Shown here piece after piece: positions 1-64,000 of a stretch of 64,000 nucleotides of DNA. The stretch comes from Deltaproteobacteria bacterium (lineage in GTDB: Bacteria > Bdellovibrionota_B > Oligoflexia > Oligoflexales > Bog-1112), in contig JACPKR010000025.1 in assembly GCA_016186945.1 (NCBI GenBank), positions 1 to 64,000 on the forward strand, given 5' to 3'. Both the position numbers and the translations under genes were made by a program. The notes under the pieces were generated by a model that was not told the DNA's origin, searched no databases, and saw only the letters and a list, made by a program, of their open reading frames with translations. Each line of letters opens with the position of its first letter. Position 1 is the first letter of the stretch.

Positions 1-134
1 TTTCAATTGTTAGGCAGTATATCGAATCGCAGAAAGAACGGGCAGCCCACTAAAGACATCAAAAACTCGAATAATGATACCCAGCTCACGCTGGGCATCA
101 GCGGCTTATATCCCCATGGCTAAAGTCAGGGGCT

Positions 135-875
135 TTACGCTGCCTTTCGGTAATCTCCGCGAGATAGCCATTTCTCAAGCAAACAGTAGAGAACGATGAA
201 AAGATAGCGCGAACCCATTTCCTTGATTTTGAGTTTTGACTCACCTGTTTTACGATTAGTCCAATGGATGGGTATCACTCGATAGGAATAACCACGAACA
301 ATGGACTTAAGCGGGAGTTCTACCGTCAAATTGAAATGGTGGCTTAAGAGCGGCGCCAGACCTCGAATCACCTCGGTTCTATAAAGTTTGAATGCATTCG
401 TAATATCGTTGAATTTGAGGCCAAAGACGATCTGGATAAAAAGGTTTGCCATGCGATTGATGATAAGTTTCAACCACGGATAATCCATCACACGCGATGC
501 AGGCAAAAACCTGGATCCAAAGACACAATCGCAATTATGTTCTTCCATTGTCCGTACGTAGTGGATGAGATCAACGGGACGGTCCGATGCATCCGCCATG
601 TAGATAGCAACAGCATCTCCCGTAACGTGCCCCAAACCTTTTCTTACTGCAAACCCAAACCCATGAGGAGGAACATTGACCACGGATCGAAGGGTGTCGA
701 CTTTTTTCCCGAGGTCCGAAAGAATTTTACCAGTTGAATCGCTGGAATTGTCATTTACAACGATGACTTCGTGCTCAATCTTTTCATCCTTTAGAGCTGC
801 GACCAGGCTTGTAACGGTACTTTCAATACACCCTTCTTCGTTATGCGCAGGGATGACGACAGACAATTTCATCAT
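135..875 (-). CDS. Family 2 glycosyltransferase (dolichyl-phosphate-mannose synthase-like)
   Basis: This 246-residue protein has a GT-A fold glycosyltransferase signature: SVVIPAHNEE at residues 5-14, a DxSD acceptor/metal motif in MADASDRP (93-100), and GSRF at 120-123. Proteins of this type move a sugar from a nucleotide donor to a lipid carrier or surface glycan on the cytoplasmic face of the inner membrane. The C-terminus has a hydrophobic stretch (YLFIVLYCLL) but not the two full membrane helices of longer relatives. The start is ATG-ATG overlapping the TAA of the upstream epimerase by one base, so the two genes are translationally coupled and probably serve one surface-polysaccharide pathway. 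The exact sugar cannot be read from the sequence. Confidence 0.85.
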   Translation of the reverse strand: MMKLSVVIPAHNEEGCIESTVTSLVAALKDEKIEHEVIVVNDNSSDSTGKILSDLGKKVDTLRSVVNVPPHGFGFAVRKGLGHVTGDAVAIYMADASDRPVDLIHYVRTMEEHNCDCVFGSRFLPASRVMDYPWLKLIINRMANLFIQIVFGLKFNDITNAFKLYRTEVIRGLAPLLSHHFNLTVELPLKSIVRGYSYRVIPIHWTNRKTGESKLKIKEMGSRYLFIVLYCLLEKWLSRGDYRKAA

Positions 876-1936
876 TAAGCCCGTTCCGTCGTTGCTTCAA
901 TGATTTCCCGCAAAATCCGGCGCAAGTCATATTCATATTTCCAGTCGGGGAAGTCTTGCTGAAATTTTCTCACATCACTGATGTACCAAATGTGATCGCC
1001 TATTCTGGCATCATCGACAATCTGATAAGGCAAACGCTTACCACACAAGTCTTCTACGGTATCGACTGCTTCCAGTATGGAACAATTGCTATACCGAGAT
1101 CCTCCCATGTTGTAAACCGCACCTGGCCGTGGGTTTTGGAAAAAATGCCAGAAAGCGGTCACCAAGTCGTAGGAATGGATATTGTCACGCACTTGCTTTC
1201 CTTTGTACCCAAAGACTCGGTAAGATCGCTGTGTAATGGCACACTTAACAAGGTAGGCGAGAAAGCCATGCAATTCCGCACCTGAATGCGCAGGACCGGT
1301 GAGGCACCCTCCGCGAAAGGTTCCCGTACGCAACCCAAAATACCGACCATATTCCTGTGTGAGAACATCGGCCGCAACTTTACTGGCCCCAAACAAACTG
1401 TGTTTGGATTGATCTATGCTCATAGTCTCGTCAATTCCATGCTCACTGAAACGATGAGAAGGATCGAGTTCCCACCTTTTCTCCTGCTCGATCAAAGGTA
1501 GAAAATTAGGAGTGTCGCCGTAGACCTTGTTCGTCGATGTAAATATAAACGTCGCATCTGGCGCGTATTGTCGAGTCGCTTCCAGTAGCACAAGTGTCCC
1601 ATCCGCATTGACGGAAAAATCGGTGAAAGGCTCCTTCGCCGCCCAGTCGTGACTCGGTTGTGCTGCCGCATGAATGACAAGTTTGATCGAATTTTTGTAC
1701 TTGCTGAAGATTTTGAAGATTGCCTCTTTATCGCGTATGTCGGTGTTGTAACTTGCAAATCCAGGGAGCAAGTTTTTAAGCCTTTGGGTATTCCATTCTA
1801 CCGACCCATCTTCGCCAAAAAAGTACCGCCGCATATTGTTGTCAATCCCGACAACTTCAAGCCCCTTGGCATGAAAGAACTTGGCGGCTTCGCTCCCGAT
1901 TAGGCCGGAGGAGCCGGTAATCAGTACAATAGACAT
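875..1936 (-). CDS. NAD-dependent epimerase/dehydratase, CDP-tyvelose/paratose 2-epimerase-like
   Basis: This is a 353-residue extended short-chain dehydrogenase. The N-terminal Rossmann motif GSSGLIG (residues 8-14) binds NAD(H), and the body ([22 protein letters not shown]) resembles CDP-paratose/tyvelose 2-epimerase-like enzymes that edit nucleotide sugars for O-antigen. The usual catalytic Tyr-x-x-x-Lys appears as LFGASK, with Phe in place of Tyr. This may be normal in this subfamily, but it makes the exact chemistry uncertain. It is the first gene of a coupled pair with the GT2 gene. The 5' side is intergenic and AT-rich, so the promoter is probably within 1937-2015. Confidence 0.8.
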
Positions 1937-2019
1937 AACACACCATAGAATTGATTATTGATATAATTTGACGAGATTAATATTTAGATCATAACTTCAG
2001 ACTGTCAACCAAATAGTTC

Positions 2020-2104
2020 CCTTGGAGGAACCAGCTGCGCAGTTTCCTCCAAACCTCCTCCTTGCTAGGGGGCGCAGTTTCAGCCAAACCACTTCTTTGC
2101 CCCA
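2020..2104 (+). repeat. R2 palindromic repeat, one copy plus a partial second copy
   Basis: The core is TTGGAGGAA, a short loop, then TTTCCTCCAA (a 9-10 bp stem), followed by CCTCCTCCTTGC. A second, diverged partial copy (2072-2104, GCGCAGTTTC...CCAAACCAC) overlaps the end of the TauE gene. That gene's stop codon and last residues (AKKWFG) lie inside repeat sequence. Confidence 0.8.
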
Positions 2105-2883
2105 ACGTGCGTGATGGTCGCTAAGCCGGCCAAGAAAATTGAAACGGCAATTACTTTTTTCAGAGAGTTATCTTTAATCTTGACGTTCAACTTTCCACCA
2201 ATGACAGCACCGGCTAAAAAGCCACCTCCACAGTACAGAAACAGGACATGATCGACATGACCCACGACATAATGAGTCAATCCCGAGCTTAAACTTGTAA
2301 AAACGATCATCCCTAAAGCCGTCGCAGTGGCAACCTTAACGGGAACGTTAAAAACCTTGATCATAACTGGAGTCTTCAAAATTCCGCCACCGATACCGAA
2401 GAGACCAGCAATAACTCCGGATAGAAGGCCAAAAAAACCAGCTGCCCACAAACTAACATGATAATCTTTTTTTTTCAAAATAGGCTTTTTAGAATTCAAT
2501 GTGGAAATCACTTTATTAAAAACGCTGTGCGGAGAAGAAGGTTTAAGCATCTTATAGGACAGGATCATCAAAAAAGCGGCAAATATCATTTCTAACGGTT
2601 GGGTCGGAAGAAGACGGGTGCATTGAGCGCCTACAAAAGCACCTATCACCGTTGGTATTTCAAGCGCTACCAGCAATTTAACGTCAATAGCCTGCTTTCT
2701 ATAATTATGGAAAGTCGAGTAAAGACTTGCGGGAAATAAGGACAGAGCAGTTACCCCGATAGATCCTTCAATGGGAACGCCAAACCCCATCACCATAATC
2801 GGAACAATAAATATCCCGCCACCAAAACCGGCTATTGTCCCTAAGACTGAGGCTAGCATGGCCACAAAAAACAATACAAACAT
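2080..2883 (-). CDS. TauE/SafE family membrane transporter (predicted sulfite/organosulfonate exporter)
   Basis: This is a 267-residue polytopic membrane protein with about eight hydrophobic helices in two homologous halves. Each half carries the glycine-rich family motif (GTIAGFGGGIFIVPIMVMG near the N-terminus, GLFGIGGGILKTPVM in the middle). The family exports sulfite, sulfoacetate or related anions, but the substrate here is unknown. I chose the ATG at 2883 because GGGAGG lies 5-6 bases upstream; an in-frame TTG at 2898 would add five residues. Oddly, that ribosome-binding site appears to come from an R1 repeat remnant (2888-2914), and the C-terminus ends in R2 repeat sequence. Confidence 0.85.
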   Translation of the reverse strand: MFVLFFVAMLASVLGTIAGFGGGIFIVPIMVMGFGVPIEGSIGVTALSLFPASLYSTFHNYRKQAIDVKLLVALEIPTVIGAFVGAQCTRLLPTQPLEMIFAAFLMILSYKMLKPSSPHSVFNKVISTLNSKKPILKKKDYHVSLWAAGFFGLLSGVIAGLFGIGGGILKTPVMIKVFNVPVKVATATALGMIVFTSLSSGLTHYVVGHVDHVLFLYCGGGFLAGAVIGGKLNVKIKDNSLKKVIAVSIFLAGLATITHVGAKKWFG

Positions 2884-2887
2884 CACC

Positions 2888-2914
2888 GCCTCCCCCAAAA
2901 AACTTTAGATTGAA
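2888..2914 (+). repeat. Remnant of R1 repeat between two genes
   Basis: The 27 bases GCCTCCCCCAAAAAACTTTAG plus ATTGAA match the middle of R1 (hairpin 1 edge plus hairpin 2). The remnant holds the Shine-Dalgarno sequence of the TauE gene and the stop codon of the upstream outer-membrane ORF. Confidence 0.65.
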
Positions 2915-5556
2915 TCCCACCGGTATGCAACACGGGCATTGAATCGCGCTCGCGACGGGGAAGGCCCTGAATCGGACGGAAAAAAGAACTTCTCGTAATC
3001 CTGGTCATAGGACCGGTAGTTATATTCCAGGAGCAGTTCAAGTCCCTTGTGGATTTCAGCCCCTAGGCCAAGAGTGTAGGCCCATTGGAACAAATTAAGC
3101 TCAGAGTCACCAACCTTTGCACAGCTATTTTCTCCCACCGTAAGGCATGTTGTAAATGCTGGTAGATCAGATTCGATCCTCCGTTGCTCGAAATCAACGC
3201 TCGCCATGAACCTATCGAAGAAACGATAGGACAGGTTCATGTTTAAGGTTTCCTTTCCCATCGAATTTTCAGTCTCGTGTTTAGCATCTTCCAAGAAAAA
3301 CAAGTCTTCGTTCAAACGACTGCATTGGCTAAAATCGTTGCGGTTCAGGAATCCATCTTCTTCGCGACTTAAGTCTTTCAGCAGAGATTGCTGCCAGCCC
3401 CCCCCTGCGCTGAGTCCCGCTAAAAAACGTTCAGTCCCTTTAAAAGCAAGACCTGCCATGACTCGCCTGTGAGAATATGCGTTCTTGCTACCGCTTCTGT
3501 TAATCCCGCATAATTGTTGCAAGGAGTCTTGTTCCGCTTCGTTTCGAAGGGAGCCAGCATGATTCCCGTTGAAGGAGACTCCCGCTGAAAGAGAGAGCAT
3601 CTGGACGATACGGGCGACTCCTTCCATCGCTACAAATCCTTGACTGTTTTGATTGGCAGGAAGTTCACCTTCACCGTTGCCCACGGTTAGTTTTAGGCTG
3701 ATTTCTTCCATTGCCGCCATGTTCAAAGCAAGACTCACAGCTAACTGGTCCCAACCAGCGTCGACGAAGGAAGAACCAAAGGCGAGTGGACCTTTGGGGT
3801 AGTAGGAAAACCCGCGAAAGTTTTCGATCCCCATTTCCAGATGAGGGATGGGTTGATATATGAAGTAAAAGTCTTCCACAAAAAAGAGTGGATCAGATTG
3901 AGGTGCTTTCGTCAGGGGAGACGATCGCAGTCCTGCATCTCGCACAAGAAATGGGTTGAGCGTCAGGCGCGAGCCAAATTTCTCCGCATTTAAGTGTTCA
4001 TAACTCACTCGTAGTCCGGTAAGTTTTAGACAGTCTTCCGAGTTGCCCACATCCTGCAGACCCTCGTTCTTAAGGCAGTCTACTCGTAAACTCATCAAGA
4101 ACGATTCCTGCCTCTCTCGCATTTGTGGAAGGCGCAAAAGGCCAAAGCCATAGAGACAAGTCGTCTGCATAAAAAGAAAGAACGCACAAATTCTAAAGGA
4201 GATATAGTATTTGAGAAAAAGAATTTGTGGAGAGGACCTTTTTTGAAAAAAAGTTCCCCTCCACACCTCCCCCCAAAAAACTTTAGATATTGAAGTTTTT
4301 GAAAAGGGGCTTGGGGAAATAACTTTTTTCAAAAAGTTTTTCCGTTCAAACCCAAATCTTTGAATTTCATCATCATTACTCCCCAAATCGAAGGCTGCTC
4401 TATTGTCACCTCCGTTATCGAAATAACGTCGTTCTTTAGAAAGAACCAGGCTTGCGAAAAGATGCTTTTGCAATTCCTTTACAAAACCAATGTCAAATTG
4501 ATAACCCTTGAATACTTGTCGTACAAAAAAATCAGAACGCTCCTCGAACCATCGGTCACTGCTCCCCCAATGGATACCGGCGAAAATCTTCCATCCATAG
4601 TGATGCGACCAATGAAGAAAGAGTGAGGCGCTTAACTGGAGCAGTTCCGGGTAGTCGATCGTCGTGCCAAGCCACTGCTCACTGGATGTTCGGATATCCA
4701 GCAGTGTGCTGAAGTCCTGGGAAAAAAGGGAGAAGGCTTTGCGCCCGATGAGTTGGCCATAGATTTCCTTCACCTGTCCGTCATACTCCCGCCTTTCCTC
4801 ATAACCTGCAAGGAGAGCAGATTCGAAAAATTTCGGGATCCAGTTGAGTGTTACGGCACCGCCCCAATAGGGATTTTCAGATGCCGGTCCCACGTCAAAT
4901 GTCCTTTTATGCCTTGTTCTTGCCTCGGCCCGAATCTCTCGACCCTGGACAACGAAGGCTGAAGCAGAAAGATGGGATTGTTCGACTCCAAACTCATCCT
5001 TAAGGTTCCGCCTAAGGTGTATGCGTGCTCCCGTGAAACTGCGCGGAACCTGGGCAGCAAGTCCAAATTCAACGATGTCTGCATATGTTTCTTCAGGCAT
5101 GGGGAAGCGGTCCCACAAGCCGTAAGCGAGGGAAGCCTGTTCTCCCCAGACTGCTCCCATATGATATTCCTGCAGAAGGGCTAACACAGGCTTTTGTCGA
5201 TACACGCTACCAGCGCGAGAATCGAAATCACGAGGTTCATCAGCAGGAATTTCCGGCTTGAACTGCAACGCATCCGGCCGAAATCCCAAAGACAAAACGC
5301 TGCTGTGGAAATCTTCCCAGTGTACATTGAAGTAGGCTGAACGCAGTCCCAGGCTTCGGTAACCATTCTTACTGTTGTTGGACAGGAGAGGCCGAGGTTC
5401 CTCGCTGGTAGCATCAGGCCGACGGAAGGCTTCATACATAGCAAGACGGAAGTCGACTGCATATTGTAGGGGAACCTCCAGGGTTTGCTGTTCTCCCCAA
5501 ACTTGGGATGCTAGCCCCCACCCGCATAGAAGCAAGACCAACTTGCGAACGCACAT
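2905..5556 (-). CDS. Two outer-membrane barrel-like ORFs fused in frame through an R1 repeat
   Basis: This is an 883-codon open frame. Residues 1-22 are a signal peptide (MCVRKLVLLLCGWGLASQVWG). Residues 23 to about 404 are alternating polar/aromatic beta-strand sequence typical of an outer-membrane barrel. Residues about 405-451 are encoded by an R1 repeat copy (NFLKKVISPSPFSK...[10 protein letters not shown]). After it comes a second hydrophobic, signal-peptide-like segment (FRICAFFLFMQTTCLYGFG) and a second barrel-like domain ending ...RVAYRWDSI. The likeliest history is two adjacent genes: an R1 insertion removed the stop of the first and the start of the second (the next ATG is near residue 463). 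A single gene with an in-frame insertion is less likely because of the second signal-like segment. Function is unknown. The final DSI may also be repeat-derived, since barrels usually end in an aromatic residue such as the preceding Trp. Confidence 0.65.
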   Translation of the reverse strand: MCVRKLVLLLCGWGLASQVWGEQQTLEVPLQYAVDFRLAMYEAFRRPDATSEEPRPLLSNNSKNGYRSLGLRSAYFNVHWEDFHSSVLSLGFRPDALQFKPEIPADEPRDFDSRAGSVYRQKPVLALLQEYHMGAVWGEQASLAYGLWDRFPMPEETYADIVEFGLAAQVPRSFTGARIHLRRNLKDEFGVEQSHLSASAFVVQGREIRAEARTRHKRTFDVGPASENPYWGGAVTLNWIPKFFESALLAGYEERREYDGQVKEIYGQLIGRKAFSLFSQDFSTLLDIRTSSEQWLGTTIDYPELLQLSASLFLHWSHHYGWKIFAGIHWGSSDRWFEERSDFFVRQVFKGYQFDIGFVKELQKHLFASLVLSKERRYFDNGGDNRAAFDLGSNDDEIQRFGFERKNFLKKVISPSPFSKTSISKVFWGEVWRGTFFQKRSSPQILFLKYYISFRICAFFLFMQTTCLYGFGLLRLPQMRERQESFLMSLRVDCLKNEGLQDVGNSEDCLKLTGLRVSYEHLNAEKFGSRLTLNPFLVRDAGLRSSPLTKAPQSDPLFFVEDFYFIYQPIPHLEMGIENFRGFSYYPKGPLAFGSSFVDAGWDQLAVSLALNMAAMEEISLKLTVGNGEGELPANQNSQGFVAMEGVARIVQMLSLSAGVSFNGNHAGSLRNEAEQDSLQQLCGINRSGSKNAYSHRRVMAGLAFKGTERFLAGLSAGGGWQQSLLKDLSREEDGFLNRNDFSQCSRLNEDLFFLEDAKHETENSMGKETLNMNLSYRFFDRFMASVDFEQRRIESDLPAFTTCLTVGENSCAKVGDSELNLFQWAYTLGLGAEIHKGLELLLEYNYRSYDQDYEKFFFPSDSGPSPSRARFNARVAYRWDSI
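4203..4343 (+). repeat. R1 MITE-like repeat, copy 1 (inside an ORF, 3' end missing)
   Basis: The copy begins TATAGTATTTGAGAAAAAG and contains hairpin 1 (GTGGAGAGG...CCCCTCCAC), hairpin 2 (AACTTTAGATATTGAAGTT) and most of hairpin 3 (GGGGAAATAACTTTTTTC). It lacks the AATTGATTATCTTGAATACTATAG-type right end. It is open in the minus-strand frame of the surrounding outer-membrane ORF. Confidence 0.9.
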
Positions 5557-5600
5557 TTTACCTACCTAAAGCCAGAGTCTTGGCGCAGAGAGCCATTGTT

Positions 5601-5630
5601 TTGACAGAAACTCGCGTCGAAACTTAGACT
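5601..5630 (+). promoter_or_regulatory. Candidate sigma-70 promoter upstream of the flagellar operon
   Basis: TTGACA at 5601-5606 is followed after 18 bases by TAGACT. The -35 is perfect and the -10 is weak. It lies in the 197-bp gap between divergent genes. Confidence 0.25.
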
Positions 5631-5715
5631 TTTATTTTACGCCCTTTTTAAAATTTTCCCATCTTTCTCCTTCATTCTCGCACTTTTTGCAACGGGTGCA
5701 GACACGGCGCATCTT

Positions 5716-5730
5716 TGGCACAGTATTTGA
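5716..5730 (+). promoter_or_regulatory. Candidate sigma-54 (-24/-12) promoter for the flagellar operon
   Basis: TGGCAC, five bases, then TTGA matches the -24/-12 consensus TGGCAC-N5-TTGCA except for one base of the -12 box. The predicted start near 5741 would leave a leader of only about 12 bases holding the fliL ribosome-binding site, which is tight. Flagellar middle genes depend on sigma-54 in many polarly flagellated bacteria. Confidence 0.4.
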
Positions 5731-5753
5731 AAAGAAACCCTCGGGAGGAATTT

Positions 5754-6353
5754 ATGGCTGACGAAGAAAACCCGACCGAAGGCGAGGAAGGGAAAAAAAA
5801 GATAAGCAAGAAGCTCCTCATCGGAGGAGTTGCGGGAATCCTCCTCCTCGCGGGCATAGGAGGAGGAGCTGCAATGTTCCTCATGTCTCCTTCTACTGAA
5901 CCAGAACCCAAAGCAACACCTGAACACCCAGAAGCTCCTGCTGCCGAAGCTGAAGCCCCACCTGTTGATGCACATGCGCCCACACCCGAGACTATTGTGA
6001 CGAAAGAAGAGGAAGCACACAGACCGGCCGTCGATGAGTCCCTTGTTGAGTTCGGAGCATCCTATGTGATGAAACCCTTCCACCTTAATCTGGGCAACCC
6101 GCTGGAAAATCGCTATATACGCCTGGAAATCGCCCTCGAGTACAAAGGAGGCCAGGACCAACTTAAGGAAATCGACACGAGGCTGCCCCAGCTGCGGGAT
6201 GCCATCATCTCCGTCGCATCTCGAAAGACTCGAGAATTTCTGCTTGGTCCCGATGGCAAAGACCAACTGCGTCTGGAGATGCTGAACCGTGTTAACCAAT
6301 ACATGACCAAAAAAATTGAGTCAGTTTACATTACCGACATGATTATCGAATAA
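5754..6353 (+). CDS. fliL: Flagellar basal-body-associated protein FliL
   Basis: This 199-residue protein has a short acidic/lysine-rich cytoplasmic N-terminus, one membrane helix at residues 21-44 ([18 protein letters not shown]), a Pro/Ala/Glu-rich periplasmic linker, and a conserved C-terminal domain ending VYITDMIIE, the place where FliL proteins carry a V-x-x-T-D-F-hydrophobic tail. FliL surrounds the stator units and supports motor torque. The ATG at 5754 is preceded by GGGAGGA at a good distance; an upstream in-frame start at 5715 would add a 13-residue leader without a ribosome-binding site. It is the first gene of the operon, 13 bases before fliN. Confidence 0.9.
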
Positions 6354-6366
6354 CAGGAGGCCACCC

Positions 6367-6819
6367 ATGGCTGACGATGAAGGCTTGAAACCAGATGACT
6401 TCGGTATTGGTGCCGACTTTGACAAAGCTCTCGACGAAACCGGAGGCGGTGGAGGTGGTGGCGGGGGTGAAGGCGAAGGCGGAAAGGAACCGGGAGAAAC
6501 GCGCAGAGAAAGCACTACAAGAAAGCTCATGCGTACCGACTTCTCCAAGCTCAAGATGATCCTGGACGTCCCCCTCAAAGTATCGGTCGAGATCGGCAGA
6601 ACAAAAATGCTCGTGAACGATCTCCTGCAACTAGGTCAAGGATCCGTCATTGAACTCGACAAGATCGCGGGAGAGCCTATGGAGATACTCATCAACGACA
6701 AACTCGTGGCCATGGGTGAAGTCGTTGTCGTCAACGAGAAGTTCGGCGTCCGTCTCACCGATGTCGTTTCACAGTTCGGTCTTGGAGACTTTGAAAAAGA
6801 AATGCCACCGTCCGAATAA
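6367..6819 (+). CDS. fliN: Flagellar motor switch protein FliN
   Basis: This 150-residue protein has a C-terminal SpoA/surface-presentation domain from about residue 65 ([20 protein letters not shown]...GVRLTDVV), as in FliN of the C-ring. The N-terminal half is an acidic segment and an unusual run of eight glycines (about residues 27-34) followed by a Gly/Glu linker. FliN docks the export apparatus and takes part in switching rotation. AGGAGG lies six bases before the ATG. In most operons fliM sits between fliL and fliN, but here the two are directly adjacent and no fliM is present. Confidence 0.92.
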
Positions 6820-6830
6820 AGGAGTTACAC

Positions 6831-7859
6831 GTGCTGCAACTAAGCCTTCTCACAAGCCTCCTCCTCTACAGCTTATCGAGCTTTGCAGAAGAGGCAAAAA
6901 CAATTTCTTCCATCCAAAATATTGTCAGCGAAAGCAACGAAGATTTTTCCCTCGTCAACATCTTCTTCAGCACACCACTTGACTCTCCACACCCCTCTGT
7001 GGAAACATACGATGGATTCATCCAGGTCACTCTCAAGAACACGATTACGGCTGAGCCAGGAAAATTTTTTGAAGGAAGCGGGTCCTTCGTTAAAAAAGTC
7101 TCCTCCTTCCAAGTTTCCCCAACCGATTCCTTGGTGAGAATTTTTTCGTCCCCCATCAAAAAGGATATAAAAGACGCTATCGAAACAAGCGTCGCGCAAA
7201 ACAAATTAAGCATTGTTATGAAAAACAGTATCTTCCATACCGATGCGCCCGGTCCCATCGCAGCGAACGCTGACAGTCCGCAGGCGAAAGTGGAACCCTT
7301 CGACATCAATACATATCTGAGACGTGCTGGCCTGTTTTCCTTGCTATTCTTCCTCCTTGTCCTCGGATTTTTCACACTTAGACGCTTCCGAAGAAACCAG
7401 AGCCTGAATAAACTAACAGAGCCTCTGGTAGAAATGAAGACTCTCAACCAATTGCATCTGTCACCTAAGCAAAAACTAACCCTTGTGCAGGTAGGCAAAG
7501 AACAAATCTTACTTGCCATTTCACCAGAAAATGTCAGCTTCATATCGTTCGTGCAAAAACACAACCCCATTGTTTACGCCCCTGCACCTCCCTTGCAACA
7601 AATTCGCAGGGAAGATCCTACGCTCGGTCTTAAACGTCCTCAGCCTGAGCAGTTCCTGAAGGGGCTCAAAGAGAGCATGGAGAAGCATCAAAAGAAGGAA
7701 ATTCCGAAAGTCGAGCAAGAGACTCCCCAGGAAAAAAAGAAAATCCATTATGCGATCGACGACGAAGGCATTACGGACAGGACAAAAGAGTCTACAACAG
7801 CTATCGACGACATAACCAAGCTAATCAGAGAAAAACTAAAAGCTTTGCCAAAGGGTTAG
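6831..7859 (+). CDS. fliO: FliO-like flagellar export apparatus protein with a large periplasmic domain
   Basis: This 342-residue protein starts at GTG with AAAGGAG upstream. Residues 1-19 form a signal peptide (MLQLSLLTSLLLYSLSSFA), and residues 20 to about 160 form a periplasmic domain that may be AMIN-like. A single membrane helix lies at 167-182 (GLFSLLFFLLVLGFFT). It is followed by an SH3-like cytoplasmic FliO region (LSPKQKLTLVQVGKEQILLAI) and a charged Lys/Glu-rich tail. FliO stabilises FliP during assembly of the export gate. The position before fliP fits fliO, but sequence conservation of this family is low, so the call rests on topology, the LxPKQxLxLVxVG-type motif and position. 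Confidence 0.75.
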   Translation: MLQLSLLTSLLLYSLSSFAEEAKTISSIQNIVSESNEDFSLVNIFFSTPLDSPHPSVETYDGFIQVTLKNTITAEPGKFFEGSGSFVKKVSSFQVSPTDSLVRIFSSPIKKDIKDAIETSVAQNKLSIVMKNSIFHTDAPGPIAANADSPQAKVEPFDINTYLRRAGLFSLLFFLLVLGFFTLRRFRRNQSLNKLTEPLVEMKTLNQLHLSPKQKLTLVQVGKEQILLAISPENVSFISFVQKHNPIVYAPAPPLQQIRREDPTLGLKRPQPEQFLKGLKESMEKHQKKEIPKVEQETPQEKKKIHYAIDDEGITDRTKESTTAIDDITKLIREKLKALPKG

Positions 7860-7875
7860 TAAACATGGGAACTTC

Positions 7876-8664
7876 ATGACCATACTCACGAAGAAATTTC
7901 GTTTTTTTCCCTCCCTCCTTTTCGTTTCTTTCGCTATCCTTTTGTTCTTTCTCGTGACGGACATCGTGCTGGGCCAAACCAAAATTCCTACTTTACAGCT
8001 TCAGTTGTCGGAAACCGACCACCCGGACGGGGTCGTCCCTGCCATGAAAATTGTCGCAATTCTGACGGTCCTTTCGATCGCTCCTGCCATTTTACTCATG
8101 ATGACGTCCTTCACTCGCATCCTCATTGTTTTAAGTTTCGTACGACAGGCTCTCGGCACACAGACCATGCCCCCCAACCAAGTGATTGTTGGTCTTTCGT
8201 TGTTTCTAACCATCTTCACGATGGCACCCGTGTGGACCATCATCCAGGAGAAGGCGCTGACGCCATATCTTGAACAGAAGATCAGCCAGGAGTCAGCCGT
8301 TGAAAACCTAATTGCGCCTGTTCATAAATTCATGATCTCGGAAACAAGGGAAGACGATCTGCAACTGTTCTACAGCATCGCAAAACTCGACAAGCCCGCA
8401 ACGCCTTCGGAAGTCCCCCTTTCCGTCTTGATGCCAGCATTCATGATAAGTGAGTTAAAAACAGCATTTCAAATTGGCTTTCTGATATACATCCCGTTTC
8501 TCATCATTGACATGGTTATCTCCTCTATCCTTATGGCAATGGGTATGATGATGTTGCCGCCCACTGTTGTGTCTCTTCCATTCAAACTTGTACTGTTCGT
8601 ACTTGTGGACGGATGGTCTTTGATTGTTTCATCACTGGTGAGGAGCTTTCAAATTTTTGGATAG
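7876..8664 (+). CDS. fliP: Flagellar export gate protein FliP
   Basis: This 262-residue membrane protein has a cleavable N-terminal signal segment (about residues 1-34) and four helices. It carries conserved FliP sequences: LLMMTSFTRILIVLSFVRQALGTQTMPPNQVIVGLSLFLT in the middle (about residues 73-117) and MGMMMLPP...LPFKL...LVDGW near the C-terminus. FliP forms the FliP5Q4R1 core of the flagellar type III export gate. It lies 16 bases after fliO and 3 bases before fliQ. Confidence 0.97.
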   Translation: MTILTKKFRFFPSLLFVSFAILLFFLVTDIVLGQTKIPTLQLQLSETDHPDGVVPAMKIVAILTVLSIAPAILLMMTSFTRILIVLSFVRQALGTQTMPPNQVIVGLSLFLTIFTMAPVWTIIQEKALTPYLEQKISQESAVENLIAPVHKFMISETREDDLQLFYSIAKLDKPATPSEVPLSVLMPAFMISELKTAFQIGFLIYIPFLIIDMVISSILMAMGMMMLPPTVVSLPFKLVLFVLVDGWSLIVSSLVRSFQIFG

Positions 8665-8667
8665 CTT

Positions 8668-8937
8668 ATGAATGACACGACTGTCATAAATTTGGGAACA
8701 CAGGCGATCATCGTTACCATGAAAGTAGCTGCACCTGCTCTTCTTGCGATCATGGCGATGGGGTTTCTGGTTTCAATATTTCAAGCGGCAACGCAAATCA
8801 ACGAACAGACGCTTTCCTTTATTCCTAAGATCTTAGCAATGACGATTGCACTCGTCTTCGCAGGACCATGGATACTACAGACGATTCTATTTTTCACTAG
8901 GACCGTGTTCAGCACGATTCCAAACATCACCCACTAG
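8668..8937 (+). CDS. fliQ: Flagellar export gate protein FliQ
   Basis: This 89-residue protein has two long hydrophobic helices, with the conserved LVSIFQAATQINEQTLSFIPKI block at about residues 29-50. This is diagnostic for FliQ of the export gate. The length is normal for the family (about 90 residues). Its stop codon TAG overlaps a possible GTG start of fliR. Confidence 0.97.
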   Translation: MNDTTVINLGTQAIIVTMKVAAPALLAIMAMGFLVSIFQAATQINEQTLSFIPKILAMTIALVFAGPWILQTILFFTRTVFSTIPNITH

Positions 8938-9731
8938 TGATTGGGGAGCTAATGTTCTTCCTCGATACGAATACCATCCTCCAGGGCGCTTTAATATTCT
9001 TCAGAATCGGCGCCTTACTTTTTGCAATGCCGTTTTTTGGGGAAACATTTATCGCGCCCTCAGTCAAGATTCTCACCGCACTTTCATTGGCAATCGGTTT
9101 GTACCCCGTTGTTCCCGTCGACTGGGCATCCTTGGCGAATTTAGGGGCTTTTTCCATCGCCCTACTGGTGTTCAACGAGATCATCGTGGGTTTAACGATC
9201 GGTTACTTATCCCGACTGCTTTTTGAGGGCCTCGTCATGGCGGCCGGTATCGTCGGTTACCAGATGGGTTTCGGTACTGCCAGTTTGTTGCTCCCAGGCA
9301 GCGATAGTCAGATGAATGCCTTTACAGCCTTACACCGCAACCTAGTCATGCTCATCTTTCTGTTGTTAGGTTTTCATCACATATTTTTAAGCGCCATCGT
9401 AGAGACGTTTACCATGATTCCCGCTGGTGTAAGTCTTTTAAAAGCGTCACTTGGGGAAACAATAATTGCGGCAACGGCACAAGTCTTTAGTGTTGCGGTC
9501 CAGCTGGCAACTCCGATTCTGATCTCCTTACTTTTCTCCATGGCTTCCCTCGGATTACTGGCCCGAACGGTGCCTCAGTTGAACGTTTTCACGATGAGTT
9601 TTCCTCTGAATTTCTTCATCGGACTGACAACATATTTTCTTGCAATCCCATTTTTTCCAGACTGGCTGAAGCACCACTATTCCAGGAGTGCGGAAGTCAT
9701 TTTTAAAGCAATTAGGGCCTTTGCCTTATAA
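8937..9731 (+). CDS. fliR: Flagellar export gate protein FliR
   Basis: This 264-residue hydrophobic protein has about six helices and FliR features: RIGALLFAMPFFGETFIAPSVKILTALSLAI near the N-terminus, FNEIIVGLTIGYLSRLLFEGLVMAAGIVGYQMGF in the middle, and PQLNVFTMSFPLNFFIG near the end. FliR is the single lateral subunit of the export gate and contacts FlhB. Two starts are possible: GTG at 8937 overlapping the fliQ stop, or ATG at 8952, which has GGGGAG a few bases upstream and may be the better choice (259 residues). Confidence 0.96.
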   Translation: MIGELMFFLDTNTILQGALIFFRIGALLFAMPFFGETFIAPSVKILTALSLAIGLYPVVPVDWASLANLGAFSIALLVFNEIIVGLTIGYLSRLLFEGLVMAAGIVGYQMGFGTASLLLPGSDSQMNAFTALHRNLVMLIFLLLGFHHIFLSAIVETFTMIPAGVSLLKASLGETIIAATAQVFSVAVQLATPILISLLFSMASLGLLARTVPQLNVFTMSFPLNFFIGLTTYFLAIPFFPDWLKHHYSRSAEVIFKAIRAFAL

Positions 9732-9741
9732 CGGAGTTTGA

Positions 9742-10815
9742 ATGGCAGAAGAGGATCATGCCCAGGAACGTAGCGAATCCCCTACCGACGAACGGAGGGA
9801 GCAGTTTCGAAAAAGGGGTGATGTCGCGAATTCTCGTGAAATCACCTCGGTTATAGTCCTTGGCTTGCTGATTGGCTTCCTGAGTTTCTACTTTCTCTCT
9901 ATCTATAACGACCTCATGAGCCACATGCATCGCCAGTTTGAGGACTCTGCAAGCTTTCGCGTGAGTGGGGATAACCTTGCCCAACTTTTGAAAACGAGCT
10001 GGATGCTTTTTTTGAAATTGGCCCTCCCCATCTTTTTCGCAGTTGCCGTTGCATCGACATTTTCGACTTTCCTCCAGACGAGATTTAATGTCTCGTTTGA
10101 CCGTCTGAAGGTTAATTTTGACAAACTGAATATCATAAACGGTCTCCGCCGCATGGTTGCTTCCCAGGCTTTTCTTGAGTTAGGTAAAGGGTTTGGAAAA
10201 CTTATAATAATAGGGACTGTCGCTGGGTTAATCTTCCTTAGTGAATCTAGAACTATCCCTTTCCTTCTCAACGTACCGATCACTTCCTCCTGGATGTACT
10301 GGGCCGAACAGACAAGATTCCTTTTCATCATGGTCTTCATTTTTCTCATTTTGATTGCTGGCATTGACTATATCTACAATTTCATGTCTCTCGAGAGCAA
10401 AATGAAGATGACCCGTCAACAGTTGAAGGAAGAGTATAAAGAGCGAGAACTTGACCCTTTCCTCAAAGCTCGTTTACGAAGAATGCAGAAAGAATTTGCA
10501 TTCAAACGGACGATGGAAGCGACCAGGAAAGCTACGGTCCTCATCACAAACCCGACTCACTACTCGGTTGCTATAAGGTATGAAATCGGGATGAACGCTC
10601 CGAGGCTTGTCGCCAAGGGTGCTGACTTTCTTGCATTGCAGATGAGGGAACTAGCAAAGTCCCTGGACATCCCGATTGTGGAGAATAAACCATTAGCACA
10701 AACCCTCTATAAGACTCTGGCAGTTGATCGAGAAATACCTGCCAATCTATATAAGGCGCTTTCTGAAATCATAAGTTACGTGTTCAAAATAAAGGGGATT
10801 AAAATCCCCGGATAG
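9742..10815 (+). CDS. flhB: Flagellar export switch protein FlhB
   Basis: This 357-residue protein has a charged N-terminus (about 30 residues), four membrane helices between about residues 35 and 215, and a cytoplasmic domain with the self-cleavage motif NPTH at residues 270-273 (LITNPTHYSVAIRY). Cleavage between Asn and Pro lets the export apparatus switch from rod/hook to filament substrates. The start ATG follows ACGGAG. The gene lies between fliR and flhA, in the common order. Confidence 0.97.
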   Translation: MAEEDHAQERSESPTDERREQFRKRGDVANSREITSVIVLGLLIGFLSFYFLSIYNDLMSHMHRQFEDSASFRVSGDNLAQLLKTSWMLFLKLALPIFFAVAVASTFSTFLQTRFNVSFDRLKVNFDKLNIINGLRRMVASQAFLELGKGFGKLIIIGTVAGLIFLSESRTIPFLLNVPITSSWMYWAEQTRFLFIMVFIFLILIAGIDYIYNFMSLESKMKMTRQQLKEEYKERELDPFLKARLRRMQKEFAFKRTMEATRKATVLITNPTHYSVAIRYEIGMNAPRLVAKGADFLALQMRELAKSLDIPIVENKPLAQTLYKTLAVDREIPANLYKALSEIISYVFKIKGIKIPG

Positions 10816-10820
10816 GCATC

Positions 10821-12902
10821 GTGAACGATACGACACAGCAAGGTTCTCTGCAAGTTTTCAAAAACCCGGACATACAGTTTGCGGTGGCCTTGCTATTCAT
10901 CATCATCATGATGTTTATTCCTCTGCCTCCGTTCCTTCTGGATATCCTTCTTTCCATTTCCATAACATCGGGCTTTCTCATCATCCTAACAGCGATCTAT
11001 ATCAGCGAACCACTGCAATTTTCTACATTTCCCACGTTTCTTCTTCTATCAACGCTGGCGCGCCTTTCGCTGAACGTCGCCACCACACGCAACATCCTCA
11101 TGGACGGAGCTTCCGGTAATGTCAGTAAGGTCATCACGGCCTTCGGTGATTTCGTCGTAGGTGGGAACTATGTTATCGGTTTTGTCATCTTCCTGATCCT
11201 TGTCATCATCAACTTCATCGTTATCACCAAGGGTGCCGGACGCGTGGCAGAGGTAGGGGCACGCTTCACATTGGATGCGATGCCGGGTAAGCAGATGTCC
11301 ATTGACGCGGATCTTAACGCAGGAATCATTGACAGAGACGAGGCTAAAAAACGCAGGCAGAAAATTGAGAGAGAAGCTGACTTTTACGGAGCGATGGACG
11401 GAGCCTCTAAGTTCATTCGCGGAGACGCGATCGCAAGCATTATCATAACATTCATAAATATCGTCGTCGGTCTGACAATAGGCGTGCTTTACCACAATAT
11501 GTCGGTAAAAGAGGCTGCCCAGGTTTACACCTTACTCACTGTCGGAGACGGGCTAGTCTCGCAGATACCTGCTATCGTGATTTCCACTGCCGCTGGTGTG
11601 GTGGTTACTCGGGCCAACGGTCAGAGTGGCCTTTCTGCCGAGTTGTCCGACCAAATCCTTCTCAATCCAAAGGCTCTCTACATATGTGCTGGTCTCCTTC
11701 TCTTCATGGCCGTAATTCCTGGATTGCCAACTATCACCCTTATACTGCTGTCCATTATGTTCTTTCTTCTCGCCCGCTTCGCTACAAAAGAAATCGAGCG
11801 AAGAAAGGTTCGAGCCATGTCAGGCGCCGCCCAAGATCACAAAAAGGCCAAGAAGAGAGATACGGTCGAGTCCCTTCTTCAAGTTGACACGCTCTCACTC
11901 GAAGTGGGCGTGGGTCTTATTCCCCTCGTTGATAATGAGCAGGATGGGGAGGTCCTGGAGCGCATTGTCTCGGCCCGTAAGCAGTTTGCAGGCGACCTGG
12001 GCATCATCGTCCCAATGGTCATGGTGAGAGACAACACGCAATTGAAACCAGGAGAATATCAGATACTTCTGAAGGGGAACCCAGTCGCAAAAGGAAACCT
12101 GCTGGTAGACCATGAACTCGCTATGGCGCCTGAGGATAACCACGAACCAATTGACGGAATAAAAACAAAAGAGCCTGCCTACGGTCTCGATGCGGTATGG
12201 ATAAAGAAAAGCCAGAGGGACGATGCATCGTTCAGGGGTTATACCGTTGTCAACTGCGCTACGGTGATCGTCACCCATCTCACAAAGGTGATCCAAGACA
12301 ATGCGTCCCAACTGCTCGGACGACAGGAGACTCAAACCTTGATCGACAGTCTGAAGGAACGCTCTCCCAAAGTTGTCGAAGAAGTCTTAGGTGCTGACAG
12401 CCTCAATTTGGGGATTATCGTCAAGGTCCTGCAAAACCTTCTTCAAGAAGGCGTGAGTATCAAAGACCTACTGAGTGTTTTCGAAACGCTAGCCGATCAT
12501 GCCAAGACAGTCAAAAATCCCGTCATCCTCACCCGTCATGTGAGAAAGGCACTCGGCAGGAACATTGTAAGAAGGCTCCTCTCCCCAAAAGGCAAACTTA
12601 CTGTCGCTAGCTTGGATCGAGGTTTGGAGGACCTTCTCATTTCACACTTGAAATATCACGAGGATGGCTCAACATCGCTTGAACTCGACCCTGAGACCGC
12701 CCAACGCTTGCTCAACAAGACGGCAGAGTCCATGCAGGAATTTGACAAGACTGGATCTGTTCCCGTTCTGCTGTGTGGGTCTCATCTTCGATGGGATCTC
12801 AGGAAATTGATCTCACGATTTATCCCCGGAATCTCCCTCGTCGCATTCGATGAGATTCCTTCAGATATGGAGACTCAAACAATTGCGGTTATTAACCTTT
12901 AA
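10821..12902 (+). CDS. flhA: Flagellar export protein FlhA
   Basis: This 693-residue protein has eight predicted helices in the first half, and its cytoplasmic loop carries the FHIPEP signature (RFTLDAMPGKQMSIDADLNAG, about residues 150-170). A cytoplasmic C-terminal domain (about residues 340-693) forms the nonameric ring that receives chaperone-substrate complexes. The start is GTG, five bases after the flhB stop. The family's usual length is about 690-700 residues, so the gene is intact. Confidence 0.97.
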   Translation: MNDTTQQGSLQVFKNPDIQFAVALLFIIIMMFIPLPPFLLDILLSISITSGFLIILTAIYISEPLQFSTFPTFLLLSTLARLSLNVATTRNILMDGASGNVSKVITAFGDFVVGGNYVIGFVIFLILVIINFIVITKGAGRVAEVGARFTLDAMPGKQMSIDADLNAGIIDRDEAKKRRQKIEREADFYGAMDGASKFIRGDAIASIIITFINIVVGLTIGVLYHNMSVKEAAQVYTLLTVGDGLVSQIPAIVISTAAGVVVTRANGQSGLSAELSDQILLNPKALYICAGLLLFMAVIPGLPTITLILLSIMFFLLARFATKEIERRKVRAMSGAAQDHKKAKKRDTVESLLQVDTLSLEVGVGLIPLVDNEQDGEVLERIVSARKQFAGDLGIIVPMVMVRDNTQLKPGEYQILLKGNPVAKGNLLVDHELAMAPEDNHEPIDGIKTKEPAYGLDAVWIKKSQRDDASFRGYTVVNCATVIVTHLTKVIQDNASQLLGRQETQTLIDSLKERSPKVVEEVLGADSLNLGIIVKVLQNLLQEGVSIKDLLSVFETLADHAKTVKNPVILTRHVRKALGRNIVRRLLSPKGKLTVASLDRGLEDLLISHLKYHEDGSTSLELDPETAQRLLNKTAESMQEFDKTGSVPVLLCGSHLRWDLRKLISRFIPGISLVAFDEIPSDMETQTIAVINL

Positions 12903-12917
12903 AACAGAGGTCGTGAC

Positions 12918-14072
12918 ATGCTTGTTAAAAACTTCGAAGGCACCTCCATTAGTGACGCTATGAAGAAAATCAAGAAAGAGTTTGGCCCCGATGCTGTCAT
13001 CCTGTCGACGAAAGAGAAACCAATCGAGGGTGGGAAAGCTTCTGTCTATGAAGTTCGTGCCGCAAGTCCCGAGACTAAAAGCTCCTCCCTCGGCGCAGAA
13101 AGTTCGTCTTTTTCGGACCACTCAGACGCTGTCAATACATCGCTTAAAGAAATCTCAAGAAAACTAAGCAACTACTTTGATACCTTTGCGACACACTCTC
13201 AATTGAGTTCCATGGAAAGAGAGATGAAAGACTTAAAACGCATCTGCCTGGAAATTCTCGATCAAAAGACAGACTTCCTTTCCGCGGATACTCCCGAGAT
13301 ACTTCGCCATATCTTCCATTGTCTCTCCGTTACGGGTGTCAGCAAGCAGTATCTAAGCGAGTTGGTTGACCACATGAAGACGGTTCCCAAACCTGGGAAA
13401 GACGCGGAATTTGAAGCCAAAGACCTCCTCGTATCAGAAGGGGTACGATGGATGATCAAGCGAATCAAGATCGGGCAAATCACTCCCGATTCATCGCAGG
13501 TTCATGCCTTCGTTGGTTCAAGCGGGTGTGGAAAATCCTCCGCTGTCACGAAAATTGCGGCCAAATTCAAAAAAGAAAACAAGTCGATCCTTATCATTAC
13601 CCTTGACACACAAGGTCTGGCTTCACACGAACAAATCAAGACTTATACAAAAATTCTCAATATTCCTCTTGTCAATGTTTATGGACTCGACGAGTTGAGG
13701 GAGGCTCTCACGAAAAACTCTAGCCATGACTTAATTCTTATTGATAACGCAGGTAACTTTCCATTTTCCGACCGAGAAACTCTAGCACTGAGGGAACTAT
13801 CCAACTCAAAAATCCCTTTGGACTTCCACCTGGTTCTTTCAGTTAATGAAAAGCAGGAACAACTTAACAGCAACATACGAAAACTTTCCCCACTTGGACT
13901 CAACAGCCTGATTTTCACAAAATTAGACGAGGCTTTGAACTGGGGGGAAATTTTTAACCTGGGGTATAAGTGGTCACTGCCACTCAGCTATTTTTCCACA
14001 GGCCCTCGAATTCCAGACGATCTGCGTCCGGCAACGAGAGAATACGTAGTCGAGCAGCTTTTCCGTATTTAG
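12918..14072 (+). CDS. flhF: Flagellar biosynthesis GTPase FlhF
   Basis: This 384-residue SRP-type GTPase sets the site and number of polar flagella. The N-terminal B domain begins MLVKNFEGTSISDAMKKIKKEFGPDAVIL; the middle N domain is followed by the G domain with the P-loop GSSGCGKSS (200-208) and TKLD at 334-337. Two motifs deviate from the family: G1 has SS where TT is usual, and the G3 motif (normally DTAGR) reads DNAGN at 275-279. These changes may lower GTP hydrolysis. It is followed directly by flhG, as in polar-flagellate clusters. Confidence 0.93.
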   Translation: MLVKNFEGTSISDAMKKIKKEFGPDAVILSTKEKPIEGGKASVYEVRAASPETKSSSLGAESSSFSDHSDAVNTSLKEISRKLSNYFDTFATHSQLSSMEREMKDLKRICLEILDQKTDFLSADTPEILRHIFHCLSVTGVSKQYLSELVDHMKTVPKPGKDAEFEAKDLLVSEGVRWMIKRIKIGQITPDSSQVHAFVGSSGCGKSSAVTKIAAKFKKENKSILIITLDTQGLASHEQIKTYTKILNIPLVNVYGLDELREALTKNSSHDLILIDNAGNFPFSDRETLALRELSNSKIPLDFHLVLSVNEKQEQLNSNIRKLSPLGLNSLIFTKLDEALNWGEIFNLGYKWSLPLSYFSTGPRIPDDLRPATREYVVEQLFRI

Positions 14073-14086
14073 AAAGAAGGAACCAG

Positions 14087-14965
14087 ATGAAAAAACATGT
14101 ACATGTTGAGAACCCAAGACAGTCTGACAACAGGACAAGTGAGGCGAAGATCCTGTGTGTTTCCAGTGGCAAAGGAGGGGTAGGAAAAACTTTATCAGTT
14201 GTATACCTTTCTGTTTTCGCGGCCAAACTTGGTAAAAAAGTGCTTATTATTGATGGTGACTTTGGGATGTCCAATGTGGATATTGTTCTGGGATTACACG
14301 CGAGATACAATATAAGAGACGTTTTTGATGGACGCGCCTCCCTTCACGATGTTCTCCTTTCCGGACCAAATGGGATCAAAGTAATCCCTTCCGGTTCAGG
14401 ATTGACGAATTTGGCGCAGCTTACTTTTGTGCAGCGGCAGATCCTTCTGGAGGACCTTAAATTCCTCGAAGAGGAGTTCGACCTGATCATAATCGACACA
14501 GGAGCAGGCATCGGGAGCAACGTCACTTACTTGAATCAATTAGCGAACCGTTCTCTTGTAATAACATCCCCGGAACCTCATGCAATGACTGATGCTTATG
14601 CCCTGATTAAAGCGATGAAGGAAACCAATACGACGGGGGAACTCGATCTCATTGTCAACATGACACAAAACGAGCAGGAAGGGAGTAAGGTTGGCACCCG
14701 TATTGCAAGTGTCGCCAGGGAATTTCTAAACGTCGATGTCAACTATTTGGGCGCTGTCCCTGCGGACTCCTCCCTTACGAAATTCATCTTGCGGCGAGAT
14801 GTTCTTTGTGAGGACAGTCTACGCACTCACGCTGCGCAAGCATGGGGCCGACTAGCTAGGAACATGTTATCAGGCCTGGAGTCTGAAAAAGGGACGACAG
14901 CGAAGCGTTTTCTAACGTCTTACATACAATTGAAATCTCCGTCACAACCTTTCAAAACCGTGTGA
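14087..14965 (+). CDS. flhG: Flagellar number regulator FlhG (MinD/ParA-like ATPase)
   Basis: This 292-residue MinD-type ATPase has the deviant Walker A motif SSGKGGVGKT at residues 26-35, a switch I region (DGDFGMSNVDIVLG) and a switch II region (LIIIDTGAGIGSN). FlhG (also FleN or YlxH) limits flagellar number by stimulating FlhF and acting on the flagellar master regulator. The ATG at 14087 follows AAGGA. A longer open frame runs back into flhF but lacks a ribosome-binding site and adds unrelated residues. Confidence 0.93.
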   Translation: MKKHVHVENPRQSDNRTSEAKILCVSSGKGGVGKTLSVVYLSVFAAKLGKKVLIIDGDFGMSNVDIVLGLHARYNIRDVFDGRASLHDVLLSGPNGIKVIPSGSGLTNLAQLTFVQRQILLEDLKFLEEEFDLIIIDTGAGIGSNVTYLNQLANRSLVITSPEPHAMTDAYALIKAMKETNTTGELDLIVNMTQNEQEGSKVGTRIASVAREFLNVDVNYLGAVPADSSLTKFILRRDVLCEDSLRTHAAQAWGRLARNMLSGLESEKGTTAKRFLTSYIQLKSPSQPFKTV

Positions 14966-14987
14966 TCATTCATTAATTGGGTGGACG

Positions 14988-15749
14988 ATGAAGGGACTTA
15001 TCAAGAAATACAAGTTCAAGAAACGGGGCATCGACAGTAAACTGCGAGACCAACTGATTATGGACTATGCCCCCCTCATTCGATTCGTCGCGCAACGTAT
15101 TTCAGCGCGTCTGCCATCGAACATCGACACCGACGACCTCATCAGCGCCGGCGTGATCGGTCTCATGGATGCGATCGAAAAATATGATCCGGGCCGGGAC
15201 AACAAGTTCAAAACGTACGCGGAATTTCGTATCCGGGGGGCAATTCTCGATGAACTTCGCTCCCAGGACTGGGTTCCCAGGTCGGTCCGGGATAAAGCCA
15301 AACGCATCGATCGCACCTACGCTGCACTGGAGCAAAAACTGGGACGTTCCGTTTCGGACTCTGAAATTTCAGAAGAGATGGGGATGGACCTCGAAGAATA
15401 TTACGAGATGATCGCGAAGGTTAAAGCCGTCTCTCTCCTTTCTGTCGATGAACTAACGGCAGCTAATCACCACGACCGAAGAAGCCTCTTGGAAAGTCTG
15501 GAAAGCGCAACGGCAAAAAACCCCTTCCTTCACCTGAAAAGCAAAAACATCCGCGCCCTAATAATGGCCACTATCGAGGAACTTCCTGAAAAACAGAAGC
15601 TAGTCCTTTCGCTCTACTATTATGAAGAACTCAATCTCAAAGAGATAGGAAAAATACTGGATGTCACAGAATCTCGCGTCAGTCAGCTTCACACCCAGGC
15701 CATCGACAGGTTGCGGATGAAGCTGAAAGGTGAACTTATCGAGGAATAG
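14988..15749 (+). CDS. fliA: Flagellar sigma factor FliA (sigma-28, WhiG/FliA family)
   Basis: This 253-residue sigma factor lacks region 1. Region 2 reads DYAPLIRFVAQRISARLP...DLISAGVIGLMDAIEKYDP, region 3 follows WVPRSVRDKAKRIDR, and the region 4 helix-turn-helix is LNLKEIGKILDVTESRVSQLHTQAIDRL at the C-terminus. It directs RNA polymerase to late flagellar promoters (filament, chemotaxis). Its place after flhF-flhG is typical of polar-flagellate deltaproteobacteria and gammaproteobacteria. No anti-sigma factor flgM is present nearby. Confidence 0.96.
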   Translation: MKGLIKKYKFKKRGIDSKLRDQLIMDYAPLIRFVAQRISARLPSNIDTDDLISAGVIGLMDAIEKYDPGRDNKFKTYAEFRIRGAILDELRSQDWVPRSVRDKAKRIDRTYAALEQKLGRSVSDSEISEEMGMDLEEYYEMIAKVKAVSLLSVDELTAANHHDRRSLLESLESATAKNPFLHLKSKNIRALIMATIEELPEKQKLVLSLYYYEELNLKEIGKILDVTESRVSQLHTQAIDRLRMKLKGELIEE

Positions 15750-15760
15750 AGGAGTGAATT

Positions 15761-16207
15761 ATGGAGAATAATATTGAAGATACCAAAGAGACCGAATTTA
15801 CTATCGAGCTTGTCAAAAGCTTTCCGCGATCAAATAAAAAACTGAGCCTCGAAGTTGGAGTTTATTGTCTGACGGCAAGCCGAGAGTTTTCACGGACACC
15901 CAACAAACACAAAGGCCAGACAACCTTCATAAGCCCACAAGGGCTTGAATTTCAAGCTCCGAAAAGCTATCCTCTAGGAACACTTCTCAAAATCGCAGTA
16001 GCCATTCCCGACTATTGGACCCGAAAAAAGAAGTTCATAGAATACTCGCGCATAGACACTCCCTCCGACTTCAAAATCCTTGCAAAAGTTGTGGGCATTC
16101 AAGACATCGGAAAAAGGGGAAGAAAAAAGCTCGTTCAGGTTGAAACTGTCAATATCGACGAAATCGACGAACAGGTGCTAAAGAATTTCCTTCAAGAGGC
16201 AAAATGA
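15761..16207 (+). CDS. Small PilZ-like protein, flagellar operon
   Basis: This 148-residue soluble protein is not firmly recognised. The central FISPQGLEFQAPKSYPLGTLLKIAVAIP resembles the D/N-x-S-x-x-G strand and the following barrel of PilZ (c-di-GMP-binding) domains, but the RxxxR motif that normally precedes it is not obvious, so it may be a degenerate PilZ. It lies 11 bases after fliA and overlaps the next gene by four bases (ATGA), which suggests a role in motility control. Confidence 0.55.
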   Translation: MENNIEDTKETEFTIELVKSFPRSNKKLSLEVGVYCLTASREFSRTPNKHKGQTTFISPQGLEFQAPKSYPLGTLLKIAVAIPDYWTRKKKFIEYSRIDTPSDFKILAKVVGIQDIGKRGRKKLVQVETVNIDEIDEQVLKNFLQEAK

Positions 16208-16794
16208 TTACCATATTTCTGACATTGCTCGCTTTGATGGATTGTGTTCTCATCCTCCTGGTTTTAAAGTACTTTCGTAAAAAGGAGCTTAAAAATGATC
16301 TTCTCGCGGAGATTACTGAGGAAAGAACGCTTCTGACGAGTCTTCATGACGAAATTCGGACAGCCCTGCAAGCCTCTGACGAACGATCTAAAAAGCACAT
16401 TGCCGACATTTCCCAACTAGCGGCAGAAGTCGAGCAGGAGATAAAGAATAGCAGCAAAATAATCGCCGAGAGTATTGAGGTAACGATAAAAGATATCGGG
16501 AACAAGTTTAACACGCCTCTGCTCGAGATTCAGAACCATAGAAACGCCATGGAAATCATGTTTCGCAAGGTGGAGAAACAAAAACTCCTGCTGCAGAAAA
16601 TGCTCGATCGGACTGATACTCTCTGCAAGTTTCTTGGAGGGAATTTGCCTTATGATGAAATTCTCAAGGAATTGGAACAAAAGAAATTTGCTGATGCACG
16701 CCACCTGATCACAAAAGGATTTACAACCGAACAGGTTGCCAAAGAGCTTGGCCTCAATCCTCAGGAAGTCAATCTCCTTCGCGACATGACCTGA
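16204..16794 (+). CDS. Membrane-anchored coiled-coil protein with C-terminal helix-turn-helix (DUF2802-like)
   Basis: This 196-residue protein has one N-terminal membrane helix (residues 2-22, ITIFLTLLALMDCVLILLVL), a long helical/coiled-coil region (about 25-135) and a C-terminal helix-turn-helix-like segment (FTTEQVAKELGLNPQEVNLL). DUF2802 proteins near flagellar genes in other bacteria have this layout. It is the last gene of the flagellar operon. What it does is unknown; the HTH-like end may bind protein rather than DNA because the protein is membrane-tethered. Confidence 0.6.
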   Translation: MITIFLTLLALMDCVLILLVLKYFRKKELKNDLLAEITEERTLLTSLHDEIRTALQASDERSKKHIADISQLAAEVEQEIKNSSKIIAESIEVTIKDIGNKFNTPLLEIQNHRNAMEIMFRKVEKQKLLLQKMLDRTDTLCKFLGGNLPYDEILKELEQKKFADARHLITKGFTTEQVAKELGLNPQEVNLLRDMT

Positions 16795-16817
16795 GACTCA
16801 GTGGGACTTTGTTGAAG

Positions 16818-17031
16818 AGTGCCGTCATTGCGAGGAGGGGGAAGCCCGACGAAGCAATCCAGTCTCACTATCTCATATACGTCAATGGCACTAACTTAAG
16901 ACTCTATACTTGACACAAATTCTGTCACAACAGTGCCGTCATTGCGAGGAGGGGGAAGCCCGACGAAGCAATCCAGTCTCACTGTCTCATATACGTCAAT
17001 GGCACTAACTTGACACAAATTCTGTCACAAC
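16818..17031. repeat. Tandem duplication carrying a REP-like palindrome
   Basis: Two head-to-tail units (16818-16931 and 16932-17031) each contain GTCATTGCGAGGAGGGGG...CGACGAAGCAATCC, an imperfect palindrome of a type seen between genes in many bacteria, followed by CAGTCTCAC...ATACGTCAATGGCACTAACT and TTGACACAAATTCTGTCACAAC. Unit 2 lacks 14 bases present in unit 1. The last 23 bases of each unit are the 3' end of the neighbouring hydrolase gene, so that gene's end was copied with the repeat. It separates the converging flagellar operon and hydrolase gene and may act as a terminator. Confidence 0.85.
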
Positions 17032-17784
17032 TTGGTACAACTCTTTCGAGCGTTCGGCCAGAAGAAGATGTGCAGCCTTTGGAAACGTATGCAGGTGTGA
17101 CCCTTGGATCAGTTCATGTAGGAATTGCGCCTCGGAAATAGGCGTTATATGGTCCTCTGCCCCATGTATGATGAGCGTAGGAACCTTAACATGCCTCAGC
17201 TTTTCCAAGTCAATGTGAGCGTTCTTTATCGCTTTTCTTTGCGCATTCGCATTCCTACTGAATGTCCCATCTAAGTTTTTCTTGGCAATCTGGCGCGCCA
17301 TCGCTTGGATGACAAGTTTGTTTCTTTCCACGAACGTAGGGTGAAAATATGTTTCCAAACGATGGGTGACGCCAGCCTCGTCCTTCGGCCATTCCGCTCG
17401 ACCTTGAAGTTCCGGTAACCGCGCTGACGTTGAAATAAGGCAAAGTGACTTAAGATTTTCCTCAGTCCGTAAAGCCAGCATCTGTGCGATCCCCCCGCCC
17501 ATGGAAATGCCGACGACATGGCTTTGAGTCACGCCCAGAACCTTCCACAAGTCTACGATGTCTTCGACAATATCCTGGAGCGAGAACTCCCCAGGACATT
17601 CTGTCTTCCCCGCCCCACGGTTATCGAAGACGAGAACCCTCATCCCTTCCTTGACTAACAAGGAACTCATCATTCTAAAATCGGAGCATGGACGTGTATA
17701 GCCGTTAACTAGTGTGACCCAATCGCCACCTTTTCCATGTGTTTCATAATAGATCCTTACGGAATCTTTCTCCAGGTAGTGCAA
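17005..17784 (-). CDS. Alpha/beta hydrolase
   Basis: This is an approximately 259-residue alpha/beta-hydrolase fold protein with the oxyanion-hole region (TLVNGYTRP), a nucleophile elbow GISMGGG (Ser in G-x-S-x-G), an acid (HGAEDHITP) and the catalytic His in KAAHLLLAE near the C-terminus. The substrate is unknown; relatives include esterases and 3-oxoadipate enol-lactonase. The start is unclear: TTG at 17784 has AGGAG seven bases upstream, while TTG at 17826 would begin inside an R2 repeat with no ribosome-binding site. The last codons lie in the tandem REP unit, opposite the end of the flagellar operon. Confidence 0.8.
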   Translation of the reverse strand: MHYLEKDSVRIYYETHGKGGDWVTLVNGYTRPCSDFRMMSSLLVKEGMRVLVFDNRGAGKTECPGEFSLQDIVEDIVDLWKVLGVTQSHVVGISMGGGIAQMLALRTEENLKSLCLISTSARLPELQGRAEWPKDEAGVTHRLETYFHPTFVERNKLVIQAMARQIAKKNLDGTFSRNANAQRKAIKNAHIDLEKLRHVKVPTLIIHGAEDHITPISEAQFLHELIQGSHLHTFPKAAHLLLAERSKELYQVVTEFVSS

Positions 17785-17819
17785 TTCACTCTCCTTTCCT
17801 TTTAGAACGTAACCCGCTT

Positions 17820-17950
17820 GTGGCAAGGAGGTGGTTTGGAGGAAACTGCGCAGCTGGTTCCTCCAAGAAATCCCTGGGTGAGGCGACCCTTCGGCTTCGT
17901 CAGGGCAGGCTTTTCACTCCCCCCCAACGGCCCCCCTCCCTTTTTGCCAC
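17820..17950 (-). repeat. R2 palindromic repeat, long variant
   Basis: Read on the minus strand, GGCAAAAAGGGAGGGGGG begins the element, an extra middle segment follows, and then the core TTGGAGGAACCAGC...TTTCCTCCAAACC and CACCTCCTTGCC. It lies just upstream of the hydrolase gene and overlaps its longest possible start. Confidence 0.75.
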
Positions 17951-18075
17951 ACAGATGCTCGCATTATCAACGTGAAGCTTCGGTGTTATAATTTACAAAT
18001 AGTCCATGGGGCATACGAAACAGCTCCTGTGCCCCGAAATTCTATGCTCGATCATAACGCCAGGGTATTGCTTTT

Positions 18076-20280
18076 ATGAAGAAATTTTTTAGTATCGAAA
18101 TCGGTGACGTGTGGGGTAGCCTTGCTGCAATGCTGGTTGCCTTACCATCTTCAATCGCGTTTGGGGTCCTTGTCTTTTCTGTCATGGATCCAAGTATGGC
18201 TGGGCAAGGAGCTTTGTTTGGGCTGCTAGGAGCGGCATCGCTGGGCTTGATTGCTCCTATTATTGGTGGAACGCCTGGTCTTATCACGGCTCCCTGTGCC
18301 CCCTCAGCAGCGATATTGGCCGGCCTTGTGTTGGAGTTGGTAAACAACGGAATCGAAGCGAGTCGCATCCCAGGACTATTGGCACTGACCGCCTTACTTT
18401 CAGCTCTCTTGCAGGTCGCCTATGGTTTGTTAAAGGGAGGACGCTTTATAAAATACATTCCTTACCCAGTCGTTAATGGTTATTTGTCTGGTGTCGGGTT
18501 GATCATTGCAATAGGTCAATTGCCAAAGTTATTAGGGTTATCGAAGGAGTTTGGTCTCTTTCAGGGGTTGATTTCGCCAAACATTTGGCGTTGGCCTGGG
18601 GTGGTGGTTGGGTTGACGACGATTTTTGCAATGATTTTCGCGCCCCGCATCACAAAGAAAGTACCGGCCGCAATTATAGGTTTATCGTGCGGCATTGCGA
18701 TGTATTTTTTAATAGGCCTTGCCGTTCCGGAACTTCTGAGCATGGAAAACAATCCTTTGGTGATTGGTCCGATATCGGCAACGGGATCCTTCTTCGATTC
18801 AGTGGCGATGCAATTTCGTGGTCTATTTGACGTCAGAATAGAAGATCTTCGTCTTGTTGGGTATTCAGCGTTAGCTCTTTCCGTTCTTTTATCAATTGAC
18901 ACGTTGAAAACTTGTGTAGTCCTCGACGCATTGAGGAAGGGACGCCATAATTCCAATCGCGAGTTGTTCGGTCAGGGAATTGGTAATTTGGCAGCCTTTT
19001 CTTCGGGAGGCATGCCCGGCGCTGGTACGATGGGGCCAACCTTGGTGAATGTGACTAGCGGGGCGATCACAAGTCGGGCCGGGACCTTAGAGGGAATTTT
19101 CGTTATCCTTGCCATACTTGGTTTGAGTCCATTAATTGCTTGGGTTCCCATCGGCGCACTGGCCGGAATTTTGTTGGTTGTTGCCTTTCGTATGTTCGAT
19201 TGGGCCTCATTCAAACTTTTAAAGCATGCAGATACCCGTTTCGACTTTGCTGTTATAGCGGCCGTTGTCATTGTTGCCGTAAGCGTCGGTTTGATTGCAG
19301 CATCGGCCACCGGAGTCGCTTTAGCGATTCTTCTTTTCATCCGCGATCAGATCCGCAGCTCGGTTCTGCGCCGACGGGTTACGTTGAAGGAAGTTTCCTC
19401 CAAAGCACACCGCTTAGAGGCAGAGCGAGACATTCTAACGAAACATGGAGACCTGGCAGCGGTTTATGATTTGCAGGGCAATCTGTTTTTTGGAACCACC
19501 GACCAACTTTTCACAGAACTTGAAAAAGATCTCCTTAAGTATCGCTGGGTGCTTCTAGACATGCGCCGAGTGCAGTCGATGGATTATACGGCAGTCAATT
19601 TGTTCCGTCAGATGAAATCTCGACTTGCTGAGCACAAGGGTAATCTTCTTCTCTGCGGGATGCCATCGGGTCTGTCAAAACGACAGAATATTCAGCAGTA
19701 CCTTGAGCAAGTTGGCCTTATTGGAAAAGGTTCCCAAGACATTCGTGTGTTTGAAACCCGAGATGAAGGTATCGAATGGATGGAGAACCGAATTCTCGAA
19801 TCTGCGGGATGGTCGGCCCCTGATGTAAAACAATTGCCCCTGGAAATGCACGAGATCGAACTGCTAGAGAGCATGGATGAAGCGGTCCTAGGGACTTTAT
19901 GTAAATGCGCGCACTCTTTGTCTGTGCCAGCAGGGAATCCCGTTTTTAAAAGAGGAGACGAAGGTGACGAAATCTATTTTATTCGCTCTGGGTCCGTTCG
20001 CATTCTTCTGCCGCTCGAAAAGGGAAAAATCCACCATCTCGCAACTTTCAGCCGCGGAGATTTCTTCGGCGAAATGGCCTTCCTCGATCGTGGAGTACGA
20101 TCGGCCGATGCGATCGCTAAGACAGATTGCGAATTGTATAAGCTTTCTCGCGACGAATTCAATGTACATGCTCGTGCAAACGCCGTCTTAGGAGTGCGTG
20201 TATTCTCGCGCCTCGCACATGCTGTTTCGTTGCGGTTGCGACAAGCGGATGGAGAGCTGCGTGTATTAGAAGACCGTTAA
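18076..20280 (+). CDS. SulP-family anion transporter with STAS and cyclic-nucleotide-binding domains
   Basis: This 734-residue protein has three parts. Residues 1 to about 430 are a SulP/SLC26 membrane domain with 10-14 helices (sulfate, bicarbonate or related anions). Residues about 455-570 are a cytoplasmic STAS domain (VLLDMRRVQSMDYTAVNLF). Residues about 605-725 are a cNMP-binding/Crp-like domain with the phosphate-binding-cassette region (FKRGDEGDEIYFIRSG, FFGEMAFLDRGVRSADAIA). The last domain suggests gating by cAMP or a similar ligand. The gene stands alone between two R2 elements. The ATG has only a weak AGGG ribosome-binding site. Confidence 0.9.
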   Translation: MKKFFSIEIGDVWGSLAAMLVALPSSIAFGVLVFSVMDPSMAGQGALFGLLGAASLGLIAPIIGGTPGLITAPCAPSAAILAGLVLELVNNGIEASRIPGLLALTALLSALLQVAYGLLKGGRFIKYIPYPVVNGYLSGVGLIIAIGQLPKLLGLSKEFGLFQGLISPNIWRWPGVVVGLTTIFAMIFAPRITKKVPAAIIGLSCGIAMYFLIGLAVPELLSMENNPLVIGPISATGSFFDSVAMQFRGLFDVRIEDLRLVGYSALALSVLLSIDTLKTCVVLDALRKGRHNSNRELFGQGIGNLAAFSSGGMPGAGTMGPTLVNVTSGAITSRAGTLEGIFVILAILGLSPLIAWVPIGALAGILLVVAFRMFDWASFKLLKHADTRFDFAVIAAVVIVAVSVGLIAASATGVALAILLFIRDQIRSSVLRRRVTLKEVSSKAHRLEAERDILTKHGDLAAVYDLQGNLFFGTTDQLFTELEKDLLKYRWVLLDMRRVQSMDYTAVNLFRQMKSRLAEHKGNLLLCGMPSGLSKRQNIQQYLEQVGLIGKGSQDIRVFETRDEGIEWMENRILESAGWSAPDVKQLPLEMHEIELLESMDEAVLGTLCKCAHSLSVPAGNPVFKRGDEGDEIYFIRSGSVRILLPLEKGKIHHLATFSRGDFFGEMAFLDRGVRSADAIAKTDCELYKLSRDEFNVHARANAVLGVRVFSRLAHAVSLRLRQADGELRVLEDR

Positions 20281-20325
20281 TATCCGAAACCATCTTGGAG
20301 GAAGCAGCTGGTAACGCATAAGCCG

Positions 20326-20446
20326 CTTGGGGCAAATAGGGAGAGGGGGGGGGTGGGGGGGCGAGGGAACCGTCGCTCCCCCAAGGGATTTCTTGGAGGA
20401 ACCAGCTGCGCAGTTTCCTCCAAACCACCTCCTTGCCCCAAGTGGC
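20326..20446 (+). repeat. R2 palindromic repeat, long variant
   Basis: CTTGGGGCAAATAGG, a G-rich run, GCGAGGGAACCGTCGCTCCCC, then TTGGAGGAACCAGCTGCGC, TTTCCTCCAAACC and ACCTCCTTGCCCCAAG. The ends (CTTGGGGCAA / TTGCCCCAAG) are themselves inverted repeats. It separates the SulP gene from the efflux operon. Confidence 0.85.
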
Positions 20447-20469
20447 TTACGGGCTGCTACAGAGGACAC

Positions 20470-21951
20470 ATGGGTCTGCAAATTCTGGTACTGTTGCTTC
20501 TCTCTTTAGTTGTCCCCCAGGTATTCGCCGAAGATTCTCCATCCTTGAAAATCAATTTCCATCAATTCATTGATCGTGTCGAACAAAATCATCCGGAAAA
20601 ACATATTGACGATCTTTCCCTGCAACGAGCGGGCACAGCAGAAAACAAAGCTGGCGTGCTTATGGATCCGGAAGTTTCAGTTGGTCGCGAGGCAGTGCCG
20701 CTGCCCTTTTTAAATCCCATGCAACCCGACGCGAATGAAGCACGGTGGAAAGTAGGGGTCACCCAAATATTTCCCTGGCCAGGTACCCTCGATGCTGAAC
20801 GAAAGTCGGCACGCGCTTCGACGTTCACGATCGACTTAAGCACAAGACTTGCAGCAATTCAGAGAAAGTTAGAAGCTGAGGAGTTCTTCATCTCATTAGT
20901 GCTCACCGCAAAACTCATTGAAATCGAGCGAGGCAATCTTAACGAAACAATAAATATTCTAAAAAGCGCTGAAATACGCCTAAAAAATGGTATAGGGTCA
21001 CATCTTGACGTCATTCAATCCTATAACGAAAAAATGATTCTGTCGCTGAATCTAGCAGCCCAAGAAAACGATCTGCAAAACATCAAAGACCGCGCAGGTC
21101 AACTGATCGGAAAAGAGGACGCACGTAACGTCAGTTTTGAATTGGACCTCCCTGCGGAATATCGTGATACATCCCTGCATGTTCCTACACTCGGAGAGCA
21201 AAGGCCGGACGATATTGTGCGCCAAAGACTTCAGGCAGCTCAAGATGCAATTTCTTCCGATCTGACTGTCGAACGAAAAAAAAGCCTTCCTAATATCATG
21301 ACCTCTGCCATGCTTATGCAGGATGACTCCGGTATGAGGATGTATGAATTTATGCTGGGAATTCGTGTCCCCCTCTATTCAGGTGGTATCCGGCAAGCAG
21401 TTGAAAGAGAAACGCTCCTTGTGGCGTCGCGACTCTCCGACGAGCTTAGCTGGCATGATCGAAGGAAACGTCTTGCTCAATCGCAAAATGATCGCCGTAG
21501 GTCCATTGTCATCACGCAGTTGAAAGGCTTGGACGAGATGATCATTCCGAATGCCAGCCAACACCTCAAAACATCTTTAATCGAATATGCACAAGGAAAA
21601 GGAAGTTTTCTTGCGGTGAACACTGCAAGAAAACTGCTTCTGAGATATCAGCAAGCTTATGCTCTTGCTGAACGTAATCTTGCTTTCACCGCAGTTTCTC
21701 GGGAACGCATCGAAGCAGGACTTTTTGCAACTGAGCTTGATCAGGATACACCAAAGCTTCCCATAGCAACCGATATGTCTGGAGGAACGGAAATGGGAAG
21801 CCAGGCTATGGGTGACATGGCTCCTACGCCAGGATCCTCCCGTTCCATGAAAAAAGATATAGAGACCGACAATAAGGCCATGAGAAAAGGACTGATGCCA
21901 TCCGAGCAGGAAGACGAAGCGGCAAAAAAGAAAGGCTCCATGGGAATGTAA
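20470..21951 (+). CDS. cusC: Outer-membrane efflux protein (TolC/CusC family) with Met-rich tail
   Basis: This 493-residue protein begins with a signal peptide (MGLQILVLLLLSLVVPQVFA), followed by two repeated outer-membrane-efflux helical/strand segments typical of TolC-like channels. It forms the outer-membrane exit of the RND pump encoded downstream. The ATG at 20470 follows AGAGG; longer open frames start in the R2 repeat and are not real. The last ~65 residues are unusual: hydrophilic and rich in Met and Gly (DMSGGTEMGSQAMGDM ... GSMGM), which may bind Cu(I)/Ag(I). An R1 repeat begins 14 bases after its stop and separates it from cusB. Confidence 0.85.
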   Translation: MGLQILVLLLLSLVVPQVFAEDSPSLKINFHQFIDRVEQNHPEKHIDDLSLQRAGTAENKAGVLMDPEVSVGREAVPLPFLNPMQPDANEARWKVGVTQIFPWPGTLDAERKSARASTFTIDLSTRLAAIQRKLEAEEFFISLVLTAKLIEIERGNLNETINILKSAEIRLKNGIGSHLDVIQSYNEKMILSLNLAAQENDLQNIKDRAGQLIGKEDARNVSFELDLPAEYRDTSLHVPTLGEQRPDDIVRQRLQAAQDAISSDLTVERKKSLPNIMTSAMLMQDDSGMRMYEFMLGIRVPLYSGGIRQAVERETLLVASRLSDELSWHDRRKRLAQSQNDRRRSIVITQLKGLDEMIIPNASQHLKTSLIEYAQGKGSFLAVNTARKLLLRYQQAYALAERNLAFTAVSRERIEAGLFATELDQDTPKLPIATDMSGGTEMGSQAMGDMAPTPGSSRSMKKDIETDNKAMRKGLMPSEQEDEAAKKKGSMGM

Positions 21952-21964
21952 GTCGCGATCCTCA

Positions 21965-22133
21965 CTATAGTATTTGGGAAAAAGAATTTGTGGAGAGGAC
22001 CTTTTTTGAAAAAAAGTTCCCCTCCACACCTCCCCCCAAAAAACTTCAAATACTGAAGTTTTTGAAAAGGGGGTTGGGGAAATAACTTTTTTCAAAAAGT
22101 TTGTCCCCAAATTGATTATCTTGAACACTATAG
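21965..22133 (+). repeat. R1 MITE-like repeat, copy 2 (full length, 169 bp)
   Basis: This complete copy runs from CTATAGTATTTGGG to TTGAACACTATAG, giving terminal inverted repeats CTATAGTRTT. Hairpin 1 is GTGGAGAGGACC...TCCCCTCCAC; hairpin 2 is AAAACTTCAAATACTGAAGTTTT, where a T-G wobble of other copies is a C-G pair; hairpin 3 is GGGGAAATAAC...GTCCCC. It is inserted between cusC and cusB, ending 7 bases before the cusB ATG. Confidence 0.95.
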
Positions 22134-22140
22134 AAACTGT

Positions 22141-23586
22141 ATGTGGAAAATGTTGTTTGTATTCTCTTTGACGGCGACTCACTTATTTGCTTCCTATAAA
22201 CTGGACCTGACTTTAAAGCCCGACCCCCCGGAAACGGGCATCAATCGCTTGGAAATGAAGATTTCAGACGAAGCCAATCAACCCCTGGATGGCGCCGACG
22301 TCTCATTTATCATCTCAATGCCTGCGATGGGTACGATGCCTTACATGGAAGAAATTGGCAGCGTCACACAAAAAGAACCTGGCCTCTATATTGGTAGTTT
22401 TGATCTTGCCATGGGTGGAAGCTGGTCGCTTGCGATACGGATAAAGAAAAATGACAGCGAAGAGAAATTTGGCTTTAACCTTACAACCGGTATCCCCGGA
22501 CTCACTAGAACGAGCGAGATCAATCATAAAAGTGCGCAGGGAGGAACAACACAGTTACTCCCCATAGGTCCTGAAAGGCTGCAAAAAATCGGTGTACGTT
22601 TCGTTGAAATCAAGTCTAGACAACTGCAAAAGACGGTACGAGCAGTCGGCTTGGTTGAACCTGATAACACGAAAAAGTCTGAGCTTGCCTTACGGTTTCC
22701 CGGCTACGTTGAGAAGCAATTCCGGGGCCGTGTTGGTGATTACGTAAAAGCAGGAACCCCATTGTTGAGTGTCTATAGCCCTGAGCTTGTAAGCGCTCAG
22801 GAAGAATTTCTTCTTGCACGAGGTCGTGTCGAGAGCGAAAGCCTCCAACATTCAACAGCGGAGCGCTTGAAAAACCTTGGCTTGTCCGAGAACGATATAG
22901 CACACGTCAAAAACACAGGAAAACCACTGCGTAACATCGTTATCACCGCCCCGCAGTCAGGAACCGTTCTTGAGATCAATGTACGAGAAGGATCAACGTT
23001 CCGTCTTGGGCAAGTTCTTTATTCGATCGGTGATCTTAGCAAAAACTTTGTTATCGCAAGAATCTTTCAGCGTGATCTCAATGATCTAATGGTTGGTCAA
23101 GCTGCTGACATTATTATTCCCGAGGCTGATGAGCCAAGTTATCCCGGGAAAATTGATCTTATTTTCCCGAATATAGGGGAAGGAGAAGGGACAACGAATG
23201 TCCGCATCGAATCTAATACGCCTAATTCGTTCTTGAAGCCAGGTATCTACGTAGACCTTCGTTTCTTCGTAGACCTGGGTAGCCATCTTTCCGTCTCACC
23301 TAACGCAATATTGTATTCCGGCCTGAACAAATATGTGTTTGTGGACCAGGGGGAAGGCATTCTTGAGCCGCGCGCGATCAAAACGGGGAAGTCGACTGAT
23401 GAATGGATAGAAGTCCGTTCCGGCCTCAATGAAGGCGAAAGAGTTGCAGCTAGTGGAACATTCTTGATTAGCTCTGAGGCACAACTCAGTGCCGCTCTTC
23501 CCAAATGGGAGAAGGAGAAAGGTGCAAAAGCAGGCCAGCCGCCGCAGGTGCCTGAGGAGCAACCGATGAAAGGCCATCAACACTAA
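22141..23586 (+). CDS. cusB: RND efflux periplasmic adaptor (CusB-like) with N-terminal YtkA-like domain
   Basis: This 481-residue protein has a signal peptide (MWKMLFVFSLTATHLFAS), then a FixH/YtkA-like beta domain (about residues 20-110) with a Met cluster (SMPAMGTMPYM), then a membrane-fusion adaptor: the split lipoyl/biotinyl hairpin (LRFPGYVEKQFRGRVGDYVKAGTPLLSVYSPEL), beta-barrel and membrane-proximal domains. It links the inner pump to the outer-membrane channel and, in CusB, passes Cu(I)/Ag(I). No Shine-Dalgarno sequence is visible before the ATG because an R1 repeat ends there; translation may depend on another signal or be reduced. Confidence 0.88.
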   Translation: MWKMLFVFSLTATHLFASYKLDLTLKPDPPETGINRLEMKISDEANQPLDGADVSFIISMPAMGTMPYMEEIGSVTQKEPGLYIGSFDLAMGGSWSLAIRIKKNDSEEKFGFNLTTGIPGLTRTSEINHKSAQGGTTQLLPIGPERLQKIGVRFVEIKSRQLQKTVRAVGLVEPDNTKKSELALRFPGYVEKQFRGRVGDYVKAGTPLLSVYSPELVSAQEEFLLARGRVESESLQHSTAERLKNLGLSENDIAHVKNTGKPLRNIVITAPQSGTVLEINVREGSTFRLGQVLYSIGDLSKNFVIARIFQRDLNDLMVGQAADIIIPEADEPSYPGKIDLIFPNIGEGEGTTNVRIESNTPNSFLKPGIYVDLRFFVDLGSHLSVSPNAILYSGLNKYVFVDQGEGILEPRAIKTGKSTDEWIEVRSGLNEGERVAASGTFLISSEAQLSAALPKWEKEKGAKAGQPPQVPEEQPMKGHQH

Positions 23587-23604
23587 ACACTAAGCGAGCA
23601 AGCC

Positions 23605-26600
23605 ATGATAGCGAGAATCATACGACTTTGTGCATCACATCCAGGGCTGACGATATTTCTGGTATTGGCAATTTCCTTTCTTACAATCTTCTCGCTTAGG
23701 AAATTGCCGTTGGACGCCTTGCCTGATTTGTCCGACACACAGGTGATTGTGTTCTCAGAGTGGATAGGGCGTTCTCCTGATCTTGTCGAAGACCAAATCA
23801 CTTACCCCCTTGTGACAAGTCTCCTGTCATCTCCAAAAGTGAAATACGTTCGTGGTCTTTCCATGGTGGGAGCCTCTCAGGTCCTTGTCATTTTCCAGGA
23901 AGGCACAGATCTTTATTGGGCACGCTCGCGAATTGCTGAAAAACTCGCTTCCGTCTCTTCGCTTCCGCAAGGGGTTGTTCCGACATTAGGTCCCGAAGCG
24001 ACCGGTCTCGGTTGGGTTTATCAATACGCCTTGGTCGACAAATCGGGGAAACATGATCTTCAGGAGCTTCGGTCCTTACAGGACTGGAACTTACGTTTCG
24101 CTTTGCAGGCGGTTCAAGGTGTCGCGGAGGTGGCGAGTGTTGGTGGTTTTGAAAAACAATATCAGATCCTGCTGGATCCACTAAAACTACAAGCCTTTAA
24201 TATCTCCCCTCTACAAGTAACTCGTGCGGTTCGAGGAGGGAATCAAGAAGTTGGCGCCAACGTCCTAGAAATGGCAGGAAGAGAATATGTCATTCGAGGA
24301 CGTGGTTACGTTAAGACGATCGCCGATATTCAAAAAATTCCTATCACTGTTTCCAAAAAAGGACGAGTCATCGCTGTAGGCGATATCGGAAGCGTGCAAA
24401 TTGGCCCCGCTCCTCGAACGGGCGCAGGAGAATTTGACGGAGAAGGGGAGACGGTAAGCGGCATTGTCGTGATGCGCATGGGCGAAAATGCGCTCAACGT
24501 CATCGCTTCGGTCAAGGAAAGACTCGAAGCACTCAAAAGCTCTCTTCCCGAAGGAGTTGAAATCGTTCCCGTCTACGACCGATCGGATTTGATTCATCGA
24601 GCCATCGACACACTCAAACGGGTTCTGGTCGAAGAGATCGTCGTTGTTTCCGCGATCGTTTCGATTTTTCTTTGGCACGCACGGGCAAGCTGGGTTGCTA
24701 TTTTGCCTTTGCCGATCGCGGTACTGCTCTCGTTTTTACTCATGTTTTTTTTCGGTGGCCTGACTGTGAACGTGATGTCTCTCGGCGGAATCGCTCTCGC
24801 GATTGGAGCCATGGTGGACGCCGGGATTATTTTAGTGGAAAACGCCCACAAAAAACTTGAAGGCCGCAACACCAAAGATATGTCTGAAAAAGAACGGCGG
24901 CATCTTATTGTAGAAGCTATGGTAGAGATGGGAAAGCCTCTCTTCTTTTCCCTTCTTGTGATCACCGTCTCTTTTTTACCAATATTCGCCTTGGAAGGAA
25001 GAGAAGGCCGCCTCTTTAAACCCCTTGCTTTTACGAAGACGTTTTCGATGGGATGGGCCGCTATCTTGGCGATTACTCTGACCCCCGCATTGGCAGTGTT
25101 GTTTCTAAGGGGAAAGTTTGTCCATGAGGATGAACATATTATCAGCCGTACGCTTCACCGATATTATACTCCCGTCATCGCTTATGTAGTTCGTTTTCGA
25201 AAAGCTGTTTTGGCGATTGCTGTGCTCCTCATGTTAGCAACCGTTCCTATTTTCAAAATGATTCAGACCGAATTCATGCCACCTCTCAATGAAGGCACGA
25301 TCCTTTATATGCCAACGGCAGTCCCTGGCATGAGCATTGACACGGCTATCGAAATCTTGCAGAAGCAAAATACTATTATTAAAGCTCATCCTGAAGTTGC
25401 ACATGTGTACGGCAAAGCTGGACGTGCCAAATCGGCAACCGATCCAGCTCCCATCAATATGTTCGAAACGGTGATCACGCTCAAACCGAAAGAAGAATGG
25501 AGAAATGGCATGACTTTCGAGAAAGTCATTGCTGAACTTGACCAAAAACTGAAATTTCCAGGAATGCCCAATATCTGGTGGATGCCCATTCAGACACGAA
25601 TCGAAATGCTCTCGACTGGCGTCCGAACCGCTGTTGGAATCAAAGTCCTAGGGTCAAAATTAGAAGAGATCGAAAAAACAGCTGTCGATATCGAATCCGC
25701 CTTGAAAGGTGTGTCTGGTACAAAAGCTGTTTTCGCCGAACGGACCCAAGCGGGTTCTTATATTGATATTGACATAAAAAGAGAAGCTGCCGCGGTTTAC
25801 GGTCTGAATATTTCTGATGTTCATTCAGTTGTGGAAACTGTGATTGGTGGCAACATAGCGTCGACAAGTGTCGAAGGTCGGGAGCGTTACGGAATTCAGA
25901 TTCGCTATGCTCAGGATTTTCGCAAAAATCTTGAAGCCATCCGAGATGTCATTATTCCCACGCCTACGGGCAATGTAGTAACACTTTCCCAAATTGCCGA
26001 CATTAGTGTCTCCTCTGGCGCACCGATGATCAACAGTGAAAACGGAAAAATTCTTGGTTTTGTCTTTGTCGACGTCGATAAAAATATTGGTCTGGAAGAA
26101 TACGTTGACGCTGCAAAAGAAGCGATAGCTAAAAATGTGAAATTTTCAGATGGGACACGAATCGAGTTTTCGGGACAATTCGAAGCCTTTTTAAGCGCCA
26201 AAAAAACTCTTCAAGTGATTGTGCCCGTCACTCTTATCTTCATCATTTTTCTCCTGTTTCTTAACACGATGTCGGCATGGGAGACCCTCATCGTTCTTCT
26301 TGCCGTGCCCTTTTCACTCATTGGGGCCTTCTGGCTGATCTGGTTGCTGAACTATAAACTTTCCATTGCCGTCTGGGTTGGTCTATTGGCGCTGGCGGGC
26401 CTTGATGCAGAAACGGGGGTCGTCATGCTTCTCTACCTCACGCGGGCTTACGCCAAGAGAATTGAGGCAGGTGTGAAACCAAGCCATGCGATGTTAAATG
26501 ACGCTATACACGAAGGAGCAGTCCAACGTATCCGTCCCAAACTTATGACCGTTGCGGCCGCTCTCATTGGCTTGCTTCCCGTCATGTGGAGCACAGGAAC

Positions 26601-26739
26601 CGGTTCCGAAGTTATGAAACGCATTGCTGCTCCGATGGTGGGTGGGATCATCACGTCAGGAATACTCGAACTTCTTGTGTATCCTGCAATTTTTGCGATT
26701 TGGAAAGGGGCTGAAATCAACAATAAGAGGAAACTATAG
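23605..26739 (+). CDS. cusA: Heavy-metal RND efflux pump, CusA/CzcA family
   Basis: This 1044-residue inner-membrane RND pump has 12 helices and two large periplasmic loops. Sequences such as YALVDKSGKHDLQELRSLQ, VAEVASVGGFEKQYQ and LYMPTAVPGMS are characteristic of the CusA/SilA branch that extrudes Cu(I)/Ag(I), which agrees with the Met-rich partners. The proton-relay part contains LAIGAMVDAGIILVENAHK. It lies 18 bases after cusB. Its last two codons and stop (AAA CTA TAG) run into R1 copy 3, so the repeat terminus CTATAG supplies the stop codon. Confidence 0.93.
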   Translation: MIARIIRLCASHPGLTIFLVLAISFLTIFSLRKLPLDALPDLSDTQVIVFSEWIGRSPDLVEDQITYPLVTSLLSSPKVKYVRGLSMVGASQVLVIFQEGTDLYWARSRIAEKLASVSSLPQGVVPTLGPEATGLGWVYQYALVDKSGKHDLQELRSLQDWNLRFALQAVQGVAEVASVGGFEKQYQILLDPLKLQAFNISPLQVTRAVRGGNQEVGANVLEMAGREYVIRGRGYVKTIADIQKIPITVSKKGRVIAVGDIGSVQIGPAPRTGAGEFDGEGETVSGIVVMRMGENALNVIASVKERLEALKSSLPEGVEIVPVYDRSDLIHRAIDTLKRVLVEEIVVVSAIVSIFLWHARASWVAILPLPIAVLLSFLLMFFFGGLTVNVMSLGGIALAIGAMVDAGIILVENAHKKLEGRNTKDMSEKERRHLIVEAMVEMGKPLFFSLLVITVSFLPIFALEGREGRLFKPLAFTKTFSMGWAAILAITLTPALAVLFLRGKFVHEDEHIISRTLHRYYTPVIAYVVRFRKAVLAIAVLLMLATVPIFKMIQTEFMPPLNEGTILYMPTAVPGMSIDTAIEILQKQNTIIKAHPEVAHVYGKAGRAKSATDPAPINMFETVITLKPKEEWRNGMTFEKVIAELDQKLKFPGMPNIWWMPIQTRIEMLSTGVRTAVGIKVLGSKLEEIEKTAVDIESALKGVSGTKAVFAERTQAGSYIDIDIKREAAAVYGLNISDVHSVVETVIGGNIASTSVEGRERYGIQIRYAQDFRKNLEAIRDVIIPTPTGNVVTLSQIADISVSSGAPMINSENGKILGFVFVDVDKNIGLEEYVDAAKEAIAKNVKFSDGTRIEFSGQFEAFLSAKKTLQVIVPVTLIFIIFLLFLNTMSAWETLIVLLAVPFSLIGAFWLIWLLNYKLSIAVWVGLLALAGLDAETGVVMLLYLTRAYAKRIEAGVKPSHAMLNDAIHEGAVQRIRPKLMTVAAALIGLLPVMWSTGTGSEVMKRIAAPMVGGIITSGILELLVYPAIFAIWKGAEINNKRKL

Positions 26740-26889
26740 TATTTGGGAAAAAGAATTTGTGGAGAGGACCTTTTTTGAAAAAAAGTTCCCCTCCACGCCT
26801 CCCCCCAAAAAACTTTAGATATTGAAGTTTTTGAAAAGGGGCTTGGGGAAAAAACTTTTTTCAAAAAGTTTTTCCCAAAATTGATTAGC
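26734..26889 (+). repeat. R1 MITE-like repeat, copy 3
   Basis: It begins at CTATAGTATTTGGG within the cusA stop and has all three hairpins. It ends in CCCAAAATTGATTAGC, where similarity to the right terminus is lost just before the terC coding sequence. Confidence 0.92.
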
Positions 26890-26917
26890 ATGGGTAGGAT
26901 TTGTTGCTTTCATTTTA

Positions 26918-27940
26918 TTGATACTTGCCCTGGATTTGGGCGTCTTCCATCGCAAGGTTCATCGAATTTCATTGCGGGAAGCTTTAGTGTGGTCAGTCGT
27001 ATGGACACTTTTGGGTTTGTTATTCACAGTTTTCATTTACTTTGCCTACGATTACCACTGGTTTGAGCTTGGACTGACGATTGACAATATAGATGGGCAA
27101 TTTTCCAACGGATCTAGCGCAGCGGTAAAATACCTCACTGGATATATTCTTGAACGGTCGTTGAGTATTGATAATATTTTTGTCATTGCCATTGTTTTTA
27201 GGTCTCTGGCAACACCTGCCATTTACCAGCACCGTGTTTTATTTTGGGGCATTTTGGGAGCGCTGGTTTTAAGAGGTGTCATGATTGCAATCGGAGTCGA
27301 GTTGATTTCGCGATACCATTGGATACTGTATGTATTTGGTTTCTTTTTGATCATAACGGCAGTCAAGATGTTAGTCATTAAGGAGCACAATGATCCCACT
27401 CAGAATAAGTTAATCAAATGGCTTAAACACATTGCTCCCTTTACAGATCGGTATCATGGGCAATATTTTGTAGTTCGGGCGGGATCCAAGCGTTCACATT
27501 TGGCACAAACTCCCGGTGGATCTGTCGAAGTGGATTTAGCTGTCGAGAAAGCGAAAGCAGGGACTTGGATGCTGACGCCTCTGGCTCTGGTGTTAGCTCT
27601 CGTGGAAATCATGGATGTGGTGTTTGCTGTCGATTCCATTCCTGCGATATTTGCGATTACAGCAGATCCGTTTTTGGTGTTTACAAGTAACGTACTTGCG
27701 ATCTTTGGTCTTAGAGCCTTGTATTTTGCGCTGGCAGGCTTGATTGACAAGTTTCGGTACTTGAAAATTTCACTGGCCTTCATTTTGGCACTTGTTGGGT
27801 TGAAAATGGTATTCTCAAAGCATCTGAAAGATGCGTTAGGATTTGACCTTAACCTTTATCTTCTTAGTATCATTATTTTAATTTTGGCCTTTGGAATTTT
27901 GGCTTCTCTTTCGACAGAGGACGACAAGAGCAAGAATTGA
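26918..27940 (+). CDS. TerC/Alx family integral membrane protein, 5' end disrupted
   Basis: This protein of about 340 residues has seven to nine helices and the TerC hallmarks LALDLGVFHRKVHRISLREAL, ERSLSIDNIFV and ALVEIMDVVFAVDSIPAI, whose acidic residues lie inside helices. The family includes Alx and TerC, linked to manganese export and tellurite resistance. Family-like sequence is already in frame from 26891 (WVGFVAFILLILALDLG), but no ATG, GTG or TTG precedes it after the stop at 26882. The first possible start is the TTG at 26918, which removes the first residues of helix 1. R1 copy 3 ends at this point, so its insertion probably removed the native start. The protein may be made poorly or from a rare start codon. 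Confidence 0.82.
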   Translation: MILALDLGVFHRKVHRISLREALVWSVVWTLLGLLFTVFIYFAYDYHWFELGLTIDNIDGQFSNGSSAAVKYLTGYILERSLSIDNIFVIAIVFRSLATPAIYQHRVLFWGILGALVLRGVMIAIGVELISRYHWILYVFGFFLIITAVKMLVIKEHNDPTQNKLIKWLKHIAPFTDRYHGQYFVVRAGSKRSHLAQTPGGSVEVDLAVEKAKAGTWMLTPLALVLALVEIMDVVFAVDSIPAIFAITADPFLVFTSNVLAIFGLRALYFALAGLIDKFRYLKISLAFILALVGLKMVFSKHLKDALGFDLNLYLLSIIILILAFGILASLSTEDDKSKN

Positions 27941-27961
27941 TTGCAGTGCCTCCGGTCGTGT

Positions 27962-28777
27962 TTACTTTTTGGGATGAATAATCGATCCGATGCCGGGGGA
28001 GCCGACGCTAAGCGGGATAGGAAAACCTCGACTATGTTCAAAGTCGTTACAGTAAACACTTTCATGAGATAGGAAGGCGCCTTCCCCTACAGCTTTAAGC
28101 ACCACATCACGGAGGAATTTTTCATCGTCTCCATAAGCGGACACATCTGGGCGATACTTCCGATACAAGCCTTCCATGCTAGAGTCAGGCCCAAAGGCTT
28201 CTTTTAATTTCTCGCGTAATTCACGGGATCGTGCGCCCCACATACCTGCTAACATCGGGTTGGTGTGTCCCCGCAAATCTCGCATTCCGTGCAAAATGGC
28301 CCAATCCTCCCGCAACCAATCTGCCACAGCCGCCACTTCGCGAGGGTATATGCGTGAATCGGCATCCCGTGAGATAAACAAGTCGTACTCTTCCTTATCT
28401 GCTGCAAAAAAACGCGACGCTGCGAATCGGTACTCTCCCAGCTCCACTTTAGCCCCTTCCGCTATCATTTTATCCACTGCAACTTTTGGTACTCCTTTGT
28501 CGAGATACACCAAAACATCCCAGCCGGGGTAGAACTCCCTCACCATCTTAATGTTTTCATATACACCTTTGATGTATAGATCGTTCGATCCGTATACAGA
28601 ATAGACAACGGCCTTTCTTTTCTTGTCATTGCGGAATGTAGCGTTAGCCTCGCTCAGAATTTCAGGCACCGACTTCCCCCTATACTTCTCAGGACGTGAG
28701 CAGCCTCTTTCCAGTCGGCTTGCACAAGCGAACTCAAGCAGTATGAACAATGCTAAAAAATATGGATGCCCATTCAT
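27962..28777 (-). CDS. Secreted glycosyltransferase-like protein
   Basis: This 271-residue protein has an N-terminal signal peptide (HPYFLALFILLEFACAS). The body looks like a GT-A glycosyltransferase: VYSVYGSNDLYIKGVYENI, a strand YPGWDVLVYLDKG, and the acidic motif FISRDADSRIYPRE, with DAD as the metal-binding DxD. Such a domain outside the cytoplasm would be odd, because nucleotide sugars are absent there, so the signal may be a membrane anchor facing inward or the activity may differ. The ATG follows AGGGGAT. It is the last gene of a four-gene minus-strand group and converges with terC. Confidence 0.55.
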   Translation of the reverse strand: MNGHPYFLALFILLEFACASRLERGCSRPEKYRGKSVPEILSEANATFRNDKKRKAVVYSVYGSNDLYIKGVYENIKMVREFYPGWDVLVYLDKGVPKVAVDKMIAEGAKVELGEYRFAASRFFAADKEEYDLFISRDADSRIYPREVAAVADWLREDWAILHGMRDLRGHTNPMLAGMWGARSRELREKLKEAFGPDSSMEGLYRKYRPDVSAYGDDEKFLRDVVLKAVGEGAFLSHESVYCNDFEHSRGFPIPLSVGSPGIGSIIHPKK

Positions 28778-28788
28778 TAGATCATCCC

Positions 28789-29373
28789 CTAAATTGAATA
28801 GGTGTACATTAGCTCAATTCGATAGTATGTGGACGACAGTCGAAATTCGCGAAACAAAAGTAGCGTGTTTAGTTGCAAAGCTCCCCAAACCTGATTCGGG
28901 AACACAAACTCAAGTCCCATGCTCCCGTCGAAAAACAAGTCTTCATGGAGGAGTAATTCATCGTTAAATGTACGAAACTGTCGCCAGTAGCCTGCTGTCA
29001 CGCTCACGATACCGTGGAGAGTGGGACCATAGGCGGTCAAAGGTTCGTCGTGCAAAGCAGAAGACAAACTGGGGCTTAGTTCAAAGACATGATTTCCGAA
29101 GCCATCATGCTTAGAAAAGTAATACGCCAAACGCAAACCAAGCAAGCTCTGACGTTCAGCACCAAGAGCATAGCGATAGGACAAGGAGGGGGAGAGGGTG
29201 TTTCCAAAAAGCTCCTTCAAGTCCTTCGTGAAAATCACCGACGACAGACCTAAGCCGAATTTGTGCTTAGCAGGCTCCTGTCTCGGCTCGCCATTTTCAG
29301 CTCGTATTGACGTGTTGAAGAGACAAAGTAGCCCTAGGCTACAACTCATTTTTCTGAGGAAACTTGTTCCCAT
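28789..29373 (-). CDS. Putative outer-membrane beta-barrel protein
   Basis: This protein of about 194 residues has a signal peptide (MGTSFLRKMSCSLGLLCLFNTSIRAE) and then short alternating strands rich in Tyr, Phe, Ser and Leu, as in an 8-strand barrel (LSPSLSYRYALG, LLGLRLAYYFSKH, GIVSVTAGYWRQF, YRIELMYTYSI). I prefer the ATG at 29373 (AGGAG nearby) over an upstream TTG. It resembles the 195-residue barrel two genes upstream in size and strand pattern, and the pair may be paralogues. Function is unknown. Confidence 0.6.
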   Translation of the reverse strand: MGTSFLRKMSCSLGLLCLFNTSIRAENGEPRQEPAKHKFGLGLSSVIFTKDLKELFGNTLSPSLSYRYALGAERQSLLGLRLAYYFSKHDGFGNHVFELSPSLSSALHDEPLTAYGPTLHGIVSVTAGYWRQFRTFNDELLLHEDLFFDGSMGLEFVFPNQVWGALQLNTLLLFREFRLSSTYYRIELMYTYSI

Positions 29374-29384
29374 ACGCTCCTGGG

Positions 29385-30302
29385 TCAGCAATCGAACTCC
29401 CTATGATAGGATCGTGTCAGCCACTTGTAGTGGTTGACAAAGCAAAGATTACACTCGCCATGCTCGGTTAAAACCACCAAGTCATAGGCCTCGATGAGCC
29501 TTGTTTTGTTGTTCTGTCTATTGTCGGTGATGTTCTCAGTCTTCTTCGCCGTACGGTAGTCTTCAAAGGCTAAGGTTTGACAAAAGCGATAACCAAGACC
29601 GGAAATTACATCGCGCGCAACGGCTTGGGTGGCAAAATGATCGCTATGGGAAAAATGACTCTCAGGACCAGGATCTTGTATGTAGAATCGTATGGGTTTT
29701 GTCTTGTCTTGGAACGTACCCGCAACGATACCACCCAATGTCTCCTTCAATTCTCCGAGTGTAAACGTATTCACATGGTCAACACTCGTAATGCTCGGTA
29801 TTTGGTCCTTGTAAAGTTTGTATATCGACTCGAAATTGCCAATCTCTGTGCCTCCGCCTTGCACCAATCCATCCGGCAAGCGGAGAAACACCATGCGGAC
29901 GTTGCGCAACGTGTAGCGGGTCAGCTGCTTGGTTCCCATTTCAAGACTGTCAACCACTTCATCTGCACCCCCTGTAAAGATTGGCGTCTTTAACACCGAC
30001 CTTACCGAGGCCAGGCTGCCCTTTTCTCGCGACTGCCAGTAGGAGTTAGAACGACCCGCATCACCTGCGTCTACAATGATCATCAGGACTTCGGTCTTCT
30101 CCGAGTCTATCAGATCAAAAGCATAGTCCCCCATGGACAATTGCCAGTCGTCCGGATGGGGTACAACAAAAACATGAGCAGCATCTAAATTTAAGTTTCT
30201 TTGCCCTTTAAGAGACCGACTCATTTGTAAGTCCGGATCTCCACAAGCTTGACTGAAGGCAAACAATAAAAGTAAACACAAAGTATTATATTTCCCTGCC
30301 AA
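29385..30302 (-). CDS. PIG-L/LmbE-like deacetylase lipoprotein
   Basis: This 305-residue protein has a lipoprotein signal peptide (CLLLLFAFSQAC, lipid attachment expected at Cys20). It carries the LmbE/PIG-L metal-site motif VVPHPDDWQLSMG (His-Pro-Asp-Asp; the usual Glu after DD is Trp here) and a downstream HSDH that can supply the other zinc ligand. The family removes N-acetyl groups from GlcNAc-type substrates. The start is TTG with AGGGA upstream, overlapping the preceding barrel gene by 17 bases, which implies coupling. Its two Cys near the end (GECNLC) may be a disulfide. Confidence 0.65.
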   Translation of the reverse strand: MAGKYNTLCLLLLFAFSQACGDPDLQMSRSLKGQRNLNLDAAHVFVVPHPDDWQLSMGDYAFDLIDSEKTEVLMIIVDAGDAGRSNSYWQSREKGSLASVRSVLKTPIFTGGADEVVDSLEMGTKQLTRYTLRNVRMVFLRLPDGLVQGGGTEIGNFESIYKLYKDQIPSITSVDHVNTFTLGELKETLGGIVAGTFQDKTKPIRFYIQDPGPESHFSHSDHFATQAVARDVISGLGYRFCQTLAFEDYRTAKKTENITDNRQNNKTRLIEAYDLVVLTEHGECNLCFVNHYKWLTRSYHREFDC

Positions 30303-30873
30303 TACTGATCCCTGTGTCGAAAAAAGTATTAAGAATCTTGAACTCAGGAACTCTTGTTGTTACAAAAATCCCAAGCTTCCATAATTCACCTAGATGGAAG
30401 GAAAAACGGACCCCCAACTGCGCACCGACGTAGAAACCTTGGTCGGAGCTGGGGAAGTTCTCACTCAAAAAATTTCTAAGACGCCAAGCTACAAAATCGA
30501 GTGAAGTTTGTAGCCACAGTTCAAACCAGGAGATGCTTAAAAAGCGTTGTTCCAAGCCTGGATATAAAGTTAGAATCGTTAACCGTGACGACTCCCGCAC
30601 ATCATCACTGACGATGGGCGCATACTGCAAACCAAAAGTATAACGCATGGGTCCAAGGTCGTTATCCAAAAACCCGTGTGAAGTGTGTACTGCATAGTTG
30701 AAATTGTTAGCAAAGTAGTCGCGCATTTCACCGAATAGAAAAACACTGTAGCCAAAATCGAAACTTACTTCGGTATCTGATCTACTCTCATTGGCTAAAG
30801 CCGACTGAATCCCTAGAACAAGGGAGCTTACGAGAAGCAAACACTTAACGAAATAATTCCCCCTTCGCACCAT
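30286..30873 (-). CDS. Putative outer-membrane beta-barrel protein
   Basis: This protein of about 195 residues has a clear signal peptide (VKCLLLVSSLVLGIQSALA) and amphipathic strand-like sequence (VSFDFGYSVFLFG, MRYTFGLQYAPI, GFYVGAQLGVRFSF, ISIGREI). I chose the ATG at 30873 because GGAAGG lies six bases upstream; earlier ATGs (30909, 30903) lack a ribosome-binding site. It is the first gene of the small envelope operon, followed by the PIG-L-like gene. Confidence 0.6.
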   Translation of the reverse strand: MVRRGNYFVKCLLLVSSLVLGIQSALANESRSDTEVSFDFGYSVFLFGEMRDYFANNFNYAVHTSHGFLDNDLGPMRYTFGLQYAPIVSDDVRESSRLTILTLYPGLEQRFLSISWFELWLQTSLDFVAWRLRNFLSENFPSSDQGFYVGAQLGVRFSFHLGELWKLGIFVTTRVPEFKILNTFFDTGISIGREI

Positions 30874-30954
30874 CTTTAGCCTTCCAGGCAGAGAGAAATA
30901 CATTTTCATATGAGGTTTAGGCTTCTATTTTAACACGGATCGGCAGACATGTAG

Positions 30955-31003
30955 GATTTCTTGGAGGAACCAGCTGCGCCCTCCCACCACCTCCTTGCCA
31001 CAA
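30955..31003 (+). repeat. R2 palindromic repeat, degraded
   Basis: TTGGAGGAACCAGCTGCGC is intact but the right stem arm is replaced by CCTCCCACC before ACCTCCTTGCC. It lies between the divergent envelope operon and pckG. Confidence 0.7.
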
Positions 31004-31073
31004 GCGGGACACATTTGGTACAAAGGAAAGAGATTCTAAAAAAGCAAGTTCTTCATATAGGAAAGGGTTTTAA

Positions 31074-32819
31074 ATGAGTCATACCGCCAGCGAGGATCTA
31101 AAGCAGTGGGTTGCCAATGTCGCCAGACTCGCCCTACCGGAACGTATCCACTGGTGCGATGGTTCGGAGGAAGAATACAACGCGCTCGTGTCCCAGATGC
31201 TCGCCTCCGGCCAACTGCATGAACTCAACCAGGAGCAGTTCCCCCGCTGCTACCTTCACCGATCCGACCCGAGTGACGTCGCACGGACTGAACACCTAAC
31301 TTTTGTCTGCACAAAGAGCAAAGATGAGGCTGGCCCCAACAACAACTGGAAGGAGCCTGCCGAGGCCCACGCCGAAGCTGATCGTCTCTTTGCAGGGGTT
31401 ATGAAAGGCCGCACCATGTACGTTGTGCCTTACTGCATGGGCCCCCTGGACTCACCCCATTCGCGATGCGGGGTCGAAATTACAGACAGTGCCTACGTTG
31501 CTGCCAGCATGAAAATCATGACCCGCATGGGGAAAAAAGCCTTACTACGCCTTGGCAACGACAAAACTTTCGTAAAAGGACTGCACAGTATCGGGGATTT
31601 GAAAGTAGAACACAGACGCATTTTCCACTTCCCCGAGGAAAAGATGATCAAATCCATAGGTTCTGGTTACGGTGGCAATGCTTTACTGGGGAAGAAATGC
31701 CACGCGCTACGTATTGCCAGCTATCAGGCAAGGCAAGAAGCTTGGCTGGCGGAACATATGCTGATCGCCGGGATCGAAAACCCGCAAGGTGAAATATTCT
31801 ACATAGCTGCGGCTTTCCCCTCCGCCTGTGGGAAAACAAACCTCGCTATGCTCATTCCCCCTGAACAATATAAAGGATGGAAAGTCTGGACTGTAGGAGA
31901 CGACATCGCCTGGATGCACCTGGGGGAAGACGGCTACCTTTATGCCATGAACCCGGAAGCTGGCTTTTTCGGCGTCGCTCCCGGGACGTCTTCCAAAACG
32001 AATGCAAACGCTGTCGCCATGCTCAACCACGATACGATTTTCACCAATGTCGGCGTCACTGCCGACAACACACCCTGGTGGGAAGGACTCGACGAGGGTC
32101 AACCCGTTGTCGACTGGAAAGGGGATCCATTCGACGGCACCACGCCAGCAGCTCACCCCAATTCTCGCTTTACCGTGTCCTCAAGGCAATGTCCGTCCTA
32201 TACAAAAGCAGCAGAAGACCCCAGGGGAGTACGAATCTCCGCCATAATCTTTGGAGGCAGACGCCCTTCTCTTATCCCGCTTGTTTATGAGGCCAAGAAT
32301 TGGGCGCACGGAGTTTTAGTGGGTGCCAGTATGGCCTCTCAAACAACTGCCGCTGCAACCGGAGTAGTCGGCATCGTCCGACGCGACCCTATGGCGATGA
32401 AACCATTCTGCGGTTATAACTTTGGAGATTATTGGGACCACTGGCTCAGCTTCGCCAAAAAATCAGACAAGCTCCCGAAAGTTTTTCATGTCAACTGGTT
32501 CCGCAGGGATGAAAAGGGAAACTTCATGTGGCCCGGCTACGGCGATAACATCAGAGTGCTGCGCTGGATCCTCGACCGTGCCAATCGACGATGCGATGCC
32601 GTGGAAACCCCGCTTGGTTTTATTCCCCGACCAGGTTCCATAGACACGACTGGGCTAAACATTGCCGAGAAGGCTATGCACGACCTCTGCGATATCACCC
32701 CTAGTGGTTGGAAGGAAGAATGGGACGAAATCGGCAAATTCCTGAACAGCTTCGGGACCCACCTGCCTGCTCAGCTTAAGGCACAGTATGATTCCATCCT
32801 TAAACAAATCAACCGTTGA
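31074..32819 (+). CDS. pckG: Phosphoenolpyruvate carboxykinase (GTP)
   Basis: This 581-residue enzyme converts oxaloacetate + GTP to PEP + CO2 in gluconeogenesis. GTP-type features are visible: the P-loop FPSACGKTNLAML (about residues 247-259), whose Cys is the reactive cysteine of the family, the Mn/substrate motif GDDIAWM, and the guanine-binding region (NWFRRDEKGNFMWPGYGDN). The length fits the usual 590-620 residues. It is a single gene with its own upstream region, followed by an R2 element that may terminate transcription. Confidence 0.97.
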   Translation: MSHTASEDLKQWVANVARLALPERIHWCDGSEEEYNALVSQMLASGQLHELNQEQFPRCYLHRSDPSDVARTEHLTFVCTKSKDEAGPNNNWKEPAEAHAEADRLFAGVMKGRTMYVVPYCMGPLDSPHSRCGVEITDSAYVAASMKIMTRMGKKALLRLGNDKTFVKGLHSIGDLKVEHRRIFHFPEEKMIKSIGSGYGGNALLGKKCHALRIASYQARQEAWLAEHMLIAGIENPQGEIFYIAAAFPSACGKTNLAMLIPPEQYKGWKVWTVGDDIAWMHLGEDGYLYAMNPEAGFFGVAPGTSSKTNANAVAMLNHDTIFTNVGVTADNTPWWEGLDEGQPVVDWKGDPFDGTTPAAHPNSRFTVSSRQCPSYTKAAEDPRGVRISAIIFGGRRPSLIPLVYEAKNWAHGVLVGASMASQTTAAATGVVGIVRRDPMAMKPFCGYNFGDYWDHWLSFAKKSDKLPKVFHVNWFRRDEKGNFMWPGYGDNIRVLRWILDRANRRCDAVETPLGFIPRPGSIDTTGLNIAEKAMHDLCDITPSGWKEEWDEIGKFLNSFGTHLPAQLKAQYDSILKQINR

Positions 32820-32834
32820 TGGTGCGCTCACGTT

Positions 32835-32940
32835 TGGCAAAAAGGGAGAGGGGGGTTGGTGGGGCGAGTGAAGCGTCGCCTCCCCCAAGGGATTTCTTGG
32901 AGGAACCAGCTGCGCAGTTTCCTCCAAACCACCTCCTTGC
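32835..32940 (+). repeat. R2 palindromic repeat, long variant
   Basis: GGCAAAAAGGGAGAGGGGGG, then GGGGCGAGTGAAGCGTCGCC (a small hairpin), then TTGGAGGAACCAGCTGCGC, TTTCCTCCAAACC, ACCTCCTTGC. It fills the gap between the convergent pckG and glcD-like genes. Confidence 0.85.
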
Positions 32941-32949
32941 ACTAATTCG

Positions 32950-34347
32950 CTATAGGTCAAAAATCTTGCCTGGATTCATAATCCCCTTGGGGTCAAAAAG
33001 CTGCTTGATACCTTTCATGTAGGAAATTTCCAGTTCTTCACAGACTAACTTCAAATCATCTTTCTTGAGTAACCCTATTCCATGTTCAGCACTGATTGAT
33101 CCTTTAAGCTCGTGGACTATAGAAAAGATACGTCGCTCCAAGAGCTGAGCTTCCTTTATAAAGGTATCATGATCAACTAACCTGTCAGCACTATAGTTAA
33201 CGTGGACATTTCCGTCGCCTATATGCCCGAACATGACAACTTCAATCTTCGGATCCTTTTTCTCCAGAGTTTTGTTCACTTTCTCGAAGAAAACACATAA
33301 GTCCTTGATGCTGAGGGAAATGTCGTTCTTCCTTACATAACCATGGCTAAGGCTCTCGGTTATGTTCTCACGCAAAGCCCACAAGTCTCGAAATTCCTGT
33401 GAGCTGCTAGCAAGTACAGCATCGCGTATCAGTTCTTTCTCAAAAGCTGTCTCAAGAAACTGTTCCATGGATAAAGAACTAAGATCTTCTTCTATTTCAA
33501 TCAGCGCATAGTAGGGAAAACGCTCTGCAAACGGCAATTTCAAACCTGAAAAAGAGATGAGAACCTTTCCTACAGCTAGATCCGAGAAGAATTCCAACGC
33601 CGTCACAGACATGTTCGATTGATGGCTCAGCGCGAGCAAGTCAACGACCTTGGGAAAGGTTTCGACACCGACACAGGCAAGAGTGAGTTCCCTCGGTTTC
33701 TTGGAAAGTTTAAGCGTGGCCCTGGTGATGACCCCCAAAGTTCCTTCGCTCCCCACAAAGAGGTACATCAGTGGATACCCTGCATTGTTTTTCCGGAGCG
33801 CACGGTTAAGGTTCAAAACTTGACCGCCAGCAAGGACCACCTCTAGTCCGAGAACCTGCTCCCGGGTTCCCCCGTACCGGATAAATTTCAGCCCCCCCGC
33901 GTTCGTAGCCAGGTTGCCCCCAATCTGGCTACTGCCCCTCGCTCCCAAATCGACAGCGTAGAATAGGCTTTCCTTTGCGACAGCTTCCTGCAAAGCCTGG
34001 GTTGTAACACCCGCTTCCACTTCGACCGTCAAACCAACGGGGTCAACGTTTAGAACCTTGTTCAGCCTACCAAGGGAGAGGATGACTTCTCCCTGTTTGG
34101 CTACGGCACCTGCCGCCAATCCAGTACGCCCTCCACTCGGGACGACTGGAATTTGATGTTTCTGACAGTAGGCAAGTATCTTGGAAATTTCTTCCGTATG
34201 ATTAGGTAACAGCACACAAGAAGCAAAAGTTTCCTGAGGTTTTGACCAGTCTTTGGAATATTCCTGAACCTGCTTGGGGTCTTTCAAAACATGCGAGGGT
34301 CCGAGGATGGCCTCCAAGTCATCAATGTTTTTCTTTGTCACTTTCAT
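32950..34347 (-). CDS. FAD-binding oxidoreductase (GlcD/D-lactate dehydrogenase family)
   Basis: This 465-residue flavoprotein has an N-terminal FAD-binding type 4 domain (PVVPSGGRTGLAAGAVAKQGEVILSLGRL; IGGNLATNAGGLKFIRYG) and a C-terminal FAD-oxidase domain with the metal/substrate histidines (VVMFGHIGDGNVHVN; SAEHGIGLLKK). It oxidises a 2-hydroxyacid such as glycolate or D-lactate, passing electrons to quinone or an electron-transfer flavoprotein. The ATG overlaps the maeB stop by four bases, so hydroxyacid oxidation and malate decarboxylation are co-expressed. The exact substrate is not readable from the sequence. Confidence 0.88.
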   Translation of the reverse strand: MKVTKKNIDDLEAILGPSHVLKDPKQVQEYSKDWSKPQETFASCVLLPNHTEEISKILAYCQKHQIPVVPSGGRTGLAAGAVAKQGEVILSLGRLNKVLNVDPVGLTVEVEAGVTTQALQEAVAKESLFYAVDLGARGSSQIGGNLATNAGGLKFIRYGGTREQVLGLEVVLAGGQVLNLNRALRKNNAGYPLMYLFVGSEGTLGVITRATLKLSKKPRELTLACVGVETFPKVVDLLALSHQSNMSVTALEFFSDLAVGKVLISFSGLKLPFAERFPYYALIEIEEDLSSLSMEQFLETAFEKELIRDAVLASSSQEFRDLWALRENITESLSHGYVRKNDISLSIKDLCVFFEKVNKTLEKKDPKIEVVMFGHIGDGNVHVNYSADRLVDHDTFIKEAQLLERRIFSIVHELKGSISAEHGIGLLKKDDLKLVCEELEISYMKGIKQLFDPKGIMNPGKIFDL

Positions 34348-36620
34348 TTTAGGAAACGCTCCGTCTTCACAGCTTTATGAGCGGTAATATTAATCAGGCT
34401 CGTGATTTCCTGGACCGAGGCTTCCCTCTGCAGGGAGTTTGCCGGCTTATTGAGTCCCACCAGAATGGGGCCTGTGACCTCGGCTCCTCCCACATGCTGG
34501 AGAAGTTTGTAACTTATGTTAGCAGCTCCCAAGTTGGGGAAAATGAGAATGTTGGCATTCCCTTTCAGATTTGTGAATGGAAATTCCTTTTCTCGTAAGT
34601 GCTGATTGAGAGCGACTTCCACCTGCATTTCCCCATCCATTTCAAGAGCTGGGTTCCGTTCCCTGACAAGACTAACTGCCTTCGCCACTTTTGTGGCCTC
34701 CGCATGTTTGCTTGTACCGAAACTTGCATAGCTTAGCATAGCCACCCGTTTAGGTTCCTGTGTGTATTCCTCTGCCAGTTTGGCACTTGCCAAGGCGATG
34801 TTAGCAAGTTCCTCGGCAGAAGGATCGACGTTGATGGTGCAGTCGGCAAGGAACAGAAGACTTTGCTCTTTCACCACTATGTAGACACCTGCCAGGGTCG
34901 CTCCTTTTTCCGCCCCGATAATTTCCAAGATGGGTCGGACGGCATCGACATAGGCGCTGGTCACACCGTTCACCATCGCATCCGCATCGCCCATCTGTAA
35001 CATGACGGCAGCAAAGTAGTTATGATTGGTAATGAGAATATCGGACATGGTTCGAGAGACACCTTTTCTTTTCCTCAATTCGTAGAGAACTTCGGTGTAG
35101 CGCCCCCGCCTTTGATCTTTCATCGGGTCGACAATTTCAATACCGCTCAGGCTTTTGATCCCGAGTCGATCGGCGGATTTTTGAATCTCTTTCTCTCTTC
35201 CCAGCAGGCAAATTTGAATTTCCCCGTCGTCAGCCACTTGTTTTGCGGCGCTCAGAATTTTCGGGTAAGCTCCAAAGGGGATGACCACTCTAGGCTTTTG
35301 CTTCTCGACAGTCTTGTATGTGATCTCCTTGCGCAGTCTTCGCATCAGTCGCCTGCTAGGTCCCAGGATTTTCTCGATTTGCTCCTTGTACTCCTCGATG
35401 TCGACCTGAAGACGTGCCATACCTGTTTCCATCGCTGCTTGTGCTACGGCAGGAGCGACCCGCAGAAGCACGCGTTGATCGACGGGTTTAGGGATGAGGT
35501 AGTCCTTTCCGAAAATATAACGGCTCGTCTGTTTGTACTGAGCCAGAACTTCCTCGGGAACGCTCTCCTTGGCCAATTCTGAAATTGCCTTAGCAGCAGC
35601 GATACTCATTTCATCGCTTACCCCCTTCGCTCTTACGTCAAGGGCTCCGCGAAAAATGTAGGGAAAGCCCAGGACGTTGTTGACCTGGTTGGGATAATCT
35701 GAGCGCCCTGTAGCGAGAATGATATCCTTTCTTGTGTCTCTGGCCAGTTGAGGATCAATCTCCGGGTTAGGGTTGGAAAGAGCAAAGACGATGGGCTGAT
35801 TTGCCATCTTCTTTAACATCTTCGGGGTCAGAATGTTGGAGGTTGACACACCTATGAAGACGTCGGCCCCTTCCAGCGCATCTTCTAACGTTTTTAAGGA
35901 GCGCGATTCTATGGCAAAGCGTTTCTTATATTCGTTCAAATCGCTCCGCCCCGTGTGAATCACCCCCTGACTGTCGCACATGATTATGTTTTTAATACCA
36001 ATTTTTCGAAAGAGAGATGCACAACCTATCGCCGCAGCACCGGCTCCACTGAAAACGACACGAGCGTCTTCGATGGACCGGCCTGAAATTTCGCAAGCAT
36101 TGATGAAAGCTGCAGCTGCAATAATTGCTGTACCATGCTGGTCATCATGAAAAACGGGGATCGACATTTTCTCTCGAAGTTTTTCTTCAATGTAGAAACA
36201 CTCAGGCGCCTTGATATCTTCAAGATTGATTCCGCCAAAGGTTGGTTCCAGGGAACTTACGATCGTTATGAACTCATCTGGATCTTTCGATGCAATTTCC
36301 AGATCAAAAACGTCAATGTCCGCGAATTTCTTGAAAAGGACTGCCTTGCCCTCCATCACAGGCTTGGCAGCATAAGGCCCGATGTCGCCCAACCCCAACA
36401 CAGCAGTACCATTTGTAATCACACCTACGAGATTGCTTCGTATGGTGTAGCGGAACGAGTTGTCCTCGGATTTGTGAATTTTCCGACAAGGGCCGGCAAC
36501 CCCGGGGGTGTAGGCAAGAGATAAGTCGTATTGCGAGTTCAACTGCTTTTTTGGTTGCACGCTTAACTTACCAGCACTTGGATACTCGTGGTATTCAAGC
36601 GCAAGTTTTTCGTAATCCAT
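34344..36620 (-). CDS. maeB: NADP-dependent malic enzyme fused to phosphotransacetylase-like domain
   Basis: This 758-residue two-domain enzyme has a malic enzyme at residues 1 to about 400 ([41 protein letters not shown] for NADP) and a phosphate acetyl/butyryltransferase-like domain at about 430-755, which in MaeB is regulatory. It decarboxylates malate to pyruvate with NADPH formation. The ribosome-binding AGGAG before the ATG straddles the end of R1 copy 4 (TACAATAG/GAG). It is co-transcribed with the downstream hydroxyacid oxidase. Confidence 0.95.
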
Positions 36621-36632
36621 ATAGACTTTCTC

Positions 36633-36799
36633 CTATTGTATTCAAGATAGTCAATTTGGGGAAAAACTTTTTGAAAAAAGTTCTATCCCCAAGCCCCTTT
36701 TCAAAAACTTCAATATCTAAAGTTTTTTGGGGGGAGGCGTGGAGGGGAACTTTTTTTCAAAAAAGGTCCTCTCCACAAATTCTTTTTCCCAAATACTAT
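36633..36799 (-). repeat. R1 MITE-like repeat, copy 4 (full length, 167 bp)
   Basis: This complete copy in reverse orientation runs from CTATTGTATTCAAG to CCCAAATACTAT. It lies 12 bases upstream of maeB and overlaps the last 24 codons of dacB. Confidence 0.93.
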
Positions 36800-38216
36800 C
36801 GAGGGACTTGAGAAATGACATGAGTGCCTTCTCCTGACTCTCTCTTAAGGCAAGCACTGAAGGCTGCTGACGTTTCTTGCCGTTTTGGATGACAGCAAAA
36901 GCGACAAGCCCGTGTTGGGCATGGTGCAAGTAACCGCTCAGGTTTGAAACAGAGACCGGTGACGAAAGAGTTCCTGTTTTTGCGCGAAGCAAGCCGTGCG
37001 TCTGAGTTCCCGAAGCTCCGAAACGATGTTCGAGCGTTCCACTTTCTCCAGCAACGGGTAAGCTTGCGAGAAATTCCGGAAAAATCCTATAGTCCCTCCC
37101 CACCTTCACCAGAAGGGTTGTAAGCTGCCTGGCACTCAAAGCACTTCCCTCGTCCAGGCCCGACCCATTCGTGAGGGTGAAATCCCCCTCAACTCCCTTC
37201 CCTCGCAGGTACCCCTCCAAGAACTTCGCACCAGCCGCAAAAGACCCTTGTCCACAACAATGGACTGCCAGACGCTTCAACAAGACGTCCGCCATGTAGT
37301 TGCTGGAATACAGATTCAAACTTTTCACCAAGTCCGACAACGGTTTGCTCTTATGCGTGTAAAAATGGTGAGCCGTCCTGGGAAGCCGACCTTCCTTTAC
37401 CGTCCCCCTGACTGAAATACCAACCGTGTTTAAAAACGATCGCACATAGCCCCCTGAAACCTGTATCGGATCATTTACGGCTCGGTAAAATTTCTGCAAA
37501 GGAAAGCCTTGCGGGATCGTCCCCTCGACAATCAGTTGGGTCCTTCCGTTAGCCGTGACTCTCCTCACGTTTACGTCGATTTCTGCATAGGATGAAGTGA
37601 GGGCATGATTTTCCAAGCTCAACTCTTGCAAGGGAACCGGATCGAAATTCACCAGAGCAGGGCTGCCTACTTTTTCACCAGGCGCTACGTTTACAGCAAC
37701 CGTGTTGAAATTGACCCCAAATGCCGTCACGGGAGCATGGAAAGCATGTTCCGTCTGATCTCTGCCTTGAATCCGCTCCCTGTCCCAGGCTTGCCCGTCG
37801 AATAGACTGTTGTCGATAACAAGATTTCCTCTGAACTCGCGAATTCCCTTCGCTTTCCAATCAGCCGCGATCAGGAAAAGTTCCTCTGAAACAAGAAACG
37901 GGTCGCCATCCCCCACGATTATCAAATCCCCGCTGACGACCCCCTTCTCCCTGTCCCCCGTGTAAAAAAAACGCGTTTCCATCTGAAAGGAAGGGGACAA
38001 CGTTTCAAGAAGGGCGGCGGATAATACCAACTTCGCAATCGACGCAGGGATGAGAGCTTTTGTTGCCTGATGAGAGAAAAGGACTTTGCCATCCGAAAGG
38101 CGAACAAACTCCACCGAAGCTTCGGCTTGTTCGCCAACCGTAAACACCTGATGGACCGTCTCCGCTCCAGCGAGAGAAGAGATAAAAAAAAGCACACCAA
38201 GAAAGTTCTTGCACAT
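36717..38216 (-). CDS. dacB: D-alanyl-D-alanine carboxypeptidase/endopeptidase (PBP4 family) with repeat-encoded tail
   Basis: This penicillin-binding protein of about 499 residues has a signal peptide (FLGVLFFISSLAGA), the serine motif SIAK (in PASIAKLVLSAAL), the SxN motif (SSN in LYSSNYMAD) and KTG (LLRAKTGTLSSP). It trims or cleaves peptidoglycan cross-links in the periplasm. ATG at 38216 is preferred over the TTG at 38234 because AGGAAAAGG precedes it. The last 24 residues (IWEKEFVERTFFEKK ... PPPKKL) are encoded by R1 copy 4, including the stop TAG inside hairpin 2; the normal stop was evidently lost on insertion. Confidence 0.9.
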   Translation of the reverse strand: MCKNFLGVLFFISSLAGAETVHQVFTVGEQAEASVEFVRLSDGKVLFSHQATKALIPASIAKLVLSAALLETLSPSFQMETRFFYTGDREKGVVSGDLIIVGDGDPFLVSEELFLIAADWKAKGIREFRGNLVIDNSLFDGQAWDRERIQGRDQTEHAFHAPVTAFGVNFNTVAVNVAPGEKVGSPALVNFDPVPLQELSLENHALTSSYAEIDVNVRRVTANGRTQLIVEGTIPQGFPLQKFYRAVNDPIQVSGGYVRSFLNTVGISVRGTVKEGRLPRTAHHFYTHKSKPLSDLVKSLNLYSSNYMADVLLKRLAVHCCGQGSFAAGAKFLEGYLRGKGVEGDFTLTNGSGLDEGSALSARQLTTLLVKVGRDYRIFPEFLASLPVAGESGTLEHRFGASGTQTHGLLRAKTGTLSSPVSVSNLSGYLHHAQHGLVAFAVIQNGKKRQQPSVLALRESQEKALMSFLKSLDSIWEKEFVERTFFEKKFPSTPPPKKL

Positions 38217-38250
38217 GTTTAGCCTTTTCCTCAATTATATCGCTTTCCAA

Positions 38251-38300
38251 CAAGGTCTCCAAACCTCCTGCCCGGCAAGGTCTCCAAAACTCCTGCCCGG
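38251..38300 (+). repeat. 25-bp tandem repeat, two units
   Basis: CAAGGTCTCCAAAC/ACTCCTGCCCGG occurs twice head to tail (38251-38275, 38276-38300; one mismatch), directly joined to an R2 copy. It resembles an expanded edge of R2. Confidence 0.8.
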
Positions 38301-38347
38301 CAAGGAGGTGGTTTGGAGGAAACTGCGCAGCTGGTTCCTCCAAGAAT
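38297..38347 (-). repeat. R2 palindromic repeat, short form
   Basis: On the minus strand: TTGGAGGAACCAGCTGCGC, TTTCCTCCAAACC, ACCTCCTTGCCGGG. It lies between the divergent dacB and trxB genes. Confidence 0.85.
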
Positions 38348-38373
38348 TGCCATGCAAACAACAGAGGTGCGCG

Positions 38374-39300
38374 ATGAATAACGTAACCATAATCGGCACG
38401 GGCCCCGCTGGCCTTACCGCAGCTATCTACACCGCTCGGGCAGGACTAGAGCCAGTCATTTATACGGGGATACAACACGGGGGCCAACTTACGACCACAA
38501 CGGAAGTGGAAAATTACCCAGGTTTTGCAGACCCTATCATGGGGCCAAAGCTGATGGAAGACATGACTGAACAAGCAAAGCGCGTAGGGGCGAAGGTTCT
38601 CTACAGGGAAATTTCGAAAGTCGATTTCAGCTCTAACCCTTTGCGATTGTGGAATGATGACAACGAACTTATCGAAAGTAAAACTGTAATCATCGCCACC
38701 GGAGCAACAGCCAAAACCCTCGGTTTGCCTGATGAGCATAAATTGATGGGCCGCGGTCTTTCGACATGCGCTACGTGTGATGGGTTTTTTTACAAAAACA
38801 AGAAAGTGCTCGTTGTAGGCGGTGGTGATTCGGCTATGGAAGAAGCTCTTTACCTTGCCAAGCTTTGCAAGGAACTTGTCCTGGTTCATAGACGGAAGGA
38901 GTTCCGAGCCTCACTCATCATGCTGGAACGAGCAAGGAAAAGTGGCAAAATCACGTTTATGTCACCGTTCACTGTCGCAACACTGTTACATGATCAGAGG
39001 GGGTTAACAGGTGCGGTTTTGGAAAACACCCAGACTGGTGAAACACAAGAACTAGTCTGTGATGGCATTTTCTACGCCATTGGTCATAAGCCCAACTCTG
39101 AGATTTTTGCCCCATACGTGGACCGAGATAAAAACGGTTACATCCTTGTGACTGAGTTTGCAAAAACAAGGACCCCCGGGGTCTTTGCAGCAGGAGACAT
39201 TGCGGACCCCGTCTTCCGTCAAGCTATAACAGCAGCAGGGCTGGGCTGTCAGGCCGGTATTCAAGCAACGAAATATATCGAAGAACATCACGAGAGCTAA
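38374..39300 (+). CDS. trxB: Thioredoxin-disulfide reductase
   Basis: This 308-residue low-molecular-weight thioredoxin reductase has an N-terminal FAD-binding GTGPAGLTAA (residues 8-17), redox-active cysteines 132 and 135 in STCATCDG, an NADPH-binding VVGGGDSAMEEA, and the C-terminal FAD segment GVFAAGDIADP. It uses NADPH to keep thioredoxin reduced. The start at 38374 is preceded by GAGG; longer frames begin in the R2 repeat. It is followed after 3 bases by an Mrp-type ATPase. Confidence 0.95.
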   Translation: MNNVTIIGTGPAGLTAAIYTARAGLEPVIYTGIQHGGQLTTTTEVENYPGFADPIMGPKLMEDMTEQAKRVGAKVLYREISKVDFSSNPLRLWNDDNELIESKTVIIATGATAKTLGLPDEHKLMGRGLSTCATCDGFFYKNKKVLVVGGGDSAMEEALYLAKLCKELVLVHRRKEFRASLIMLERARKSGKITFMSPFTVATLLHDQRGLTGAVLENTQTGETQELVCDGIFYAIGHKPNSEIFAPYVDRDKNGYILVTEFAKTRTPGVFAAGDIADPVFRQAITAAGLGCQAGIQATKYIEEHHES

Positions 39301-39303
39301 AAA

Positions 39304-40203
39304 ATGGCATTTTGGTCTAAGCGTCAAACCGAACACGTTATCTCACCACAACCCCAGACGCCGACAGAATCTGTCCCAGCAGAATCCGTTAACCCTCTTG
39401 CCAAAATCGACAAGATTATCGCCATCGCATCTGGTAAAGGGGGCGTTGGCAAATCGACAGTCGCCGTGAATTTGGCAAAAGCCCTGGAGCAGAAAGGTGC
39501 CCGCGTAGGTCTTCTCGATGCAGATGTCATGGGACCGTCCGTGCCCATCATGCTGAAGCTTCCCACTCCGACAAGGATGAACGGTAAACTTGTTGTCCCT
39601 CCTCAACACGGAAACACAAAAGTGATGTCTTCGGCGATGTTCGCTCCTCAGGGGCGTGCGAACATCATGCGTGGGCCTATGGCTGGGAACTTTGTACGAC
39701 AACTTCTCTTGCAAGTCGACTGGGGGGAATTGGACTACCTCATTATCGACTACCCACCGGGGACGGGTGATATTCAACTCTCTCTTTCGCAGACAAGCCC
39801 GATGACGGCAGCTATTTTAGTCTCTACGCCACAAGATATTGCTTTAGCGGATGTGGGAAAAGCTGCTCAGATGTTTGAAACGCTCAAGTTACCCGTCCTC
39901 GGAGTGGTCGAAACGATGAGCTGGTTTGTCTGTGATCAATGTGAGAAAAGGCACTTTATCTTCAAGCAAGGCGGGGCTGAAACGTTCGCTAAAAGGTTGG
40001 GAATTCCTCTCCTGGGGCAAATCCCCCTCGACCCTGCTCTTACAGAATGCAGTGACAGTGGAGAACCAATCGTCACAAGAATGGGAAACTCTCCCTCCGC
40101 ACAAGCCTTTTACGAAGCCGCTGACAAAATCCTGGGGGAACTCTCGGTCCTTCAAGAACAGAAACATGATGGGCTTTTGTCCTTTAGTTTAACCTGGCAA
40201 TGA
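39304..40203 (+). CDS. mrp: Mrp/NBP35-type Fe-S cluster carrier ATPase
   Basis: This 299-residue protein has the deviant Walker A motif ASGKGGVGKST (residues 42-52), Walker B-like YLIIDYPPGTGD, and the C-x-x-C pair in WFVCDQCEKR that binds a bridging Fe-S cluster in Mrp (ApbC) dimers. It carries Fe-S clusters to apo-proteins. The usual N-terminal DUF59 (MIP18-like) domain of many bacterial Mrp proteins is missing, replaced by a short proline/serine-rich leader. It overlaps the DUF971 gene by four bases, and such pairing recurs in other bacteria. Confidence 0.92.
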   Translation: MAFWSKRQTEHVISPQPQTPTESVPAESVNPLAKIDKIIAIASGKGGVGKSTVAVNLAKALEQKGARVGLLDADVMGPSVPIMLKLPTPTRMNGKLVVPPQHGNTKVMSSAMFAPQGRANIMRGPMAGNFVRQLLLQVDWGELDYLIIDYPPGTGDIQLSLSQTSPMTAAILVSTPQDIALADVGKAAQMFETLKLPVLGVVETMSWFVCDQCEKRHFIFKQGGAETFAKRLGIPLLGQIPLDPALTECSDSGEPIVTRMGNSPSAQAFYEAADKILGELSVLQEQKHDGLLSFSLTWQ

Positions 40204-40502
40204 GTAAAGAAATGAAAATCATGGGCGTCAAGGAACTTTGGCAGGTCGACGATAAAACCTTAGCCATCTTGTGGACCGACAAAGTAGAACAACACTACGA
40301 TGTCGTCGAATTGCGGAGAAAATGCCCCTGCGCAGCTTGCGTGGATGAGCGTACGGGCAAACGCACCCTCGCTCCTGAAAATGTGGCAGACACGGTCCGT
40401 CCCAAGCTTTTAAAATCAGTGGGAAGATATGCGCTCACAATTCAGTTCAGTGACGGTCACGAGACAGGGATTTACACATTCGACTATTTACGGAACCTAT
40501 AG
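40200..40502 (+). CDS. DUF971-domain protein (gamma-butyrobetaine hydroxylase-like N-terminal domain)
   Basis: This 100-residue protein matches the DUF971/GBBH-like N-terminal domain: LAILWTDKVEQHYDVVELRRKCPCAACVDE followed by VGRYALTIQFSDGHETGIYTFDYLR. Cysteines 42, 44 and 47 and a His may bind zinc or an Fe-S cluster. Stand-alone DUF971 proteins often sit beside mrp and are thought to act in Fe-S cluster supply. The stop codon TAG is formed by the terminus of R1 copy 5 (CTATAG). Confidence 0.8.
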   Translation: MSKEMKIMGVKELWQVDDKTLAILWTDKVEQHYDVVELRRKCPCAACVDERTGKRTLAPENVADTVRPKLLKSVGRYALTIQFSDGHETGIYTFDYLRNL

Positions 40503-40595
40503 TGTTCACTTCAATATCAAAAGTTTTTTGGGGGGAGGCATGGAGGGGAACTTTTTTTCAAAAAAGGTCCTCTCCACAAATTCTTTTTCTCAAAT
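40498..40595 (-). repeat. R1 MITE-like repeat, copy 5 (internally deleted, 98 bp)
   Basis: The right terminus CTATAGTGTTCA is joined directly to hairpin 2 (CTTCAATATCAAAAG), so hairpin 3 is deleted; hairpin 1 is intact and the copy ends at CTCAAAT. Both convergent genes flanking it take their stop codons from it: TAG in CTATAG for the DUF971 gene and TGA in ATTTGAG for sucD. Confidence 0.9.
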
Positions 40596-41468
40596 CTTCC
40601 GCAACAACGCCTTGGCCATTGTTTTTCCTATCTCCGCAGGGGAGCGTGAAACGGTAACTCCAGCTGCTTGAAGAGCTTCTATTTTCTCCTGAGCGGTCCC
40701 TTTTCCCCCACTGATGATCGCTCCCGCATGACCCATGCGTTTTCCTTTGGGGGCCGTTACCCCTGCTATAAATCCGCAGACAGGCTTACGAACATTTGCC
40801 TTGATAAAGGCTGCTGCCTTGATCTCCGCGTCACCTCCGATTTCGCCTATCATGACGATGGCTTCAGTTTGCGGATCCTGTTCAAACATTTCCAGCAGGT
40901 CGACGAAGTTTGTTCCAATGATCGGATCTCCACCGATCCCCACGCATGTCGACTGTCCTAGCCCCACGAGTGAAGTCTGGTTGACAGCTTCGTAAGTCAG
41001 AGTTCCCGATCGAGAGATGATCCCGACCTTACCCGATCTGTGTACATGTCCCGGCATGATTCCAATCTTGCAGGAGCCCGGGGTAATAACCCCAGGGCAA
41101 TTGGGGCCGATCAGACGCGAGCGGCTTCGGTCTAACGCTTTTTTCACGGGAATCATGTCCATCACGGGAATTCCTTCCGTAATGCAGACGATAAGTTCAA
41201 TGCCGCAATGGATAGCCTCAAGGATCGCGTCGGCAGCGACCGGTGGAGGGACAAAAATCATGCTAGCGTTGCACCCAGTTTTTTCCTTCGCCTCCCGGAC
41301 GGTGTCGAACACGGGCAAGCCCGCAACTTCCTCCCCTCCCTTCCCTGGCGTCACACCCCCTACAAAACGAGGCGCATATTCATGAGAAAGTTTTGTATGA
41401 AACAACCCCGACTTCCCCGTAATGCCTTGTGTGATCACACGGGTGTCCTTACCTACTAAAATACCCAC
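40590..41468 (-). CDS. sucD: Succinyl-CoA synthetase (ADP/GDP-forming) alpha subunit
   Basis: This 292-residue protein has a CoA-binding Rossmann domain ([13 protein letters not shown]), the loop NCPGVITPG, and the phospho-histidine region ([17 protein letters not shown], His in GHAGA). With SucC it makes ATP or GTP from succinyl-CoA in the TCA cycle. The start is GTG with AGGAGG upstream, 11 bases after the sucC stop. The final codons AAG ATT TGA overlap R1 copy 5. Confidence 0.96.
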
Positions 41469-41479
41469 CGCACGCCTCC

Positions 41480-42649
41480 TTATTTCGCTTGCTTTACTGC
41501 TTCAACAACTTTCCTGGCACCGTCCGCCATATCTTCGGCAGAGATGATATCAAGATTGGACTTCGCAAGGATCGCCTTCCCTTCCTGGACGTTTGTCCCC
41601 TCGAGTCGGACCACAAGGGGAACCTTCACCCCCAACTCTTCTCCGGAATGAATGATGCCCTTTGCTATAACATCACATCGCATGATCCCACCAAAGATAT
41701 TAACGAAGATCCCTTCGACTTTCTTATCCTGCAAAATGATCCGAAAGGCGTTCTTGACCTGATCTTCATTTGCCCCCCCGCCTACATCAAGGAAGTTTGC
41801 AGGCTCACCGCCGTAAACCTTGATAATATCCATGGTCGACATCGCAAGACCTGCTCCGTTCACCATGCATCCGATACTCCCATCCAGGCCGATATAGCTT
41901 AAGCCATGCTTGGAAGCTTCCACTTCCCGCATATCCTCCTCGTCGAAATCACGAAGAGCATCAATCTCCTTCTGTCGAAAGAGAGCATTGTCGTCGAAGT
42001 TCATCTTTCCGTCGAGCGCCAACATTTTCCCATCTTTGGTAACTACGAGAGGATTGATTTCCAAAAGGGAGAAGTCATGCTTCTGGAAGAGCGAGTATAG
42101 TTTCTGGATGATGGCCTTGAGCTGCTTTTTTTCCTCTTGGGGAATATCAATGCGGAAAAGAAGTTCTCTCAGAAGGAAGTCGTGTAAACCGATCGTAGGG
42201 TCTACACGGACTGTGATGATTTTTTCGGGAGTTTTCGAAGCAACTTCTTCGATATCCATACCCCCCGCCAAGGAAAACATAACAGCGATGTTTGCTGTCT
42301 CTCTATCCACAAGGAGAGCTAGATAATATTCTTTGGCAATATCGCTCCCCGCCTCGATATAAACTTTGCGCACAAGTTTTCCGTCTTCCCCTGTCTGGTG
42401 TGTGCGCAGGGTCATCCCCAACATTGTGTCTGCAATCGCCCTACAGGCTTCCGGGCTGTTTGCCAATTTCACGCCTCCTGCCTTTCCTCGACCACCGGCA
42501 TGAACCTGTGCCTTTACAACAGCAACTGGTACATTAAGCCGACGAAAGGCAAATTCCGCTTCCACGGGAGACCGTGCAAGGTATCCTTCGGGAACAGGAA
42601 CCTGGTGACTGCGAAAAATTCGTTTCGCCTGATATTCATGAATGTTCAT
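41480..42649 (-). CDS. sucC: Succinyl-CoA synthetase beta subunit
   Basis: This 389-residue protein has an N-terminal ATP-grasp domain ([40 protein letters not shown]) and a C-terminal CoA-ligase domain ([28 protein letters not shown]). It binds nucleotide and succinate and pairs with SucD. The length is the family norm of about 388. The upstream side (42650-42724) carries no obvious promoter, and an R2 repeat separates it from the regulator gene. Confidence 0.97.
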
Positions 42650-42724
42650 TTTCTGCCCTTCAAAATTTAGGGGGAAGGTTATGACATCGAGACGAGCAAA
42701 TCAACAGCCATTTGAAGCCCGCTT

Positions 42725-42771
42725 AGCAAGGAGGTGGTTTGGAGGAAACTGCGCAGCTGGTTCCTCCAAGA
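42725..42771 (-). repeat. R2 palindromic repeat, short form
   Basis: On the minus strand: TTGGAGGAACCAGCTGCGC, TTTCCTCCAAACC, ACCTCCTTGC. It begins directly after the stop codon of the PocR/sigma-54 regulator and could terminate its transcript. Confidence 0.85.
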
Positions 42772-42772
42772 G

Positions 42773-44335
42773 TTAACCCGCCTTTCGCTCTTTCTTTCCC
42801 AAGCCGTATTTTTCCACCTTCATAATAAGATTCGCACGGCTCATTCCCAGCTCTTTTGCTAGCAGCGATTTATTCCAGTGCGTGCGATTAAGCCCCTCGC
42901 GTATCATTTCAAACTCGACCTGTTCGAGGACGTCTTTCAACTTTCCCGTCTGAGTTTCCACAACTTTGACACCCCCTCCGTCCCCAACACGGGCGGAAAG
43001 GTCGTCGGCGCTCAATGTCGGCTCCTCCCCTGCTAGAACGTAAAGGCGCTCGATTTCATTTTCCAACTCTCGAACGTTCCCGGGCCAGTGGTAAGAGAGA
43101 AGCTTATGCAGGCATTTCTTGTCAGGTTGTTTGATGTCAGTGTTCATGCTTTCCGCGAATTGCTTCAGAAAATGCTCAATCAGAAGGGGAATGTCCTCAC
43201 TTCTTTCTCGCAGAGGTGGAACACGAAGGTTAATTACGTTGAGTCTATAATAAAGGTCTTCCCGAAACTTTCCATTCCTGACCATTTCTTCCAAAGCCTG
43301 GTTTGTAGCGGCTAATACCCGCGTGCTTGTATGCTTTGTCTCTGTATCCCCAACGGGACGGTAGCTTCCTTCCTGTAGCACCCGCAGAAGCTTGACTTGC
43401 ATTGCCAGAGGCATATCTCCAATTTCATCCAGGAAAAGCGTACCGTCATTGGCAATTTCGAAAAGGCTCTTTTTATCTTTGAAAGCTCCGGTAAAGGCAC
43501 CTTTGACATGGCCGAAAAGTTCCGATTCGAGAAGATTTTCGTTGAAAGCTCCGCAGTTGAGCGCAACAAACTTCCCCCGTCGCCGCTTCGAATTGTAGTG
43601 CAGAGCGCGCGCTATCAGCTCTTTTCCCGTTCCGTTCTCACCCTCTATGAGGACAATGGCTGTAGAGTCTTTTATCCTTTCTATCAGGGAGTAGAGCTTC
43701 TGCATTTCGTGAGACTTCCCCACCATCTTACTGAATTCGTATCGGCTCATGAGTTCAGTTTTCAGCTCATCCACTTCCTTTTTCACGTTCCACAGGTTGG
43801 AATACGCAAGCAGAATCTCAGCAACTACCATCTCGATCATCTCGGTTAGGTACTGAACTTCCTTGGCGCTTAAGACTGGCAGGTTCTCCACATAGTTTTG
43901 AAGTTGAGTATCGGACTTAAAAAGGTTCTGAAGGGTCTTTTTGATCTGAGTTTTTTGCTCTTTCTCCGTCTCCTGGGCTATGAATCCATCTCCAAAGACA
44001 CTTCCCAGGTATTTTCCCTCTACTGTAATGGGCACCGTTATGGTCGAAAATCCTGCGTGACAGTACCCTTTTTCCGTCTTGTCGTGACCTTTTAGATCTT
44101 TTGTTTTTCGAACAGTCCCCAGACATCCTCGGAACCCTTTATCGTCGGCGGCAATCCCTCTGCACACCTGGTGAATGGGGTTGAAAAACTTACCCTTGGG
44201 GACCCCTCGCAAATATCCACGGTGGTCGGTGAAGTTGAGTTGAACCTTCCACCATTCCCCCACAATTTCTCGCAATCTCCTGATGACATGCAGTTTGTCA
44301 AAATCCTCCCACGGAAGGAAATCATCTTCGTCCAT
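42773..44335 (-). CDS. Sigma-54-dependent transcriptional activator with N-terminal PocR sensory domain
   Basis: This protein of about 520 residues has three parts. An N-terminal PocR ligand-binding domain (about 15-175) has clustered Cys residues (VCRGIA, GCLGTV, GYCHAG). An AAA+ activator domain (about 205-435) has the P-loop GENGTGKE near 232 and GAFTGA near 279, the loop that contacts sigma-54. A Fis-type helix-turn-helix lies at the end (LLAKELGMSRANLIMKVEKYGL). PocR domains sense small hydrocarbon derivatives or redox state. ATG at 44335 has GGAGG nine bases upstream; an earlier GTG at 44359 lacks one. No clear sigma-54 promoter is visible beside it, so its targets may be distant. Confidence 0.9.
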   Translation of the reverse strand: MDEDDFLPWEDFDKLHVIRRLREIVGEWWKVQLNFTDHRGYLRGVPKGKFFNPIHQVCRGIAADDKGFRGCLGTVRKTKDLKGHDKTEKGYCHAGFSTITVPITVEGKYLGSVFGDGFIAQETEKEQKTQIKKTLQNLFKSDTQLQNYVENLPVLSAKEVQYLTEMIEMVVAEILLAYSNLWNVKKEVDELKTELMSRYEFSKMVGKSHEMQKLYSLIERIKDSTAIVLIEGENGTGKELIARALHYNSKRRRGKFVALNCGAFNENLLESELFGHVKGAFTGAFKDKKSLFEIANDGTLFLDEIGDMPLAMQVKLLRVLQEGSYRPVGDTETKHTSTRVLAATNQALEEMVRNGKFREDLYYRLNVINLRVPPLRERSEDIPLLIEHFLKQFAESMNTDIKQPDKKCLHKLLSYHWPGNVRELENEIERLYVLAGEEPTLSADDLSARVGDGGGVKVVETQTGKLKDVLEQVEFEMIREGLNRTHWNKSLLAKELGMSRANLIMKVEKYGLGKKERKAG

Positions 44336-44404
44336 GGTCACAAACCTCCGAAAATCCACGTCTCTGTTTGAATTTTCGGCAATTTGTCAAAAATCTTTAC
44401 ATTC

Positions 44405-44567
44405 ATTTGAGAAAAAGGATTTGTGGAGAGGACTTTTTTTGAAAAAAAGTTCCCCTCCACGCCTCCCCCCAAAAAACCTTAGATATTGAAGTTTTTTGAA
44501 AAGGGGCTTGGGGAAAGAGCTTTTTTCAAAAAGTTTTTCCCCAAATTGATTATCTTGAATACTATAG
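44405..44567 (+). repeat. R1 MITE-like repeat, copy 6
   Basis: The left terminus is missing (it starts TTTGAGAAAAAGG), all three hairpins are present, and the right end TTGATTATCTTGAATACTATAG is complete. Its last bases form the first bases of a 20-bp direct repeat that recurs at 46217-46236. Confidence 0.92.
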
Positions 44568-44584
44568 ATACGCTGCACATGAGG
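44565..44584 (+). repeat. 20-bp direct repeat, left copy, flanking the AbiE module
   Basis: TAGATACGCTGCACATGAGG is identical to 46217-46236, which lies inside the 3' part of the metallopeptidase-like lipoprotein gene. A 20-base exact match is unlikely by chance in 64 kb. Confidence 0.85.
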
Positions 44585-44594
44585 AGAGTTTTGA

Positions 44595-45467
44595 CTACAT
44601 GTTTGACAAGTTTTTACGTATTTCTTTGCCTGATTCGCCTATCAAAAAAACCACAAAAGACCATAGATCATCCTGTGCGGCAATTTTGTTAATCTCTTTT
44701 AATGGCAAAAAGCGAAGCATCTCTCTTTCAAATTCCGATTTAAGACTGCTATCTTCCGACAGCAACCTGAATCGTTGGGAGAAAAGATCCCAAAAATATT
44801 TTTGGGTTAATTTTCTGTCCTGAAGTTTGTTAGGGATCAGCCCAAATCTTGGTTTTAGTCCTTGTCCATGGAGCCAGATCATATCCCACAAATCTCGGTA
44901 CTTTACTCTATTGGGACGTAGCGCAAAGGCCAACAGCTTATCAACATAAATTTCTTCACGACTTTGAGCCTGCAAAACCAAGCCGGATGTTCCCATATCA
45001 ACACCATAGGGATTGAGCAGCATCATAGGTTGTTTTTCATATGAGGGTACAGCACAAATATCTATATTAATTCGTTGTGCTGGGCGAGCTTTTTGTTTAG
45101 GTCTAGTATCAATTTTAACTTTCCAAGTGTCCACATTTTTGCTCTCTTTTACAGGTTGGCTGACGCTTACTTTTAAGCCATATTTTTTATTCAAGTCATC
45201 TATTAGTAGATCTCCCATTGTAGATAAACTATTTCGAGAAAAATTTTCTCCGCCAGTAAAATCCAAATCTTCACTTAGCCTAATTCCCCCATAGCAGATT
45301 CTCAGACAGGTACCGCCTATAAATGTTAAGTTGGTGAGCAGGCTGCTTTGGCTTAGTGTTCTTAAAATATCGTGATGCAGCAGTTCTTTTTCAACGACAG
45401 TCTTTAACGGAGATAGATCATGTCGGTTTTTCAATGCTTCTGTTAGTAGCCGGTCAAATAAGTTCAT
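44595..45467 (-). CDS. abiEii: AbiEii-type toxin, nucleotidyltransferase
   Basis: This 290-residue protein has the AbiEii/AbiGii (DUF1814) nucleotidyltransferase motif FIGGTCLR (residues 49-56) followed by RLSEDLDF (63-70), with catalytic acids Asp67 and Asp69. It also has the later VDKLLAFALRPNRVKYRDLWDMIWL block, typical of the family. AbiEii is the toxin of type IV toxin-antitoxin systems, which abort phage infection or stabilise DNA. It overlaps the upstream antitoxin gene by 14 bases. The two genes are more AT-rich than the surrounding metabolic genes, which suggests acquisition. Confidence 0.85.
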   Translation of the reverse strand: MNLFDRLLTEALKNRHDLSPLKTVVEKELLHHDILRTLSQSSLLTNLTFIGGTCLRICYGGIRLSEDLDFTGGENFSRNSLSTMGDLLIDDLNKKYGLKVSVSQPVKESKNVDTWKVKIDTRPKQKARPAQRINIDICAVPSYEKQPMMLLNPYGVDMGTSGLVLQAQSREEIYVDKLLAFALRPNRVKYRDLWDMIWLHGQGLKPRFGLIPNKLQDRKLTQKYFWDLFSQRFRLLSEDSSLKSEFEREMLRFLPLKEINKIAAQDDLWSFVVFLIGESGKEIRKNLSNM

Positions 45468-46020
45468 TTATAGTATCCTCATCGATTAAGTCACGATTTC
45501 GACCTGTCGCTTTCATATCTCTCAAGGCCAAGGTAACATTGGCACGCCATAACCCACAGTCATGGTCGTAAGTAAGCTGCTTTATAAGATCAGAGGGTTT
45601 TTGGTTGGTGTGAACAAACTCAATAATTCCAAAATCGTTGCAATTAATGATGTTGCTCCTGCCGGACGACATAATTGATATTCGGTTTATCGGGATTTGT
45701 GAAATAACCCCCGCATCGCTTAACACTGTTTCTAAACTGATATAATTAAGTTCATCGGCTCTGATCAAAGCTGCCGCATGAAATAGCAGCAGACCATCTG
45801 GTGGAAGAGCTTTTTCAAAAAGATATAGTCCTCGACATACACGAACAAGCAACCCGGAGTGTACAGCTCTGCTGAACAAGGTCTTAAAAGCTGAGTCAGA
45901 TAAATTAGGATAAAGAGGTCGTAAATCACGCAGCGTAAATAGATAATGTTTATCATTGGCGTTTTTAGAGAGCCATTGATCAAGCTGTTTTATCGGCTGC
46001 ATCTCGCTGTAACTCCACAT
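45454..46020 (-). CDS. abiEi: AbiEi-type antitoxin and autorepressor
   Basis: This 188-residue protein has an N-terminal winged-helix region (HYLFTLRDLRPLYPNLSDSAFKTLFSRAVHSGLLVRVCRGLYLF), the AbiEi antitoxin DNA-binding domain, followed by the C-terminal domain needed for antitoxicity. AbiEi proteins repress their own operon by binding inverted repeats in the promoter, and such an inverted repeat is seen at 46024-46040. The ATG at 46020 has no ribosome-binding site; a second ATG at 46002 (MQPIKQLDQ) has GGAG ten bases upstream and may be the real start. Confidence 0.85.
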   Translation of the reverse strand: MWSYSEMQPIKQLDQWLSKNANDKHYLFTLRDLRPLYPNLSDSAFKTLFSRAVHSGLLVRVCRGLYLFEKALPPDGLLLFHAAALIRADELNYISLETVLSDAGVISQIPINRISIMSSGRSNIINCNDFGIIEFVHTNQKPSDLIKQLTYDHDCGLWRANVTLALRDMKATGRNRDLIDEDTINELI

Positions 46021-46023
46021 TAA

Positions 46024-46040
46024 GTTACACTTAGTGTAAC
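46024..46040 (-). promoter_or_regulatory. Predicted AbiEi operator (inverted repeat)
   Basis: GTTACACT T AGTGTAAC is a perfect 8-bp inverted repeat around one base, directly before the abiEi gene and covering the predicted transcription start. Known AbiEi repressors bind inverted repeats in this position. Confidence 0.7.
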
Positions 46041-46044
46041 TTTT

Positions 46045-46073
46045 TGTATAGCATAAGTCAAAATCATTCTCAA
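46045..46073 (-). promoter_or_regulatory. Predicted promoter of the abiEi-abiEii operon
   Basis: On the minus strand, TTGAGA (46068-46073) and TATACA (46045-46050) are separated by 17 bases. Transcription would start near 46038, inside the palindromic operator. Confidence 0.55.
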
Positions 46074-46108
46074 GAGTAACCCGTAAGCTATTTGTGGCAA
46101 AGGGACAA

Positions 46109-46134
46109 AACCACCTCCTTGCCCCAACGGCTTG
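46109..46134 (+). repeat. R2 repeat fragment
   Basis: AAACCACCTCCTTGCCCCAA plus a few bases matches the right part of R2; the palindromic core is gone. It lies between abiEi and the lipoprotein gene. Confidence 0.55.
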
Positions 46135-46171
46135 CCACAGGCGGGTTACGCAATCATTCGGACGAGATATG

Positions 46172-48040
46172 CTACGGGGTGCAAAGCTGCATTTCGAATT
46201 CCGGGTAGTCAGCTTCTAGATACGCTGCACATGAGGGGGTTAAGCGCTGTTTTTTGGTGAAGTCAATATGCAAGGCTCTAAAAAAGTCGCTAGAATGGAC
46301 ATCGGTCTCGTCGATGTTGACCAAAGAACCGTCATCAATTTCGCCAGAGATGTCTAATAGTCCCCAACACCCGACATTTGCGGCATCGTTATGGCCTGCT
46401 TTAGCAGCAAACAAGTCCGCGAAATCTTCGCTTGAGTAAAATCCTTCAGAATAATGAGGTGTTTTTTCTGATCTTATTGCTTGGGGCCTTTCGGGGTGCA
46501 ATTGGGCCAGGCAGTTAATAGTCCTCTGAAGGATACCAAAATCCATGCTATTCCCCTTGCTAAGAATCGCTCTCTCCACTTGATGCCCTAATTCATGCTT
46601 GGCAATTTGGGGACCAAAACGAGAATTTGCTAGCCAGCTTAACTTTATTAGAGGCAAGATGGAAAAAGAAGCATCATACGGTTTAATTATCCCCTCGATT
46701 TTTTTGATGAGTTCATTGGAATCCTCATATACCTTCTCCAGTGGTTTCTCGGGATCGTACACGTCAAAATCAAACGCAGAAATGATTATTCCTACTCTCC
46801 GATAGACAGACGTATGTGGCAATTCGTCAAGGTAGTCATCAAAAGAAGAGTCGAGATCCTTCAGTAAGGCTTCTTCAGAGTCTGGAAATTCTATTTTTAC
46901 TGCTTCGACTTCTTTTTTAATCCCACCAGCGGTGTCTAGAAATGTCTCCAGATACTGGCGCGTATCCCTTTTCGCATCATCTACATATCTACTCTTGTCT
47001 AATTCATTTGCCTTAGCGTTCATATACAAAACAAGTTTCAAATAAATTCCAAACCTTTCTAACAACTTTTTTTCTGCTTCTGTGAACTCTTTTCCCAAGC
47101 TTTCTTTTGTCTGCGCAACTGCTTCTTTCAGCTTTTTTTCCTCTGCCATTATTCTTGCAGCTTCTGCAACTTCAAGCTTCCCTTCTGTCTTTTTGCTTAT
47201 ATAAAGCAACAAATCGAGACCTCGTGATGCCATAAAAAATTTTTCCATAATAAATTTCGTTATACCTTCCCCCGATCTAAATTTCTTAACGATCGGATCT
47301 CTTAAGATGAGTGCTGTGGCATCCTTTAGGCTTGGGGTGCGGGACACTTCCGCAAGACTTTCTTCAAAATGCTCCGTTTCATGTTTTATAGCTGCCCCTA
47401 GGTCTCCATATTTGAAAGTGAAGTAAACCTGAATATCACCGTTCGCCGCAGCAAATTGCACAATGTCTAAGAAAAATTTGGAATTCAAACTTTTGTAAAA
47501 AACAAGAGCAATATCGGAAAAAGGGTCATTTTTATTTCCAGCCGTCCTTTGGATCTCCTCTTCAAACTCCTGCTTCAGTTGCGGGAAACCGTCTTCGCTT
47601 AAAAGGAATGCATTATCTTTGTAAAAAGGTTTGAAATACTTTTCCATAGAAAGACTCGTGGCTAAGAGGATGGATGCGCCTGGTGGGATATCTCTCCTTA
47701 TATTCCGGTCGAAGTCATTAACAAATTTCGCAAGCTCAAGAAAATTTTCCCTTTCCCTCTCGAGAAGTTTTGCAAATTTATCCACTAGTGGTGCAATCGT
47801 CTTGTCAGGAATGACGATTGCACTTAACACCGTCATGCGTCCATAGAGATCTAGTAAGTTGTGCCCGTCCTCATTTGAGCATATAGAACGCACGCATTCC
47901 CTATAGAGATCTCTATATTCTTGGGATGGTCGGGAATCAGTATGCAGCATTTTAGGGATGATCGAATCTATGGGTGTGCCTTTCTTAGTTGAAGTACATG
48001 AAATTAGTGAAATGAAGGTGAACAAAAATGCTGTTTTCAC
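46172..48040 (-). CDS. Predicted zinc-metallopeptidase lipoprotein
   Basis: This 622-residue protein begins with a lipoprotein signal (MKTAFLFTFISLISC, Cys15 as lipidation site). It is largely helical and charged, with a zinc-protease motif HELGH at residues 482-486 and a downstream Glu in SEDFADLFAAKAG about 50 residues later. This is the spacing and context of a gluzincin third ligand. A second HExxH (HETEH, 220-224) lies in the middle and may be fortuitous. I do not recognise the family. It could act on envelope proteins or peptidoglycan-associated substrates. The 3' end contains the right copy of the 20-bp direct repeat that brackets the AbiE genes, and an R1 fragment lies just upstream of its start. 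Confidence 0.65.
   Translation of the reverse strand: MKTAFLFTFISLISCTSTKKGTPIDSIIPKMLHTDSRPSQEYRDLYRECVRSICSNEDGHNLLDLYGRMTVLSAIVIPDKTIAPLVDKFAKLLERERENFLELAKFVNDFDRNIRRDIPPGASILLATSLSMEKYFKPFYKDNAFLLSEDGFPQLKQEFEEEIQRTAGNKNDPFSDIALVFYKSLNSKFFLDIVQFAAANGDIQVYFTFKYGDLGAAIKHETEHFEESLAEVSRTPSLKDATALILRDPIVKKFRSGEGITKFIMEKFFMASRGLDLLLYISKKTEGKLEVAEAARIMAEEKKLKEAVAQTKESLGKEFTEAEKKLLERFGIYLKLVLYMNAKANELDKSRYVDDAKRDTRQYLETFLDTAGGIKKEVEAVKIEFPDSEEALLKDLDSSFDDYLDELPHTSVYRRVGIIISAFDFDVYDPEKPLEKVYEDSNELIKKIEGIIKPYDASFSILPLIKLSWLANSRFGPQIAKHELGHQVERAILSKGNSMDFGILQRTINCLAQLHPERPQAIRSEKTPHYSEGFYSSEDFADLFAAKAGHNDAANVGCWGLLDISGEIDDGSLVNIDETDVHSSDFFRALHIDFTKKQRLTPSCAAYLEADYPEFEMQLCTP
46217..46236 (+). repeat. 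20-bp direct repeat, right copy
   Basis: TAGATACGCTGCACATGAGG is identical to 44565-44584. It encodes part of the C-terminus of the lipoprotein (around TPSCAAYL). Confidence 0.85.
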
Positions 48041-48059
48041 GGTTTCTCCTCATGGGCCG

Positions 48060-48147
48060 CCCCTTTTCAAAAACTTCAGTATTTAAAGTTTTTTTGGGGG
48101 ATGAGTGGAGGGGAACTTTTTTCCAAAAAAGGTCCTCTCCACAAATT
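48060..48147 (-). repeat. R1 MITE-like repeat, copy 7 (truncated both ends)
   Basis: CCCCTTTTCAAAAACTTCAG through hairpin 2 and hairpin 1 to TCTCCACAAATT; both termini and hairpin 3 are missing. It lies 20 bases upstream of the lipoprotein start. Confidence 0.85.
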
Positions 48148-48186
48148 AAAGAAATCCTTCACTACGCACAGGATGACGATGTCTGC

Positions 48187-48552
48187 CTAGACGAGGCTCA
48201 TCTCTGTTTTCTTGTAGCTCAGCATACTACGCCTTGCCTCAAAGAGGTTCCTATACGACTCATAGCGAATACGTAGCTTTTCTGTCTCCGCCTTAGCGTC
48301 CGCCATCTGGTGCAGGAAGTTTATGTAGTCGGTGTCTGTCTCAGCTAGCCTCCTGATCTTCGCTTCCGTTCGATGACCGTCGTCATATTTTTCCATGGCA
48401 CGCGCTCGATAGGTCGGCTTGAGAAGTTCCAAGCGGTCCGACAGTTTCTTAGCCGCTGCATAGCCCAGCCCGACTTTGTTGGCCAGATGGACAATTTCCT
48501 CCAAGTTACCTGGGACGATAGGTTTTTTTCCTACTTCGTTGTTAATACTCAA
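48187..48552 (-). CDS. Small charged helical protein, unknown function
   Basis: This 121-residue soluble protein is rich in Lys, Arg, Glu and Ala and is probably all-helical, with a coiled-coil-like C-terminal half (MADAKAETEKLRIRYESYRN). It has no membrane segment or signal. The TTG start is supported by GGAGG nine bases upstream. The size and composition recall small phage-region proteins, but I cannot name a family. It is divergent from the 226-residue gene, with 33 bases between the annotated starts. Confidence 0.6.
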   Translation of the reverse strand: MSINNEVGKKPIVPGNLEEIVHLANKVGLGYAAAKKLSDRLELLKPTYRARAMEKYDDGHRTEAKIRRLAETDTDYINFLHQMADAKAETEKLRIRYESYRNLFEARRSMLSYKKTEMSLV

Positions 48553-48585
48553 TATTTTTGACCTCCAGAGGATGTTTCCAGTAAA

Positions 48586-49266
48586 ATGCCATTCTTACTT
48601 AATGTTTTCGCGCTTTCTTCCGAAATACTTTTAGAGGGAAGAACAACTCAGGAACCTTTTATGGCGCCTCTTCATCTAGCTACCCCGAGCGAGTTTTTTC
48701 GAGAACAAGTAGTTTCCGCGCTCAGCGAACATAATTTATCCGTTAGTCAGCATGTTGAATATTACATTGTCAATCTTTTATGCGGATTTATAAACCCGGA
48801 AAAGCTGACCGGGGATGAGCAGCTTAATATCCTGGACACCCCCCTGGCTCTTTTGCTCAAACGAGCCATCGAAGCCCCCGTCGAGGAGAGGGTCAAGATT
48901 TTGAAAATTCTTGGTGACTTCAGTTTGTATATTTCAGGATTTTTTCAGGACTATTTTAACCGGAAAACTTATAACGTCGATTACTTCATCACGATTGGGA
49001 CAAACGCCTACTCTCATGTTTCTGTCATCACACGCACACGCTTTCGAGATTACGACTTTGCGTCGCTATATGGAGACCTGGCGACTTACTTCCCCAATAT
49101 TGTGGAGGTCGTATCCCATATCAGCGATAAGCTTGAGACCCCCAAGCATCAGAACATACTTTCCATGTACGAACGTTGGGTCTCAAGCAAGTCGGAGCGC
49201 CTCTTCAATAAGCTGAAAGAGCACGGAATTATCCCTATAGAAAACAATCCTAAAACCAAGCAGTGA
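48586..49266 (+). CDS. Conserved-looking soluble protein, unknown function
   Basis: This protein of up to 226 residues has no signal peptide. It contains mostly helical sequence (SEFFREQVVSALSEHNLSVSQHVEYYIVNLLCGFI; FSLYISGFFQDYF). A second ATG at 48661 (MAPLHLATPSEFF) has AGGA eight bases upstream and would leave a more normal intergenic gap, so the true protein may be about 201 residues. It converges with the rhomboid gene without a gap. I do not recognise its function. Confidence 0.65.
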   Translation: MPFLLNVFALSSEILLEGRTTQEPFMAPLHLATPSEFFREQVVSALSEHNLSVSQHVEYYIVNLLCGFINPEKLTGDEQLNILDTPLALLLKRAIEAPVEERVKILKILGDFSLYISGFFQDYFNRKTYNVDYFITIGTNAYSHVSVITRTRFRDYDFASLYGDLATYFPNIVEVVSHISDKLETPKHQNILSMYERWVSSKSERLFNKLKEHGIIPIENNPKTKQ

Positions 49267-50322
49267 TCAAATTTTCTTCACCCTTTCTTCCATCCTCTTG
49301 ATCAGCAAATCGAGGATGGCAGCTTCTTCATGCCTCGTCTCGTTGAGAAGCTTCTCACGAAAAGCTTGGAACTGTCCCAGCATGAAGGAATGGTGCGAGG
49401 CGTAGAGAAAGTCTGAGAAAGCACGCTTGATCTCTCCCAGTCTGAAAAGCACCTTGCCCCGTTCAAACCGTAGCTGCGGGTCTGAAGTATCAAGAGCAAT
49501 CGCTTGCGTATAGAAATAGTAAGCGCGATAGTCGTTTTCGCTCGCTGCCGCTTCTGCCCTCAAATGCTCGAAAATAAAAGGCGTACGCAACACAAGGTAA
49601 GATCCCAGCCCCACAATCGCCATAAAAGAAGCTATTAAGGCAGCACCAAAAAATACCTTGCGCTGAAAAAAGCGGTTTTTGCGAAGGTAAAACATGGAAA
49701 GCCCGAGTCCCAAACCTGCGCCAAGACCGCCCAGATGAGCCGCGTTGTCGATACCAATTCCGGAATTACCGGAAAGCGAGACAACAAAGTTGAACACAAC
49801 CGCTATGACAATATTGAGCAAGGCCATGGAGGTAAAAGGTCCCACACGAAAACGCTGTCCGAATTCCTCGCGGGCGATCACCTGCTCGATTAGCATCCCC
49901 ACGCCGATCAGGCCAAAAATGGCACCCGACGCTCCCGCTCCTAGGGAAACATTGCCCAGGGAACTCATCACGTTTCCCATAACACCACTTCCCAAAAAGA
50001 TGAGAAGGAACCACCCCGTGCCCAGTAAAGGTTCCAGGTAAGCTCCTATAATTTTCAACGCGATACTGTTCAAGAGAAAATGGATGATCCCGAAATGCAG
50101 AAAAATGGGAGTAAGAAGTCGCCACCACTCCCCCTGCGCAATGCTAACAGGATCTTTCGCACCCCACAAAATGAGGATTTCCCCTTCGGGAGCGAAAAGG
50201 TCCCCACTCATCACCGTGATCAGTGCAAAGAGAATGAAATTGCAGACGAGGATGCGCCCCGTCCATGTTCCCAGATAGAATTGAAGCCGGTCGATGAAAT
50301 TTTGCCTGCTAAACTTGGCCAA
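49267..50322 (-). CDS. Rhomboid family intramembrane serine protease
   Basis: This 351-residue protein has six to seven membrane helices in the first 240 residues. The catalytic dyad is visible: Ser near residue 131 in GASGAIFGLIG and His196 in NAAHLGGLGAGLGLG. The first helices carry the WWRLLTPIFLHFGIIHFLLN block with conserved His/Asn. The cytoplasmic tail (about 255-351) looks like TPR-type helices (YRAYYFYTQAIALDTSDPQLRFERGKVLFRLGE), possibly for substrate or partner binding. The start is TTG with AGGGG upstream. It lies 9 bases after the upstream secreted-protein gene. Confidence 0.9.
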   Translation of the reverse strand: MAKFSRQNFIDRLQFYLGTWTGRILVCNFILFALITVMSGDLFAPEGEILILWGAKDPVSIAQGEWWRLLTPIFLHFGIIHFLLNSIALKIIGAYLEPLLGTGWFLLIFLGSGVMGNVMSSLGNVSLGAGASGAIFGLIGVGMLIEQVIAREEFGQRFRVGPFTSMALLNIVIAVVFNFVVSLSGNSGIGIDNAAHLGGLGAGLGLGLSMFYLRKNRFFQRKVFFGAALIASFMAIVGLGSYLVLRTPFIFEHLRAEAAASENDYRAYYFYTQAIALDTSDPQLRFERGKVLFRLGEIKRAFSDFLYASHHSFMLGQFQAFREKLLNETRHEEAAILDLLIKRMEERVKKI

Positions 50323-50331
50323 ACAAGCCCC

Positions 50332-50763
50332 TTAATAGACCTTGGGGTCATCTTGTTCGTTGTGCATGTGAAGAAAGGAAATACCTTCAAGGTTTAAATC
50401 CTTTCCTTTTCGCGAAAGCAACCAAACTTTGGTCTTGCTCTGGCCGCGGGGCAAAATAAGGAAAACTTGCAGAGCCTCCACCTTCTTGTCATCTATGTCT
50501 AAAACCTTCGCGGAAAGAAATACTTGGTCCCCCTGCTTCAACAGACCTTCTGACAGTTCCTGAACCTCCAAGAGAACGATAGGACTACTGCCTTCTCTGG
50601 GAAATTTTCCAAATTCCACCTTATAAATCTCGTTCTGTCGCTGGATCGATTGGACTTCGTAAGCTCCCTCGACATTACGAACTTTTGCCTGCTGTTCCAA
50701 GTCGGACGCCGGAAGAGATACCGTGCAAAAAAGAAAAGAGAGGACTGCTAACGTCTTTCTCAT
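50332..50763 (-). CDS. Small secreted/periplasmic protein, unknown
   Basis: This 143-residue protein has a signal peptide (MRKTLAVLSFLFCTVSLPAS) and a predicted beta-rich domain (VLLEVQELSEGLLKQGDQVFLSAKVLDIDDKKVEALQVFLILP), possibly an OB-like fold. AGGAGG precedes the ATG. It is co-oriented and nearly contiguous with the rhomboid gene, so a shared envelope role is possible. An R1 copy lies 15 bases upstream of the ATG. Confidence 0.65.
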   Translation of the reverse strand: MRKTLAVLSFLFCTVSLPASDLEQQAKVRNVEGAYEVQSIQRQNEIYKVEFGKFPREGSSPIVLLEVQELSEGLLKQGDQVFLSAKVLDIDDKKVEALQVFLILPRGQSKTKVWLLSRKGKDLNLEGISFLHMHNEQDDPKVY

Positions 50764-50777
50764 GTGATTCCTCCTAA

Positions 50778-50942
50778 TTTAATTCAAGATAATCAATTTT
50801 GGGAAAAACTTTTTGAAAAAAGTTCTTTCCCCAAGCCCCTTTTCAAAACTTCAATATCTAAAGTTTTTTGGGGGGAGGTGTGGAGGGGAACTTTTTTTCA
50901 AAAAAGGTCCTCTCCACAAATTCTTTTTCTCAAATACTATAG
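50778..50942 (-). repeat. R1 MITE-like repeat, copy 8 (nearly full length)
   Basis: It runs from TAATTCAAGATAATC through hairpins 3, 2 and 1 to CTCAAATACTATAG, in reverse orientation. The left end here is diverged (AATT for GTATT). It starts two bases after the hutH stop codon. Confidence 0.92.
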
Positions 50943-50944
50943 CG

Positions 50945-52453
50945 TCAGCAAGATTCAAAATCCCCACGCAAAATTTTGTCCGCTAACTGTTCGATCTCAC
51001 TGCCAAGGGAGCGGTCGTTTTCAAGAAAGGGAGAGATTCCTCTGATTGTATCATGGAGCCTCTTTAATTTTGCTGACAAACTCCGGGGCTGACGCAAGTC
51101 AATGGCCTGACTGGCAGCCAAGAATTCAATCGCAAGTATCTTGGCAAGATTTTTACAGACGGTTCTCAATTTCTGAGCTGCGAACGGCCCCATGCTGACG
51201 TGATCTTCTTTTTCCGCAGAGGTTGGGATACTATCCACACTTGCCGGGTGTGAGAGCGTCTTATTTTCTGACACAAGAGACGCTGCCACCACCTGCGGGA
51301 TCATAAAACCAGACTGCAGGCCCTCATTCTTCACTAGAAAAGCTGGAAGTCCACTCATACCTGGGTTGCTAAGCTTCTCTATCCGTCGCTCAGAGATATT
51401 ACCCAGCTCGGCAATGGCGATGGTCAGGAAATCAAAAGCACAAGCCAAGGGTTCACCGTGGAAGTTTCCCCCGCTGATGACTTCATCTTCAAAGACAAGG
51501 GGATTGTCCGTTACACCGTTCAATTCCGTATCGACTACACCTTTAGTAAAGGCCCAGGTGTCCCTCGCCACCCCGTGGACCTGCGGAGCGCAACGGAAAC
51601 TGTAGGGGTCCTGTACCCTGCTGTAATCTTGATGCCGATAATAGAGTTCATCCGAAGCCTCGAAAAGAGAACGAATGTGGGCTGCCACCTCGATCTGCCC
51701 TTTGTGAGGACGCGCCGCATGAATCCTCGCATCAAATGCCGCTAAGGTTCCCCCAAACCCCGCTAGACTCATTGCTAAAGCTAGATCTGCAACATGAATG
51801 AGCTGAAACGCTTCTTCCACGGCAAAACACCCCTCCACTGCCATATACTGGGTGCCATTGATAAGAGAAAGGCCCTCTTTCGCTTGCGGTTTGTATGGGG
51901 TTACACCTAGACGTTTTAGTAAATCTGCTGTGGCCAGCTCCCTGCCGTCATACACAGACTTACCTTCCCCAATCAAAGCAAGTGCCAAATGGGCGAGGGG
52001 AGCGAGATCACCAGACGCCCCGACACTCCCCTGCCTAGGAACACGAGGAAGGATGCCTTTCCGAAGGAAGCTCACCAAATGTTCCACACAGGCGCTACTC
52101 ACTCCGCTAAGTCCCGACAGCAAATTGTGCGCCTTGAGGATCAACATACCGCGGACGACATCGTCGTCTACGTTTCCCCCAACACCACTGGCATGCGACC
52201 GGATGAGATTGACTTGCAACTCGCAGGCTTTTTCTCGGGGAATTTTCACTTTCGAGAGGAAACCGAACCCTGTATTGACGCCATAAATGGTCTTTCCTCC
52301 ATTAAGAGCATTTTCGATGAAGGTGCGACGCTCGATTACGCGCTTCAGACTTTCCCGATCGACTTGCACCGGAGGATTCGCCTGTCGGGAAAGGCTAACA
52401 AGGGTGCGTGCGTCCAGATGATCCTTGCCTAAGTTAAACTGCCCCGTCTTCAC
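50945..52453 (-). CDS. hutH: Histidine ammonia-lyase
   Basis: This 502-residue enzyme removes ammonia from histidine to form urocanate. The Ala-Ser-Gly triad that cyclises to the MIO cofactor is at residues 146-148 (GSVGASGDLAPLAH), and YGVNTGFGFLSKVKI near residue 57 is also typical. The start is GTG overlapping the rpe stop (GTGA). No hutU, hutI or hutG lies nearby, so the rest of the pathway must be elsewhere. An R1 element follows at once and may end the transcript. Confidence 0.95.
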   Translation of the reverse strand: MKTGQFNLGKDHLDARTLVSLSRQANPPVQVDRESLKRVIERRTFIENALNGGKTIYGVNTGFGFLSKVKIPREKACELQVNLIRSHASGVGGNVDDDVVRGMLILKAHNLLSGLSGVSSACVEHLVSFLRKGILPRVPRQGSVGASGDLAPLAHLALALIGEGKSVYDGRELATADLLKRLGVTPYKPQAKEGLSLINGTQYMAVEGCFAVEEAFQLIHVADLALAMSLAGFGGTLAAFDARIHAARPHKGQIEVAAHIRSLFEASDELYYRHQDYSRVQDPYSFRCAPQVHGVARDTWAFTKGVVDTELNGVTDNPLVFEDEVISGGNFHGEPLACAFDFLTIAIAELGNISERRIEKLSNPGMSGLPAFLVKNEGLQSGFMIPQVVAASLVSENKTLSHPASVDSIPTSAEKEDHVSMGPFAAQKLRTVCKNLAKILAIEFLAASQAIDLRQPRSLSAKLKRLHDTIRGISPFLENDRSLGSEIEQLADKILRGDFESC

Positions 52454-53124
52454 TCGGACTCCTCAACTGCTGCCAACCTCAATTCATCAACTATTTTCCG
52501 TTTGTCCCTTGCTTTGAAAAAGAAAGATCCCGACACAAAACTGTTAGCCCCTCTCCCTGTCAATTTGCCAATATTCTTTACGGACACGCCTCCATCAACG
52601 GCAACGAAAAGGTGATCCAATTCCTTACCGTGACTCCATGCCTTGAACTCTTCCAGCTTCTCGAAAACTACAGGCATAAATTCCTGACCTGAATAGCCAG
52701 GGTTCACAGACATGAACAAGAGCAAGTCGACAGACTCACAGTAGGGAGCTATCGTCTGAAAATGTGTAGCTGGATTGAGGGCCAGCCCGGCCCGACGTCC
52801 TTTTTCTCTGATAAGTTTGATAATGTTTCGAGGGTCCTTCGCAGCTTCGACGTGGAAGGTCAGGTAATCCGCTCCCGCTTCAAGATAAGCAGCAGCCCTC
52901 TCGTCGGGATTAGAAATCATGATGTGAACATCCAATGGCAGGGAGGTCCTTCCCTTAAGAGCTTTAATGAAAGGAAGGCCGAAACTAAGATTGGGGACAA
53001 AGTGCCCGTCCATCACATCGACGTGAATCCAGTCTGCTCCAGAGTTTTCGATCATATCGACGGCAGAACCAAAGTCTAAGGGATCGGCCGAAAGGATGGA
53101 AGGTGCAATGGTGATCTTGTTCAC
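52450..53124 (-). CDS. rpe: Ribulose-phosphate 3-epimerase
   Basis: This 224-residue TIM-barrel enzyme interconverts ribulose-5-P and xylulose-5-P. Family motifs are IAPSILSAD, HVDVMDGHFVPNLSFG (metal-binding His/Asp), HIMISNP, MSVNPGYSGQEF and VDGGV. The start is GTG overlapping the def stop. It is the middle gene of def-rpe-hutH, and the overlaps suggest translational coupling. Confidence 0.96.
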   Translation of the reverse strand: MNKITIAPSILSADPLDFGSAVDMIENSGADWIHVDVMDGHFVPNLSFGLPFIKALKGRTSLPLDVHIMISNPDERAAAYLEAGADYLTFHVEAAKDPRNIIKLIREKGRRAGLALNPATHFQTIAPYCESVDLLLFMSVNPGYSGQEFMPVVFEKLEEFKAWSHGKELDHLFVAVDGGVSVKNIGKLTGRGANSFVSGSFFFKARDKRKIVDELRLAAVEESE

Positions 53125-53675
53125 GATTTCCCCTCTTTCTCGGCCAAAATCTTTTTCTTTATGGCACCGGCCTTAAGGCGGCTCATCCTCTTAATAAAGA
53201 CAATTCCGTTGATATGGTCAATTTCGTGCTGGAGACAAATCGCAAACAGCCCATCAGCTTCAACATGAAATTCCTTCCCGAATTCGTCGTAAGCCATTAC
53301 GCTTAGCTCCGAAGAGCGCTCAACGAAATCGAAAACTTCTGGAAAGCTTAGACAGCCTTCCATGAAACTCACTCGCCCTTTTTTCTTCGTTATGACGGGA
53401 TTAATGAATGTGAATCGCTTGTTGTGCCACCACTGCTCTTCCACCTTTTCGTCTTCCTCTTCCTCATAACGATTAACTCCGAAAGGAATGTAAACAGTGA
53501 ACATGCGTTTGAGGATATTGACTTGGTTGGCGGCAAGGCCAATACCACCCTCCTTGTCCATAGTGGCATGCATCAATCGCGCCAGGTCTTGGATCTCCAC
53601 GTTGAAGTCGACAACGTCCTCTGCTGGTGTTTCCAATACCTTGGCAGGCCAAGTGACTATATCAAGTGTTTTCAA
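53121..53675 (-). CDS. def: Peptide deformylase
   Basis: This 184-residue metalloenzyme removes the formyl group from nascent proteins. All three motifs are present: GIGLAANQV, EGCLSFPE (metal-binding Cys) and QHEIDH (metal-binding His residues and catalytic Glu). An acidic insert (EEEEDEKVEEQWW) between motifs 1 and 2 is longer than in most homologues. The start is TTG with AGGAG nine bases upstream. Confidence 0.95.
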   Translation of the reverse strand: MKTLDIVTWPAKVLETPAEDVVDFNVEIQDLARLMHATMDKEGGIGLAANQVNILKRMFTVYIPFGVNRYEEEEDEKVEEQWWHNKRFTFINPVITKKKGRVSFMEGCLSFPEVFDFVERSSELSVMAYDEFGKEFHVEADGLFAICLQHEIDHINGIVFIKRMSRLKAGAIKKKILAEKEGKS

Positions 53676-53777
53676 AACGCAATTCTCCTGAGGCTTGCTC
53701 TTTCGCTAAAACCCTTCCTTAGTACCATGAATGTGCCATATTTTGCAGCCGCAAAATGGGAGGGGAGGACAAGCTTC

Positions 53778-54020
53778 CTATTGGACGGATTGATCGTCGT
53801 CCGAATTGAGACCTTGGATGGCAATTTTGGCCCTGCCACTTATTTTGTCGGTGAAATCAACGGCATACTCTTCGATCAAGTCCACAACGCGATTGTCGAC
53901 CAAGACACTCCTTGCATGTTCATAGAGAGGCAAGCCATTGAAAGGAAGGGATAAAACGTAAACCCAGGTTATCATTTGGATAATTGTCCTAAACACCCAT
54001 TTGACAAGTTCTTTTAGCAT
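53778..54020 (-). CDS. Small protein with N-terminal membrane helix, unknown
   Basis: This 80-residue protein has one probable helix at residues 8-26 (WVFRTIIQMITWVYVLSLPF) followed by a short acidic cytoplasmic or periplasmic tail. AGGTG lies about seven bases before the ATG, supporting expression. There is no recognisable domain. It sits between lon and def on the same strand. Confidence 0.5.
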   Translation of the reverse strand: MLKELVKWVFRTIIQMITWVYVLSLPFNGLPLYEHARSVLVDNRVVDLIEEYAVDFTDKISGRAKIAIQGLNSDDDQSVQ

Positions 54021-54085
54021 TGCTGTATCACCTTGATAGTCTTAAGAAAAGTTTAACATGGGTGGAAGGCTAGGGCAAGATTTCG

Positions 54086-56521
54086 CTAGCTTGCCAAGTC
54101 TGTAGGGGAAGGGCGCGAGACTCTCTCTTCGGGAGTTTGGACGAAGGCACTCTGTTTTACGGGAAAAAGCAACGAGAAAGCCTCCCAATAATTTTCGATA
54201 TAGTGGAGTTTTAGTTTCTTCTTTACGCTTGCGGGCAAGTCATCCACGATAAGTTTGTTGCGAAGGGGAAGGATTACATTTTTCATTCCTTCTCTTTGGG
54301 CTGCGAGAAGTTTCTCTTTCACTCCTCCGATGGGGAGGACCTTCCCGTGGATGGTGATCTCTCCTGTCATACAGGTTTTGGATGCAATCTTTTGACAGAG
54401 CAGGGCTGAAAGGATCGAGCTAGCGATGGCCACGCCAGCGCTTGGTCCATCTTTGGAGACGGCTCCTTGAGGGACGTGCACATGGATCTCGTGTGTTTTT
54501 AGCAGGGACCAGTCCACGCCTAAGACTTCTGCCCTGGATTTAACGAAGCTAAGTGCTGCTTGTGCGGATTCCTTCATCACGTCACCCAACTGGCCCGTAA
54601 GGACTAGACCTTCCTTTCCTGGCAGGAGGTTGGTTTCGATCGTAAGGATTTCCCCACCGAAGCGAGTATAGGCCATACCGAAGGAAATCCCTGCGGCGGT
54701 ATCTGCGTGAGGAAAGAAGTCCTCCCCAAAGATTCTTGCCCCCAGGTATTTCTGCACCTTTGCTGGGGTGACACGGAATACGTCCTCCTTCTTCTCACCT
54801 TCCGCAACATCACGTGCAATTTTTCTACAAATGGACGCGATTTGCTTTTCAAGATTACGGAGTCCACTTTCCCGAGTATAGCCACGAATCAAGCTTACAA
54901 CCGCGGACTTGCTAAGGTCGATCGTTTTGCCTGCAAGCCCTGTTTCTCTCGCTTGTTTAGGGATGAGAAAGCGGTCAGCGATTTCTGATTTTTCATCTTC
55001 CGAATATCCAGACAACTCAATGACCTCCAGCCGATCACGCAAAGCTGGGTGAATGGTGTCGAGCGTGTTTGCATTGGCAATGAACATCACCTTTGACAAA
55101 TCGAAGGGAATTCCCAGATAATGGTCGACGAATTGATGATTCTGTTCCGGGTCCAGAACTTCAAGAAGAGCAGATGCCGGGTCGCCTCGATAGTCCTGCC
55201 CGAGCTTGTCGATTTCATCCAACATGATGATGGGGTTGGCGCTCTTTGCGTTCTTAATGGCACACACGACACGGCCTGGGAAAGCCCCTACGTAGGTCTT
55301 ACGATGCCCACGAATGTCTGCTTCGTCTCGCACCCCTCCGACCGATATACGTTCAAATTTGCGTCCTATGGAGCGAGCGATAGATTTACCCAGACTCGTC
55401 TTACCCACTCCCGGCGGACCGACAAAGCACAGAATGGGGCTTTTGGCCTGAGGGTTAAGCTTCTTTACGGCAAGATACTCGATAATGCGATCCTTCACTT
55501 TATGCAGCCCATAGTGGTCGGCATCCAGGTCGCGGCTAACGTTTTTAAGGTCAAGGGTATCTTCTGTAAATTCTTGCCACGGCAGGTCAAGGATGGTCTC
55601 AACGTGGGTCCGCACAAGCGAAGCTTCACTGGTATCCTGGTGCATCTTTTCCAGGCGTCTCAATTGACGTGCAAGCTCGTCTTTTGCTGTTGGTGAAAGC
55701 TTGGCTTCGTTAACCCTTTTCCAAAGATCCTCCATCTCGTCCCGAGGGTCGGCATCACCCAACTCACTTTTAAGCGCCCTTATCTGTTCACGCAGGTAGT
55801 GTTCCCTCTGCAGCTTGCCAATTTCTTCTTTAGCCTGGTTTTGTATTTTTACCTGCATCTGGCAGACTTCTATTTCACGAGAGAGGAAGGTATGAACGCG
55901 TGCTAGACGCTCGATCGGATCAAAGACTGACAGAATTTTCTGTGCATCTTCGACCTTCAAACCTAGGTTCGCCGCAACCAGATCGGCGAGCCGGCCCGGT
56001 TCTCTCACATCTTCCAAAATCATGAGAATATCGGGGGAAAGGACCCGCCCCAGGCTTACAACCTTCTCCAGATTTTCTCGCACCGCGCGAACGGTAGCCT
56101 CGATCGAAGACGACTGATTGACGATCGTCGGTTCTCGGATGGTCCTGACTTCAATGTTGGGAAAGTCTTTCTGTTCGACTAGCCTAACTGCCACAGCTTT
56201 CTGCAGGCCCTGAACCAGTACCTTCATACGTCCGTCGGGAAGTTTTCTCGTTCGCATAATGGAGCAGATGGTTCCCATATCGTAGACATCGAAAGGGGGT
56301 TCGAGAGAGGATTCCAAACCTCTTCCCTCATGGCCTTCAACTTTGAAGGCAGAAAGAAAAATCTTCCTTGTTTTTGACAAACTGAATTCCACTGCCTTGA
56401 TACACAAGTCTTCGTTAATGAATACTGGCACAATCATGTGGGGGAAGACGACTATGTCCTTTAAAGGAAGAAGGGGTAGGGTCAAAACATCTTGTTCCCT
56501 TGGAAATGGATTTCCTTGCAT
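54086..56521 (-). CDS. lon: ATP-dependent protease La (Lon)
   Basis: This protein of about 811 residues has an N-terminal substrate-binding domain (LPLLPLKDIVVFPHMIVPVF), an AAA+ domain with Walker A GPPGVGKTS near 366 and Walker B IIMLDEIDKLG, and a C-terminal protease domain with the catalytic Ser in KDGPSAGVAIA near 694 and Lys in GGVKEKLLAA. It degrades misfolded and regulatory proteins in the cytoplasm. The ATG at 56521 has GGGGAG six bases upstream; an earlier GTG at 56545 is less likely. Confidence 0.97.
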   Translation of the reverse strand: MQGNPFPREQDVLTLPLLPLKDIVVFPHMIVPVFINEDLCIKAVEFSLSKTRKIFLSAFKVEGHEGRGLESSLEPPFDVYDMGTICSIMRTRKLPDGRMKVLVQGLQKAVAVRLVEQKDFPNIEVRTIREPTIVNQSSSIEATVRAVRENLEKVVSLGRVLSPDILMILEDVREPGRLADLVAANLGLKVEDAQKILSVFDPIERLARVHTFLSREIEVCQMQVKIQNQAKEEIGKLQREHYLREQIRALKSELGDADPRDEMEDLWKRVNEAKLSPTAKDELARQLRRLEKMHQDTSEASLVRTHVETILDLPWQEFTEDTLDLKNVSRDLDADHYGLHKVKDRIIEYLAVKKLNPQAKSPILCFVGPPGVGKTSLGKSIARSIGRKFERISVGGVRDEADIRGHRKTYVGAFPGRVVCAIKNAKSANPIIMLDEIDKLGQDYRGDPASALLEVLDPEQNHQFVDHYLGIPFDLSKVMFIANANTLDTIHPALRDRLEVIELSGYSEDEKSEIADRFLIPKQARETGLAGKTIDLSKSAVVSLIRGYTRESGLRNLEKQIASICRKIARDVAEGEKKEDVFRVTPAKVQKYLGARIFGEDFFPHADTAAGISFGMAYTRFGGEILTIETNLLPGKEGLVLTGQLGDVMKESAQAALSFVKSRAEVLGVDWSLLKTHEIHVHVPQGAVSKDGPSAGVAIASSILSALLCQKIASKTCMTGEITIHGKVLPIGGVKEKLLAAQREGMKNVILPLRNKLIVDDLPASVKKKLKLHYIENYWEAFSLLFPVKQSAFVQTPEERVSRPSPTDLAS

Positions 56522-56653
56522 CCAGCACTCCCCAGCTGACTTCACCTTGCTTTCAATTGTTCGGTTTCTTGGGGCAATGCTTTAGTATGAAGGGGTTAGG
56601 AAGGGTAAAATTTTGTTGGAATATGACTCCTTTTCGTAATGATCAAGGGGGCC

Positions 56654-57259
56654 TTACTCATCGATTTTCTTCGTCGGGGGGACCAGCACGCTGACGATGG
56701 CGGGCCGTATCAGTTTTTCATGGAGGAGGTAACCCTTGGCAAATTCAACTTGAACTAGCTCTTCCTGAACGCCCTCACTTTCCACACGCTTGATTGCTTG
56801 ATGCAGATGCGGGTCGAATTTTTCATTTTGCGCTTCTAACGGAGTCAGTCCGTTTTTCCGCAGAACCTCCGACAATTGCCTATGAACCAGACTGAGTCCT
56901 TCTCGAAGGCTTTCCTCTTCGTTGACATGATCTGTAGAAAAGGCTTTGTCAAAACTATCCAAGACGGGAAGGACGTCTTTAAAAAATTTCTCCAGGCTAA
57001 ACAGTCTGACCTGCTCCATGTCTTTCATATTGCGCCGCCGCATATTCTCGGTTTCCGCGAGGGCTCTGAGATAGAGGTCGTAGTTTTTCCTCGTCTCTTC
57101 ACGGCAGCTTTCCAACTCTTTTCTGATTTGCTCGACCGGGTCCTGAGGAGGCTCTTCTTTTTGCGGAGCTTCGTTATGCGGGGCTTCTTTTTTCCTGCCC
57201 ATTGCCTCCAAGTCGGCGGAGGATTGCTTGTGATCTTCGAGTGTGTTTTCCATATCCAT
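56654..57259 (-). CDS. grpE: GrpE nucleotide-exchange factor for DnaK
   Basis: This 201-residue protein has an acidic, low-complexity N-terminus (about 1-45), a long dimerising helix (about 45-120) and a C-terminal beta domain (VHRQLSEVLRKNGLTPLEAQNEKFDPHLHQAI; GYLLHEKLIRPAIVSV). GrpE drives ADP release from DnaK. dnaK and dnaJ are not adjacent, which is less usual. No CIRCE element is visible upstream. Confidence 0.95.
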   Translation of the reverse strand: MDMENTLEDHKQSSADLEAMGRKKEAPHNEAPQKEEPPQDPVEQIRKELESCREETRKNYDLYLRALAETENMRRRNMKDMEQVRLFSLEKFFKDVLPVLDSFDKAFSTDHVNEEESLREGLSLVHRQLSEVLRKNGLTPLEAQNEKFDPHLHQAIKRVESEGVQEELVQVEFAKGYLLHEKLIRPAIVSVLVPPTKKIDE

Positions 57260-57403
57260 CGTAAATCCGTAAGTTTAAGGTCTATGTCTTTGAATTCCCG
57301 TAATTTAACGCGATTCGAGAATCGAAGCAAGGCATCTCGTGGCCTGAAAGCAGTGTTTAGCCCACGTGGCGGGTTACGCATTACCTAAATCTTTCGATCG
57401 CGG

Positions 57404-57432
57404 TTGACACACGATCAGCACTCTTGTTAATT
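57404..57432 (+). promoter_or_regulatory. Candidate promoter of the Fis-type gene
   Basis: TTGACA at 57404-57409, then 17-18 bases, then TTAATT/TAATTA. The -35 is perfect; the -10 is moderate. Confidence 0.4.
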
Positions 57433-57479
57433 ACAGGTTCTTGGAGGATGATGAACAGTCAACTAATTAGGAAGCCATC

Positions 57480-57839
57480 GTGGAAAAAGAGTCAGCCGAA
57501 TGCTACCCCGCAGAGTTTGAGAAGCCAGCAGCAGAAAGTCGATCTTCATCCAGTAGACCTGAAAGACTATCTACGAGCGCGATTACTGACGATGAATTGC
57601 TGGTCAAGCTTGACGGTCATTCACTTGAGTCGATTGTCGAATTAAAAATCTCTCGTTTCCTGGATCAATTGGGTACTTATTATCCCGACAACTTATACAA
57701 TCTAATTATGCGCAAAATGGAAAAGCCGCTTCTTCACCAAATCCTTCGCCGCACAGGTGGTAATCAGGTGCATGCCTCTCGGATTTTGGGGATCAACCGC
57801 AATACCTTGAGAAAGAAAATTAAGCTGTATTCCCTCTGA
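57480..57839 (+). CDS. Fis-family helix-turn-helix DNA-binding protein
   Basis: This 119-residue protein has a low-complexity Ser/Glu-rich N-terminus and a C-terminal Fis-type domain (MEKPLLHQILRRTGGNQVHASRILGINRNTLRKKIKLYSL) whose recognition helix is INRNTLRKKIK. The same HTH closes NtrC-type activators, but no ATPase domain is present, so it resembles stand-alone Fis. The start is GTG with AGGA about eight bases upstream. It is divergent from grpE and followed by an R2 element. Confidence 0.8.
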   Translation: MEKESAECYPAEFEKPAAESRSSSSRPERLSTSAITDDELLVKLDGHSLESIVELKISRFLDQLGTYYPDNLYNLIMRKMEKPLLHQILRRTGGNQVHASRILGINRNTLRKKIKLYSL

Positions 57840-57846
57840 AGCACTT

Positions 57847-57908
57847 CTCCCAAGGAATTCTTGGAGGAACCAGCTACGCTGTTTCCTCCAAACCACCTCC
57901 TTGCCACA
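57847..57908 (+). repeat. R2 palindromic repeat
   Basis: CTCCCAAGGAATTC, TTGGAGGAACCAGCTACGC, TTTCCTCCAAACC, ACCTCCTTGCC; CGCCTCCTTGCCACAG repeats the right edge once more to 57931. It lies between the convergent Fis-type gene and dnaB. Confidence 0.85.
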
Positions 57909-57936
57909 AGCATGACCGCCTCCTTGCCACAGCGTT

Positions 57937-59286
57937 TCATTCTTCGATAAGGTTGTAAAACGACACAAAGTGGGGGTGCCAGGCAAGGTAGACTTTCCCA
58001 GTTTCGCCGTGTCGGTTTTTGGCCAGGAGAATCTCCGACTTTCCTGCGTCCTCGGATTCAGGGTTATAATAGTCATCTCGATAGATGAACATAATGAGGT
58101 CGGCATCTTGTTCCATAGCTCCTGATTCCCGCAGGTCACTCATCTTGGGTCGCTTATCGGGACGTGCGTCAGGGCTACGATTCAGCTGGGCGCAAGCGAT
58201 AACGGGGATGGCAATTTCCTTGGCAAGAGCTTTCAAGCTAGTCGAAATTTCGCTTATCTCTCGTTCCCTTCCTTGCCTCTGGGCTGTCTGGCTCGCCGTC
58301 ATAAGTTGCAGGTAGTCGATGATGATCAGATCGAGGCCATGCTCGCGTTTGAAGCGCCTGCTTCTAGCCCTAAGCTCACTGATGGAGAGGCCAGGGGTCT
58401 CGTCGATCACCAGGCGATCTCCCAAGTCGTTGAGGATGCGGGCGGCATACATGAGTCGATCCTTATCGTCTTCACTCATGTCCCCTTGGCGGAGTTTATT
58501 CGAATCGACCTTTCCCTCTGCTGACAGAAGTCTTTCGACCAGCTGTTCTTTTGACATTTCCAGGGTGAAGACACCGACCTTGCTGTCTGGCTTTGACTTC
58601 ACCGCACTCATGGCCCAGTTTAGGGCAAGAGCCGTCTTTCCCATCCCGGGTCTAGCCGCGAGGATGATTAAGTCACTTTTTTGCCATCCACCTGTAATTT
58701 TATCCAGCTCCGTGAATCCAGAGGCAACCCCGCTAAGAGTTCCAGCGGCCGCCATCCTTTTTTCAAGGGTTTCCAGAAGCGTCTCAAGGATTTTCTTCGC
58801 ACTGATGAGTCCTGCCTCATTCCGGTCCTGTTCGTTAAGGATGTGAAGAAACTCTTTTTCAACTTCCGACAAAACATCCTTGGCTTCTCCTTGAGCTGCC
58901 CGGGCTGTGGAACTTGTGTCTTCACAGATCTTAATGATTTTGCGAAGATAATACTTTTCCTTAACGATATTAGAATAGTACTCAATGTTCTCCGAGATTG
59001 GGGAATTTTCCACCAATTCGATCAAAAACGGCAGATTGATGGGAACCTGAAGTTTGACCAGAGTTTCCGAGACGGTGAAATAGTCGATCGGTTTTCCCTG
59101 AGCGTCGAGGCTTAGCATGGCCTCAAAAATTTGCCTGTGGTAATCGAGGAAGAAATGCTCACCCTTGAGGTAAGTTTTTTCAATGACTTGATGGAACGAT
59201 GCGGGACTACGCAGTATGGCACCCAACACAGCTTTTTCTGACTCGGCTGAGTGAGGGAAAGCATAGTTTTCCCGTTTTTCGGCCAT
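57937..59286 (-). CDS. dnaB: Replicative DNA helicase DnaB
   Basis: This 449-residue hexameric helicase has an N-terminal DnaG-interacting domain (PHSAESEKAVLGAILRSP) and a RecA-like C-terminal domain with Walker A AARPGMGKTAL near 215 and Walker B LIIIDYLQLM. It unwinds DNA at the replication fork. It is the last gene of a prs-rplY-pth-rpsF-rplI-dnaB run; the rplI-dnaB gap is 52 bases. Confidence 0.96.
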   Translation of the reverse strand: MAEKRENYAFPHSAESEKAVLGAILRSPASFHQVIEKTYLKGEHFFLDYHRQIFEAMLSLDAQGKPIDYFTVSETLVKLQVPINLPFLIELVENSPISENIEYYSNIVKEKYYLRKIIKICEDTSSTARAAQGEAKDVLSEVEKEFLHILNEQDRNEAGLISAKKILETLLETLEKRMAAAGTLSGVASGFTELDKITGGWQKSDLIILAARPGMGKTALALNWAMSAVKSKPDSKVGVFTLEMSKEQLVERLLSAEGKVDSNKLRQGDMSEDDKDRLMYAARILNDLGDRLVIDETPGLSISELRARSRRFKREHGLDLIIIDYLQLMTASQTAQRQGREREISEISTSLKALAKEIAIPVIACAQLNRSPDARPDKRPKMSDLRESGAMEQDADLIMFIYRDDYYNPESEDAGKSEILLAKNRHGETGKVYLAWHPHFVSFYNLIEE

Positions 59287-59338
59287 GAGGGGCTACCTTG
59301 GGGGGTTGACTAGGATGAAAGGGAGACGCCCCCCACTC

Positions 59339-59797
59339 TTACTTTTCAGTTTTTTCAGCGGCTTCGATTTTAACTTTAACACTAGCGGTAACTTCGGGAT
59401 GAAGTTTGACTTCCGCTGTGTAAGTTCCTAACTTTTTGATCTCTTCAGAAAAGTGAATGACTTTTTTGGAGACTTCGAAACCTTTTTGCGTAAGCATTTC
59501 TGCAATTTCCGCTGTCGTTACGGAACCAAAGATGCGTTCCTCTTCGCCAACTTGTTTGGAAACGACCAGCTTTATCTTCCCTATCTTTTGGGCGAGGGCT
59601 TTCATTTCCTTAAGAATTTTTTCTTTACGGATTTCGATCACTTTTTTGCGGTGTTCGAGTTCCTTACGATTGGCATCGTTTGCCACAATGGCAAAGGAAC
59701 GGGGAATGAGGTAGTTCCGGGCGTAACCGTCTTTCACATTCACGATGGATCCCATGCTCCCCAGGGACTCAACGTCTTTAGATAAAATAACTTTCAT
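59339..59797 (-). CDS. rplI: 50S ribosomal protein L9
   Basis: This 152-residue protein begins with the L9 N-terminal domain (MKVILSKDVESLGSMGSIVNVKDGYARNYLIPR), followed by the long connecting helix (about 40-75) and the C-terminal RNA-binding domain. It binds 23S rRNA. AAGGAG precedes the ATG. rpsR (S18), which normally lies between rpsF and rplI, is missing. Confidence 0.97.
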   Translation of the reverse strand: MKVILSKDVESLGSMGSIVNVKDGYARNYLIPRSFAIVANDANRKELEHRKKVIEIRKEKILKEMKALAQKIGKIKLVVSKQVGEEERIFGSVTTAEIAEMLTQKGFEVSKKVIHFSEEIKKLGTYTAEVKLHPEVTASVKVKIEAAEKTEK

Positions 59798-59826
59798 CGA
59801 AAGTCTCCTTTTCCTTTCCGAGGCAC

Positions 59827-60204
59827 TTAAACTGCTTCATTTTGTTCCGCAGCTGCAGCGGCTGCTTTAGCTTCCGCTCTTGCCAATTCCGCTTTTCGTT
59901 CGTTAACATCGACGTTTTCCCCGATGCGTACGTTAAGATAGCGTAGGACATTCTCGTCGATGCGCATGAGTCGTTCCGCTTCTTTCAGGTGTTCGGGACG
60001 GGCGCTAAGGTCGTAATGAATGTAGCGTCCTCTAAACTGCCCCTTGATGGGGAAGGCGAGTTTTTTAAATCCCCATTCTGCTTTCCTGACGATGGCTCCG
60101 CCATCCTGCAGAATGATTTCTTCATATTTCTCCAACGTTTTCTTGGAAGCGTCAGGAGACAATTGGGCATTCACGATGATGGTAACTTCATATTCCCTAA
60201 GCAC
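59827..60204 (-). CDS. rpsF: 30S ribosomal protein S6
   Basis: This 125-residue protein has a ferredoxin-like core (REYEVTIIVNAQLS...GGAIVRKAEWGFKKLAFPI...YIHYDLSA) and a C-terminal extension rich in Ala, Glu and Lys (about residues 100-125). It binds with S18 to the platform of the 30S subunit. The start is GTG with GGGAG upstream and overlaps the pth stop by 8 bases. Confidence 0.96.
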   Translation of the reverse strand: MLREYEVTIIVNAQLSPDASKKTLEKYEEIILQDGGAIVRKAEWGFKKLAFPIKGQFRGRYIHYDLSARPEHLKEAERLMRIDENVLRYLNVRIGENVDVNERKAELARAEAKAAAAAAEQNEAV

Positions 60205-60775
60205 AGGCTTCTCCCTTTGAATTCTTTGGTTTGTTTTTGATGAAAATATCTCTTAACCGAAGCATAACGTTATCAAACATTTCGCCTTTTAACGTTTCCA
60301 TTTGTTCTGCTGTAAAGGGGCTGAGCACCCAGTCATGGATTTCCCGCTCCTTATCTTTTTCAATCGTCGGTTTCCCGACCCCGATCTTTATTCGGTAAAA
60401 CTCACTTTGACCCAGCTCTTCTAGGAGGCTTCGCACCCCGTTATGCCCACCGTGTCCCCCGCCTAGCCTCGTCTTGACTTTGCCCTCGGGCATGTCAATG
60501 TCGTCATAGATAACAATCAGGTCTTCGGGAGCTATTTTGTAGTAGCGCACCCATTGACCGACCGATGATCCTGACAGGTTCATGAACGTTGTCGGTTCTA
60601 TCAATAACACACGTTCATCGAACATGCTTCCTTCCCCATAATGGGAGTCGAAGCGCTTTTGGTTGAGCGAGATGTTGTGCTTGTTGGCGAGAAGCTCCAG
60701 GATCACAAAGCCAGCGTTGTGCCTTGTTCGAGTGTATCGAGTTCCTGGGTTGCCTAATCCAACAATTATCTTCAC
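60197..60775 (-). CDS. pth: Peptidyl-tRNA hydrolase
   Basis: This 192-residue enzyme releases tRNA from stalled peptidyl-tRNA. Motifs: VGLGNPGTRYTRTRHNAGF with catalytic His19, PTTFMNLSG, IVIYDDIDMPEGKVKTRLGGGHGGHNG. It overlaps rplY by four bases upstream and rpsF downstream. Confidence 0.96.
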   Translation of the reverse strand: MKIIVGLGNPGTRYTRTRHNAGFVILELLANKHNISLNQKRFDSHYGEGSMFDERVLLIEPTTFMNLSGSSVGQWVRYYKIAPEDLIVIYDDIDMPEGKVKTRLGGGHGGHNGVRSLLEELGQSEFYRIKIGVGKPTIEKDKEREIHDWVLSPFTAEQMETLKGEMFDNVMLRLRDIFIKNKPKNSKGEACA

Positions 60776-61056
60776 GCGTACATCAAGTCAACGTGCAAGG
60801 GGCTACGTTTGACGTGATCGATCTGCAGCTCCTTGATGGTTACCAATTTCACGGTTCCCTCGATATCAAGGTTAAACCTCTTTCCATCCTTCCATGCAAC
60901 AGACAAAAATTTGGGGTCTAAGGCGATAGCCGTGGCCTTAGCTTCATTCATAAGATTTCCTGGCAATTCGCCTTGGGCACGCAAACGGTAGCATGGGTTT
61001 TTTCCTTGTTCCTCTGCCGTGCGTAACCGCCCCTTGATAGTTATGGGAGCACTCAT
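60772..61056 (-). CDS. rplY: 50S ribosomal protein L25, short form
   Basis: This protein of about 94 residues matches the 5S rRNA-binding domain of L25/TL5: ARTAEEQGKN-type region (GRLRTAEEQGKNPCYRLRAQGELPGNL) and LVTIKELQIDHVKRSPLHVDLMYA. There is no CTC domain. ATG at 61056 has GGAG six bases upstream; an earlier TTG at 61068 is less likely. The order rplY-pth after prs is common. Confidence 0.8.
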   Translation of the reverse strand: MSAPITIKGRLRTAEEQGKNPCYRLRAQGELPGNLMNEAKATAIALDPKFLSVAWKDGKRFNLDIEGTVKLVTIKELQIDHVKRSPLHVDLMYA

Positions 61057-61147
61057 TTTCTTCTCCAAAATACCTACTTAACAATTGCGGATAGGGTAGG
61101 GGTGAACTTATACCGGCAAGCGATTGGCCATGCAACAGACATTTCCT

Positions 61148-62083
61148 CTATAGAAACAACGAGCTGATGGAATCCTGGTTGTGTATACGGAGGATAGCTT
61201 CGCTCAAAAGGCCGGCAACCGTTATTTGTTTGATTTTATTACATTTCCTTGCCTCAAGGGAAAGGGGGATGGAGTCCGTTACGACAAGCTGCTGAAGTTT
61301 GGATCCCGCGATTCTCTGAACAGCTGTTCCGCTGAGTACTGGGTGCGTAATGGCGGCGTGGACTTCACTGGCTCCGTTTTCAATTAAGGCCTCGGTAGAC
61401 TTGATCAGCGATCCGCCAGTATCAACTATATCGTCAATGATGAGGCAGAACTTCCCCTTCACATCTCCGATGATATTCATCACTTCGCATTCATTGGGGG
61501 TGTCCCGCCGTTTGTCAATAATGGCCAGGCTGCAACGAAGCTGTTTCGCCATGGCTCGGGCACGTTCGACGCCCCCGGCATCGGGAGAAACGACGATGAC
61601 GTTGCCGTGGAGATTCTTGAAATATTCTGAAATGACCGGCTTTACGAATAAATGATCGACGGGAATATTGAAAAAACCCTGTATCGCTGAGTTGTGAAGT
61701 TCCAAGGTAAGGAGACGGGTAACTCCGGCCACTTCCATGATTTCCGCGACCAATTTGGCCGTTATGGGAGTACGGGATGCGCTTTTTCTCTCTTGCCTAG
61801 CATATCCGAAATAAGGGGCGACAAGTGTGATCGTCTTTGCTGAGGCCCTTCGGCAAGCATCGACAATGACCATCGCTTCCATCAGATGTTCGTTCACGGG
61901 GGCGCAGGTAGGCTGCACGATGAAAACGTCACGGCCGCGGATATTCACCTGCAACTCCACCCTTGTCTCGCCATCAGAAAAGCGTGAGACAGTGGCATCG
62001 CCGAGCGGAACTCCTAACTTTTGGCTGATTTTTTGCGCCAGTGCAGGGTTAGCATTGCCGCTGAAAAGAACAATTTCGGTCAT
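61148..62083 (-). CDS. prs: Ribose-phosphate pyrophosphokinase
   Basis: This protein of about 311 residues makes PRPP from ribose-5-P and ATP. Motifs: LFSGNANPALAQKI near the start, PYFGYARQERKS (ATP loop), LELHNSAIQGFFNIPVDHL, VVSPDAGGVERARAMAK, and the PRPP loop LIIDDIVDTGGSL. A GTG at 62092 would add three residues. tRNA-Gln lies immediately upstream (21 bases) and may share its transcript. Confidence 0.96.
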   Translation of the reverse strand: MTEIVLFSGNANPALAQKISQKLGVPLGDATVSRFSDGETRVELQVNIRGRDVFIVQPTCAPVNEHLMEAMVIVDACRRASAKTITLVAPYFGYARQERKSASRTPITAKLVAEIMEVAGVTRLLTLELHNSAIQGFFNIPVDHLFVKPVISEYFKNLHGNVIVVSPDAGGVERARAMAKQLRCSLAIIDKRRDTPNECEVMNIIGDVKGKFCLIIDDIVDTGGSLIKSTEALIENGASEVHAAITHPVLSGTAVQRIAGSKLQQLVVTDSIPLSLEARKCNKIKQITVAGLLSEAILRIHNQDSISSLFL

Positions 62084-62104
62084 TGATCTCACGTTAGGAT
62101 GAGG

Positions 62105-62180
62105 TGGCTGGGGCGGCAGGACTCGAACCTGCGTATACTAGAATCAAAATCTAGTGTCTTAGCCACTTGACGACGCCCCA
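62105..62180 (-). tRNA. tRNA-Gln (anticodon TTG)
   Basis: A 76-base cloverleaf on the minus strand: acceptor TGGGGCG/CGCCCCA, anticodon stem CTAGA/TCTAG with loop TTTTGAT (anticodon TTG), T arm GCAGG TTCGAGT CCTGC, discriminator G, and an encoded CCA. Confidence 0.95.
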
Positions 62181-62210
62181 ATTCGGATCGAAACTTCTAC
62201 GATCTGCTGA

Positions 62211-62239
62211 TGATTATTATGGAATCGACTCTCTGTCAA
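62211..62239 (-). promoter_or_regulatory. Candidate promoter of tRNA-Gln (and prs operon)
   Basis: On the minus strand TTGACA (62234-62239), 17 bases, then TAATCA. The transcript would begin about 25 bases before the tRNA. Confidence 0.45.
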
Positions 62240-62284
62240 GTTGCTTACTGACGTTGTTGAAAAGGCCAGGAATGGTATAGCATC

Positions 62285-64000
62285 TTAGCTGGCCTCAGGC
62301 AGTTGTTTCTCGAGGAGTTCTTCCCTCCATGAGTATTTGCCGTCTTTCGTAAGTTCGAGTTCCCAGGTGCCTTTCGTCTGAAAGGACTCACCGAGGAGTT
62401 TATCGCTGACATGGTCTACGACCGTAGACTGGAAAGCTCGTCGCATTGCTCGACCTCCAAATTCTCCAGCGGAAGACTTTTCAAGAAGGGCTTCAATCAG
62501 GTCTTTCCCCAGCGAGAGGACCAGCTCATGTTTGGCGATTCTTTTGTTAAGTTCCGTCATCATACGCTGCAGGAGCATTTCCAGGTGCGGCCTACCTAAT
62601 TTTGCAAAGATAATCACTTCGTCAATCCTTCCCACGAACTCGGGGCGCAATACTTGTGCGAGTTTGCTTCGAACTTCGTCATCAAAGCGATCCTCTTTTG
62701 GCTTTGAGTCCAGCTCCAGAGGAATGTTCGACGTCATGACCATCAAGGTATTTCGAAAATTCACCAAGCGTCCGTTGGCGTCCGTCAGGCGTCCATCATC
62801 AAAGGTTTGTAGAAGTAAATCCAGAACCCGAGGGTGTGCTTTCTCTATTTCATCGAAAAGGACGACGGTGTACGGTTGGCGACGAACCGGTTCTGACAAC
62901 TCTCCACCCTCTCCATAGCCTACATAGCCGGGTGGAGAGCCAATGAGACGGGAGACGCTGTGCTGTTCCATATATTCCGACATGTCGATACGCACCATGC
63001 GGTTTTCGTCATGGAAGAGTTCCTCTGCAAGGGCTTTCACCGTCTCCGTTTTCCCTACACCTGTCGGACCTAAAAACAGAAACACTCCCGCAGGTCTATT
63101 AGGGTCGGAAACCCCACTGCGTGCTCGCCGCACGGCTTTGCTGACTTTGGAAATTGCTTCCGCTTGTCCGAAGACCCGCTTCCCAAGCCGCTGCTCCATA
63201 GATATCAACGCCTTGGTTTCTTCCTTCATCAAGCTTGCGACAGGAATTCTCGTCCATGTGGCGATCACTTCCGCAATTTCGGGACTTCCCACGATTTGCC
63301 GAAGCCACGAGTGGTCATTCTGCATCGTCATGAGTTTAGAGCGAATAGCTTCGATGTCTTTCACAATTTTGGGTAATTCCGTGTATTGCAGTTTCGCGGC
63401 AAGTTCAAAGTCGCCTCGCTGCTTTGTGCTTTCAAAGAGACCTTCCAGCTCCTGCTTCCGACGCTCTTGTTTTCTAAGGTTTTCGAGCATAACCTTGTGA
63501 TTTTCCCAAATCCCTTTTAGTTTCTGAAATTCCTTGCTCACCTCACCAAGTTTCGTATCTATATTTGCTAGAGCTGCCGTAGCGGTTTTATCTTTTTTGT
63601 CGATCGCTTTTTTCTCGATTTCAAGTTGATCGATTTCCGCTCTTAGGTTGTCCATAACAGCCGGCATACTGTCGATCTGAATCCTCAGCCGACTGCAAGC
63701 TTCATCGAGCAAGTCGATAGCCTTGTCGGGCAAGCGTCGTCCTGGAAGGTAGCGAATGGAGAGGTCAGTACAACTCACCAGGGCTTCGTCGTCTATCTGA
63801 ACACCATGGAAAATCTCGTAGCGGCCCTTGATCCCACGGAGTATCCCCAGGGTAGCTGCTCGGCTCGGTTCGTCCACCGTGACTGACTGAAAGCGTCGTT
63901 CAAGAGCAGGATCTTTCTCGATATGCTTGCGATACTCGTCGAGCGTGGTCGCTCCCAGGCAACGCAGCTCCCCTCTTGCCAGTGCCGGCTTGAGCAGATT
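62285..64000 (-). CDS. clpB: ATP-dependent chaperone ClpB, partial (5' end beyond window)
   Basis: The frame stays open to the window edge and encodes the last 571 residues. It begins inside nucleotide-binding domain 1 ([29 protein letters not shown], then the arginine-finger region ERRFQSV), continues through the coiled-coil middle domain (about 120 residues rich in Lys/Glu), and ends with nucleotide-binding domain 2: Walker [20 protein letters not shown], Walker [13 protein letters not shown]. ClpB dissolves protein aggregates with DnaK. The GTG near 63877 is internal, not a start. No promoter is in the window. Confidence 0.95.

Follow-up and report, generated by a model that had tools for sequence, protein, structure and literature searches.

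A 169-bp repeat with three hairpins, likely mobilised in trans by an IS630-type transposase, and the REP sequences carried within it in a member of the Oligoflexales

Results and Discussion

Structure of R1 and its copies in the window

The window, i.e. the entire 64,000-nucleotide stretch analysed (contig JACPKR010000025.1, positions 1 to 64,000), contains a dispersed 169-bp element, R1, with ends reading CTATAGTRTT, three internal hairpins and the dinucleotide TA at its junctions. The intact reference copy, recognised from the sequence itself and scoring 196.5 bits with nhmmer, lies at 21965-22133 on the plus strand and carries CTATAG at both ends. Its left terminal repeat (LE, CTATAGTATTTGGGAAAAAGAATTT) spans 21965-21989 on the plus strand and its right terminal repeat (RE, CTATAGTGTTCAAGATAATCAATTT) 22109-22133 on the minus strand. 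Folding places hairpin 1 at 21989-22028, with a loop that is the insertion site of a REP sequence at seven other loci, hairpin 2 at 22032-22073 and hairpin 3 at 22074-22110, all on the plus strand. On this strand the termini pair as a stem closing the three hairpins (-61.4 kcal/mol), and the opposite strand adopts much the same fold (-64.3 kcal/mol). The three consecutive hairpins described in the first-pass annotation are thus recovered on both strands, with z-scores of -6.5 and -6.7 and none of 200 shuffled sequences folding as well in either case.

The eight window copies and one remnant reported earlier are all present, with coordinates within a few bases; the copies score 93 to 197 bits, while the possible remnant, the start of hairpin 2 at 2887-2912 (plus strand), is weak (9.1 bits, E=0.036). 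The shared CTATAGTRTT termini are likewise real, but both are exact only in the copy at 21965-22133. The copy at 36633-36801 (minus) is full length with mutations in both termini. One end is degraded or missing in four others, namely 4202-4356 (plus; a match to model positions 2-146 without the right terminus), 26734-26892 (plus; right terminus degraded over its last ~10 nt) and two profile matches, 44405-44567 (plus; left tip absent) and 50776-50942 (minus; right terminus degraded). The remaining two are partial: at 40497-40602 (minus) an internal deletion joins hairpin 2 to the right tip and the left tip is lost, and at 48058-48147 (minus) the profile matches hairpins 1 and 2, with neither terminus left.

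A second palindromic repeat, with the core TTTGGAGGAAACTGCGCAGCTGGTTCCTCCAA, occurs in seven copies in the same window (2005-2076, 17808-17892, 20367-20451, 32880-32951, 38299-38354, 42725-42777 and 57844-57915). Its pattern gives 68 matches on both strands of a 464-kb sample, which corresponds to roughly half as many copies.

Copy number, distribution and divergence

The abundance of R1 was estimated from the window together with 20 stretches of 20 kb, 464 kb in all, taken from a single assembly (91% complete, 76 contigs). This sample holds 42 elements, of which 16 match the model end to end, giving an estimated density of about 9 copies per 100 kb and an estimated total of about 240 copies, whole or broken, in the genome (241 by extrapolation to 2.66 Mb). 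As the stretches came from 16 contigs already known to contain an R1 match, the estimate carries a mild bias; the window is denser (8 in 64 kb) than the stretches (34 in 400 kb). A search of the genome with the 169-base sequence returned 239 first-look candidates, the 40 scored being 94-100% identical, and the terminal 25-mer, with up to three mismatches allowed, matched 146 times in the forward and 120 times in the reverse orientation (control, 0). The profile search proposed in the first-pass annotation thus revealed many further copies, and the possibility that none existed beyond those first seen is excluded.

No R1 copy was found in 55 relatives, one of them of the same genus, among the candidates scored (up to 15 each); short weak matches in two of these genomes (G003 and G019) were set aside as looking like chance by eye. 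An exact 26-mer of R1 gave no match in two public collections, which may exclude the genome itself, nor did viral contigs yield any. No publication on R1 was found by title or abstract start, a literature in which a sequence of this length is not searchable. The 43 near-complete copies differ pairwise by 5.8% on average, and from their nearest neighbour by 2.4% in the median (minimum, 0.6%). The spread suggested earlier therefore appears lineage-limited, with some 240 copies here and none found in the 55 relatives, but the notion that it is ongoing is not borne out, given the nearest-neighbour median and the lack of any transposase found.

Gene context and a possible role as RNA

As previously noted, R1 lies mostly between genes: only three of the 42 elements fall inside one called ORF in the 464 kb, while 18 lie between tandem, seven between divergent and six between convergent genes, and eight are at the edges of stretches. 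One such ORF in the window (2905-5556) seems by eye to be two adjacent frames fused by way of the element. The element also contributes to the genes that it adjoins. The terminal CTATAG at 26734-26739 provides the TAG stop codon of an AcrB-type gene (23605-26739). In the 464-kb sample, 7 of the 35 gene 3' ends measured are exactly 4 nt within the matched element, a position consistent with use of the same TAG stop. A peptidase S13 frame (36717-38234) enters the minus-strand copy, over 36717-36801, from which its last 25 or so residues derive (...IWEKEFVERTFFEKKFPSTPPPKKL); an ORF at another locus (L136, 178-567) has the same kind of R1-coded ending. The copy at 44405-44567 adjoins a gene for an AbiEii-type nucleotidyltransferase toxin (44595-45467, minus strand), assigned by Pfam to a type IV toxin-antitoxin system. 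For annotation, this means that R1 can give neighbouring genes stop codons and protein tails.

The frequency with which called genes end at R1, including the 4-nt offset, together with the strong fold on both strands, would also be compatible with a function in RNA, whereby the three-hairpin cloverleaf acts as a terminator, stabiliser or processing site of mRNA. Several observations make such a role, raised in the first-pass annotation, very unlikely. Not one of 58 base pairs has changed on both sides among 43 copies, and the covariation score (0.035) equals that of shuffled alignments (0.035). The exchange of T-G for C-G in hairpin 2, earlier read as preserved pairing, does occur (33 T-G, 8 C-G and 2 T-A in the 43 copies), but it is a one-sided and not a compensatory change. 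In the 16 end-to-end copies, private changes occur at 9/592 in the inner ends versus 17/1949 in the hairpins (p=0.17), with 5/128 in the outermost TATA. An apparent tendency of hairpins to change less than ends (singletons 32/990 versus 24/2680, 22 copies) came from a set that included copies with truncated ends, and was gone in these 16. The gene context, based on calls by a custom script (coding fraction 0.82), follows the share of intergenic bases, which is 34694/11481/8928 for tandem, divergent and convergent pairs, and within tandem pairs 11 elements have the same orientation and seven the opposite one (hand count). Finally, two R1 copies scanned contained no terminator-like or promoter-like site, and R1 has no match in Rfam. 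The simplest account is instead that R1 is selfish DNA: insertions that interrupt genes would be purged, and copies would remain at gene boundaries.

Ends and target sites

TA is present at 47 of the left and 49 of the right ends of the 57 elements in which both ends could be recognised, TA and the outermost part of the terminal repeat being separable only by means of empty sites; the ends were paired by eye among the matches listed (about 100 places per list). The flanking bases form CTAG at 17 of the 57 junction pairs, compared with 3.4% of NTAN in 400 kb (binomial, 4e-12). No consistent duplication beyond TA was detected at the ends, the top of several hundred offsets (z 4.9) being a solitary 2-mer at some distance from them. 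A search for empty sites with 44 and with 57 elements gave no junction-spanning match in the part of the genome examined. At five loci (L006, L007, L008, L009 and L013) one end reads, by eye, N-TA-A/T-TAGT rather than N-TA-TAGT, so that one additional base separates the terminal repeat from the flanking TA.

R1 shows the target preference, TA in CTAG, that Tenzen and Ohtsubo name for IS630 in the title of their study (1991; listed among the references of PMC2170065). The IS630-type element ISY100, in the portion of its description available, inserts at TA and duplicates it, as do IS630-type elements in general, and likely needs only its 24-bp repeats (PMC2170065). By analogy with this biochemistry, and from the ends and targets of R1, an IS630-like transposase would be expected to bind the outer 25 bp or so on either side of the element and to insert it at TA, with CTAG preferred.

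A possible kind of parent transposase for R1

Searches for DDE_3 in the 91%-complete assembly, window included, gave no match, and DDE_Tnp_1 matched only on two contigs (C31 and C10), so that the earlier statement that the window lacks a transposase holds for these two families, the ones searched genome-wide. A transposase bearing R1 ends, for which a search had been proposed, came to light only in part, as an IS630 fragment with a matching end in a genome of the same genus and not as an autonomous element in the genome itself. Across 58 genomes of the phylum, this one included, the R1 terminal pattern had two matches outside its own genome and one control match. One of these, in the same-genus genome (G001), starts 14 nt past the stop of an IS630-family fragment and faces outward; the fragment is a 104-residue in-frame piece with a DDE_3 match at E 1.7e-16. 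The adjoining end agrees with LE and with RE at 23 of 29 positions each, LE and RE agreeing with one another at 21 of 29. The other end of this IS630 was not found, and since this assembly is 75% complete with 5% contamination the contig may be foreign. No R1-like end accompanies a second DDE_3 fragment of the same assembly (C292) in the DNA examined; the other terminal match lies in genome G051.

The closest plasmid relatives of the fragment are IS630 transposases of Acaryochloris, about 52% identical. The sequences of two Acaryochloris copies part 2 nt beyond CTATAG, and 2.8 kb away there is a similar end (4 mismatches of 22, after a C); in further IS630 elements from the phylum (L168, L169, L182 and L183) the repeats start TATAC or TATAG. 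The ends in G001, in Acaryochloris and in the phylum therefore indicate that those of R1 fit the IS630 group. Two 4.7-kb spans between left and right R1 ends (C6 and C40), considered as candidate large elements, proved to be ordinary reading frames with separate R1 copies. As the same-genus fragment, used as a tblastn query, also had no match in the R1-bearing genome at E<=1, R1 is classified as IS630-like by its ends and target, and its parent is represented by the same-genus fragment only.

Some IS5 groups also use TA, and mobilisation of R1 by a transposase outside IS630, for example of the IS5 type, has in its favour two DDE_Tnp_1 fragments, one at an end of contig C31 and one at an end of C10, of which the one scanned also has DUF4096. 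It is nevertheless highly improbable, as no R1-like ends (up to five mismatches) occur near either IS5 fragment within the DNA examined, the same-genus end match adjoins an IS630 fragment, and CTAG is the very target preferred in the title of the IS630 study. The two DDE_Tnp_1 fragments (L144 1-531 and L145 2556-2699) are apparently one IS5-type transposase cut at two contig ends, which suggests a multi-copy insertion sequence that broke the assembly.

Taken together, R1 is a 169-bp element without a transposase gene that was very likely mobilised in trans by an IS630/Tc1-mariner-family transposase, which would have inserted it at TA, preferably in CTAG. The trans mobilisation already envisaged for it draws support from the approximately 240 copies, the TA and CTAG targets and the end match of the same-genus IS630. 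The missing IS630 may mean that the enzyme acted and its gene was then lost, or that it sits in the unassembled part of the genome.

Altered and broken forms

R1 variants that retain the two termini measure about 83 to 336 bp and differ in the middle. Four forms of about 83 bp consist of the first part of hairpin 1 and the last part of hairpin 3, with junctions that are not all alike, while longer forms contain REP sequences. If, as ISY100 suggests, the transposase needed only the ends, about 25-35 bp each, the middle could shrink, be repeated or take in REPs and the element would still be mobile. Such versions do occur at various sites, with TA at their ends, which is consistent with their having moved as such.

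Of the 42 elements sampled, 11 have a single terminus (loci L113, L114, L117, L121, L122, L125, L126, L127, L129 and L132). Their breaks fall in the centre of the palindrome, from model position 48 to 110, and the window copies at 40508 and 48058 end within the same zone. As a guess, one-ended copies might arise through breakage of the palindrome at its centre.

REP sequences inside R1

The REP in the longer forms reads TGTC-ATCCCGCGG-CTTGA-CCGCGGGAT-CCA, that is, a TGTC tag, a 9-bp stem starting AT, a 5-nt loop and the tail CCA. The published CGTC-type REPs are defined, in the section of that study available, by a CGTC tag with TGTC as a stated variant, stems of 8-9 bp starting AT, loops of 4-5 nt and CCA tails (PMC3733652), and the insert in R1 agrees with this definition. 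Two arrangements are found. In form (i) one REP occupies the loop of hairpin 1, and a 49-nt pattern spanning the two junctions was recovered from seven loci, without mismatch at six of them and with one mismatch at the seventh (control, 0). In form (ii) a pair of REPs replaces hairpins 2 and 3; its right junction has 32 matches (control, 0), several within some elements, and one element of this form holds five REPs.

In the 464 kb there are 34 CGTC-type REP sites, 32 of them with no or one mismatch. Eighteen lie inside R1 (14 flagged by script as in or near R1 and four from a full reading of L114, L121 and L125, the element at L125 having lost its right end), although R1 matches, inserts included, make up only about 1.3% of this DNA. 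The remaining 16 lie outside R1 as singles, pairs and tandem arrays; those in arrays or pairs have periods of about 37-47 bp (L116 18784-18932, L130 8000-8216 and L129 2578-2649). Two near-identical 88-bp repeats in the window (16815-17016; CGTCATTGCGAGGAG...GACGAAGCAATCCA) look like another CGTC-type REP and have four more matches in the 20 stretches.

As in the plain copies, the R1 ends of the REP-bearing composites lie at TA targets, with CTAG at four of nine. A REP would first have inserted into R1, and the combined element would afterwards have spread in the manner of R1; the REPs inside R1 have probably spread together with it. A different origin, through independent entry of REPs or gene conversion between R1 copies rather than transposition of R1, is in keeping with the 16 of 34 REPs found outside R1, both single and in tandem, and with the spacer that follows the REP pair within R1, which resembles that of some REPs outside it. 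Independent entry does not predict seven copies with one insertion point and orientation and no mismatch (six) or one (one) over 49 nt, and the R1 ends at TA, with CTAG in four of nine composites, also speak against this origin, which appears somewhat unlikely, although gene conversion may have played a part. Returning to joint spread, its fuller form, in which R1 would be a ferry and REPs without a transposase of their own would insert into an IS630-type MITE at its hairpin loop and then be copied genome-wide as cargo, seems to us about evenly balanced between right and wrong. If true, it would be one answer to how CGTC REPs spread. The consulted part of the REP study describes these as being without a dedicated transposase and leaves their mover open (PMC3733652); with the same REP at one MITE-internal point at seven loci, beside many REP-free copies, the question of the mover becomes directly testable.

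Comparison with known elements

R1 is short, has terminal inverted repeats, lacks a transposase gene and occurs as dispersed copies with differing flanks, and so has the properties by which MITEs are recognised. Among described elements it resembles RUP of Streptococcus pneumoniae, which in the available account is 107 bp long, has ends like those of IS630-Spn1 and is present in 110 copies in one genome (PMC3049150). As far as this account goes, both are short, folded and geneless, number about a hundred copies or more and have ends matching an IS630-family element proposed to act in trans. By description, the only basis compared, R1 differs from RUP in being longer, in its three internal hairpins, in its REP inserts and in that no IS630 was found in the assembly. 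The Correia elements (CREE) of Neisseria, in the excerpt available, have a 26-bp repeat beginning tatagtggattaa (PMC5039591) and, like R1, many copies with ends that begin TATAGT. Past TATAGT the Correia repeat is unlike the R1 ends (by eye, ends only), and R1 is not assigned to this family. Compared by description, R1 is also similar to Chunjie of Geobacter uraniireducens, a bacterial MITE with size variants and many partial copies in the account at hand (PMC10969869), and to Nezha of cyanobacteria, a MITE which the corresponding passage proposes to be moved by ISNpu3-like elements (PMC3049150). The available descriptions of Chunjie and Nezha show no REP cargo of the kind seen in R1 (PMC10969869, PMC3049150).

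On the REP side, the CGTC-tagged REPs represent the same type of palindrome as the insert in R1, and the accessible text of the same study describes palindromes that enclose REP pairs in A. variabilis (GTAG-15, with a consensus starting TATAGGA) and H. neapolitanus (CGTC-1), for which no target palindromes free of REPs were found (PMC3733652). Compared with these cases as described there, the REP in the present genome lies inside a MITE, the same insertion recurs at seven loci, and the REP-free R1 is the common form. It is this carriage of REPs that sets R1 apart from the known kind of MITE to which it otherwise belongs.
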